From the NCBI GenBank assembly GCA_944363535.1, contig CALVUG010000006.1:1-41301 (forward strand): a stretch of 41,301 bases of DNA, read 5' to 3'. Position 1 is the first letter of the stretch. Each line of letters opens with the position of its first letter. This DNA is from an uncultured Bacilli bacterium. GTDB lineage: Bacteria; Bacillota_I; Bacilli_A; RFN20; CAG-826. Under the pieces are notes generated by a model. The model was not told the origin of the DNA, ran no database searches, and was given only the letters and a program-made list of their open reading frames with translations. Positions 1 to 41,301 of this stretch are shown here, piece after piece. The translations under genes were made by a program, and so were the position numbers.

Positions 1-80
1 ATAATTCCTAATTACTGTAAGTTCATTTTAAAGTAAAAGTCATGTAATTGTAAACGAAAAAATAGGAGGTCTAATATCAC

Positions 81-1001
81 ATGAATACGAACAAATTACA
101 TGATTTAACGCTTAAGTTTTATGCTTCTTTAAGAAGTAATCCAAAAGTAAAAGAAACGACGATTAAATCTTATTATTACGATGTTAATCACTTTGTTAAT
201 GGATGCCTTAACGTGTTTAAGAAAGAAGAAGTGGAAGCTTATTTCATAAGTTTAATCGATCAAAAATATCATACTTCTTCTTTACTTAGGAAGAAAGTTT
301 CCATCAAGTTATTTTATGATTACTTAATCGAAACAAAAGTTATTAAAGTAAACCCAATCACAATCATTAAGTTCGATGTTAAAAAAGAGAAGTCTTTACC
401 TAAGGTAGTGCCTATAAATAACATTAGAAAAATCCTTCGTTATTTAATGAATTCTGTAAGTGAAAGTAAATCTAAACAAATTTATTTTAGAAATGTAAGA
501 AATCTTGCCTTATTTGATTTATTAATTACGACTGGAATTAGAATATCTGAAGCTTCTAATATCACCTTAACGGATATTGAATTAAGTGAAAGAACGATAT
601 TAATAAACGGTAAGGGGAATAAACAAAGAATCATTTATATTTCTAGTTACGAATGTTTCATTCACTTAAAAACTTATTTAACGTTAAGATTAAATATTAA
701 TCTTTCACATAATTATTTATTCATTAATCGCGGTTACAACAAGTTAAGTGTTCACACCATCGATAGTGTCTTTAGAAAGATAATCAAAACTTTAAAATTA
801 AATAAAACTATTACCCCACATCATTTAAGACATACATTCGCTACTGAGTTACTTTCAGCAGGCGGTGATCTAAGAACATTACAAGAATTATTAGGACATG
901 CTTCCATATCTACGACCGAGATATACACTCACGTCGATATAAAACAAAAGAAGAAGATTTTAAACAAGTACAACTACCGAAACAAACTGCTCAGTAAATA
1001 A
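81..1001 (+). CDS. Tyrosine recombinase (XerC/XerD-like integrase)
   Basis: A 306-residue site-specific recombinase that would cut and rejoin DNA through a phosphotyrosine link. An N-terminal SAM-like core-binding domain (about residues 5-95) is followed by the catalytic domain, which keeps the full set of active-site residues: Arg154 (TGIRISEAS), Lys178 (NGKGNKQR), His247 and Arg250 (HHLRHTFA), His273 (LLGHASI) and the nucleophile Tyr282 (EIYTHVD). The size matches XerC/XerD. The ATG is preceded by AGGAGGT at 64-70. It stands alone, just upstream of a large surface-protein gene and at the edge of an accessory region, so it may be a phase-variation or element integrase and not the housekeeping dif recombinase. 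Sequence alone does not decide this. Confidence 0.93.
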   Translation: MNTNKLHDLTLKFYASLRSNPKVKETTIKSYYYDVNHFVNGCLNVFKKEEVEAYFISLIDQKYHTSSLLRKKVSIKLFYDYLIETKVIKVNPITIIKFDVKKEKSLPKVVPINNIRKILRYLMNSVSESKSKQIYFRNVRNLALFDLLITTGIRISEASNITLTDIELSERTILINGKGNKQRIIYISSYECFIHLKTYLTLRLNINLSHNYLFINRGYNKLSVHTIDSVFRKIIKTLKLNKTITPHHLRHTFATELLSAGGDLRTLQELLGHASISTTEIYTHVDIKQKKKILNKYNYRNKLLSK

Positions 1002-1006
1002 AAAAA

Positions 1007-1031
1007 TTAACAAGTCCCACACTAGTGTTAA
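1007..1031. other. Candidate recombinase core site (inverted TTAACA/TGTTAA arms)
   Basis: Arms TTAACA (1007-1012) and TGTTAA (1026-1031) flank 13 nt that contain the 10-bp palindrome ACACTAGTGT (1019-1028). The site lies six bases after the recombinase stop codon and just upstream of the surface-protein promoter. The layout resembles a tyrosine-recombinase crossover site next to its own gene, but no second copy was found in the window. An operator is an alternative. Confidence 0.3.
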
Positions 1032-1052
1032 AGAAAAGTTTGTTTTATTATG

Positions 1053-1083
1053 TTGACATACACACGCATTATGTAGTTATATA
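1053..1083 (+). promoter_or_regulatory. Promoter of the surface-protein gene
   Basis: A perfect -35 TTGACA (1053-1058) is followed by an AT-rich -10 region, TTATAT (1077-1082, 18-nt spacer) or TATATA (1078-1083). It would give a 5' leader of about 60 nt ending in AGGAGGT (1137-1143). Confidence 0.6.
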
Positions 1084-1151
1084 TACATGAATATAGGTTA
1101 GTTCTATTCGTCTTGAAATTACTAACCAAAAATATTAGGAGGTCATACAAT

Positions 1152-4100
1152 ATGACAAAAAAATTTAAAAAGGCCATGACCTTTCTCCTTGGTTTTGCTA
1201 TGCTTGGTGGCGTAATCGGTGGCGCTGCTTTGGTTAGCGGAGAAGGAGGCGTAGGGGTTCATGCCGCTACTGTTGAAGACACCATAACTTATTCGGCTTT
1301 TTCGCCAGAAGGCACAGGATATACCAACCATACGTATACCAGTTCTACTACGAATGCTACTTATGAAGGGGTGCTTTATCAAACCAATGACCAAAATTTA
1401 ATTCAAATGAGAACTAAAGGTAGCAATTCCGGGTTAGTTGTTACTACCTCTGGCGGAGTACTCGAAAAAATATCTGTTCAATTTGGTGATTCAACAACAT
1501 CATCACGTTCCGTAGACATCTATGGAAAAAATGACAATTACACCGGAAGTGCAGATTTGTACGACACTGATTCAATGGTGACGGGCACCAATCTGCGCAC
1601 AGTTTCTTTTGGTGGCAACACAGAATTACAAGAAGTTACAGAGGTACAAGGGTACACAGCTTTTGGTATCAAACCAGTTGGCGGTGCACTATATCTCTCT
1701 CAAGTTGTAGTTGTGTGGCAAGGTGGAGCCACCACAACGTTAACTTCTATTAGTATTGAAAATACAGGCTACCCTGGAGAGGTTTACGCTGGTGCGACAT
1801 GGTCTACCGATGGTCTAGTTGCAACTGGTAATTACGACGATGGTAGCACTAAAGACATAACGAATAGTGTCACTTGGAATTTTGATCCAGCTGTTGCGCC
1901 AGAAAGTCTAGGCTCAACAGTCGTTAATGTTTCTGCTACTTTAGGTGACATCACGTCTAATGTTTTGCCAATCACTGTGGAAGTTGTAGAAGCACCGGCT
2001 ATTACTTCTTGGGATTTAACTACAAAGAGTTTTTCTTCGGCAACTCCTGATTCCGTAGTTTGGTCATCAAACTATGTTACTATGACATGGAATAAAGGAG
2101 ACTCAAGCACTCCCGCTAATAACTATTTGGGTGGAGAACACGCAAATTCTAGAATCTATAATATGCAAACATTTAATGTCAAGGCTGAACCTGGATATGC
2201 TATTGTTCAGGTTATTGTGACATTTGTGTCTACTAGTAATAACAGCGGTTTAAGTGGAAACTGGACAACCGAATCTAGCGAGGTAATTGAACCTATTAAA
2301 ACGACGGATGGTGAAGTTCTATTAACTGTTGATACTTCTGCTAACCCTTGTACATCAATTTCCACAACCTGTACTGCCACAACATATATTTCTAAAGTAG
2401 AGGTACAATACACTACTAAAGAAGTTGTCGTTCCTACAGTTGCTGAAGTTGCATTTGCTTCCGGGAAAGGCTCTTATTTCAATGGTAGTTTGAAAGATAG
2501 CAATACATTTAGCACTGCTGATTTAGTTGTTACAACTAAAGATGATGCTGGAAATGTTGCCGCTCAATACAATACAGGCACGGGATTTGTCGTTATTATC
2601 AATGGCGAATCTTTAGATGCTACAACAGCCATACAAACTAAATCCTTTGAAGGAGCCACAGCCGGTGGTTATCCTCTCACTGTTACTGTCGAAGGATTGA
2701 CAAGCAATGAGATTAATTTAACGGTCATTCAAAAAGATGTTGAATCTTTCAATTGGGATGAACCACAAACAACTACTTTCTATTCACACGTCGACGAATT
2801 AGCGTTGGATGGTACTTTAAGAACTTTGTTCAATGATGGTTCTTATGCTACATCCGCTTCTCGCTATGCGTTCATCGTACGAGAATATAGTGATACTTTA
2901 CCAAATAATGCTGGTGATGAAGTCGAATTAGCTACGCACCAAGATGGAACGTTGAATGTTGCGGAAGCATCTCGATACGTTCTAGATATTTGGAACACCG
3001 ATTATCCAACTAGTTTACATACTTATGTAACTATCAATGTTGAACTTCCAACATTAACAATCGTTGATAATTTCACCGGTGCATATTTCACTAATGTCAC
3101 TAGAGAATTAGATGTTACGGTGACTTTAACTGCTGGTCAAACAGTGAAGACTCTCACCAAAGATGAGTACACTCTATCTCAAACATCTGTTACTCCTGCT
3201 TCAACCGATCCGATTAATGTTTATCCAATTCTTGTTAAAGATGGTCAGCAAGTCATGACTGGTAATACACCACTTGTGATTAATCCCGAAGTATCTACTA
3301 GAGTTTTAGATGAATTAGCGGTGGATGATGCTACTTTCTCTGCTGGTTCATACTTTGTTTTACCACAAGAAAGTATCTTACTTAGCTATACTGATGGTGG
3401 CAATAGCGAGTTAATGTTTGTTGAGCAAGAAAATGTTTCATTTAAAGCGGCTAATGGTGATGTTATTAACGAAAGTACAAGACTTCTCAGAAGTCACGCT
3501 GGCCAAGCGACAGCTACTTACACCGAAGGTGGAAGCGAAGTAAGTTGTACATTCACTCTTACTGTTACAAATGCAGTCGTTGCAGAATATGTCGAACCAA
3601 CCTTAGGCGATTACGTTAAAGTCACTAGTGTTGATGAACTCACCGACGGTGAATATTTAATCGCTTACACGAATGCATCAAATGATAACGCACAAGTGTT
3701 CAATGGTGTCGATAGTACCAACGGCAATGTTTCAACTGCCGTCAATAATGGTGTCATTGCGCATAGTGCTGAAATGGAAGCTGTTTCCGTTCAAATTACT
3801 GCCGTTGAAGGTGGATATAGTATCATGATTAATAGTGGTGAAAACGCTAATAAGTATATTGATTCTACAAACGACGACAAAAACGGAATGGATTTTAGAA
3901 CAAGCCCGGTCGCGTTAACTATTCAATCAAAAGGAAAAGGCACTATTACTAGGCCATCATCTTCAACTGGATCGTGGGATATTTATCGTACAAGCGAAAA
4001 AACGCTTTCATTTAATGCCACACCTGATCAACAAAGATTTAGATTCTTTAAGAATACGACCATTGCAACTAATGAAAATTATCATGCAATTGACTTATAC

Positions 4101-4505
4101 AAGCGCGAAACAACCGAAGGTGTAGGCGATGCTATCAGCTACTTAAAGAGTGTCATCGATGCATATCGTTTGAATAACGATTTATTATCAATTTGCGATG
4201 TTGATACATCTATCTATGCTTCTGCTGATTGGACTAGAGCTAAAGAAATTTATACTTCATTAGATGCAGCACAGAAGCAACAATTAAATGTGCAAGATTA
4301 CTTTGGTGAAAAAGGTAAAACATACATTGATACATATGAAATGTTGCTTGCTAAAGATCCAGCAGCACAAGACGCTTTAGCGCCTACGTTCTTTGGTAAT
4401 GAAGATACCTCTATTGCAGTAGTAGTAGTAATTATTACTCTTTCTGCTATTACGGCTCTTGTTGGTTTCTATTATTACGATAAGAGACGTCGTGTGAATA
4501 AATAA
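1152..4505 (+). CDS. Large secreted surface protein with Ig-like domains and C-terminal membrane anchor
   Basis: I chose the ATG at 1152 because AGGAGGT (1137-1143) lies 8 nt upstream; the frame also opens at a TTG at 1113, which has no such site. The 1,117-residue product begins with a signal peptide: Lys-rich start, hydrophobic stretch, likely cut after VHAA near residue 38. The rest is rich in Thr, Val, Ser and Asn, with beta-sandwich-like units. One around residues 195-275 has the bacterial Ig-like pattern (TLTSISIENTGYP, YDDGSTKDITN). Another region near residues 810-985 starts GDYVKVTSVDELTDGEYLI and may be a lectin-like beta domain. A helical segment follows, then one transmembrane helix and the tail YDKRRRVNK. 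There is no LPXTG; the sequence before the helix is APTFFGNEDTS. It is probably displayed on the cell surface for adhesion or glycan binding. Substrate unknown. Confidence 0.85.
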   Translation: MTKKFKKAMTFLLGFAMLGGVIGGAALVSGEGGVGVHAATVEDTITYSAFSPEGTGYTNHTYTSSTTNATYEGVLYQTNDQNLIQMRTKGSNSGLVVTTSGGVLEKISVQFGDSTTSSRSVDIYGKNDNYTGSADLYDTDSMVTGTNLRTVSFGGNTELQEVTEVQGYTAFGIKPVGGALYLSQVVVVWQGGATTTLTSISIENTGYPGEVYAGATWSTDGLVATGNYDDGSTKDITNSVTWNFDPAVAPESLGSTVVNVSATLGDITSNVLPITVEVVEAPAITSWDLTTKSFSSATPDSVVWSSNYVTMTWNKGDSSTPANNYLGGEHANSRIYNMQTFNVKAEPGYAIVQVIVTFVSTSNNSGLSGNWTTESSEVIEPIKTTDGEVLLTVDTSANPCTSISTTCTATTYISKVEVQYTTKEVVVPTVAEVAFASGKGSYFNGSLKDSNTFSTADLVVTTKDDAGNVAAQYNTGTGFVVIINGESLDATTAIQTKSFEGATAGGYPLTVTVEGLTSNEINLTVIQKDVESFNWDEPQTTTFYSHVDELALDGTLRTLFNDGSYATSASRYAFIVREYSDTLPNNAGDEVELATHQDGTLNVAEASRYVLDIWNTDYPTSLHTYVTINVELPTLTIVDNFTGAYFTNVTRELDVTVTLTAGQTVKTLTKDEYTLSQTSVTPASTDPINVYPILVKDGQQVMTGNTPLVINPEVSTRVLDELAVDDATFSAGSYFVLPQESILLSYTDGGNSELMFVEQENVSFKAANGDVINESTRLLRSHAGQATATYTEGGSEVSCTFTLTVTNAVVAEYVEPTLGDYVKVTSVDELTDGEYLIAYTNASNDNAQVFNGVDSTNGNVSTAVNNGVIAHSAEMEAVSVQITAVEGGYSIMINSGENANKYIDSTNDDKNGMDFRTSPVALTIQSKGKGTITRPSSSTGSWDIYRTSEKTLSFNATPDQQRFRFFKNTTIATNENYHAIDLYKRETTEGVGDAISYLKSVIDAYRLNNDLLSICDVDTSIYASADWTRAKEIYTSLDAAQKQQLNVQDYFGEKGKTYIDTYEMLLAKDPAAQDALAPTFFGNEDTSIAVVVVIITLSAITALVGFYYYDKRRRVNK

Positions 4506-4570
4506 TTGATTAACTAATCAATAATTAAATTTAATCGTACTTTGTAAAAAAGTTCGATACACGCATTCAA

Positions 4571-4599
4571 GGGAGTGAGTGAACACTCATTCCCTTTTT
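4571..4599 (+). terminator. Rho-independent terminator after the surface-protein gene
   Basis: The stem GGGAGTGAG / CTCATTCCC (one G-U pair) with loop TGAACA is followed by a T run at 4595-4599. It ends the surface-protein transcript 66 nt after the stop codon. Confidence 0.85.
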
Positions 4600-4631
4600 A
4601 ATTTTTTATTAAAATCATTCACTAATGTATC

Positions 4632-4659
4632 TTGTATAAGGCCTATTTACCTCTATAAT
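4632..4659 (+). promoter_or_regulatory. Promoter of the candidate small RNA
   Basis: TTGTAT (4632-4637), 16-nt spacer, and a perfect TATAAT (4654-4659). No open reading frame of useful length follows, only two hairpins. Confidence 0.5.
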
Positions 4660-4665
4660 ATAATC

Positions 4666-4740
4666 ATTTTTAAGTTCTAGTGGATGAAAACCTTTTCATT
4701 ACTAGCGTGAGGTATGTGGTCGCTGGCCGCCATTTTTGTT
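4666..4740 (+). ncRNA. Candidate small RNA of about 75 nt with two hairpins
   Basis: After the promoter comes hairpin 1, CTAGTGGATGAAAA / TTTTCATTACTAG (4677-4704, one bulge). Hairpin 2 follows: ATGTGGTC (4714-4721), loop GCT, then GGCCGC (4725-4730) with one bulged C before the closing AT. The T run at 4733-4737 makes hairpin 2 a good intrinsic terminator. The unit is isolated from the surface-protein gene by its own upstream terminator, and the next gene has a separate promoter at 4813-4841. I do not recognise a known RNA family. A 14-codon ORF (4714-4758, starting MWSLAA) overlaps the end, but its GAGG is only 1 nt from the ATG. Confidence 0.45.
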
Positions 4741-4812
4741 TGTGCAAAGATTAACTAAATTTTCTAGCAATAAGGTTTATCAAAATTATAATATTTTTAT
4801 GCAAATTTCTAG

Positions 4813-4841
4813 TTGAACTTGAAAAAATACTAAATTATAAT
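4813..4841 (+). promoter_or_regulatory. Promoter of the first DUF4143 ATPase
   Basis: TTGAAC (4813-4818), 17-nt spacer, TATAAT (4836-4841). The transcript would begin about 10 nt before the gene's start codon, just around the AAAGGA Shine-Dalgarno. Confidence 0.65.
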
Positions 4842-4858
4842 GTAATCAAAGGAAAATT

Positions 4859-6091
4859 ATGATTGCAAGAACGATTAAAAAAGAAATTATTAAAAGTGTT
4901 AAAAACCGACCTGTTACTCTCATCACTGGCGCAAGGCAAGTGGGGAAATCGACTATTTGCTATGAGTTAAAAAACGAATTAGGTTTCGCTTATGTTTCTT
5001 TAGATGATATTCGCCTTAGAGAAGAAGCTATTAACGATCCGGAACTATTTTTAGAAATACATCATTGGCCTATTATTATCGATGAAATACAACACGCTCC
5101 TAAGCTATTCTCGGTCATAGAAGCGATAGTGAATAAACAAAAGATGGAAACCGGTTCTAATTATGGCATGTTCATCTTAACAGGTTCTGAAACGTATGAG
5201 TTGTTAAGTGGCGTTAGCGAATCTTTAGCGGGTCGCGTTTCAATCATTAGAATGTCGCCTTTAAGCATGCGTGAAATAAAAGGGCAAGAAGAAAATATTT
5301 TTTTCTTCGATCCTTTAGTTTTAGCGAAGAGAAGTGAACAATTTATCCTAAGCACTGACGAATTATTTAAGACTATTGTCAGAGGAATGTATCCTGAGCT
5401 TTACGCGAACGAACAGTTAAATAGCGAAACATTTTATGCGGACTACGTCGCTACTTACATCGAACGAGATGTTTCTAAAATTATCAATTTAAAAGATAAA
5501 TTAAAATTTTATAATTTTATCGAAGTGTTAGCCTCACTTACAGGCGAAGAATTAATTTACGATAAATTAGCGAAAGCCATCGGCGTTAGCCTCGATACTA
5601 TCAAGGCGTGGATTAGCGTCTTAGTCGCGGGCGATATCATTTATCTTCTCGAGCCATATAATGAAATATCTTTAATTAAAAGAGTAGTGAAAAGACCAAA
5701 AATTTATTTTAATGATACTGGTCTAGCTTGCTATCTAGCGCATCTTAACGATGAAAAAGTGCTCATGAAATCTATTTTCAAAGGTCGATTTATTGAAACT
5801 TATATCGTCAATGAAATTAAAAAGACTTTTCGCAATAATGGGAGGAAAGAAAATTTTTATTATTATAGAGATAGCAATCAAAACGAGATCGACCTCGTCA
5901 TCTTAGAAAATGGCACCTTACATTTTGTCGAATGTAAGTCTGGTATCAAATTTGATAAGAAAGATGCCAAAGCGTTTAAGCAATTAGCAACTTCATCTTA
6001 TCAAATTGGTTATTCTTTCATAGTTTGTAATACACCTTCATTATATAAAATTGATGATTTAGTGTATGCCGTACCTATCTCTTCCATCTAG
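4859..6091 (+). CDS. AAA+ ATPase with DUF4143 (AAA_14 family)
   Basis: A 410-residue P-loop ATPase of the AAA_14/DUF4143 type, a family common in accessory DNA of gut bacteria and archaea; its cellular job is not established. Visible motifs are Walker A GARQVGKS (24-31), Walker B IIIDEIQ (72-77), a sensor-like LTGS (107-110) and ESLAGR (121-126), typical of the family. The C-terminal DUF4143 part has a restriction-nuclease-like pattern: NEIDLVI with Asp345 and VECKSG with Glu358 and Lys360. Catalysis by this part is inferred only. Start ATG with AAAGGA (4848-4853) five bases upstream. It is a single-gene unit and one of four related loci in this island, two of which are broken. Confidence 0.9.
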   Translation: MIARTIKKEIIKSVKNRPVTLITGARQVGKSTICYELKNELGFAYVSLDDIRLREEAINDPELFLEIHHWPIIIDEIQHAPKLFSVIEAIVNKQKMETGSNYGMFILTGSETYELLSGVSESLAGRVSIIRMSPLSMREIKGQEENIFFFDPLVLAKRSEQFILSTDELFKTIVRGMYPELYANEQLNSETFYADYVATYIERDVSKIINLKDKLKFYNFIEVLASLTGEELIYDKLAKAIGVSLDTIKAWISVLVAGDIIYLLEPYNEISLIKRVVKRPKIYFNDTGLACYLAHLNDEKVLMKSIFKGRFIETYIVNEIKKTFRNNGRKENFYYYRDSNQNEIDLVILENGTLHFVECKSGIKFDKKDAKAFKQLATSSYQIGYSFIVCNTPSLYKIDDLVYAVPISSI

Positions 6092-6312
6092 TAGTGGAAT
6101 ATTTTTTCATATAAAAAAAGAGACGATAAGCCTTTTAAATTTAGATTTTCTAAGACGATTAATCTTTTTCTTAGTCACTTTTTCACTACTTACTTTTTAT
6201 ATAAGATCGTTCACTAATGATGAAAAAAATATTTATTTTAAGTATTAATTTTAAAAATCCTACGGAATGAAAACCGAAAATTTCACCGATTAGAGTTGAT
6301 TTTATTTTTTGA

Positions 6313-6435
6313 AAAATTAAAAAAGAGGGTGGTAAACCCGCTAAGACGATGCTTGCTATTTGTGGTCTAACGAATGCTGCATATAGAAGAGAAGATGGTG
6401 TTTACGTCGTTCCTATTACTTCTTTAAAAGATTGA
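6313..6435 (+). pseudogene. Remnant: C-terminus of a second DUF4143 ATPase
   Basis: After an in-frame TGA at 6310-6312 there are 40 codons and then TGA at 6433-6435. They read GGKPAKTMLAICG, then YRREDGVYVVPITSLKD. This matches the usual C-terminal end of DUF4143 ATPases and parallels the end of the intact copy just upstream (IVCNTPSLYK, VYAVPISSI), yet differs enough to come from another subfamily member. There is no start codon with a Shine-Dalgarno and no N-terminal half, so it is a gene stump left by deletion or recombination. The recognition rests on my memory of the family. Confidence 0.6.
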
Positions 6436-6462
6436 TTTTTAAATGATGAATCAATTGAATAA

Positions 6463-6482
6463 TTTGCCAATATATTAGCAAA
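6463..6482. promoter_or_regulatory. HipB-type operator O1
   Basis: A 20-bp palindrome with one mismatch: arms TTTGCCAATA (6463-6472) and TATTAGCAAA (6473-6482). It shares the core GCNAATATATTAGC with O2 downstream; centres are 42 bp apart, four turns of B-DNA, so bound HipB dimers would lie on the same face. It lies just upstream of the -35 box. Confidence 0.7.
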
Positions 6483-6486
6483 AACC

Positions 6487-6515
6487 TTGTAAAAACATAG
6501 TAAAATTGCTAATAT
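6487..6515 (+). promoter_or_regulatory. hipBA promoter, predicted leaderless
   Basis: TTGTAA (6487-6492), 17-nt spacer, TAATAT (6510-6515). The -10 lies inside operator O2, so repressor binding would block RNA polymerase. The expected transcription start is at about 6522-6524, essentially on the ATG at 6524. Confidence 0.6.
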
Positions 6516-6521
6516 ATTAGC
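6508..6521. promoter_or_regulatory. HipB-type operator O2
   Basis: A perfect 14-bp palindrome, GCTAATA/TATTAGC, covering the -10 box of the hipBA promoter and ending 2 nt before the hipB start codon. It is the second copy of the O1 motif and is the expected autorepression site of a HipB antitoxin. Confidence 0.72.
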
Positions 6522-6523
6522 GT

Positions 6524-6814
6524 ATGGAAGAAAAAGCATTAGAGTTCGTTACTTATTATGAAGTGCAATTAGAAATCACTAAGCGTTTTATTACTATTAG
6601 AAAAAATAGAAAAATATCACAACTTAGATTATCTGAAATATCTGGAGTAAGCTATGCTTCCATTAGAAGATTTGAAAAAACTGGCGATATCTCTTTCGCG
6701 TCTTTAGTAAAACTCGCTATTGCGTTACGCTTATATGATGATTTAAATAATCTTTTTAAAGTTCATAAAGAATATCAATCAATAGAGGAAGTAATTAATG
6801 ATCAAGAAAATTGA
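6524..6814 (+). CDS. hipB: HipB-like antitoxin, XRE helix-turn-helix protein
   Basis: A 96-residue DNA-binding protein with an XRE-type helix-turn-helix at about residues 25-75 (RKNRKISQLRLSEISGVS, then YASIRRFEKTGDISFASL). As the antitoxin partner of the HipA-type kinase that follows, it should bind the two GCTAATATATTAGC sites and repress its own operon; this is inferred from position and family. The start codon has no Shine-Dalgarno and lies 8 nt after the -10 box, so translation from a leaderless mRNA is likely. Its 3' end overlaps hipA by 17 nt, which suggests coupled translation. It could be called HipB-like or simply a toxin-linked XRE regulator. Confidence 0.82.
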   Translation: MEEKALEFVTYYEVQLEITKRFITIRKNRKISQLRLSEISGVSYASIRRFEKTGDISFASLVKLAIALRLYDDLNNLFKVHKEYQSIEEVINDQEN

Positions 6815-7886
6815 TGTTTTTGCTGACAAGATTATAGTTGGCACCATTGCCTTAACTAAAGAAAAACAAGTCGCGTTTCAATACAGCAAAGAATGGCTAA
6901 AAAAAGGATTCTCAATCAATCCTATTAAACTTCCTTTAACTAGCAGAGTATTTATTTCAACTTCCCCACACTTTAAAGGATTATTTGGTGTATTTGCCGA
7001 TTCTCTTCCTGATAGTTATGGCGAATTGTTATTAGATAGATATTTGAAAAGAAAAGGAATTGACATTAGTTCACTTTCCTCTCTAGATAGATTAGCGTAC
7101 GTTGGCTCTTCTGGCATGGGGATTTTAGAATATATACCTGACTTCAGCGAGAAGCAAACTAATGAAAAAATTGATTTTGATTTCATTCAAAAAGAATGTA
7201 ATGACCTTTTAAATTCAAAAGATATTGCGAATATAAATGTTTTATATTCTTTGGCTGGTTCTAGTGGTGGCGCTAGGCCTAAGGCACTTATCAAATATAA
7301 AGATGAAGATTGGATAGTAAAATTCTCTTCGAAATTTGATCCTAAAAATATCGCCGAACTTGAATACAAATATATGTCATTAGCCAAAGAACTAGGAATT
7401 AATATTCCCCAGATTGAATTAATCACTTCAGAAAAAGGAAACAAGTTTTTCCTCATCAAAAGATTTGACCGTATAAATGATCGTAAAATTCACATGATAA
7501 GTGCAGCCGCATTATTAGAATGTGATTTTAGAGCCCCATCTCTTGATTATAACGACTTAATTAAACTTACTAGAGTGTTAACAAACAATGATGAAGACGT
7601 TATCGAAATGTACAGGAGAATGGTGTTTAATGTTTTGATTGGTAATCAAGATGATCACGCGAAAAATTTTTCGTTTATTTTTGATAGTAAAAAAATGATT
7701 TATCGTTTATCACCAGCGTATGATATTAGTCCAACCAAGACTTATTTTGGAGAGCACACAACTTCAGTGAACGGTAAGGGAAAAGGAATTAGAGATGAAG
7801 ATATGATTATAGTCGCTATAAATAATAAGATTGATGTTTCTATCGCTAAAGATATTATCGATAAATGCCATGCATTATTAAAATAA
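6798..7886 (+). CDS. hipA: HipA-like serine/threonine kinase toxin
   Basis: A 362-residue HipA-family kinase. Well-studied HipA proteins phosphorylate aminoacyl-tRNA synthetases and cause dormancy; the target here is unknown. The N-terminal couple_hipA region has the usual GVFADSLPDSYGELLLDRY (64-82) and LDRLAYVGSSGMGIL (96-110). The kinase core has the P-loop-like GSSGGARPK (154-162), the ATP-lysine segment DWIVKF (171-176), the catalytic loop GNQDDHAKN (282-290) and the metal-binding AYDISP (307-312), so it appears active. It is shorter than E. coli HipA (440 residues). AGAGGAAG (6784-6791) precedes the ATG, inside hipB. The pair sits between two ATPase gene remnants, consistent with insertion into a recombining region. 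Confidence 0.85.
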   Translation: MIKKIDVFADKIIVGTIALTKEKQVAFQYSKEWLKKGFSINPIKLPLTSRVFISTSPHFKGLFGVFADSLPDSYGELLLDRYLKRKGIDISSLSSLDRLAYVGSSGMGILEYIPDFSEKQTNEKIDFDFIQKECNDLLNSKDIANINVLYSLAGSSGGARPKALIKYKDEDWIVKFSSKFDPKNIAELEYKYMSLAKELGINIPQIELITSEKGNKFFLIKRFDRINDRKIHMISAAALLECDFRAPSLDYNDLIKLTRVLTNNDEDVIEMYRRMVFNVLIGNQDDHAKNFSFIFDSKKMIYRLSPAYDISPTKTYFGEHTTSVNGKGKGIRDEDMIIVAINNKIDVSIAKDIIDKCHALLK

Positions 7887-7922
7887 AAATTTTTTATTTA
7901 ATTTTCATCTATTAACACAAAA

Positions 7923-8174
7923 TCCCCAAATCCACATATAATCGATGTTTTTAACGCTATACAGGGGAGAAAAGATATTAATTTTTCTAAGTGCAAATTG
8001 CACTTTAGAATTGCTAGCAAAGAATATTATATTCAAGTGGTGGACAACTTACCAAGCGACAAACGCCTAAATAACGAATACGATGCTTTAATAAAAGTTC
8101 CTAATTCATTTAAGAAGATTATCGTCATTAATAGACCATTTCTTTCTTATCATGATGAAAAAGTGTACTTTTAA
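7923..8174 (+). pseudogene. Remnant: C-terminus of a third DUF4143 ATPase
   Basis: The frame ending at the TAA 8172-8174 reads EYYIQVVDNLPSDKRLNNEY, then DALIKVPNSFKKIIVIN. This resembles the C-terminal part of another DUF4143 ATPase subfamily, which usually reads YIQV, a run with an acidic helix, LLKI, then K-hhVI. No ATPase domain, start codon or Shine-Dalgarno is present and the 5' border is blurred, so it is a stump. With the remnant at 6313-6435 it brackets the hipBA pair. Identification is from motif memory. Confidence 0.5.
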
Positions 8175-8237
8175 TTTCATTAGAAGAATTTTTGTTAAAT
8201 AAGAACAGTTTAGATTTATAAGGCTTAATTTCAAAAT

Positions 8238-8271
8238 AAAAGGCCTTAGAAACACGTCTAGGGCCTTTTTT
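8238..8271. terminator. Bidirectional terminator
   Basis: AAAAGGCCTTAGA (8238-8250) pairs with TCTAGGGCCTTTTTT (8257-8271) around loop AACACG, with A and T runs on both sides. It ends the minus-strand regulator gene 17 nt after its stop codon and would also stop plus-strand reading from the hipBA side. Confidence 0.85.
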
Positions 8272-8287
8272 CAATGAAGATGATAAA

Positions 8288-9322
8288 TTATGCGTTAGGA
8301 GGCGTTTCGCTTGGTGGTAATAAGTTTGCTACCACACCAATGATGACGATAACGATGACCACTATCGCGATGATGATGATCCATTTTCTTCTTTTCTTCT
8401 TTCTAAGAATAGCGGTTTCTTCTTCGATCTTAGCAATTCTTGCTTGCTTATCTTTTTGTCCTCTTTTAACAGCTTCATTTTTCGTTAAAACATCGATCGC
8501 GGGCAAATTAGTGAGACTTTTATTCGCTAAGTTGGCTTTTAATAAATTTAAGGCATTTTGAATTTCGGCAATGCTATTTAAAGTAGCCCTTCTAATTTGA
8601 GTGCAGTAAGCTTTAACGTTTGGACTCTTATCTAAGATGTTATTGAAGATGTAAACTCTCACCGCGCTTTGCACTTGTATATCATAACTATTTGCTTCTC
8701 CGTTTTTATCGTAATAAGAAATCATGATAGCGTGCAAATCAGTCTCACCACTCGTACCGCGCAAGCCTCCAGAAGCAGTATGCGTAACATTCATATCGAT
8801 GAAGTTTTCAAAAGGACAGACGAATTGTTCCGCGTCATCGAAGACAAAACCAAGTGTTTTATTGTTATCATCGATGAAGAAATAACATAGTAAATCAGGT
8901 TGTAAATAGATAACTCTGCTATATTGCGAAACATTCGTCACATTTTCAAATCTTTTCAAATTATCTTTAAAAACTTGATTGACATCATATTTATCTTTTC
9001 TTGCCTTTCCATTATTGATGTAATCATGATCAATATCAGCTTGTTCTGGATCTAGAGTAATATCGCTTACGTAGACGTCACGATACGTCTTTTTAACTTC
9101 ATTAGAGGTGTTATAAGTAATATTCTTCTTATCATCTAATAAGACATCTAATGAGACGTTGAAATAAAGCGCCATTTTCTTGAGTTTTTCAATGTCGGGG
9201 ATAGCTTCACCACTTTCCCATTTAAAGACAGCCTGTCTAGATATATCGAAGACGTTCGCGAGTTCTTCTTGTGACATACCTTTTTGTTTTCTTAAATTCA
9301 TAATTTTGTCTGCAAGTTTCAT
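8288..9322 (-). CDS. XRE-family regulator with C-terminal membrane helix
   Basis: A 344-residue protein. An XRE helix-turn-helix is at about residues 5-62 (MNLRKQKGMSQEELANVFDI, then SRQAVFKWESGEAIPDIEKL). A middle domain of about 230 residues is unknown to me. A charged, coiled-coil-like stretch follows near residues 280-312, then RKKKRRK and one strongly hydrophobic helix (about 315-336) with a short Pro-rich tail. The positive-inside rule places the DNA-binding domain in the cytoplasm, so this would be a membrane-tethered regulator, perhaps sensing an envelope signal. Shine-Dalgarno AAGGAG lies upstream of the ATG. It stands alone, with a terminator after it. Its targets are unknown. Confidence 0.8.
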   Translation of the reverse strand: MKLADKIMNLRKQKGMSQEELANVFDISRQAVFKWESGEAIPDIEKLKKMALYFNVSLDVLLDDKKNITYNTSNEVKKTYRDVYVSDITLDPEQADIDHDYINNGKARKDKYDVNQVFKDNLKRFENVTNVSQYSRVIYLQPDLLCYFFIDDNNKTLGFVFDDAEQFVCPFENFIDMNVTHTASGGLRGTSGETDLHAIMISYYDKNGEANSYDIQVQSAVRVYIFNNILDKSPNVKAYCTQIRRATLNSIAEIQNALNLLKANLANKSLTNLPAIDVLTKNEAVKRGQKDKQARIAKIEEETAILRKKKRRKWIIIIAIVVIVIVIIGVVANLLPPSETPPNA

Positions 9323-9392
9323 AAATTTCTAAACTCCTTGTTTTGTTAGCCTTATTGTAAAGGAAAAGTAGACACTAAAAAAAGTAACTGCT

Positions 9393-9411
9393 GGTTAAAA
9401 AGTTGTTAACC
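9393..9411. promoter_or_regulatory. Candidate operator upstream of the XRE regulator
   Basis: The inverted repeat GGTTAA (9393-9398) / TTAACC (9406-9411) with a 7-nt centre is flanked further out by AAAGT and ACTTT. It lies about 70 bp before the regulator's start codon, a normal place for autoregulation. Binding is inferred only. Confidence 0.35.
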
Positions 9412-9585
9412 ATCACTTTACATTTTGCCATTTTTTAAAGAATTTAGTAATTTTTTATCACAAAAAGGGACAAAATTGTTAAAGAATGATGAAGGATGAT
9501 GAATAGCTAGATTCACTCATCGAATAAGTGAATAAACATTCATCTAAGAGTTAAAAAAAAGTGTAATTTAAATAAACTTTTTCAT

Positions 9586-9618
9586 ATAAAAAAATAACCT
9601 ATAGTAAAATAGGCTATT
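9586..9618 (-). terminator. Terminator of the second intact ATPase gene
   Basis: On the minus strand AATAGCCTAT pairs with ATAGGTTATT (one G-U) around a 6-nt loop, followed by a run of seven T, 100 nt after the gene's stop codon. Confidence 0.75.
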
Positions 9619-9718
9619 TACGTGATAAGGTTCTTCTTTAATCTTACAATTATTGATTAAGAAACTAAATATTTTACAAAGTAGCAAACTTTCTTAATCA
9701 AATATCTCGTCGATCGTT

Positions 9719-11092
9719 TTAGTCGTTATTTTTTTCTTTATCGTTTTCGTTTAAGAATAAAGAAAAATAATAGAAAGGAAGTGTTAAAATCTTATTTTTT
9801 TCATCGTAACCATAGCGATTAGAAGATACTTTGATCGCTAAAGTGTTTTTATTGTGCATTCTAAACTCATCTAATGAATTTAAAGCGCCTCTAGTTTTCT
9901 TACAATCGATAGGAACGACATTTCCATCTAAATCGATCAAATATTCGATTTTACTATTTCTTTTTCCTTTCCAATAATATAAAGGATAATTTCTCGCTGT
10001 TAATTCGATGGAAAGATAATTTTCGTAATAAATTCCAGAAAGCGAGTTATCTTTATTAAAAATAAAATTTTTCGCGTTTAAGCCACTTTGGAAAGTGAAT
10101 ATACCCATATCCGCTAGGTAGAGGCGATAAGAAGAAGTTTCTTTAGCGATTAATGGATAAGTAACCCTCTCTTTTAATAAAGATGACTTATTGATGATAT
10201 TAGCGGTCTCTAGCCATTCTATCGGAGTGAAGATATCGCGCGATTTGTAATTTTCGTTTATTAAAGATGGTTTAAAATTTTTATTTTCCTTATTTAGTTG
10301 AGTGTAGATGTTATTAAAGATGGACCTGCTTTTTAGTATCGATTCTTTGCTAGCTTGATATAATTCCATATCATTTAAATAATCATCGTATATCTCTTTT
10401 ATCTTTTTATTTACTTTATTGTATGCTAGTAGCGTATCATCTTTCGCTTTGATGAATGTATCAACTGCTTCTGGCATACCGCCTACGAAAAGATAATCGT
10501 AAAAAATATCCATCAATTCTTCATGAATGCTAGAGTCTAGAACAGTTTTATCTAAGAAAGATTTTTTTAAAAAATCATAAGCGGATTTTCTATAGTTATA
10601 TAAAAATTCATCGAAGGTTAAAGGATAAATCGTGAGTTTATTTATATTACCGACTGGAAATAAAAACCCCTTATTAGCGAATCCGCCTCTTTTATGCGAT
10701 TGTCTATGAAGTTTAATTCTTACTAGAGAGCCTGTAACGATGAGAGGAATTTCTCTTCTCTGTTCGTTAAAATGTTTCATCATCTTAATGAGAGGCAAAC
10801 ATTCTTGTACTTCATCAAAAATGAGCAAGTGGCTGCCATCTGGCACAAAATCATAATTGATTTGAATGTATTGTAACACTTTTGTTAAATTATCGTTTCG
10901 ATAGACGAAATCGACGAAATCAGGTTCGTTGGAACAATCGATGCGCACATATTTATTTTTATAAAATTGTTCAGCGAATAAATTTTTAATTAGATAAGTT
11001 TTGCCTACCTGTCTTGCGCCCATGACAAGTAAAGGTTTCCTATCAGGATCTTCATTCCATGCGATTAAATCTTTAAGATACTTTCTTTCCAT
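9719..11092 (-). CDS. AAA+ ATPase with DUF4143, second intact copy
   Basis: A 457-residue AAA_14/DUF4143 ATPase of a different subfamily from the one at 4859-6091. I chose the ATG at 11092 (MERKYLKDLIAWN, the usual family start) because GGAGA lies just before it; the frame also opens at 11125, inside the repeat array. Walker A is GARQVGKT (25-32), Walker B LLIFDEVQE (about 91-99), the sensor region IVTGS. The C-terminal part has a long helical insert (about 200-270), a membrane-free DUF4143 core, and the nuclease-like IEYLID and VVPIDCKKTRG (Asp and Lys). A terminator follows. Its role is unknown. The upstream three-fold repeat suggests tight or unusual control. Confidence 0.88.
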   Translation of the reverse strand: MERKYLKDLIAWNEDPDRKPLLVMGARQVGKTYLIKNLFAEQFYKNKYVRIDCSNEPDFVDFVYRNDNLTKVLQYIQINYDFVPDGSHLLIFDEVQECLPLIKMMKHFNEQRREIPLIVTGSLVRIKLHRQSHKRGGFANKGFLFPVGNINKLTIYPLTFDEFLYNYRKSAYDFLKKSFLDKTVLDSSIHEELMDIFYDYLFVGGMPEAVDTFIKAKDDTLLAYNKVNKKIKEIYDDYLNDMELYQASKESILKSRSIFNNIYTQLNKENKNFKPSLINENYKSRDIFTPIEWLETANIINKSSLLKERVTYPLIAKETSSYRLYLADMGIFTFQSGLNAKNFIFNKDNSLSGIYYENYLSIELTARNYPLYYWKGKRNSKIEYLIDLDGNVVPIDCKKTRGALNSLDEFRMHNKNTLAIKVSSNRYGYDEKNKILTLPFYYFSLFLNENDKEKNND

Positions 11093-11100
11093 AAAATCTC

Positions 11101-11189
11101 CATATCTTGCACCTTTTGACAGCATTTAATGTATCATATCTTGCACCTTTTGACAACTTATTCTTCTCCATATCTTGCACCTTTTTACA
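11101..11189. repeat. Three 21-bp direct repeats with exact 34-bp period
   Basis: On the plus strand the core CATATCTTGCACCTTTTGACA occurs at 11101-11121 and 11135-11155, and with one change (TTTTTACA) at 11169-11189. Starts are 34 bp apart each time, with unrelated 13-bp spacers. In gene direction each copy reads TGTCAAAAGGTGCAAGATATG, and the copy nearest the ATPase runs into its Shine-Dalgarno. I infer iterated protein-binding sites (operator or recombination iterons). It is too short and has too few copies for a CRISPR array, and no cas gene is near. Confidence 0.85.
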
Positions 11190-11214
11190 CCTTTGCTATT
11201 ATCTAGTTTTCAAA

Positions 11215-11235
11215 ATGATAAGTTGTACTTATCAT
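11215..11235. promoter_or_regulatory. Palindrome upstream of the repeat array
   Basis: Perfect 9-bp arms ATGATAAGT (11215-11223) and ACTTATCAT (11227-11235) around TGT, between the ppdK terminator and the repeats. It has no T run, so an operator is likelier than a terminator. Confidence 0.4.
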
Positions 11236-11278
11236 ATGTTTTTTACTTTATTAAAATTTAAAAATTATTAATGGCATT

Positions 11279-11320
11279 AAAAAAGCTGCCCTTTAGAAAT
11301 GAGTCTAGAGAGCAGCTTTT
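11279..11320 (-). terminator. ppdK terminator
   Basis: GCTGCCCTTTAGA (11285-11297) pairs with TCTAGAGAGCAGC (11304-11316), 12 of 13 positions, with an A run at 11279-11284 that is a T run in the gene direction. It starts about 30 nt after the ppdK stop codon. Confidence 0.9.
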
Positions 11321-11349
11321 AAGCGTTAGTGTAAGACGATTAGAAACAA

Positions 11350-13983
11350 TTATTTCTTTTCGTGCTTAATGTGTGCTTGTGCCGCGGCAAGACGGGCGAC
11401 AGGAACACGGAATGGCGAACAAGAAACGTAATCTAAACCAACTTCTTCAAAGAAATCAATTGAGACTGGATCGCCACCTACTTCACCACAGACACCGAGG
11501 TGTAAGTGTGGGTTCGTAGATCTTCCTTTCTTAGAGGCCATATCGACTAATTGGCCAACGCCTTTAACATCGATCGTTTGGAATGGATCTTGTTCGAAGA
11601 TCTTAGTTTCATAATATTTGGGTAAGAACTTACCAGCATCGTCACGGCTAAAGCCGAATGTCATCTGGGTTAAATCGTTCGTACCGAAGGAGAAGAATTC
11701 AGCTTCAGTAGCAATTTCATCAGCGAGTAAAGCTGCGCGTGGGATTTCGATCATCGTTCCGACGTGATAATGCATTTCGACTTTTGCTTCAGCGATAAGT
11801 TTATCCGCGGTTTCGGTGATGATATTTTTCACGAACTTAAATTCTTTAAGATCTAAGGTTAAAGGAATCATGATTTCAGGTTCAATCTTCTTACCTAAAT
11901 CCTTTTGTGCCTTAATAGCGGCTTCGATAATAGCGGTAGTTTGCATTCTAGCAATTTCTGGATAAGAAACCGCTAAACGGCAACCACGGTGACCCATCAT
12001 CGGGTTAAATTCATGTAAGTAAGCGATACGGTCTTTGATGACAGCAACGCTCGTATTAAGTGCTTTCGCTAATTCTTCAATCTTATCTTCTTCTTGTGGT
12101 AAGAATTCGTGTAGAGGTGGATCAAGTAAACGTACATTAACGTTTAAACCATCCATCGCCATATATAACTTATAGAAGTCATCACGTTGATAAGGAAGAA
12201 GTTCTGCTAAAGCAGCTTCTCTACCCTTCGTATCATCGGAAAGAATCATCTTTCTCATATGGAAGATACGATCTTTATCGAAGAACATATGTTCAGTACG
12301 GCATAAGCCAATACCTTGCGCCCCAAATTTTTTCGCTTGGATAGCGTCTCTTGGTGTATCAGCGTTCGCACGGACGAGTAATCTTCTATTGGCATCCGCC
12401 CAGCTCATCAAACGACCGAAGTCACCAGTTAATTCTGGTTCGACTTTCTTGACGTCAACGTCGTAGACGTAACCGGTTGAACCATCGATTGATAAAACGT
12501 CTTGATCGGTGAAAGTTCTATCGCCAAGTTTGACGGTGCGAGCTTCTTCATCGACGACGATAGCAGAGCATCCAGCGACGCAGCATTTACCCATACCACG
12601 GGCGACAACAGCGGCGTGAGAAGTCATACCGCCTCTCATCGTTAAGATACCTTCTGCGGCGACCATACCTTCGATATCTTCAGGGGATGTTTCTGCTCTA
12701 ACTAAGACGACTTTTTCGCCTTTGGCGTGTCTTTCCGCCGCTTCTTTAGCGTCGAAACAAATCTTACCAGTCGCAGCGCCTGGAGAAGCTGGTAAACCAG
12801 TAGCGATAGGTTTGATAGCTTTTAAGGCTGCTTGATCAAAACTTGGATGTAATAAAGCATCTAAGGATTTTGGTTCGACTCTTAAGACAGCTTCTTTTTC
12901 ATCGATGATACCTTCATCGACTAAATCGCAAGCGATCTTTAAGGCTGCGTTAGGAGTTCTCTTACCATTTCTTGTTTGTAAGAAGTAGAGTTTACCATCT
13001 TCGACGGTGAATTCCATATCTTGCATATCTTTGTAATGGTTTTCCATTAATTTAATTGTTTTGACGAATTGATCGTAAACTTCTGGCATTCTCTTCTGTA
13101 ATTCTTCGATGTGAAGAGGAGTGCGGATACCAGCGACGACGTCTTCGCCTTGGGCGTTTGGTAAATATTCAGCAAAAACTTTCTTTTCACCGGTTGCAGG
13201 GGAACGAGAGAACGCTACGCCTGTTCCGGAAGTTTCACCCTTGTTACCAAAGACCATCGATTGAACGTTGACAGCGGTGCCCCAGGAATAAGGAATGTTA
13301 TTCATCTTACGATAAATATTCGCGCGTTCATTATCCCAAGAACGGAAAACAGCAGTGACAGCTTCAATTAATTGAACTTTTGGATCTTGTGGGAATTCTT
13401 CACCGAAAACTTTCTTATAATAAGCCTTGTATTCTTTCACTAAATCTTTAAGTTCTTCTGCGGTTACTTCTGTATCGAGTTTGTAACCTCTTTTTTCTTT
13501 AAGTTCATCGAGCATCTTATCCATGTCAGTGCGTGGATGACCTTTAGCGATATTAGTGAACATTAAGATGAAACGACGGAAGCAATCGTAAGCGAAACGA
13601 TCGTTACTTGTTTCTTTTGCTAAGACTTCGACAGTCTTATCGTTAAGACCAAGGTTAAGAATAGTATCCATCATACCTGGCATACTGACTCTTGCACCGG
13701 AACGAACACTTACGAGCAATGGTTTGTGATCGCCACCGAAAGCTTTGCCAGTTTCATTTTCGACTTCCTTAATAGCAGCGAAAATATCTTTCACTAAATA
13801 TTCTGGAAGTACTTTTTTGTTCTCGTAATAAAGAGTGCATGCTTCAGTTGAAATTGTAAAGCCTTGTGGAATGGGAACTCCAATATGAGTCATTTCAGCA
13901 AGGCCCGCACCTTTACCACCGAGGAGTTCTTTGCCTAAACCATAGGCATCTTTGAAACTATAGACATATTTCTTTTGTTCCAT
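11350..13983 (-). CDS. ppdK: Pyruvate, phosphate dikinase
   Basis: This 877-residue cytosolic enzyme interconverts PEP, AMP and PPi with pyruvate, ATP and Pi. In anaerobes it often serves as the PPi-linked glycolytic step. The length matches the Clostridium symbiosum enzyme (874). The N-terminal nucleotide-binding domain starts GKELLGGKGAGLAEM and includes VSVRSGARVSMPGMMDT (91-107). The phospho-transfer histidine is His456 in TMRGGMTSHAAVVARGMG, next to Thr454, the residue phosphorylated in regulated plant enzymes. The C-terminal PEP/pyruvate barrel carries GLCRTEHMFF and GVCGEVGGDP, with catalytic Cys832. GGAGG lies 6 nt before the ATG. The gene stands alone, with a terminator behind and a palindrome in its leader. 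Confidence 0.97.
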   Translation of the reverse strand: MEQKKYVYSFKDAYGLGKELLGGKGAGLAEMTHIGVPIPQGFTISTEACTLYYENKKVLPEYLVKDIFAAIKEVENETGKAFGGDHKPLLVSVRSGARVSMPGMMDTILNLGLNDKTVEVLAKETSNDRFAYDCFRRFILMFTNIAKGHPRTDMDKMLDELKEKRGYKLDTEVTAEELKDLVKEYKAYYKKVFGEEFPQDPKVQLIEAVTAVFRSWDNERANIYRKMNNIPYSWGTAVNVQSMVFGNKGETSGTGVAFSRSPATGEKKVFAEYLPNAQGEDVVAGIRTPLHIEELQKRMPEVYDQFVKTIKLMENHYKDMQDMEFTVEDGKLYFLQTRNGKRTPNAALKIACDLVDEGIIDEKEAVLRVEPKSLDALLHPSFDQAALKAIKPIATGLPASPGAATGKICFDAKEAAERHAKGEKVVLVRAETSPEDIEGMVAAEGILTMRGGMTSHAAVVARGMGKCCVAGCSAIVVDEEARTVKLGDRTFTDQDVLSIDGSTGYVYDVDVKKVEPELTGDFGRLMSWADANRRLLVRANADTPRDAIQAKKFGAQGIGLCRTEHMFFDKDRIFHMRKMILSDDTKGREAALAELLPYQRDDFYKLYMAMDGLNVNVRLLDPPLHEFLPQEEDKIEELAKALNTSVAVIKDRIAYLHEFNPMMGHRGCRLAVSYPEIARMQTTAIIEAAIKAQKDLGKKIEPEIMIPLTLDLKEFKFVKNIITETADKLIAEAKVEMHYHVGTMIEIPRAALLADEIATEAEFFSFGTNDLTQMTFGFSRDDAGKFLPKYYETKIFEQDPFQTIDVKGVGQLVDMASKKGRSTNPHLHLGVCGEVGGDPVSIDFFEEVGLDYVSCSPFRVPVARLAAAQAHIKHEKK

Positions 13984-14017
13984 GTTTTTCCTCCATTCAT
14001 GGTTTCATTTCGTGAGT

Positions 14018-14037
14018 TGTGATAAGTTTTTATCACA
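14018..14037. promoter_or_regulatory. Palindrome in the ppdK leader
   Basis: Perfect 8-bp arms TGTGATAA (14018-14025) and TTATCACA (14030-14037) with a 4-nt centre, 35-54 nt before the ppdK start codon. A possible -10 (TAAAAT on the minus strand) lies just upstream. It could be an operator or a mRNA hairpin. Confidence 0.5.
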
Positions 14038-14151
14038 CCAAAAAAGATTTTAGCAAATTTCTTTGATTTTTACTATATTTTTATGTGCGTGTGAGAAAAT
14101 TCTATTGAAACGATTACCGAATAATTTATAAATATTGTTAGCGTTTCTCCA

Positions 14152-15012
14152 TTATTTTGTGAGTAAAAAATGCATTGCATCAACAAAATACTTCGACCAG
14201 AAATCTTCATGATGAATATGTTTTGTATCCATCACTAAGGAAACTTCATTTTGTTTATAATCGTGACGTAATAAATATTTATAAGCGACGTAAGTTGATT
14301 CGATAAACAAATGTTCGAAATCTTTTCCTCCGACAAGCATCGCTATATTAACTTTATATTCTGGATTTAATTTGATGACATCATTTAAGAAAATTCTTAA
14401 ATTAGGTTTATTCATCAAAAATAAAGCGGGGGAAAAAGCAAGCGCACCTTTGATGTAAGGGGCTTTATAAAAAGCGGCGAAGAAAGTAATAAGACCACCC
14501 ATCGATGAGCCACCAAAGTAGGTGTGATCTCTATCTTCAAGCGTTCTAAAATTTTGATCGATGATTGGTTTTAAAGTATCGAAAAAATAATCGAGATATA
14601 ATTCCCCACAACGCTCTAATTTATCCATACCTTTAATTTGTCTTCTTACCACCTTAGCGATAGATGGAGTCATCTCCGCGCCTCTTGCTCCGCTATTTTT
14701 GGGGCAATCGAGACCGACGTAAATTAAACCATCGTAACCTTCTTTCATCAAAGTATGATTATGTTCATCGATGTTCCATTCGCCATAGGCGCTTAAATAT
14801 TTATCGACGAGATTTTGTCCGTCCGCCATATACATGACAGCGTATCTTTTATTTTCATTTTGAAAATAATCATCGGGGACGAACACTCTTACCATCCTCT
14901 TAGGTTCGATTGGTAATGGCGTTTCCATTTCCGCTTCGTAAAGGTAGCCGTATTTGATATTATTTGGTCTTTTAGTGTGAAGTTTAAACGGTCCAATATT
15001 TTTTAAGATCAT
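14152..15012 (-). CDS. Putative esterase, alpha/beta-hydrolase (esterase D/enterochelin esterase-like)
   Basis: A 286-residue alpha/beta hydrolase. The nucleophile elbow is FGGSSMGG with Ser170, after the family's usual VMYMADGQNL (59-68) and a short acidic loop; the catalytic His is in KHIHHEDFW near the C-terminus. There is no signal peptide, so it is cytoplasmic. It begins in an ATGA overlap with the upstream ABC gene and has AGGAGG 10 nt before the ATG, so it is the last gene of the tetR-ABC-ABC operon. It might act on the compound that the exporter handles; this is inference. Substrate unknown. Confidence 0.82.
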   Translation of the reverse strand: MILKNIGPFKLHTKRPNNIKYGYLYEAEMETPLPIEPKRMVRVFVPDDYFQNENKRYAVMYMADGQNLVDKYLSAYGEWNIDEHNHTLMKEGYDGLIYVGLDCPKNSGARGAEMTPSIAKVVRRQIKGMDKLERCGELYLDYFFDTLKPIIDQNFRTLEDRDHTYFGGSSMGGLITFFAAFYKAPYIKGALAFSPALFLMNKPNLRIFLNDVIKLNPEYKVNIAMLVGGKDFEHLFIESTYVAYKYLLRHDYKQNEVSLVMDTKHIHHEDFWSKYFVDAMHFLLTK

Positions 15013-16847
15013 GTATCACTTACCTCCTCTTCATTTGTTCTACCTGAGAATTGAGCGTTATATAGTTCCGCGTAGAAACCATTTTGGGCTAATAAAGATT
15101 TATGGTTGCCCTTTTCTATTATTTTACCTTTATTCATGACAAGAATCATCTTCGCTCCTTTGATGGTGGATAGACGGTGAGCGATGATAAAAGAAGTTCT
15201 ACCTTCCATCATCTTATTCATCACTTCTTGAATTTCGACTTCGGTACGCGTATCGACGCTAGAGGTGGCTTCATCTAAGATGAGCATCTTAGGTTTAGAA
15301 ACCATCGCTCTTGCGATCGTTAATAATTGTCTTTGCCCTTGAGAAATGTTCGTTCCGTCTTCATTTAGCATGAAATCGTAACCACCCGGTAAGGTTTTGA
15401 TGAAGTGGTGAGCTTTAGCTTTCTTAGCGGCTTCGATCACTTCTTCATCACTCGCATCTTGCCTACCGTAACGAATGTTATCTCTAATCGTCCCTTCGAA
15501 TAGCCAAGTATCTTGTAAGACCATGCCGACCGCGCCTCTTAAGGCTTTTCTTGTATAGTGTCTAGTATCGACACCATCTAAGATAATTTCTCCTTTATCA
15601 ATTTCATAGAAGCGCATGAGCAAATTGACGATCGTCGTCTTACCAGCGCCTGTTGGCCCAACGATAGCCACGCTATCGCCTGGATGGACGGTTAGATTTA
15701 AATCTTCAATTAAAGGCTTATCTTTGTTATAAGAGAAGGCGACATCTTTTAAAACCATTTCACCTTGGATATTATCTTCGCTATCGATAGCGTCTTCTAA
15801 ATCAGGTTTTTCTTCTTCTTGATCTAAAAGATCATAGATTCTTTCGCCTGCAGCGACGGTCGATTGAATGGTCGAAGAAATTTGACCGATATTTTGGAAA
15901 GGTTGTTGGAATAAATTTAAGAATAAGAAGAAGGCGACCATATTGGCGATATCATCAAGTAAACCTCCGACCACGCAGACGAAGACGAAACCTAGGTTCG
16001 AAATAAAACGCATGCTCGGGAAGATTAAAGAGGATAAGAATTGTGACCATCTATCAGCTTTAGTTAATTCTTTATTAACAATTTCAAAATCTTTTTTTGT
16101 TTCTTCTTCCATGTTGAAAAGTTTAATAACTTTATAACCAGAGAAGTTTTCTTCCGCGACACCTTCAAGTTGAGAAAGTTTTAAACGATATTTAGCAAAT
16201 TGTTTTTGGGCTTTGATAGCAATTATGACAGTTACTAAAATCGTGACTGGTAAGATAGCAAAAGAAATGAGAGCAAGTTGCCAAGAAGAAACAAGCATCG
16301 CTACGACGACAGCGATAAATAAAGAAATTGAATAAATTAGTTGATTAATAATTTGTCTTAATGATTGTGAAATTGTATCGACGTCCGCGGTACCTCTTGT
16401 AAGAATTGTTCCATACGTATGAGCGTCAAAATAAGAAAGCGGTAAACGGTCTAATTTATCTCTTACCCTCTCTCTTAAGTTATAAGCATATTTAGCGGCG
16501 ATGGTAACGATGATGAAATCAGCAACCCAGTTAAATATCGCACTTGCGACATATAAAGCAAGCATCGTTCCAAAGGCCAAGAAAGTATTACCCCAGTTGA
16601 TGTTCAATACGCCTGTTTGAGGATTAACAATTAAGATTTGGCCAATTAAATAATCTTCTGAAATAGTGTTACGTAACACAATTGGAGTGATGACTGTAAA
16701 GATAGCTGAAGCGATAAGAAATATAGCAACGATGATAAAGAGAGGATATTGAGGCTTAAAATCACCTAATAATCTTTTAAAAGATTTTTTAAAATGTTGG
16801 GGTCTAATTGCTTGTCCCATTTTTCCACGTGGCGGCATCTTATTCAC
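15009..16847 (-). CDS. ABC exporter half-transporter with canonical ATPase site (subunit 2)
   Basis: A 612-residue type IV (ABCB-like) half-transporter with six membrane helices (about 35-325) and an ATPase domain. Walker A is GPTGAGKT (397-404), Walker B LILDE with the catalytic Glu526, and the H-loop has His557 (IIAHRLST). Its signature motif is altered: ISQGQ (501-505) in place of LSGGQ. In heterodimeric exporters such as TM287/288, BmrCD and LmrCD, an altered signature of one subunit faces the weak ATP site of the other, which fits the partner gene. It overlaps that gene by 8 nt. The complex probably exports drugs or other hydrophobic compounds. Confidence 0.93.
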   Translation of the reverse strand: MNKMPPRGKMGQAIRPQHFKKSFKRLLGDFKPQYPLFIIVAIFLIASAIFTVITPIVLRNTISEDYLIGQILIVNPQTGVLNINWGNTFLAFGTMLALYVASAIFNWVADFIIVTIAAKYAYNLRERVRDKLDRLPLSYFDAHTYGTILTRGTADVDTISQSLRQIINQLIYSISLFIAVVVAMLVSSWQLALISFAILPVTILVTVIIAIKAQKQFAKYRLKLSQLEGVAEENFSGYKVIKLFNMEEETKKDFEIVNKELTKADRWSQFLSSLIFPSMRFISNLGFVFVCVVGGLLDDIANMVAFFLFLNLFQQPFQNIGQISSTIQSTVAAGERIYDLLDQEEEKPDLEDAIDSEDNIQGEMVLKDVAFSYNKDKPLIEDLNLTVHPGDSVAIVGPTGAGKTTIVNLLMRFYEIDKGEIILDGVDTRHYTRKALRGAVGMVLQDTWLFEGTIRDNIRYGRQDASDEEVIEAAKKAKAHHFIKTLPGGYDFMLNEDGTNISQGQRQLLTIARAMVSKPKMLILDEATSSVDTRTEVEIQEVMNKMMEGRTSFIIAHRLSTIKGAKMILVMNKGKIIEKGNHKSLLAQNGFYAELYNAQFSGRTNEEEVSDT

Positions 16848-18648
16848 CCCCTTCTAAGACGGCTTGACCCATCTTCATCGTCTTTTCAATTTCATCTGGA
16901 TCAAGTTGTGATAAGACGATATCTAAGTAAGTAGGGCAAGTTTTTAATAATTCACTATGTTTTCCTTGCCCGACAATTTCTCCATCGCTTAAAACGATGA
17001 TATTATCCGCATCTAAAATAGAAGAAACACGTTGAGCGACGACGATCATCGAAGCATCACCAACGTAATTTTTTAAAGCTTTTCTTAACTTAATATCGGT
17101 TTTAAAGTCGAGGGCTGAAAAAGAATCATCAAAGATGTAAAGTTCAGGCTTCTTCACTAAAGCACGTGCGATAGCGAGTCTTTGTTTTTGTCCACCCGAG
17201 AAGTTTTTACCACCTTGTGAGACACGTGCATTTATTCCTTCTTCTTTTTTAGAAACGAAGTGCGTCGCCTGAGCGACATCTAGAGCTTTTTTAATTTCTT
17301 CATCGCTTGCGTTTTGATCACCAAAAAGCATGTTATCTTTGATAGTTCCTGAAAATAACAAAGCTTGTTGAGGAACGAAGCCAATCATATTTCTTAAATC
17401 TTTTTGTAAATAATTTTTGACGTTCACTCCATCGAAAGTTATTTCACCTTCAGTGACGTCATAAAACCTTGGAATTAAATTAATAATTGATGATTTACCA
17501 GAACCAGTTGAACCAATTATTGCCGTCATTTCCCCCGGTTTTGTCTTAAATGAAATATGATGTAAGGTCGGATCAGTCGCGTCTGGAAAAGTAAAAGATA
17601 CGTTTTTAAATTCAACTTCACCATAACCTTTCTTTTTATTGATAGCTTCAGGGTCTGCAAGTTCATCAGTCACGGTGTTTTTTGTATCTAAAATAGCATT
17701 TATTCTTCTTGCGGATACTTGACCTCTTGGAATCATGATAAGAATCATCGCAAACATCATGAACGACATCATAATTTGCATAGTGTATTGAGCGACGACC
17801 ATAATTGTTGATAGGTCCGCAAGAACACCTTGCGGGTCTAAGACGGTAATGTTATCAAGTCTTGCAAATCCAACGAAGAAAATACCAATATAAGTCATGT
17901 TGAAGATGACAGTAATAATTGGTTGAGCGATTGTCATGATACGTTCAACTTTAATAGTGATGCCTTTAACTTGATTGTTCGCTTTAGCGAATCTTTCTTT
18001 TTCATAATCTTGTTGATTAAACGCTCTTACGACACGCACACCGGTAAGTTGCTCACGCATGATAACTGTTACTTTATCAATCGATTCTTGAATCTTTTTA
18101 AATTTAGGAATAGCGACGATGCAAAGTAAAATAACAGTAAGAATAATTAAAGGAATTGAGACGGCTAAGACGACCGCAAGGAAGGCATCCGTCGTCAAAG
18201 TCATAATAACCGCCACTATTAAAGTGACAGGAGACATCACTAATGTACGAAGTGCCATAGTAGTCGTATCTTTGACAGTTTGGACGTCGTTAGTGAGTCT
18301 AGTTAGTAATGTGGAAGTGCCAAAATTATCATATTCAGCAAGGGAAAATTCACTAACTTTTTGATAAATGTCACGTCTAATATTTTTGGCTTGAATTGAT
18401 GTAGCGTGACCAATAAGTAAGCCAGAACAAATAGCTAAGGATAAAACCCCAACTGAAATAGCAATCATAATACCGCCTTCAATCCAAATTTGATTAATAG
18501 CGTCACTTTGACCGCTTTGGACGATTTGAGTAATTTCACCCATCTTATCGGTAAGAAGTAATTGACAATATGCTTGTCCTGCAACCATCGCTAATGCGAT
18601 GAGTACTTCCCACCAAGTGTTTTTAAAGTATTTGAATAGTTTTAACAT
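16840..18648 (-). CDS. ABC exporter half-transporter with degenerate ATPase site (subunit 1)
   Basis: The 602-residue partner of the next ABC gene: six membrane helices (about 12-310), then an ATPase domain with Walker A GSTGSGKS (379-386) and a near-canonical signature FSGGQ (483-487). Walker B ends YIFDD, with Asp508 where the catalytic Glu should be, and the switch His is replaced by Gln539 (VVAQRVSS). This is the classic degenerate site of heterodimeric exporters (TM287, BmrC, LmrC); the site would be completed by the ISQGQ motif of subunit 2. It starts 14 nt after tetR and is in the same operon. Confidence 0.93.
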   Translation of the reverse strand: MLKLFKYFKNTWWEVLIALAMVAGQAYCQLLLTDKMGEITQIVQSGQSDAINQIWIEGGIMIAISVGVLSLAICSGLLIGHATSIQAKNIRRDIYQKVSEFSLAEYDNFGTSTLLTRLTNDVQTVKDTTTMALRTLVMSPVTLIVAVIMTLTTDAFLAVVLAVSIPLIILTVILLCIVAIPKFKKIQESIDKVTVIMREQLTGVRVVRAFNQQDYEKERFAKANNQVKGITIKVERIMTIAQPIITVIFNMTYIGIFFVGFARLDNITVLDPQGVLADLSTIMVVAQYTMQIMMSFMMFAMILIMIPRGQVSARRINAILDTKNTVTDELADPEAINKKKGYGEVEFKNVSFTFPDATDPTLHHISFKTKPGEMTAIIGSTGSGKSSIINLIPRFYDVTEGEITFDGVNVKNYLQKDLRNMIGFVPQQALLFSGTIKDNMLFGDQNASDEEIKKALDVAQATHFVSKKEEGINARVSQGGKNFSGGQKQRLAIARALVKKPELYIFDDSFSALDFKTDIKLRKALKNYVGDASMIVVAQRVSSILDADNIIVLSDGEIVGQGKHSELLKTCPTYLDIVLSQLDPDEIEKTMKMGQAVLEGGE

Positions 18649-18662
18649 AAGTAATACATCAC

Positions 18663-19250
18663 CTACTTTGCTAAAAATAAGTTCAAGATTGTTTTATCGC
18701 TTGGAAGCATGATCTTTTTATCTTGATTTTTGATCGAAGTATAAGCAAGCCCACTTAGCATTGAAGCAAAAGCCATAATTAGCTCTTTTGGATCACATTC
18801 GATGATGGTTCCTTCTTTTTGGCCTTCTTCGATGTAACGATATAAAGCACCAAAAATTGTTTCAGAATGTTTAGGCTTTTTTAAATTCAATGTTTTTTGA
18901 AAATGAATATTTAAAAATAAATAAAGATAATAAGTGGATTTATCACTTGCGGCTATGACACTTAAAACATTGACAATCAATTCGTGAATTTTAGTTTTAG
19001 GATTTAAACTTTCATCGACTATGAAGGGGTGTCTGGTATCTTTCGCTAGTTCTAATAGTTTCTTAAAAATTTCTTCTTTGCTTTTAAAGTAATGATAAAA
19101 AAGTGAATGAGTCATTTTCGATGCTTTAGCGATATCATCAATCGTTACGGCATCGTAACCGTTGATAGCAAAAAGCTTCAAAGATTCGTCTAAAATTGTC
19201 GCTTTTCTTTTAGCTTTTATAGCTTCGGTTTGTTCGCGAGTGTAAGGCAT
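18663..19250 (-). CDS. TetR-family repressor of the ABC exporter operon
   Basis: A 195-residue TetR-type regulator. The N-terminal helix-turn-helix is clear at about residues 18-62 (LDESLKLFAINGYDAVTIDD, then IAKASKMTHSLFYHYFKSK). The C-terminal ligand and dimer domain is divergent, as usual. It is the first gene of the operon, followed after 14 nt by the two exporter genes. Two similar palindromes sit over its own promoter, so it should repress itself and the exporter until a ligand, probably an exported compound, releases it. AAAGGAG precedes the ATG. Function is inferred from family and layout. Confidence 0.9.
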   Translation of the reverse strand: MPYTREQTEAIKAKRKATILDESLKLFAINGYDAVTIDDIAKASKMTHSLFYHYFKSKEEIFKKLLELAKDTRHPFIVDESLNPKTKIHELIVNVLSVIAASDKSTYYLYLFLNIHFQKTLNLKKPKHSETIFGALYRYIEEGQKEGTIIECDPKELIMAFASMLSGLAYTSIKNQDKKIMLPSDKTILNLFLAK

Positions 19251-19264
19251 AAATTCTCCTTTCG

Positions 19265-19280
19265 TTGACTAGTCAGTCAA
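19265..19280. promoter_or_regulatory. TetR operator O1, at the transcription start
   Basis: TTGACT-AGTC-AGTCAA, a 16-bp inverted repeat at the predicted transcription start of the tetR operon. It shares TNGACT...AGTCAA with O2. Confidence 0.7.
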
Positions 19281-19285
19281 TCAAG

Positions 19286-19314
19286 ATATTAGCGAAAATA
19301 GACTAATTAGTCAA
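19286..19314 (-). promoter_or_regulatory. Promoter of the tetR-ABC-ABC-esterase operon
   Basis: On the minus strand TTGACT (19314-19309), 17-nt spacer, TAATAT (19291-19286). The -35 lies inside operator O2 and the expected start, near 19279, lies inside O1. Confidence 0.8.
19299..19314. promoter_or_regulatory. TetR operator O2, over the -35 box
   Basis: TAGACTAATTAGTCAA contains the perfect palindrome GACTAATTAGTC (19301-19312) and includes the -35 box. Its centre is 34 bp from that of O1. Confidence 0.7.
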
Positions 19315-19471
19315 TAAAAAATTAAGTCTCAGAACGATGTTTTACAAACTGACGATAACTTGATTATTTTCTTTTAAAATTTGTTCTATTTGAAAAGGTG
19401 ATTTTCCTAGTGGAGTAGTGCTTTTTCACATATAAAAAGTTATCTAGATCTTCACTTCGAAAGAAAATGTT

Positions 19472-20071
19472 TTAATTATTAAGTGATGCCTTATTTTTAC
19501 GTTTTAGATAAAGTTTAACGATGAGTTTCAATAAGTAATATAATCCGATAGTTAACACTACCCCGATGGCGAGCCCAGCGATGACGTCCGTAGGATAATG
19601 AACTTGGAAGTATAGTCTAGAGAACGCAACTAAGATAGCGACCACGAATGAAGCGATACCTAATTTACGTGAATAAATGAAGATAGCGGTCGCAGCAGCG
19701 AAACTAGAGCAAGTATGACCTGAGGCAAATGAATTCTTACCTGGTAATTCACCAAAACCTAATAAAGAAGTACCTTCTGGTAAGAAGAAATTTAAAGGGA
19801 AAGTTAAGGTTGGATCAACCGCGTAAGGGCGAGGTCTAGCGACGAGAGGTTTAAGAATTAAATCGTTAAATAAGCCTGACACTAAGAGGACGCTTAATAT
19901 GCAAAGTATCCCCGCTTTGCGGTATTTTTTAGAAATTGTTAAGATGATGCCGAGGATGATCCATATTGCCCCCATATCGCCTAAGATAGTAAAAATACCT
20001 AAAAAACCACTGAGGAAATCGTTGACTAGAAAATCATTGAGAAAATGTAGGAAGTCTAATTCCCAAGGCAT
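19472..20071 (-). CDS. PAP2-family membrane phosphatase, probable undecaprenyl-diphosphatase
   Basis: A 199-residue, multi-helix membrane protein with all three PAP2 phosphatase motifs: K-x6-RP at Lys74-Pro82 (KPLVARPRP), SGH at 117-119, and SR-x5-H at Ser151-His158 (SRLYFQVHYPTD). The motifs face outward in this family. BcrC-type members remove a phosphate from undecaprenyl diphosphate to recycle the cell-wall lipid carrier; phosphatidylglycerol phosphate is another possible substrate. It starts 2 nt after the DUF368/popT gene, so the two are co-transcribed, which favours the lipid-carrier role. Confidence 0.88.
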   Translation of the reverse strand: MPWELDFLHFLNDFLVNDFLSGFLGIFTILGDMGAIWIILGIILTISKKYRKAGILCILSVLLVSGLFNDLILKPLVARPRPYAVDPTLTFPLNFFLPEGTSLLGFGELPGKNSFASGHTCSSFAAATAIFIYSRKLGIASFVVAILVAFSRLYFQVHYPTDVIAGLAIGVVLTIGLYYLLKLIVKLYLKRKNKASLNN

Positions 20072-20073
20072 AG

Positions 20074-21003
20074 CTATTCTTTTTGCTCCTCGATGGTTTG
20101 AACTTCATTTTCTTTTTTCCTACCTAATCTTACGAGCATGTAAGAACCTACGATAGCGAGGATGAAAACGAGCACTCCGACGTAGATTTCCCATTGCCTA
20201 TTTACGAGGACATGATAATAAGCCCAAACTTCATTATTGATAAATAAAGCGAAGATGGAACCAGCGACGAAACCGATGATACCATACATCGTTCCAACTG
20301 CGTATTTTTTAAGAAGATATGACATCATCTTAGCGACGCTGAAGACGCCGATGATAAAGCCGATACCAGCGCAAGCTACGATGCCAATCGTTTGACCGAT
20401 ATGAGTAAAATCTAGATGCATTATTTCATCTAATAAAGCGACGATTGGATTATAAAATCCAATAGTGATTAAAAAAGCTGAACCGCTAATACCTGGAATA
20501 ACGACGGTTAAAGATAAAATGAAGCCGATAGGAATCATGACGAAATATAGCCAGATAGGGAATTCGATGAATGGTTCATTAAAATCAAATTTACAAACGA
20601 CAGATAAAACACCTAATCCGACTGAAATGATGAAAGGAATGATAAATATTAAGATGTAGATTGGTTTAAATTTTGAAGTTTTAACACTATCGAATAAGCC
20701 AGGCATGCTTCCGACGATGAAACCTGCAAATAAACAAATGATGACAAATAAGATGTATTCCATCGCTAAGTTCAATGGAATGACAAGAGCGGCTACACAA
20801 ATGATGACGCCTAAAGCGATAGGAAGAAGATAAAGAACTGATTCTTTAAATTTCTTGAAGATATTAGAGATAGCGTTGACGATTTTATCGTAAAATTTGA
20901 AGATGACAGCGAGGGCACCACCAGAGATGCCAGGAACGATGAAGGCTAAGCCCATCGCAGCGCCACACAACACATCGATTAAAAATTGTTTAAATTTTTT
21001 CAT
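20074..21003 (-). CDS. popT: DUF368 membrane protein, polyprenyl-phosphate transporter PopT
   Basis: A 309-residue polytopic membrane protein of the DUF368 family, recently identified as a translocase that returns undecaprenyl phosphate to the inner leaflet. The two family signatures are present as internal repeats: VPGISGGALAVIFKFYD near residues 23-39 and VIPGISGSAFLITIGFYNP near 168-186, each in a helical hairpin. About nine to ten membrane helices are visible. It is followed by a PAP2 phosphatase 2 nt later. The start codon has no clear Shine-Dalgarno. The 70-bp gap before it holds a divergent promoter for pth. Confidence 0.9.
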   Translation of the reverse strand: MKKFKQFLIDVLCGAAMGLAFIVPGISGGALAVIFKFYDKIVNAISNIFKKFKESVLYLLPIALGVIICVAALVIPLNLAMEYILFVIICLFAGFIVGSMPGLFDSVKTSKFKPIYILIFIIPFIISVGLGVLSVVCKFDFNEPFIEFPIWLYFVMIPIGFILSLTVVIPGISGSAFLITIGFYNPIVALLDEIMHLDFTHIGQTIGIVACAGIGFIIGVFSVAKMMSYLLKKYAVGTMYGIIGFVAGSIFALFINNEVWAYYHVLVNRQWEIYVGVLVFILAIVGSYMLVRLGRKKENEVQTIEEQKE

Positions 21004-21058
21004 AGTTTAAATTCTATAAAATATAACAACGTTTAGCAATTTTAAAAACTATAAACAA

Positions 21059-21067
21059 TGCTATAAT
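21059..21067 (+). promoter_or_regulatory. Extended -10 promoter of pth, predicted leaderless
   Basis: TGCTATAAT is a full extended -10 element, so a strong -35 is not needed (none is seen). It ends 6 nt before the pth ATG, with no Shine-Dalgarno between, so the mRNA should begin at or next to the start codon. Confidence 0.65.
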
Positions 21068-21073
21068 TAAGTC

Positions 21074-21628
21074 ATGTTTTTAATCGTAGGCTTAGGAAAT
21101 CCTGGAAAAAAATATGAAAAGACGAGACATAATGTCGGTTTTATGGCTTTAGATTTGTTCGCTGAAGTAGCGAAAATTGATGTCGATAGAAACGATTTTA
21201 AAGGTCTATATGGTAAAGGAATTATCTTTGATAAAGAAGTGATTTTACTTAAACCTCAAACGTTTATGAATTTATCGGGTGAAGCTGTTTTAGCCATCGT
21301 TAATTTTTATAAAATTAATGTAGAAGATATTATCGTAATTTATGACGATATGGCTATCGAACCTGGTCATATTAGACTTAGAGAAAAAGGTACTTCTGGT
21401 GGGCATAAGGGTATACAAAATATTATCGATTTATTAGGCACGAATGAAATTAAAAGAATTCGTATCGGTATTGGTGAACCACCATTTGATGCGATCGACT
21501 TCGTTCTTTCTAAACCCGAAGGGGATGACTCTATCGCTATCGATCAAGCGATAGAAAAAGCTAAAGATGCGTTAGTGGAATGTTTAAAAAATGATTTCCA
21601 TCATGCGATGTCAAAATTTAATGGTTAG
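21074..21628 (+). CDS. pth: Peptidyl-tRNA hydrolase
   Basis: A 184-residue enzyme that frees tRNA from stalled peptidyl-tRNA in the cytoplasm. All active-site motifs are present: GLGNPGKKYEKTRHNVGF with the catalytic His19, TFMNLSG, YDDMAIEPGHIRLREKG and SGGHKG. The length is usual. It leads the pth-mfd-tilS cluster, the same order as in Bacillus apart from lost sporulation genes. The start lacks a Shine-Dalgarno and fits leaderless translation. Confidence 0.97.
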   Translation: MFLIVGLGNPGKKYEKTRHNVGFMALDLFAEVAKIDVDRNDFKGLYGKGIIFDKEVILLKPQTFMNLSGEAVLAIVNFYKINVEDIIVIYDDMAIEPGHIRLREKGTSGGHKGIQNIIDLLGTNEIKRIRIGIGEPPFDAIDFVLSKPEGDDSIAIDQAIEKAKDALVECLKNDFHHAMSKFNG

Positions 21629-21643
21629 GAGTGAAGTTTTATA
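21627..21643 (+). promoter_or_regulatory. mfd Shine-Dalgarno and possible AUA start codon
   Basis: AGGAG (21627-21631) is 9 nt before ATA at 21641-21643, which opens the mfd frame and would add ISSILDLIEKY before the GTG at 21674. No Shine-Dalgarno precedes that GTG. A frame-matched stop (TGA, 21632-21634) lies upstream, so the real start must be between 21635 and 21674. Confidence 0.5.
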
Positions 21644-21673
21644 AGTTCAATTCTCGATTTAATTGAAAAATAT

Positions 21674-24600
21674 GTGAGCGTTACCCCCTCTAAAAATTCT
21701 AGAGGGCGTTTTGTCGTGGATGATGGGATTGTTTCGACGCTTACTTTAGCCTCACTTTATTTAAAAAATAAGGATAAATATATCGTTTTAACTTCATCTT
21801 TATTTGAAGCTCAAAAGATTTATGAATCTTTATCACGCATCATCGAAGAAAAAGAAGTGCTATTTTTCCCAGCGGACGAATTAGTGAGACTCGATGCCTT
21901 AGCGATGTCGAAAGAAATGGAAGCGGAAAGACTTTACACCTTAGCGAAAATTTCAAGTCTCGATCACTTTATTCTCATCACAAATCTTGCGGCGTTTAAA
22001 AGATTTTTACCTAGTCCAGAATTGTTTTATTCACGAATGATTCATCTTTCACTTCATCAAACGTACGATTTAAATGAAATTAAAGCTAGATTAGTGAAGG
22101 CTGGTTATAGCCGCGTCAACAAAGTTGAACAGTCTTTAGAATTTGCTTCTCGCGGTGATATTTTAGATATTTTTCCTATCGATCAAGATAAGCCTATCCG
22201 TTTAGATTTTTTCGATGATGAATTAGATGATATTCGTCATTTTGATGTGGCTAGTCAAACTTCTTCTGGACATTTAGATGAAATTGATATTTTGCCTGCT
22301 TCATCGTTTTTGCTGACGGAAGAAGAAAACGCTTCGATTGAAGAAAAGATTAAAACTATTTTAGATAAAGATTTAACTATTATTAATCCTATTTATAGAG
22401 ATAATTTAATTGAAAGAACTTACGAAGATATCGAAAAGTTAAAAGGAGATATTAAACCTTTAAATTTATATAGATATATGTCTTTTTTACAAAATGTACA
22501 TTACACTTTAGCAAGTTGGTTTAAAGATGGCTCGCTCATCCTTCTTAAACCTAATCAAATTGCTTTATCAAATGATGAATTAGAAAAAGAAAGTCAAAGA
22601 TATTTAGATGAATTAAAAGATGAAGGAAGATGTATTTCTCATCTTGCATTATTTCAAAATTACGATAAGGCATTAGGAAAATTAAAAGTTAAAAATAGTC
22701 TTTATACATTTAAGGAAAGTGATGAAGATCTTGTTAGCCCACTTATGTCATTACATGGTTTACTATATCACGGGGATGATCATATCGCTATTGTGTCATA
22801 TTACTTAAACCAAGGTTATAAGATTGCTCTATGCTTAGATAATAAGACACAAGTGGAATTGATTAAAAAAGATTTAGAAGAAAATCATCTTTCATATCAT
22901 GAAAGCGATGAAACGATAGAAGAAGGAATTAGTATTAATCACTTCGCAATCGATGAAGGTTTCATCATCGAATCGAAAAAAATCATCTTCTTATCACCCG
23001 AAGAATTATTTCATATTCGTTCACGTAACAAACGTTTTACTTCCAAATTTAAGGAAGGCAAAATCTTACAAAGTTTCGAAGATTTAAAGCCAGGCGATTA
23101 CGTCGTCCATGAACTTTATGGTATCGGTCAATTTTTAGATATTACGACGCTTAAAACACCGCGTGGGCATAAAGATTTCATCCACATTCAATATCGTGGA
23201 GATGATGTTTTATACGTTCCGCTTGAAAAATTTAAATTAGTAAGAAAATACGTCGGTAAAGAAGGTTACGTTCCTAAACTCAATTCTTTAAATATGAAGG
23301 ATTGGGAAAAGACAAAAAATCGTATTAAAAAACGTATCACCGATATCGCTGAAAGGCTGATGGCGATATATGAAACAAGAGCGAAAATTCAAGGCTATGC
23401 TTTTAAGCCTGATGATGAATTTATGGAGCAATTTGCCGCTAAATTCCCATTTACTTTAACAATTGATCAAGAAAAATCGCTGGAAGAAATTAAGGAAGAT
23501 ATGGAAAAACCTAACCCCATGGACCGCTTACTTTGCGGGGACGTAGGCTTTGGTAAAACTGAGGTGGCTTTTAGAGCGGCTTTTAAAGCTATCCTAGATC
23601 ATAAACAAGTCGTCTTCATGTGCCCGACGACCTTACTTGCTAGACAACATTTTGAAGTAGCGAAATTAAGATTTTTAAATTTTGGGGTGAGGATGTGTTT
23701 AATTTCACGTATGACGCCTAGAAAAGAAATGCAACAATATTTAAAAGATATTGAAGATGGTAAGATGCATCTAATTATTGGTACGCATCGTTTACTATCC
23801 AAAGAAATTAAATACCACGATTTAGGTTTGCTCATCGTCGATGAAGAACAACGTTTTGGCGTCGCTCAAAAAGAACAAATTAAAGCGATGCATGCGAACG
23901 TTGACGTTTTAACTTTAAGTGCGACACCAATTCCAAGAACGCTTCAAATGTCTTTAGTGAAATTAAGATCTTTATCGCAAATTACGAGCGCACCTCAAGA
24001 AAGAAGCCCTATTCAAACTTACGTCATCCCACACGATGTTAAGACAATTAAAGAAATTATCGAACGCGAACTTTCTCGCGGCGGACAAGTTTATTACATC
24101 CATAATGACATCGCTTCGATATATGGGGTCGCCCAAAGATTAGATAACTTACTTAAAAATAAGAAAGTCGCGGTCATCCACGCCAAGATGGATAAAAATG
24201 AAATTGAAAACGTCATGAACGATTTCTATAGTGGCCAAATCGATGTCTTAGTAGCGACTTCAATCGTTGAAAATGGCATCGATGTCAGCAATGCGAACAC
24301 AATTATTATTGATGAAGCTGATCATTTTGGTCTTGCAGACCTTTATCAACTAAAAGGAAGAGTGGGTAGAGGCGCGCGTATCGCTTACGCTTATTTACTT
24401 TACAAACCACACAAGAATATGACTGAATCTGCTGGTAAAAGACTTAAAGCCATTCAAGAATTCACTGAACTTGGTTCAGGTTATAAAATTGCTGAAAGAG
24501 ATTTGCTCATCCGTGGGGCGGGTGATATTTTAGGTGCGGAACAAGCTGGTTTCATCGATTCTGTCGGCATTGATTTATTCGTGAAACTATTAGAAGAAGT

Positions 24601-25123
24601 AGTGAACGAAAAGCAAAATAATATCTTAGAAATAACAAAAGATAATGACGATGAAGTAGAAGTTGATAATGCTTACGTTCCAGAAAGTTACGCTATTAAG
24701 CCTGATAAACTTGAAATTTATCAATTTATCGATGACGCTAAGAGTGAATTAGAATTAGAAGAAACGAAGAAAAAGATCATCGACATCTATGGTCGTATCC
24801 CAGAAGAGGTTGAACTACTCATCAAGAAACGAGAAGTATCCATCTTAGCGAAAGATGAAGCTATCAAACGAATGAAAGATTTATCTAAATATGTCGATGT
24901 CTATTTAAATCCTAATTTTCATAAAATCGAAGGGGCGGGTTACCTTATCTTTAAAAAGATAATAGAATTTGATAAGATGAAAGCAGTCAGTCCAACATTT
25001 GTGAACCGCGAAGTGATGTTAAGGATCGATAAGAGTGTCGATAGTTGGCTCGATGTTTTAATTAAATGTTTAAAAACTGTCAAAAGCATCTACGAAGAAC
25101 ATAAAGGAGAATTAATAGCATGA
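21674..25123 (+). CDS. mfd: Transcription-repair coupling factor Mfd
   Basis: An SF2 translocase that pushes stalled RNA polymerase off damaged DNA and recruits UvrA. The 1,149-residue frame counted from GTG 21674 matches usual lengths (about 1,150-1,180). In order: the UvrB-like N-terminal module (ASRGDILDIFPI), the RNA-polymerase-interacting domain (GDYVVHELYGIGQF and after), the helicase with Walker A GDVGFGKTE near residue 622 and DEEQRFG near 721, then motif VI, the RecG-like hook and the C-terminal TRCF domain (YGRIPEEVELL). The start is uncertain: GTG is the only standard start codon near, but the Shine-Dalgarno points to an AUA 33 nt upstream, which would restore the N-terminal helix. 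The gene overlaps tilS by 4 nt. Confidence 0.96.
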   Translation: MSVTPSKNSRGRFVVDDGIVSTLTLASLYLKNKDKYIVLTSSLFEAQKIYESLSRIIEEKEVLFFPADELVRLDALAMSKEMEAERLYTLAKISSLDHFILITNLAAFKRFLPSPELFYSRMIHLSLHQTYDLNEIKARLVKAGYSRVNKVEQSLEFASRGDILDIFPIDQDKPIRLDFFDDELDDIRHFDVASQTSSGHLDEIDILPASSFLLTEEENASIEEKIKTILDKDLTIINPIYRDNLIERTYEDIEKLKGDIKPLNLYRYMSFLQNVHYTLASWFKDGSLILLKPNQIALSNDELEKESQRYLDELKDEGRCISHLALFQNYDKALGKLKVKNSLYTFKESDEDLVSPLMSLHGLLYHGDDHIAIVSYYLNQGYKIALCLDNKTQVELIKKDLEENHLSYHESDETIEEGISINHFAIDEGFIIESKKIIFLSPEELFHIRSRNKRFTSKFKEGKILQSFEDLKPGDYVVHELYGIGQFLDITTLKTPRGHKDFIHIQYRGDDVLYVPLEKFKLVRKYVGKEGYVPKLNSLNMKDWEKTKNRIKKRITDIAERLMAIYETRAKIQGYAFKPDDEFMEQFAAKFPFTLTIDQEKSLEEIKEDMEKPNPMDRLLCGDVGFGKTEVAFRAAFKAILDHKQVVFMCPTTLLARQHFEVAKLRFLNFGVRMCLISRMTPRKEMQQYLKDIEDGKMHLIIGTHRLLSKEIKYHDLGLLIVDEEQRFGVAQKEQIKAMHANVDVLTLSATPIPRTLQMSLVKLRSLSQITSAPQERSPIQTYVIPHDVKTIKEIIERELSRGGQVYYIHNDIASIYGVAQRLDNLLKNKKVAVIHAKMDKNEIENVMNDFYSGQIDVLVATSIVENGIDVSNANTIIIDEADHFGLADLYQLKGRVGRGARIAYAYLLYKPHKNMTESAGKRLKAIQEFTELGSGYKIAERDLLIRGAGDILGAEQAGFIDSVGIDLFVKLLEEVVNEKQNNILEITKDNDDEVEVDNAYVPESYAIKPDKLEIYQFIDDAKSELELEETKKKIIDIYGRIPEEVELLIKKREVSILAKDEAIKRMKDLSKYVDVYLNPNFHKIEGAGYLIFKKIIEFDKMKAVSPTFVNREVMLRIDKSVDSWLDVLIKCLKTVKSIYEEHKGELIA

Positions 25124-26361
25124 AAATTGATTTAGAACTACTAGATAGTTTAGATAAGACGAAAACTTATCTTCTCGCCTGTTCTTTTGGACCTGATTCG
25201 ATGACTTTATTCGATATTTTATTAAAAAATAAATTTGATTTTGTCGTCTGTCACGTCAACTATCATCATCGGGAAGAAGCCGATAGCGAAGAGCTACGTT
25301 TAAGATCATATTGCGATCAAAAAAATATTAAATTTTATCTTTATAACGCATTCTTTCAAACAGAAAAAGATGATAATTTTCAAGCCTGGGCCAGGAAAGA
25401 AAGATATGGATTTTTTGCTTCAGTCTACGATCAAATAGGGGCGAATGGTATCTTTGTCGCACATCAGCAAGATGATTGTATCGAAACGTATTTAATGCAG
25501 AAATATAAACATAAAATGGTGGCGTTTTACGGCATTTCTCCTTCTACCACTATATTAGGAATGAACGTTTATCGTCCTTTATTAAATGTTTCTAAACAAG
25601 AAACTTACGATTATTGCGAAGTTAATGATATCCCTCACACAATCGATTCTTCTAATCTTTCTGATGAATATGAAAGGAATCGTATTAGGCATCATGAAGT
25701 AGGCCCGATGTCTAAAAAGGAAAGAGAAGAAGTTTTAAAAGAAGTCGCAATCTTAAATAAGAAAGCGGATGAATTAAAAAAGAAATGCGATGAGATGTTT
25801 TTCGATTACGAAGTTTTAGAAGTCGAAAAGTTAAAGACCTTAACGCTAGAAGAATTAAAATATGTCGTCTATCGTTTCTATTCGCGCAAATTAACGCCCG
25901 CCTTTTTTAAAGGACAATACGTCAAAGAAGTAGAGAAGATGATCAATTCTTCTAAACCCAATATTCGTATTAGATTGGGCAATGAGATTTACATTCAAAA
26001 AGAATATGATGAAGTGCGTATCTTCGAACAAAAAGACATCATGCCTTACACTTATTTTATTACCGAACCATGCGTTCTTAACGTTCCGCACTTCAAAGTA
26101 AATTTAAAATGTCAAAAGGCACATGATCTTATCAAACTTAGCGATTATCCTTTAGAAATTAGAACCGCTAAGATGGGTGATAGATATCAAATTAAAGATT
26201 ATTTTGTCAAAGTAAGAAGACTATTTATCGATTGGAAGATGCCTACTTACCTACGTAAAAGGTGGCCTTTAATCGTTGGAGTGGATGGAAGAATTATCTA
26301 CATTCCCCGTTATCGAAAAGACTATAAAAAAGTCGATGAAGAGATTTTTAGTATCAAATAA
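25120..26361 (+). CDS. tilS: tRNA(Ile)-lysidine synthetase
   Basis: An essential N-type ATP pyrophosphatase that turns C34 of tRNA-Ile(CAU) into lysidine. The 413-residue protein has the catalytic domain in 1-200 with HVNYHHREEADSEE and the substrate motif YERNRIRHHEV, then the C-terminal TilS domains (EIRTAKMGDRYQI near 343). The PP-loop is CSFGPDS (21-27), where the family norm is SGGxDS: Phe23 takes the place of a conserved Gly. It begins in an ATGA overlap with mfd, after AAGGAGA. hprT, its usual neighbour in Bacillus, is absent and ftsH follows at once. Confidence 0.93.
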   Translation: MKIDLELLDSLDKTKTYLLACSFGPDSMTLFDILLKNKFDFVVCHVNYHHREEADSEELRLRSYCDQKNIKFYLYNAFFQTEKDDNFQAWARKERYGFFASVYDQIGANGIFVAHQQDDCIETYLMQKYKHKMVAFYGISPSTTILGMNVYRPLLNVSKQETYDYCEVNDIPHTIDSSNLSDEYERNRIRHHEVGPMSKKEREEVLKEVAILNKKADELKKKCDEMFFDYEVLEVEKLKTLTLEELKYVVYRFYSRKLTPAFFKGQYVKEVEKMINSSKPNIRIRLGNEIYIQKEYDEVRIFEQKDIMPYTYFITEPCVLNVPHFKVNLKCQKAHDLIKLSDYPLEIRTAKMGDRYQIKDYFVKVRRLFIDWKMPTYLRKRWPLIVGVDGRIIYIPRYRKDYKKVDEEIFSIK

Positions 26362-26464
26362 AGAGTAAAATCCTTCAAAAATGAAACGGCTTATAATATT
26401 ATATACGCATTACGCGAGCATATTATGTCCATGCATAAATTGTCTTAATTAAGGAGGAAAGTTT

Positions 26465-28552
26465 ATGAATCCAACACCAAAGCCTAGAAGAACAGCTAGC
26501 ATCATCTCGGGGATACTTATCGCTATTTTATTAGTGGTCTTAGTTTACTTTTTGGCAAACGGTTTAAATCAACCATTAAGTGTGGCTCAATCGCAATTTA
26601 AACGTTTCGTCGATGAATATAACATTACTGAAGTTTACGTCACGGATTATGAACAAACTGTTACTCATATATCTGGTTATTATGATGATCCAACGACACC
26701 AGTTGCAGAACGACGTCCATTTGAAGCAACATTTTATAACGGAACTTTCTATAATTCATTCGACTGGAAAAATGATGAAACGGGCGTAGTTGAAACATTT
26801 ACGATGGATGAATATCTTTATAACGAAGTTATCGCTAATAGAGATATTTATCCTGGCGCAGGTATTTATAAAAATAATAATCCTTACGTCGTCAGTTGGT
26901 GGGATCAATGGGGTCCAACTATCATCATGATAGGTATATCTCTTCTCATCGTCTTCTTCTTGTTCTCAAGACTATCTTCTTCAGTCAATAATTCTAATAA
27001 GACTGCGTTAGATTTCAATCGTTCGAGAGCGAAAAGAGAAGATTCTTCTAAATATCGCTTTAGCGATGTGGCAGGATGCGATGAAGAAAAAGCTGAGATG
27101 CAAGAAATTGTCCAATACTTAAAAGAACCGAAAAAATTCTCTAAATTTGGTGCGAAATTACCGAAAGGTATTTTATTAGTTGGCCCTCCTGGAACTGGTA
27201 AAACTTTGCTCGCTAAAGCTGTCGCTGGTGAAGCAGGCGTACCATTTTATTCCATCTCTGGTTCCGACTTTGTCGAAATGTTCGTCGGCGTCGGGGCAGG
27301 ACGAGTTAGAGATATGTTTAGAAAAGCTAAACAAACCGCACCTTGTTTAGTGTTCATCGATGAAATCGACGCTGTTGGAAGACAAAGAGGCGCCGGTCTT
27401 GGTGGCGGTAACGATGAAAGAGAACAAACCCTCAATCAACTTTTAGTTGAGATGGATGGTTTCTCCGATAATTCTGGCATCATCGTCATCGCTGCGACGA
27501 ACCGTGAAGACGTCTTAGACCCAGCCTTATTACGTGCTGGTCGTTTCGATCGACAAATTACTGTCAACCTTCCCGATAGACAAGGAAGAGCGGACATCTT
27601 TAGAGTTCATTCGAGAAATAAGAAACTCGCTAGCGATGTAGATTTTGATTCTATCGCTAAAAGAACGGTGGGCTTCTCTGGTGCTGATATTGAAAATATC
27701 ATGAATGAAGCCGCTATTCTTGCTGTGCGTAATAACGAAGAAGAAATTACTGTCGCGGATATCGATGAAGCTATCGACCGTCGTATTGCTGGTCCAGCCA
27801 AAACTTCACGTTCATTGAATGAACATGAAAGAAAGACGATTGCTTTCCACGAAGCTGGTCACGCTATCATCGGTATCAACTTACCTTATAGTGATAAAGT
27901 GCAAAAGATTACTATCATTCCGCGTGGTCGTACAGGCGGGCACGTCTTAATGACGCCGGAAGAAGATCGTTTCCTCATGACGAAAAACGAACTTCTCGCT
28001 CGTATCGTCGGTTACCTTGGTGGACGTACTTCTGAAGAAATTTTCTTCAAAGATGTTTCTACTGGCGCCCAAAACGATATTGAAGTTGCGACGCGTATCG
28101 CTCGTATGATGGTCACCGAATTTGGTATGTCTTCCTTAGGCCCAATCCAATACGAAAAAGATACTTCTAGCGTCTTCCTTGGAAGAGATTATGCTTCTTC
28201 ACAGAAGAACTTCTCGACCCAAATCGCTTTTGAAATCGATAAAGAGGTGAGAAAAATCATCGATGAATCGCATGAAAAAGCACGCGAAATTATCACTAAA
28301 TATAAAGATGATGTCATCTTACTCGCCGAGACTTTATTAGAGCGTGAAACTATCACCGCGGATGAGATTGCTATTTTACTCCGTGACCGTAAGCTTCCAC
28401 CTAAGGTCGTCATCAAACACGAACCTGATCAAACGGAAGGTGTCGTTGAAGATGTAGAAGTTAAAGACACGGAAAAGATAGGTACGACAAATCCTACTGA
28501 TAGCGTCACTAAGGAAGTAAGTCCCGAGGACGAAGAAGAAAAGAAAAACTAA
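26465..28552 (+). CDS. ftsH: ATP-dependent zinc metalloprotease FtsH
   Basis: A 695-residue membrane AAA+ protease that degrades unstable membrane and regulatory proteins. Two membrane helices (about 12-33 and 150-170) flank a 115-residue extracellular domain. The ATPase part has Walker A GPPGTGKT (240-247), Walker B LVFIDEID (295-302) and arginine fingers (RAGRFDR near 357-363). The protease site is HEAGH (462-466). An acidic, Glu-rich tail ends the protein. AAGGAGGA lies upstream. A perfect TATAAT at 26392-26397 may be its promoter, though the -35 is poor. A strong terminator follows. Confidence 0.97.
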
Positions 28553-28567
28553 TTAGTGATCAAGTGA

Positions 28568-28591
28568 GGGGGATTATTCCCCCTTTCTTTT
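28568..28591 (+). terminator. ftsH terminator
   Basis: GGGGG/CCCCC stem with loop ATTATT (28568-28583), then a T-rich run. It ends only a few bases before the dusB start codon. Confidence 0.9.
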
Positions 28592-28597
28592 TTATTT

Positions 28598-29575
28598 ATG
28601 TGGAAGATTAAAAATTTAAAAATTAATTCGCACGTCGTCTTAGCCCCAATGGCGGGCATCACCTCGAGCGCATATCGAAAATTTATGCGTCGTTTTGGTG
28701 TGGGCTTAGTTTATACTGAGATGATTTCTGATCACGGTATCGTCTATCAAAACGAAGAAACTTTATCGTATTTAAATATCGAAGAAAGTGAAAGACCGCT
28801 CGCTATTCAAATTTTTGGTGGCGATAAAGAGTATTTATTAAAAGCAATTAAGTATATTGATGAACATCATATTCCACACGATTTAATTGACATTAATTTA
28901 GCGTGTCCTGTTCCGAAAGTGACGAAGTCTGGTGCGGGTTCTAAAATGCTTTTAAATTTAGATTATTTAGAAGAGTGTATGCAAGAAATCGTCAAAGTTT
29001 CTCGTTCACCAGTATCTGCAAAAATTAGGCTAGGTTTTGATAACGAACACATTAATGTGTTAGAAGTATGTCGCATCTTAGAAAAAGCAGGGGTAAGTCT
29101 AATTGCAATTCATGCAAGAACAGCAAAAGAATTATATAGCGGTGAACCACATTTTGATTTGATAAAAGATTTAGGTAAAAAGTTAAGTGTTCCTTTAATT
29201 ATAAGTGGGAATATTTTTAATGTTGAAGATGCGATTAAAGCCAAAGAAATTACAGGTGCGACTGCGATCATGGTCGCTCGTGGTGGAGTGGGTAATCCTG
29301 AACTAATTTCATCGTTAAACCATTATTTTGAAACAGGTGAAATAATTTATCAGCCTAACATAGTTAGACAAAAGAAATATTGTCTAGAATTCGCTAAGTT
29401 ATTAATTGAAGAAAAAGGTGAAAAGAAAGCGATGCCAATCTTACGTGGGCTCGCCCCAAAATTCTTCTTTAAGATGCCGTATATTAAGACGCTTAGAAAC
29501 GCTCTTACGGAGCGAGTTATAACTTATGAAGATTTAAAAGAAATTCTCGATGAATTTATTCCCGATGAAGAGTGA
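28598..29575 (+). CDS. dusB: tRNA-dihydrouridine synthase
   Basis: A 325-residue FMN-dependent enzyme that reduces uridines in tRNA. The TIM-barrel N-terminus is VVLAPMAGITSSAYR (13-27), the catalytic Cys103 lies in DINLACPVPKV, and the flavin-binding ISGNIFNVEDA and VARGGVGNP follow; the C-terminal helical domain is complete. The start codon comes a few bases after a terminator, with no Shine-Dalgarno and no promoter I can see, so its expression route is unclear. It lies upstream of lysS, as in Bacillus. Confidence 0.94.
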   Translation: MWKIKNLKINSHVVLAPMAGITSSAYRKFMRRFGVGLVYTEMISDHGIVYQNEETLSYLNIEESERPLAIQIFGGDKEYLLKAIKYIDEHHIPHDLIDINLACPVPKVTKSGAGSKMLLNLDYLEECMQEIVKVSRSPVSAKIRLGFDNEHINVLEVCRILEKAGVSLIAIHARTAKELYSGEPHFDLIKDLGKKLSVPLIISGNIFNVEDAIKAKEITGATAIMVARGGVGNPELISSLNHYFETGEIIYQPNIVRQKKYCLEFAKLLIEEKGEKKAMPILRGLAPKFFFKMPYIKTLRNALTERVITYEDLKEILDEFIPDEE

Positions 29576-29630
29576 TTATTCTTTATAAAAGAAACAAAAT
29601 AACTTAAAATACTTGCGCGAGGTGAAAAAT

Positions 29631-31112
29631 ATGGAAGAAAAACGTAACGATCAAGAATTAGCCCGTATCGAAAAGGTACAAAAACTTATCGATTTAGGAG
29701 TAGAACCTTTTGGTTCCAAATATGAAAGAGATGCTCTAGCTGCGGAAATTAGAGCGAAAGTTGGTGATAAGACTAACGAAGAATTAGACGCTCTTAATTA
29801 CCGCGTTAAAGTTGCGGGACGCATCATGGCCATTCGTAGAATGGGTAAGGCCTCTTTTATCAACATCCAAGATAAATCTGGACGTATGCAAGGTTACATC
29901 GGTTTAGATGTTGTAGGGGAAAAATCTTACGAAATTTTTAAACTTGCGGATATTGGTGATATCGTCGGTTTAGAAGGCCGCGTGATGAAAACGAGGACTG
30001 GTGAATTAACGATTAGAGTCGATCATTATATGCACCTATCTAAAGCTTTAAAACCTTTCCCAGAAAAATTTCATGGGCTCACCGATGTCGAAGAAAGATA
30101 TCGTAGACGTTACCTCGATTTAATTATGAACGAAGACGCAAAAAGCGTCGCTATTTTAAGACCTCGTATTATTCGTTCCATCCAAAAATATTTAGATGAA
30201 CGTGGTTTTATGGAAGTTGAAACTTCCATCCTTACTCCTTCCGCCTCTGGTGCGGCGGCAAGACCATTCATCACGCATCATAATTCCTTAGATAAAGATT
30301 TCTATCTTCGTATCGCTCTTGAGTTACCACTTAAAAAACTCATCATTGGTGGTTTAGAAAAAGTTTATGAAATTGGTCGTAATTTTAGAAATGAAGGGAT
30401 GGATACGAAACATAATCCTGAATTTACGATGATGGAAATTTATGAAGCTTACGGTGACTTATATTCGATGAGAGAATTAATTGAAAATCTTATCCGCACC
30501 GTCAATAAAGAAGTAACTGGTTCTTATATCATGCGTTGTGGCGAAAATGAAATCGATTTATCTAAGCCATTTAGATTCGTTTCTATGGCTGACTTAGTGA
30601 AAGAAAAAACTGGGGTCGATTTCACTTCAAATTTAACCTTTGAAGATGCTCAAAAAACAGCAAAACAATGGAATATTACCTTAGAAAAGCACGAAAATAG
30701 CGTTGGTCATGTCCTCTCCAAACTATTCGAAGAACTATGCGAAAAAGAACTTATTAATCCAACGTTTGTCTATTCTTATCCAATCGAAATTTCGCCTCTT
30801 ACAAAGAAAGGTAAAGACCCTCGCTTCACCGAAAGATTTGAGTTATTTATCAACGGAAGCGAACTTGCGAATGCTTATAGCGAATTAAATGATCCATTCG
30901 ATCAAAAAGAACGATTCATCACTCAGATGGAAGCGAAGAAATTAGGCGATGAAGAAGCTGAAAACATCGACGATTCGTTTATCGAAGCAATGGAATATGC
31001 GATGCCTCCAACCGGCGGTATCGGAATCGGCATCGATCGACTCGTCATGCTCATCTTAAATAAAGCCTCGATTAGAGAAGTTATCTTATTCCCGACGATG
31101 CGTGATAGATAA
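29631..31112 (+). CDS. lysS: Lysyl-tRNA synthetase, class II
   Basis: A 493-residue enzyme that charges tRNA-Lys. I chose the ATG at 29631, which follows GAGGTGA (29619-29625); the frame also opens at TTG 29613 without support. The N-terminal OB-fold (RVKVAGRIMAIRRMG) binds the anticodon. Class II motifs are RRRYLDLI (motif 1 region), FRNEGMDTKHNPEFTMME (motif 2) and GGIGIGIDRLVM (motif 3). A weak promoter TTTATA-17-TAAAAT (29582-29610) precedes it. No convincing terminator follows before the rpsF promoter. Confidence 0.97.
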   Translation: MEEKRNDQELARIEKVQKLIDLGVEPFGSKYERDALAAEIRAKVGDKTNEELDALNYRVKVAGRIMAIRRMGKASFINIQDKSGRMQGYIGLDVVGEKSYEIFKLADIGDIVGLEGRVMKTRTGELTIRVDHYMHLSKALKPFPEKFHGLTDVEERYRRRYLDLIMNEDAKSVAILRPRIIRSIQKYLDERGFMEVETSILTPSASGAAARPFITHHNSLDKDFYLRIALELPLKKLIIGGLEKVYEIGRNFRNEGMDTKHNPEFTMMEIYEAYGDLYSMRELIENLIRTVNKEVTGSYIMRCGENEIDLSKPFRFVSMADLVKEKTGVDFTSNLTFEDAQKTAKQWNITLEKHENSVGHVLSKLFEELCEKELINPTFVYSYPIEISPLTKKGKDPRFTERFELFINGSELANAYSELNDPFDQKERFITQMEAKKLGDEEAENIDDSFIEAMEYAMPPTGGIGIGIDRLVMLILNKASIREVILFPTMRDR

Positions 31113-31210
31113 AATAAAATTTGGTCACGCACATCAAAAATTTAACGTATTAATAAAGTGTAGGCACGTTAGATTTAGACTTGAATTTAAGACTAATATG
31201 CAAGCGCGTG

Positions 31211-31239
31211 TTTACATAAGTATTTATATTTGCTAATAT
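31211..31239 (+). promoter_or_regulatory. Promoter of the rpsF operon
   Basis: TTTACA (31211-31216), 17-nt spacer, TAATAT (31234-31239) with an extended TG at 31231-31232. A strong promoter, as expected for ribosomal genes. Confidence 0.8.
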
Positions 31240-31245
31240 ATTTCA

Positions 31246-31319
31246 TGTTAGGCAAAACTTTTTGTCTCTCTATCGCTTAGAAAATAAAGCGATCTAATTG
31301 ACCAAAGGGAGGTGTACAG
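31246..31319 (+). promoter_or_regulatory. rpsF leader with hairpin, candidate S6:S18 autoregulation site
   Basis: A leader of about 74 nt. The hairpin ATCGCTT (31272-31278) / AAGCGAT (31287-31293) is extended by GTC (31264-31266) / GAC (31300-31302) across an internal loop, and it is followed by the Shine-Dalgarno GGGAGGTG. In many Firmicutes this leader binds S6:S18 and represses the operon; position and fold suit that role, but I cannot confirm the CCG motif of the known RNA. Confidence 0.4.
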
Positions 31320-31607
31320 ATGAAAAAATATGAGATTATGTACATTCTAAAGGCAAGCTTAAATGAAGAAGACCGTGCCGCCCAAATTAAACGTCTCGAA
31401 CAACGTTTAACTGATAATGGTGCACAAGTAGTCAAGACGAATGAGTGGGGTTTAAGAACTCTCGCTTACGAAATCAATCACGAAACGAAAGGCTACTACG
31501 TCGTCCTCAAAATTAACGCTCCTAAAGAAGCACTTGGCGAATTCTCTCGTCTCACTCGTATCGATCCAAACGTCATACGTTATCTCATCACTGTCGATCA
31601 AGACTAA
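31320..31607 (+). CDS. rpsF: Ribosomal protein bS6
   Basis: A 95-residue small-subunit protein that binds 16S rRNA as a pair with bS18. It has the typical MKKYEIMYILKASLNEED start, EWGLRTLAYEINHETKGYYV centre and DPNVIRYLITVD end. GGGAGGTG lies upstream of the ATG. It is first in the rpsF-ssb-rpsR operon. Confidence 0.97.
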   Translation: MKKYEIMYILKASLNEEDRAAQIKRLEQRLTDNGAQVVKTNEWGLRTLAYEINHETKGYYVVLKINAPKEALGEFSRLTRIDPNVIRYLITVDQD

Positions 31608-31625
31608 TATAGGAGGTATTAATCT

Positions 31626-32054
31626 ATGATTAATCGAATCATTCTCGTCGGGAGATTAACCCGCGACCCAGAACTTCGCCGCACGAATAGCGGCTTATCA
31701 GTTGCGACATTCACGATCGCCAGCGACATGAGAGGTAGACAAGCGGATGGTCAAAGAACCACGTTATTTATCACTTGTACTTGTTGGAATACGACCGCGG
31801 ACAACGTCGCTAAGTTCACTCATAAGGGTTCCTTAGTCGCAGTGGATGGTCGCCTTACCCAAAGGACGTTTGAACGTCGCGATGGTGGAAAGCAAACCGT
31901 CAACGAAATTATCTGTGATTCCGTCCAATTCTTAGAACCACGTTCCCAAGAAGAGGCTAACGCTAACGGAATGGATGATGCACCAGGCTACGCTCCAGAC
32001 CCAGAAACGAACGATGATCCTATTGATGTTACGAACGACGACTTACCATTTTAA
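31626..32054 (+). CDS. ssb: Single-stranded DNA-binding protein
   Basis: A 142-residue protein that coats single-stranded DNA in replication and repair. The N-terminal OB-fold is standard (MINRIILVGRLTRDPELRR), followed by a short flexible acidic region and the partner-binding tip DDLPF. AGGAGGT precedes it. It sits between rpsF and rpsR as in most Firmicutes. Confidence 0.97.
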   Translation: MINRIILVGRLTRDPELRRTNSGLSVATFTIASDMRGRQADGQRTTLFITCTCWNTTADNVAKFTHKGSLVAVDGRLTQRTFERRDGGKQTVNEIICDSVQFLEPRSQEEANANGMDDAPGYAPDPETNDDPIDVTNDDLPF

Positions 32055-32084
32055 AAACAATCATTGATTAGAAAGGTAAAAAAT

Positions 32085-32315
32085 ATGGCTTTTAAGAAAA
32101 TTAGACCACGTCGTAAAGTTTGTCATTTTGACAAGAATAGAAAAGCACCTATCGATTATAAAGATGTCGAATTGCTTTCTAAATTTATTACTCCAAGCGG
32201 AAAGATTGCTTCCCGCCGTAGCACGGGTACTTGCGCCCTTCACCAACGTGAACTTGCAAGAGCAATAAAAAACGCTCGTTACATGGCCTTACTTCCATAC
32301 GTTAGTAACGATTAA
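32085..32315 (+). CDS. rpsR: Ribosomal protein bS18
   Basis: A 76-residue ribosomal protein. I chose the ATG at 32085 ([13 protein letters not shown]), preceded by GAAAGG; the frame also opens at TTG 32064, which would add seven residues not seen in bS18. The family core [17 protein letters not shown] and [19 protein letters not shown] are intact. Two Cys (VCHF, GTCA) remain, and no full zinc-binding set is seen. Confidence 0.96.
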
Positions 32316-32342
32316 TTAAGGCTAAACATTAGCGATCAAAAT

Positions 32343-32370
32343 AAGTGGCTCCTAGCGAGTCACTTTTTTA
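32343..32370 (+). terminator. rpsF-ssb-rpsR terminator
   Basis: AAGTGGCTC (32343-32351) / GAGTCACTT (32357-32365) with a 5-nt loop and a T run. Confidence 0.88.
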
Positions 32371-32455
32371 TTATTTTTTAAGCCTTCGAGATAATACTTC
32401 GTTCATTTTTATAAAAATGTGATGGCATATTATACCAATTGCTTCTTGTTTAATA

Positions 32456-32461
32456 TATAAT
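32456..32461 (+). promoter_or_regulatory. gdpP -10 box, predicted near-leaderless
   Basis: A perfect TATAAT ends 9 nt before the ATG at 32471, with no Shine-Dalgarno. The predicted leader is 0-3 nt. The -35 region is weak. Confidence 0.5.
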
Positions 32462-32470
32462 ATAAACACT

Positions 32471-34507
32471 ATGTCAAAGAAACTTCGTGAATTTAAATTG
32501 TTTGCCTTCATCCTCAACGCTTTAGAAATTGCTTTCTACATCGTTTTTATCATCTTTTATCATTTCAACATTTTTAACACTCAATCGACCATTCAATCGC
32601 CCATCTACATCGCTATCATCGGGGCAGGGCTCGTCCTCATCGATTTAATCTATCTTTGGTTCTGTTTAGTGAGCCTTACTAGATCGAAACAAAAATCGAA
32701 TTTGAAAGCGGCAGAAATTATTGGCTCAGACGTCCAAGAAGCTTATAACTTTGGGATGATTGGTCTAGTGGTCATCGATGATAATAACCTCGTCATTTGG
32801 TCGAATGAATTATTTAGACAAAGACAAATTAACATCATCGATTACAACATCTTCGAATGGCAACCTGAATTAAGAAAACTTATCGACTCAAATGAAAACG
32901 AAACGGTAAAAGTTGACATCAACGAACGTAATTATGAAGTAAAATACCTGTATAATGCCGGTCTTTTCATCTTTAAAGATGTCACCGAATATGAAGAAGT
33001 CTTCAAATATTCTAAAGAACAAGCACCGGTCATCGGCATCATCATGATCGATAACTACAGCGAGACGAGCGATAATCAAGAAGATACGAACGATATCGTC
33101 TCCAAGGTGAAAAATGCTATCTTTGAATATGCGAAAGAATTTGACGTTTTACTTAGACGTTACCGTAGCGATGCTTACTTAATTTTATGTAATTTCAAAT
33201 CGCTAGAGCGGATGCAAAATGATTCGTTCTCATTACTTGATAAGGTGCACGAATTATGTGCGAAAGAAGATACGCCTTTAACCTTATCCATCGGTATCGC
33301 TCACGACTTCCCTGACGTCAATAAACTTTACGATATGGCTACTTCCGCTTTAGATATTGCTATGTCTCGTGGCGGTGACCAAGTGGTCGTTTCTAAATAC
33401 GGTAGTGACCTCGAATTCTATGGTGGAAAAACAGCGGCCCAAGAACAACGTAACAAAGTTAAAGTACGTGTCATGGCTGATTCTTTATTAAGTTTAATTA
33501 AAGCTAGCTCTAACGTCGTCATCATGGGCCATACGATGATGGATATGGATGCTTTAGGCTCTTGCTTTGGTATCAAAGCTATCGCTGATTATTGTCATAA
33601 GCCTTCTATCATCGTTTACGATCCAAAACTTACCGAAAAGAAGACGCGTAATGCTCTTATCGCTTCGTTTACGCGTGAAGAAGTGCAACGTTTAACTATC
33701 TCTCCTCACGACGCTTTATCTCGTATTAAATCTAATACCTTACTCGTCGTTTGTGACGTCCATAGACCTAATATGACGATGGCACCAAAACTTTTAGAAA
33801 AAGCGACGAAAATCGTCGTCATCGATCATCACCGAAGAGCGGAAGACTTCATCGAATCGCCGGTCTTTAGTTACATCGAACCAAGTGCTTCTAGTGCTTC
33901 TGAATTAGTGGCGGATTTAATCTATTATTCTTCGACGAATCCACGCATCGAACTTCCGAGTGCTTATGCGACTTTGATGTTATCAGGTATCTTCTTAGAT
34001 ACGAATTATTACAAATCTAAATCGAGCGGTATTCGTACATTTGAAGCTTCGATGATCTTAAAAGAATACGGGGCGGATAACTCTCTCGCTGACGACTTCT
34101 TAAAAGACGAATTCGAAGAATATTCTTTAATTACTCGTATCATTGCCACGATGAAAACGCCATACTATGGTATCGTTTATTGTGTAAGTGATCCAAAGGA
34201 TATCATCGAAATTGCCACCTTAGCGAAAGTGGCGAATAGATGTATGGCTTTAAAAGGCGTGAATGCTTGTTTTGTCATCGGTAACACTGGTGAAAAAGAG
34301 ACGAGAATTTCAGCGCGTAGCGATGGTACGATCAACGTTCAACTACTCATGGAAAAGATGGGTGGTGGTGGTCACTTCACTGGCGCCGCAGCAGCGTTTA
34401 GAAATTCTTCACCCGCTAAAGTGGAAGAATCATTACTAAGTGTTTTAAGTGGATACTTAAACGATGCACGTTTAGCCGAACAACCCAAGAGTGGTAGAAA
34501 GGATTGA
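32471..34507 (+). CDS. gdpP: Cyclic-di-AMP phosphodiesterase GdpP
   Basis: A 678-residue membrane enzyme that cleaves c-di-AMP to pApA and so tunes potassium, osmotic and cell-wall balance. Two N-terminal membrane helices (10-31 and 44-68) are followed by a PAS-like domain (about 85-170), a degenerate GGDEF domain (LTLSIGIAHDFPDVN region) that lacks the cyclase motif, and the catalytic DHH/DHHA1 module: the first metal-binding segment MGHTMMDMDALGS, DHH at 452-454, and GGGGHFTGAAAAF near the end. Metal ligands look intact. It is followed by rplI, as in Bacillus (yybT-rplI-dnaC). Confidence 0.96.
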   Translation: MSKKLREFKLFAFILNALEIAFYIVFIIFYHFNIFNTQSTIQSPIYIAIIGAGLVLIDLIYLWFCLVSLTRSKQKSNLKAAEIIGSDVQEAYNFGMIGLVVIDDNNLVIWSNELFRQRQINIIDYNIFEWQPELRKLIDSNENETVKVDINERNYEVKYLYNAGLFIFKDVTEYEEVFKYSKEQAPVIGIIMIDNYSETSDNQEDTNDIVSKVKNAIFEYAKEFDVLLRRYRSDAYLILCNFKSLERMQNDSFSLLDKVHELCAKEDTPLTLSIGIAHDFPDVNKLYDMATSALDIAMSRGGDQVVVSKYGSDLEFYGGKTAAQEQRNKVKVRVMADSLLSLIKASSNVVIMGHTMMDMDALGSCFGIKAIADYCHKPSIIVYDPKLTEKKTRNALIASFTREEVQRLTISPHDALSRIKSNTLLVVCDVHRPNMTMAPKLLEKATKIVVIDHHRRAEDFIESPVFSYIEPSASSASELVADLIYYSSTNPRIELPSAYATLMLSGIFLDTNYYKSKSSGIRTFEASMILKEYGADNSLADDFLKDEFEEYSLITRIIATMKTPYYGIVYCVSDPKDIIEIATLAKVANRCMALKGVNACFVIGNTGEKETRISARSDGTINVQLLMEKMGGGGHFTGAAAAFRNSSPAKVEESLLSVLSGYLNDARLAEQPKSGRKD

Positions 34508-34511
34508 GCAG

Positions 34512-34964
34512 ATGGAAGTCATTTTATTAAAAGATATTAAGAGCCTTGGTAAGAAAGGCGACATTAAAAAAGTGAGCGATGGCTACGCTCAAAACTTTTT
34601 AATCCCACAAAAATTAGCGGTTAAGAAGACCGACGAAACACTTAGCGCCAAGAAACGTGAAGATGCTAGGATCGCTAAGGAATTAGAAGATAAGAAATTA
34701 GCGGCTATCGAGTTAAGAAGAGAACTAAACGACAAAGTCGTTGAATTTGAAGCGAACGTCGGTCAAGATGAAAAGATGTTTGGTTCCATCTCTTTAAAAC
34801 AAGTAGAAGAAGGCTTAAAAGAACAACATGGTATCGTCATCGATAGACGCAAGATTATCGACACACCAGCTTTAAATTCAATCGGTTATCATAACGTTAA
34901 AATTGAACTTTGGAAAGGAGTAGTAGCGACTTTTAAAGTGAACATTAAAGGTCGTAATAAATAA
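34512..34964 (+). CDS. rplI: Ribosomal protein bL9
   Basis: A 150-residue large-subunit protein. The ATG at 34512 gives the invariant start MEVILLKDIKSLGKKGDI; the frame also opens at GTG 34491, inside gdpP, which I rejected. GAAAGGA lies upstream. The N-terminal RNA-binding domain, the central long helix and the C-terminal domain are all present. Confidence 0.96.
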   Translation: MEVILLKDIKSLGKKGDIKKVSDGYAQNFLIPQKLAVKKTDETLSAKKREDARIAKELEDKKLAAIELRRELNDKVVEFEANVGQDEKMFGSISLKQVEEGLKEQHGIVIDRRKIIDTPALNSIGYHNVKIELWKGVVATFKVNIKGRNK

Positions 34965-34969
34965 TATTT

Positions 34970-36466
34970 ATGCCTAGAAGAAAAGATATCACTCCTGTCC
35001 CATCATATAACACTGAAGCAGAACGCGCCGTATTAGGCGCTATGCTACGCTTTAAAGATGCTTATGTTGACGTATTAGGTTCATTATCAAGCGAAGATAT
35101 TTATCCGCTTAACCGCGCTAATAAATTAGTGTTTGAAGCGATTGAGAAATTAGCGGAAAACCGTGAACCTATCGATATTAAGACGACGACTGATCAACTC
35201 ATCAAAAATAAGAGTATCGATGAAGTAGGTGGCCCAGAATATCTTTTAGAATTAGCGGATGCTTCCTTAGGCTTAGCAAACTTAGAAGCGCACATTAAAA
35301 TTGTTAAAGATCATTCTTCTTTAAGAAAATTCTTACGTGCGATTCAAGAAGTCGAAAAAGATTATTATGAAGAACCAATCGAAAATATCTCCGATTTTAT
35401 CGGAGCGAGCGAGCAAAAGATCAAAGATGCTTCTAAGACGCGCCGCGTCGAAGATTTCATCGGTTCAAAAGAACTCGCGGAAAGAGTTTCTAAAAGTGTC
35501 GAAACAGTGCGCGCTGCAAGCGAAGATAATGTGACTGGTATTACAACAGGCTATTCTCGTCTTAATTATTTGACGCACGGCTTCCAAAAAGGGGAACTAA
35601 CTATCTTAGCCGCTAGACCTAGCGTCGGTAAGACAGCCTTATCTTTAAATATGGCTTTTTTAGCCTCTAGGAAGGCTAATGTGCCAGTTGTATTCTTCTC
35701 CCTTGAAATGAATGCGGATACGATCGGGCAACGTCTTGCAGCGGCAAGAAGTACGGTGCCGCTCGACGCTATCATCACTGGTAAATTAACTGATAAACAA
35801 AAAGCTCATCTTTCTAGTGGTTTAAAAGAACTTGCGGAAACGAAACTTTACATCGATGCGACGGCTAATGCCTCGCTTATGGATATCGTCGCTAAGTCGA
35901 GAAAATTATACGCTGAGCATCCTGATTTAGGTTTAATTGTCATCGACTATTTAGGTAAGATTACGAACACGCAAAAATTTGAATCTAGACAAGTAGAAGT
36001 TCAATATACCGTTGGGGCTATCAAAAATTTAGCTAGAGAATTACAAGTTCCAGTCTTACTTGTTACCCAATTATCAAGAAAAGTTGACGATAGACCAAAT
36101 AAAAGACCAATCATGTCCGATTTACGTGAATCAGGTATGATCGAACAAGAAGCGGACGTCATCATGCTCATGTATCGCGATTCATATTATGAAAATCAAG
36201 GTGTCGCCGCTGAAAAGAAAAAATATCGTAATATGGATGAAGATGAAAAACGCACTTTAGCGCAGGAAGTAAGTGAACGCGAAAAAGAAAAGCAAATGAA
36301 CTTAGCCGATGGGGTCGTCCCAGTAGAAGTAAGCGTCGCTAAAAACCGCAATGGTCAAACAGGTATTGCACCTTTACTTTTCTACATGAAATATGGTCGC
36401 TTCGATAATCCTTCTCGAGAATACGAAGAACAAATGATAAGAAACATCAATAGCGAGGATGAATAA
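34970..36466 (+). CDS. dnaB: Replicative DNA helicase (DnaB family)
   Basis: A hexameric helicase that unwinds DNA at the fork (called DnaC in Bacillus). It has the N-terminal domain (20-150), a linker, and the RecA-like domain with Walker A ARPSVGKT (215-222), FFSLEM, LIVIDYLGKI and VTQLSRKVDDRPNKRP. It is 498 residues against about 450 in relatives. The excess is a charged Lys/Glu-rich insert (about 405-448) between YRDSYY and VEVSVAKNRNGQTG. There is no clear Shine-Dalgarno; the start is 5 nt after rplI, so translational coupling is possible. Confidence 0.96.
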   Translation: MPRRKDITPVPSYNTEAERAVLGAMLRFKDAYVDVLGSLSSEDIYPLNRANKLVFEAIEKLAENREPIDIKTTTDQLIKNKSIDEVGGPEYLLELADASLGLANLEAHIKIVKDHSSLRKFLRAIQEVEKDYYEEPIENISDFIGASEQKIKDASKTRRVEDFIGSKELAERVSKSVETVRAASEDNVTGITTGYSRLNYLTHGFQKGELTILAARPSVGKTALSLNMAFLASRKANVPVVFFSLEMNADTIGQRLAAARSTVPLDAIITGKLTDKQKAHLSSGLKELAETKLYIDATANASLMDIVAKSRKLYAEHPDLGLIVIDYLGKITNTQKFESRQVEVQYTVGAIKNLARELQVPVLLVTQLSRKVDDRPNKRPIMSDLRESGMIEQEADVIMLMYRDSYYENQGVAAEKKKYRNMDEDEKRTLAQEVSEREKEKQMNLADGVVPVEVSVAKNRNGQTGIAPLLFYMKYGRFDNPSREYEEQMIRNINSEDE

Positions 36467-36468
36467 GT

Positions 36469-37227
36469 GTGGAAATTTACATTTTAGCCTCGGGTTCAAA
36501 AGGTAACGCAACGCTTATAAGTGATGGTCGCATCACTTTTATTATCGATTGTGGTTTAAGTAAAGTTGATTTAAAAAGAAGATTAGAACAAACTCCTTAT
36601 ACATTAGATGATATTTCTTTTGCTTTGTTTACGCATGAACATAGCGATCACATCAAAGGGGCGAGCATTTTTAAAGATATTGTTAGATACGCTCCAAGTG
36701 GTGTGATTGAAGAAGGGGAATTTGATCGAACAATCGAAGCTAATCAAACTATCAAAGAAGGAAAATTTAAAATAACTGCGATTAAAACAAGTCACGATAC
36801 ACCACATCTAAGTGTAGGCTACATCATCGAAAATGACGGCGAATCCCTACTATATTTAACTGATACTGGGGCAATTTTTGAAGAAGATTGGCCTAAACTT
36901 AAAAATTTAAATTATTACATCATCGAATCAAATCACGATGTCAAAAAATTATTTAAGACGAATAGACCACCTGAATTAATTGCACGTATCTTATCTGATT
37001 TTGGTCATCTTTCTAACGAAGATAGCGCTCTTTACATGTCTCATTTTGTTGGAAGTAATACGAAGCTTATCGTCTTAGCGCATCTTTCTGAAGAGGCTAA
37101 TACTCCTGAACTAGCCTTATCAGCTTATCAACGCATCTTTTTAAAAGAAAAAATTCATTTCGATTTATCTAAAATTATGTGTGCGAAGCAATGGGAAGTG
37201 ACGATCGTCAAAGGTCATGAAAATTAA
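36469..37227 (+). CDS. walJ: Metallo-beta-lactamase-fold hydrolase WalJ/YycJ
   Basis: A 252-residue MBL-fold protein, probably a metal-dependent exonuclease that acts with the WalRK system or in DNA repair. The metal motif HEHSDH is at 56-61 (FTHEHSDHIKGA), and the start MEIYILASGSKGNATLI is typical. The start is GTG at 36469, 2 nt after the dnaB stop, with GAGGAT upstream. walRKHI, its usual neighbours, are not in this window. It overlaps rlmH by 11 nt. Confidence 0.92.
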   Translation: MEIYILASGSKGNATLISDGRITFIIDCGLSKVDLKRRLEQTPYTLDDISFALFTHEHSDHIKGASIFKDIVRYAPSGVIEEGEFDRTIEANQTIKEGKFKITAIKTSHDTPHLSVGYIIENDGESLLYLTDTGAIFEEDWPKLKNLNYYIIESNHDVKKLFKTNRPPELIARILSDFGHLSNEDSALYMSHFVGSNTKLIVLAHLSEEANTPELALSAYQRIFLKEKIHFDLSKIMCAKQWEVTIVKGHEN

Positions 37228-37690
37228 AATTGTTTGCGTCGGTAAAATTAAAGAAAATTCTTTAACTAATCTAATTGAAGAATATTTAAAAAGACTTTCT
37301 AAATACGTTAATGTGGAAGTCATCGAAATAAAAGAAGCGAATTTAAAATCGTTAAGTAAGAAAGATATCGACTTAGCGTTAAACCAAGAGGGTTCAAACA
37401 TTTTAAATTACGTAAGAAAAGAAGATTATCTCATCTCTTTATGTATCGAAGGGAAAGCTTTAGATTCCATTAGCGTGGCTTCACTAATCGATGAATTAAG
37501 AGGAAGCGGGAAAGATATCGTTTTCGTCATCGGTTCTTCTTATGGATTAAGTGAAGAAGTTAAAAGGCGTAGCGATCTTAAATTATCTTTTTCGAAGATG
37601 ACTTTTCCTCACCAATTAATGCGCCTTATTTTATTAGAACAAATCTATCGTAGTTTTAAAATTATCAATCACGAAACTTATCATAAATAA
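37217..37690 (+). CDS. rlmH: 23S rRNA pseudouridine-1915 N3-methyltransferase RlmH
   Basis: A 157-residue SPOUT methyltransferase that modifies pseudouridine 1915 in helix 69 of 23S rRNA, using SAM. The knot region GKDIVFVIGSSYGLSEEV, LSFSKMTFPHQLMR and the invariant C-terminus INHETYHK are present. It overlaps walJ. The gene closes the long plus-strand run. Confidence 0.96.
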   Translation: MKIKIVCVGKIKENSLTNLIEEYLKRLSKYVNVEVIEIKEANLKSLSKKDIDLALNQEGSNILNYVRKEDYLISLCIEGKALDSISVASLIDELRGSGKDIVFVIGSSYGLSEEVKRRSDLKLSFSKMTFPHQLMRLILLEQIYRSFKIINHETYHK

Positions 37691-37716
37691 AAAAATAAAC
37701 ATCAATATAGATGTTT
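37691..37716 (-). terminator. Terminator between rlmH and the HAD gene
   Basis: AAACATC (37697-37703) / GATGTTT (37710-37716) with loop AATATA. The A-rich left side gives a T run for the minus-strand gene; its plus-strand T run is short, so it may also weakly stop rlmH. Confidence 0.6.
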
Positions 37717-37749
37717 AAAAACTCGATAACAAATATTTAAATAAATTAT

Positions 37750-38541
37750 TTAATCTATCAATCCAAAGTGTTTCATAGCTTTAGCCCAGCCATTGTCTTC
37801 GCAGTTATCAGTGACGTAATCAGCGATGGCTTTCACTTCACTTTTTGCGTTCCCCATCGCTACACTCGTGCCAGCGAATTGTAACATTTCGATGTCGTTT
37901 AAGGCATCGCCAATACAAAGGATGTCATCCGTGTTCCAATGAAAGTAATCTAAGACGGCAAGAACACCTTTAGCCTTATCGCTATCTTCTGGCATGATGT
38001 CGACAGCGAATTCATCCCATCTCGCTGATTTGCAGTTCCTAAGATGAGGTAAAAATAAGGATTCATCTAGTTCATCACAAAAAGCGATAGCCTGATAGAC
38101 GACGCGGTCGTAATGATCTTTAAAAGTGCGTGGTTGAGGAAATCTTGTCCCATATTTTTCGTGGGCGGAGATGACGCGGTCATCAATATAATTGATGTGA
38201 CCAGCATTTTCTTCGATCAAGGTCAAACCAAATTTTAAACGTTTGGAAAACTTTATCAAAGCATCGACGACATCTTCTGGAATAGGATAACGATAGATGA
38301 TTTTTCCATCGATGATAGCGTTCGATCCATTCATGGTGATAAGACCATCTGGGTGGATGATATCTAAAATCCCTGTCTTACGAATAAGATAGAAATTTCT
38401 TCCAGAGCAAAGGAAAACTTTGATACCTTTAGCTTGCATTTCTTCGATCGCTTTAATTGCACTTTCAGGTACTTTTTTGAGCTTATGTGAGAATAAAGTC
38501 TCATCTATATCTGTTATTACGGCTTTAATTTGCTTATTCAT
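37750..38541 (-). CDS. Cof-type HAD-family phosphatase
   Basis: A 263-residue HAD hydrolase, probably a sugar-phosphate or cofactor-phosphate phosphatase. Motif I is DIDET with Asp11 and Asp13, motif II the Ser in LCSGR, and motif IV GDALND (211-216); the C2-type cap lies between. These broad-specificity enzymes cannot be assigned a substrate from sequence. AAGGAG precedes the ATG. It shares a 36-bp gap with the next gene, with overlapping divergent -10 boxes (TATAAT, minus, 38567-38562; TACAAT, plus, 38566-38571). Confidence 0.92.
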   Translation of the reverse strand: MNKQIKAVITDIDETLFSHKLKKVPESAIKAIEEMQAKGIKVFLCSGRNFYLIRKTGILDIIHPDGLITMNGSNAIIDGKIIYRYPIPEDVVDALIKFSKRLKFGLTLIEENAGHINYIDDRVISAHEKYGTRFPQPRTFKDHYDRVVYQAIAFCDELDESLFLPHLRNCKSARWDEFAVDIMPEDSDKAKGVLAVLDYFHWNTDDILCIGDALNDIEMLQFAGTSVAMGNAKSEVKAIADYVTDNCEDNGWAKAMKHFGLID

Positions 38542-38577
38542 CTTACTCCTTTCTAAATTTTATTATACAATTATTCT

Positions 38578-38916
38578 ATGAACTATCCGGAATGGCAACA
38601 TTTGACGCGTCTTGTAGATGAAGAGAATCCACATTGTAATCTTTATCAATTAGATGAAGATTGTTTCTTCTACATCGAACCAGCTTTTTATACGCAGCTG
38701 ATGGGAATGAAAGACCGTCATCCGGAAAGCTTTCCGCTTATTATAAGGGAAATAGAACGCATAGTCAAAAAACATAAGAAAGTAATATTTACGAGCAATT
38801 ATGAAGTTCCTCAAACGATCAAAGATGGTTTCATCTATCGTGAAATAGAAGATGTATGTGATCCATTACATATCTTCGTGGAAGATAAGTCACGTGGATC
38901 AGATTATGGAGATTAA
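38578..38916 (+). CDS. Unknown 112-residue protein
   Basis: I do not recognise this family. The product is soluble, acidic and aromatic-rich at its N-terminus (CNLYQLDEDCFFYIEPAFY), with a basic patch ERIVKKHKK near 85-93 and a short final segment ending SRGSDYGD. It has no signal peptide or membrane helix. The start codon lies 6 nt after TACAAT with no Shine-Dalgarno, so a leaderless mRNA is likely. The next gene, a degenerate ATP-grasp protein, begins 2 nt after its stop, so the two are co-transcribed and likely work together. Confidence 0.8.
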   Translation: MNYPEWQHLTRLVDEENPHCNLYQLDEDCFFYIEPAFYTQLMGMKDRHPESFPLIIREIERIVKKHKKVIFTSNYEVPQTIKDGFIYREIEDVCDPLHIFVEDKSRGSDYGD

Positions 38917-38918
38917 TT

Positions 38919-39806
38919 ATGAGGCGAGCGCTTATAGTTTACGATTCTAACGTCAAAAACCCTCAGGAGATGAAACTACAAATTAAAGCTTTCATCAAAA
39001 CTTTAAAATCTTTCCGTATCAAATCGCGTGTTGCGGAAGCAAGAGCGGCTTTAAAATACGTCGAACAAGAAAAAAATAACTTAGATGTCGTCTTATTTTT
39101 AGCTAAAGATTATCTTTTAGAAAGAAGAATCGAGTTAAATGGTGTCCCTTGTGTGAACGCACCGATCATGAATCACATTTTAGAAGATAAATATGTTCTC
39201 TTTGAATTATTAAAAAAATATCATATTGAAACGTTAAATTACGTTAAACTTTCTCACTTACTTTTCGGTTATCCAAGAAACTATTTAAAAGTTTTAGATA
39301 CCATTAACGCGCATGAGATATCTTTCCCGTTTTATCTTATTCCAAGATATCGCCTTGAAGAAGTTAAAAATGGATATTATGAAATGCAAAATTTCTCTAA
39401 ATTAGAGCAATTATTAGCACTTAATAAAGATAGCGATTATCTCGTCTTATCTAAGTCTCCATCCCCATTTATTAAATATACGTTCTATCTAGCTTACGAT
39501 AAGCCTATCGCTACTTTCATCGAAGGAGTGGATAAATCCCGTAAGCCATATATCCACGGCGTGAAATTTAAAAAAGTGCCCGAAAATGTCGCAAGGCTCG
39601 CCCTTAAAGTTGCAAGTGTTTTAAAGTTAGATATCTCTCGCGTTCAAATTGGTTTAATGTACGACAAAACATTTAGATTATTAAAAGTTGAAAGTGGCCT
39701 AGATACGTTAAGATATGAAAATGCAGCGCGCATCGATTTGACGTACCGCGTTTCAAAAGCGATAAAGAAAAATCTAGCGACGTTATTTAAGCGCATCGGA
39801 GGATAA
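38919..39806 (+). CDS. RimK-like ATP-grasp protein, probably degenerate
   Basis: A 295-residue protein with the outline of an ATP-grasp ligase. NGVPCVNAPIMNHILEDKYV near 73-92, followed by LLKKYHIETLNY, matches the RimK-type pre-ATP and A-domain start. The C-terminal part has LALKVASVLKLDISRVQIG and LLKVESGLDTLRYEN, which align with the region that normally carries the metal ligands. Here the usual metal Asp is not seen (VQIG), and the Glu-x-Asn motif reads Glu258-Ser-Gly; the ATP-binding Lys and the glycine-rich loop are also unclear. It may be a pseudoenzyme or a divergent peptide-type ligase. The preceding 112-residue protein is its likely partner. No terminator is visible; an IS element follows. 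Confidence 0.65.
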   Translation: MRRALIVYDSNVKNPQEMKLQIKAFIKTLKSFRIKSRVAEARAALKYVEQEKNNLDVVLFLAKDYLLERRIELNGVPCVNAPIMNHILEDKYVLFELLKKYHIETLNYVKLSHLLFGYPRNYLKVLDTINAHEISFPFYLIPRYRLEEVKNGYYEMQNFSKLEQLLALNKDSDYLVLSKSPSPFIKYTFYLAYDKPIATFIEGVDKSRKPYIHGVKFKKVPENVARLALKVASVLKLDISRVQIGLMYDKTFRLLKVESGLDTLRYENAARIDLTYRVSKAIKKNLATLFKRIGG

Positions 39807-39826
39807 AAAAACTGCGCCTATTGATG

Positions 39827-39849
39827 GGTACCCAGTTTCCTAGACATTA
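39827..39849. repeat. IS left inverted repeat (orfB side)
   Basis: GGTACCC, 5 nt, CCTAGACATTA; it matches the right repeat in 19 of 23 positions. Confidence 0.85.
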
Positions 39850-39871
39850 AATGTTTGTTAACTGGATTATA

Positions 39872-40672
39872 TCATAAGACTAACATGGATGCTTTCCTAA
39901 ATTTAGATGGAGGCATCCATTTTGTTTTGCTTTTAATCCTTTGGTTATTGTAATAATCAATATAGTTAGCAACCTCATTCTTAAACTGATCAAATGTTTT
40001 GAATTCTGATTCGTGACCATAAAACATTTCGTTTTTCATTATTCCAAAGAAAGATTCCATTATGCAGTTATCAATACAGTTTCCTTTTCTAGACATTGAT
40101 TGAATAATACCTTTTTCCTTAAGTCTTTGTTGATAATAGTTATGTTGATATTGCCAACCCATATCACTGTGAAAGATTAGTCCTTCAAGATCAGGATATT
40201 TTATAAAAGCTTCATCTAACATTCGTTTAGTTTGTTCTAGATTTGGAGATAATGATAAATCCCAAGCAACGACATCTCCCATCCCCATATCGATAATTGG
40301 AGATAGATAACATTTGCCGAATGCACAGTTAAATTGAGAAACATCTGTTGTCCATTTTTCGTTTGGTTTGTTCGCTTTGAAGTTTCTATTGATAAGATTA
40401 TCTGCGATATGACCGACTTCACCGATATAGGAATGATAATTTTGTTTCTTTTTAACCGCTCGTAAACCAAGTTTAGTCATCAGTCTAAGAACTTTCTTAT
40501 GATTGATTAAATAACCGCGATTACGAAGTTCTGCTGTTATTCTTTTAAAGCCATATCTTTGTTTATTTTCATAGAAAATATTCTGGATTAGTTCTATTAT
40601 TTCCTTATTTTTAATATCTTTGTCAGGCTTATTGAGTTCAAAATAATATGTCGCTCTTGGAAGAGAAGCCAC
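39872..40672 (-). CDS. IS3-family transposase OrfB (DDE catalytic part)
   Basis: A 266-residue retroviral-type integrase with an HTH_21 region (QRYGFKRITAELRNRGY) and an rve core. The DDE triad is Asp110 (WTTDVSQF), Asp170 (FHSDMGWQYQ) and Glu206 (NCIMESFFG), with the usual 35-residue gap. The frame continues upstream without stops into orfA (KIISELLSIHKKWKLSKLL), so the natural product is an OrfAB fusion made by -1 frameshifting. The internal ATG at 40672 is only a nominal start. It looks intact and possibly active. Confidence 0.93.
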   Translation of the reverse strand: MASLPRATYYFELNKPDKDIKNKEIIELIQNIFYENKQRYGFKRITAELRNRGYLINHKKVLRLMTKLGLRAVKKKQNYHSYIGEVGHIADNLINRNFKANKPNEKWTTDVSQFNCAFGKCYLSPIIDMGMGDVVAWDLSLSPNLEQTKRMLDEAFIKYPDLEGLIFHSDMGWQYQHNYYQQRLKEKGIIQSMSRKGNCIDNCIMESFFGIMKNEMFYGHESEFKTFDQFKNEVANYIDYYNNQRIKSKTKWMPPSKFRKASMLVL

Positions 40673-40725
40673 TTTAAGTAACTTAGAAAGTTTCCATTTC
40701 TTATGTATGGATAATAACTCACTAA

Positions 40726-41259
40726 TTATTTTTGATTTTTCGCCTTGGCTTCCGCGGCTTCCCTCTTCGAGACCAAGGCATCGAGTTTTTTTAAGTACTC
40801 ATTCTCCATTTCTAAATATTCATTTCTTTCTCTAAGAAGCTTTAATTCTTCTTGTTCAGAAATGGATAACTTTGTTTTCTTATTTTTCTTTTTCATAACG
40901 AGTTGTTTAGTTGGTCTACCTTTTTTACATTGTAAACCATCCATACCTTTTTCGTTATATTTTCTTACCCACTGATAAAGCTGACCTTTATCGATATGGG
41001 CTTTTTTAGCAACAGAAGTAATGGAATTACCCGCTAAAACCTTAGCAACTAATTCAAATCTTTTTTCAGGTGTCCAAATTTTGTTGGTTGAGGAATGTTT
41101 TAAACCGTTGATTCCCAAATCATCATAATTTTTTGCCCATTTGTTAACTTGATGCATAAATGTGTTGCGCTGATTCCTAGTTTTTCCAGGTGTCGCAATA
41201 TATTCACCATTTTTATACTTGTCGACGCATTCAAGTTTGAATTCCCATGAATATTTCAT
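40726..41259 (-). CDS. IS3-family transposase OrfA (helix-turn-helix part)
   Basis: A 177-residue DNA-binding protein with two helix-turn-helix regions (about 5-55 and 60-115; SITSVAKKAHIDKGQLYQWV is typical). A leucine-zipper-like coiled coil follows (EQEELKLLRERNEYLEMENE, then YLKKLDAL near 155). It recognises the IS ends and, fused to OrfB by frameshift, forms the transposase. The GGAAAGGGG before the ATG at 41259 is a plausible Shine-Dalgarno next to the right repeat. Confidence 0.93.
   Translation of the reverse strand: MKYSWEFKLECVDKYKNGEYIATPGKTRNQRNTFMHQVNKWAKNYDDLGINGLKHSSTNKIWTPEKRFELVAKVLAGNSITSVAKKAHIDKGQLYQWVRKYNEKGMDGLQCKKGRPTKQLVMKKKNKKTKLSISEQEELKLLRERNEYLEMENEYLKKLDALVSKREAAEAKAKNQK
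40786..40792 (-). other. Programmed -1 frameshift site of the IS
   Basis: On the minus strand the heptamer A AAA AAA, in frame as TTA AAA AAA CTC, lies within the orfA coiled coil. A -1 slip enters the open orfB frame, which reads KKTRCLGLEE and runs without a stop into the catalytic part. This is the standard IS3-family mechanism. Confidence 0.75.
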
Positions 41260-41277
41260 AAAAAAGTACCCCTTTCC

Positions 41278-41300
41278 TAATGTCTAGGATTTGGGGTACC
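41278..41300. repeat. IS right inverted repeat (orfA side)
   Basis: Read on the minus strand: GGTACCC, 5 nt, CCTAGACATTA, the partner of 39827-39849. It is the last recognisable feature of the window. Confidence 0.85.
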
Positions 41301-41301
41301 T

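Follow-up and report, generated by a model that had tools for sequence, protein, structure and literature searches.

The window, meaning the whole stretch of 41,301 nucleotides that was analysed, carries on its minus strand a gene for a protein, P0001, that combines an AAA+ ATPase domain with a nuclease domain and is preceded by three near-identical 21-bp direct repeats, numbered here in the gene's reading direction. The features of this locus are:

11215..11235, no strand: perfect palindrome ATGATAAGTTGTACTTATCAT; it precedes the array, with the ppdK-side hairpin on its other side
11169..11189, minus strand: repeat copy 1, gene-distal, TGTAAAAAGGTGCAAGATATG; its core AAAAGGTGCA fits the family consensus AAAAnnTGYA
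11156..11168, minus strand: non-conserved 13-bp spacer separating copies 1 and 2
11151..11156, minus strand: putative -35 box TTGTCA, made by the edge of copy 2, in the same layout as at the proximal copies of homologues
11135..11155, minus strand: repeat copy 2, TGTCAAAAGGTGCAAGATATG
11128..11133, minus strand: putative -10 box TACATT, 17 bp from the -35 box
11122..11134, minus strand: 13-bp spacer between copies 2 and 3, containing the -10-like TACATT
11101..11121, minus strand: repeat copy 3, gene-proximal, TGTCAAAAGGTGCAAGATATG; its last base starts the Shine-Dalgarno sequence
11098..11101, minus strand: Shine-Dalgarno GGAG, with a one-base overlap with the end of copy 3
9719..11092, minus strand: AAA+ ATPase / winged-helix / PD-(D/E)XK protein P0001, 457 aa, PADLOC PDC-S01, ATG at 11092
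10589..11092, minus strand: AAA+ domain, about residues 1-168; Walker A GARQVGKT, Walker B DE and sensor-1-like TGS conserved
10115..10348, minus strand: predicted winged-helix region, about residues 249-326, the presumed reader of the repeats; K283 caps the recognition helix
9746..10075, minus strand: PD-(D/E)XK-type nuclease domain, about residues 340-449; E357, E381 and K398 conserved

The repeat array and the ATPase gene

On the plus strand, CATATCTTGCACCTTTTGACA starts at 11101, 11135 and 11169 (0, 0 and 1 mismatches), with start-to-start distances of 34 and 34 bp; in the gene's reading direction, on the minus strand, the core is TGTmAAAAGGTGCAAGATATG. Allowing up to three mismatches, the 21-mer is found three times in the window against 0.00 expected from 100 dinucleotide shuffles, and TRF places an array at 11095-11189 (period 34, score 125) that is by far the strongest tandem repeat of the window; the three cores are not there by chance. 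The preliminary description of this DNA, which had noted three near-identical 21-bp cores at an exact 34-bp period before a DUF4143 ATPase gene, with unrelated 13-bp spacers, is thus confirmed on both counts. It also had the last copy reaching the Shine-Dalgarno sequence, and the contact stands, with the clarification that the gene lies on the minus strand and that the touching copy is the one at 11101-11121. A search of the 906-kb genome with the 16-bp heart of the core, two mismatches allowed, returned no other convincing copy beyond the array, so the wide scatter without a family link that would have refuted a role at this gene is not seen in this genome.

TTGTCA and TACATT, at a 17-bp spacing, make a plausible promoter for the ATPase gene as judged from the letters alone, with the -35 box supplied by copy 2; the putative -10 box is weak (4/6 matches). 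An earlier start codon at 11125, within the spacer, was rejected, as homologues align from the ATG at 11092 and the 11125 start is not conserved. A structured RNA or riboswitch was rejected after no Rfam match was found in 9000-12000, and the core does not appear to be a stray piece of another gene, since its other genic matches, which occur only in mnmE and a ribonucleotide-reductase-like gene of other genomes (families assigned by eye), are single copies within coding sequence. The palindrome ATGATAAGTTGTACTTATCAT is the sole copy in the genome, and its arms are preserved in three sister species, also beside decayed ATPase genes; it is possibly a second operator.

Pfam assigns the protein to AAA_14 (7.8e-21) and then to DUF4143 (1.1e-15), and the PADLOC PDC-S01 model PDLC04786 matches it at E 3e-105. 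In the alignment of homologues, G25, G30, K31, D93, E94 and E357 are invariant, and E381 and K398 occur in at least 90% of rows. An AlphaFold2 model (pLDDT 91.7) has AAA+ domain, helical linker, winged helix and PD-(D/E)XK domain in that order; it is from this model that residues about 249-326 read as a winged helix. The best Foldseek matches are a Pyrococcus Walker ATPase, ORC, Orc1/Cdc6 on origin DNA, and DnaA, with modest TM-scores (overall about 0.3), and phmmer found nothing in the PDB at E 1 or better. PDC-S01 has been described as an ATPase fused to PD-(D/E)XK, the same domain pair as in the window protein, and as a defence candidate, the fourth most common in prokaryotes with 29,494 bacterial and 9,986 archaeal cases (PMC12988326); PDCs remain unvalidated, and anti-phage activity of PDC-S01 is not established (PMC12988326).

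The neighbouring DNA at 4859-9322 is defence-like, with a second DUF4143 ATPase gene (4859-6091), an HTH plus HipA pair (6524-7886), and an XRE protein (8288-9322) with a probable C-terminal transmembrane stretch. Regulation through this XRE protein, for which the preliminary description proposed gel shifts, is unsupported, because none of the neighbouring genes is conserved across 46 loci; nor is there a conserved transposase or integrase gene nearby in these 46.

Distribution of the arrays and covariation of core and protein

We searched for direct repeats upstream of homologous genes, scoring each upstream region against dinucleotide shuffles. The homologue set has 54 non-redundant members (27-98% identity) from Bacilli, Mycoplasmatota, Treponema, Bacteroidales and Riflebacteria, and 51 of them have significant upstream direct repeats, with a best lag of 33 in 34 loci, 34 in 17, and no other lag. 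Their common core is AAAAnnTGYA, present in 2-5 copies, and the nn is mostly constant inside one array, as GG, CT, TG, CG or AG; three near homologues have the core in reverse orientation with respect to the gene. Absence of the array upstream of homologues, which would have refuted the operator role suggested in the preliminary description, is thus not what is seen. That description underestimated the generality of the repeat, which characterises an entire branch of the family rather than this one locus.

A further 85 promoters of DUF4143 ATPase genes, all within the same bacterial family, make up the distant set, or 83 after dropping the window gene and one duplicate. These more distant relatives (27-46% identity) have significant repeats in 57/83 regions; the spacing is 32 or 33 bp in almost every case, and many cores are no longer recognisably similar to each other; about a third of the 83 upstream regions have no detectable array. 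Among plasmid-borne relatives (27-33% identity) the array is present in 8/11, namely those of Segatella, Acinetobacter, Vibrio, Collinsella, Criblamydia, Parabacteroides, Agathobacter and Fusobacterium animalis, and all four copies on gut phage contigs have it. Together, array-bearing homologues and distant, plasmid-borne and phage-contig relatives span nine phyla. The pooled autocorrelation of 145 upstream regions peaks sharply at 33; its other maxima, near 22, 43 and 54, are low and broad, and the pattern is one of helical phasing.

Ten of 126 control promoters, from unrelated genes at the same loci, pass the same test, four of them at 32-34 bp; by eye, one of these four belongs to an AAA_14/DUF4143-type ATPase and one to an AbiEi-like gene. 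At L037 322-542, an AbiEi-like gene (also by eye) has an upstream direct repeat with a 34-bp period. The other DUF4143 branch, which includes the window gene at 4859-6091, has a 33-bp array in only 1/14; the trait therefore belongs to one branch, and we rejected the idea that DUF4143 genes in general have the array, that short branch being without it.

Several further repeats were observed. Some alphaproteobacterial members have a visible 22-bp period, significant in only one, and upstream repeats of other DUF4143 paralogues in the window's own genome (L171, L170 and L173) are spaced 23, 46 and about 70 bp. In two species (L145 and L153), a GG-type core precedes a gene resembling the other DUF4143 branch, perhaps left over from a lost neighbour.

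Similarity of cores was compared with similarity of proteins, using an array-similarity threshold set so that 1% of pairs pass by construction. The core is shared by 96% of protein pairs above 60% identity, 67% at 50-60%, 18% at 40-50%, and 4-8% below. Close proteins in different phyla carry the same core, and paralogues within single genomes share theirs in only 3/27 pairs, the other 24 falling below threshold; the period is conserved across the branch and the sequence diverges with the protein. By these sequence comparisons the core tracks the protein, not the host. As no neighbour is conserved either, a cis-encoded reader, the ATPase itself, is the simplest inference.

Within the ATPase, K283, which caps the N-terminus of the recognition helix in the model, is the most strongly associated with the core dinucleotide among 441 alignment columns; the residue is Lys in 22/22 GG arrays, Ser in 16/16 CT arrays and Arg in 4/5 CG arrays. 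In tree-independent pairs it is also first of 410 columns (3.9/5 agree and none oppose), but a signal from at most five independent pairs cannot reach significance. Much of the association comes from one clade (CT core with Ser), and we regard it as only suggestive of the ATPase reading the repeats.

Arrays away from the promoter, gene loss, and alternative explanations

Although most homologue loci have copies upstream only, at 15 loci same-orientation copies also lie at the 3′ end of the gene, one to three per locus, and those of Bacilli frequently overlap the stop codon (ten loci in Bacilli, five in Bacteroidales: L073, L074, L075, L076, L077, L078, L084, L085, L086 and L088; L051, L053, L057, L058 and L059). 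There are also arrays without a gene. At L022 4415-4655 the unit TTGCTATTTTGTGGTAA is repeated eight times with a spacing of exactly 32 bp, the next 1.7 kb contains no ATPase gene, and the core resembles that before the Agathobacter ATPase; L139, L147, L149, L152, L156 and L160 have two- to three-copy AAAAGGTGCAATTAAT-type arrays with no detectable ATPase gene nearby. One relative has no gene at the position where, by synteny, a bracketed gene would lie, and it lacks the arrays there too; a search for empty sites through tRNA-rich flanks gave nothing useful. The 3′-end and orphan arrays are not needed for autoregulation, and they keep a mobile-cassette or docking-site reading alive.

Sister species illustrate how the locus changes. 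A congener, G044, shares the three-copy array and has an ATPase gene 98% identical, and two others (G043 and G042) have a single core and a wrecked ATPase gene: in G043 the gene start is joined to the last codons, and in G042 only about the first 40 codons are left. Of these decayed orthologues (L009 and L007), one was destroyed through an internal deletion with TCTT microhomology, and each retains one repeat copy. Copy number, three versus one, therefore changes through local duplication or loss, and because the start and one repeat are retained in the decayed genes, gene loss was no clean excision.

If the gene were a mobile cassette, with the arrays as ends or attachment sites at which the AAA+/nuclease protein binds both sides and moves or excises the gene, orphan arrays of two to eight copies would be empty sites. 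Same-orientation, same-period copies on both sides in two unrelated clades, Bacilli and Bacteroidales, a core that follows the protein across phyla, and the joint absence of gene and arrays at one syntenic site all fit; the prevalence of upstream-only loci, the lack of a conserved transposase or integrase gene nearby, the way two sister species lost the gene by internal deletion, and the fit of the array to the promoter do not, and we consider this explanation unlikely. That same fit to promoters is compatible with a host-encoded regulator, such as a general stress regulator or xenogene silencer, binding the arrays instead of the ATPase, as are the palindromic cores seen in Acinetobacter, Vibrio and Fusobacterium, which look like ordinary dimer operators. 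Such a regulator would give neither differing cores at paralogues of the same genome nor the same core at related proteins of different phyla, and is just as improbable.

Alternatively, the arrays could serve as decoy, sensor or store, holding the nuclease inactive in a row on the DNA, with transcription control secondary. The fixed helical period across the branch, the 3′-end copies, the orphan arrays of up to eight copies and the defence-candidate status of the ATPase are in keeping with this; we nonetheless give it little weight, as the arrays are nearly always at the promoter, with the -35 and -10 boxes in register. Local duplication or loss has certainly occurred, as the near-identical window copies and the single copies kept by two sister species with decayed genes attest, but chance or recent tandem duplication of a functionless leader is hard to credit when more than 100 homologues show this period with sequences that differ, as against 4/126 control promoters.

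A proposed iterated operator and its possible reader

Our preferred reading, to which we assign a probability of roughly 0.6, is that the array is an iterated operator of the ATPase gene, most likely bound by the ATPase, which represses itself. Binding and repression are inferred, and there are no binding or expression data. The repeats of homologues overlap the gene's likely promoter: in Bacilli a TTGnAA -35 box lies at the core edge and a TATAAT-like -10 box at 17 bp, so that the core fills the -35/-10 spacer. Also in Bacilli, the -10 match is better after proximal than after distal copies (4.57 versus 3.74 of 6, p=0.0019). The preliminary description had proposed iterated operators, or a binding site for the ATPase, as the likeliest role, and the distribution among homologues supports this; the joint absence of gene and arrays at one syntenic site counts in its favour too. 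The orphan and bracketing arrays remain unexplained by it, and the reversed cores of three near homologues and the distant members without an array also weigh against it.

A period near 33 bp is about three helical turns, and the copies would therefore lie on roughly one face of the DNA. We envisage that the winged helix of each ATPase molecule binds one core and that adjacent bound molecules touch via their AAA+ domains, forming a row that would cover the -35/-10 region, shut off transcription and keep the protein's own level low. It is because a bound row would cover the promoter that autorepression is the best reading, itself an inference. A further inference is that ATP state or an infection signal dissolves the row, releasing expression and possibly the nuclease too. 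More tentatively still, and with considerable doubt, we suggest a one-protein, one-array recognition code in a large AAA+/PD-(D/E)XK branch, each ATPase assembling in helical register on a private 33-bp array; the assembled state would then, beyond repression, be the resting form of the defence protein, and the 3′/5′ and orphan arrays further docking or mobility sites.

Initiators of the Orc1/Cdc6 and DnaA type recognise rows of boxes at origins, and some of them control expression of the genes that encode them. The ATPase resembles them in pairing AAA+ with a presumed C-terminal DNA-binding domain and in its fold matches; it differs in having no significant sequence match to solved structures, a low overall TM-score, an added nuclease domain, and no link to an origin. 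Autoregulated antitoxins such as AbiEi bind paired operators in their own promoter. The likeness here lies in small operators that overlap the gene's own promoter and in presumed cooperative repression, but the ATPase is a single gene without a toxin-antitoxin partner, with 2-5 direct repeats at about 33 bp and a core private to each paralogue; a toxin-antitoxin system was rejected, no adjacent partner gene being conserved in 46 loci. Plasmid iterons and parS-like centromere arrays likewise consist of short direct repeats that keep a constant helical spacing and lie close to a gene for a Walker-type ATPase; unlike them, the ATPase loci have no replication or ParB-type partner, and most of the arrays seen are chromosomal and in promoters. 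CRISPR arrays share near-identical repeats and dissimilar spacers, whereas the ATPase arrays have spacers of about 13 bp, 2-8 copies and promoters inside; CRISPR was rejected because the spacers are too short and there is no cas among conserved neighbours in the 46 loci.

The protein is already known as the PDC-S01 candidate, and the main text of the paper on it makes no mention of promoters or arrays at these genes (PMC12988326). We found no published report of arrays at PDC-S01/DUF4143 genes in a search that left out preprints and most subscription journals.

PDC-S01 is very common, yet no function or mechanism has been established for it. Arrays of constant period and variable sequence, present before most members of one branch, give each protein a candidate ligand that can be synthesized and directly tested. 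They also offer dozens of natural pairs of protein and DNA specificity, and K283 is a defined residue for mutation. The array can also serve as a marker for annotating these ATPase genes, and the protein/array pairs are possibly a set of orthogonal repressors. The private sequence of each array points to recognition of a separate DNA signature by every protein, most probably as a means of regulating its own synthesis.
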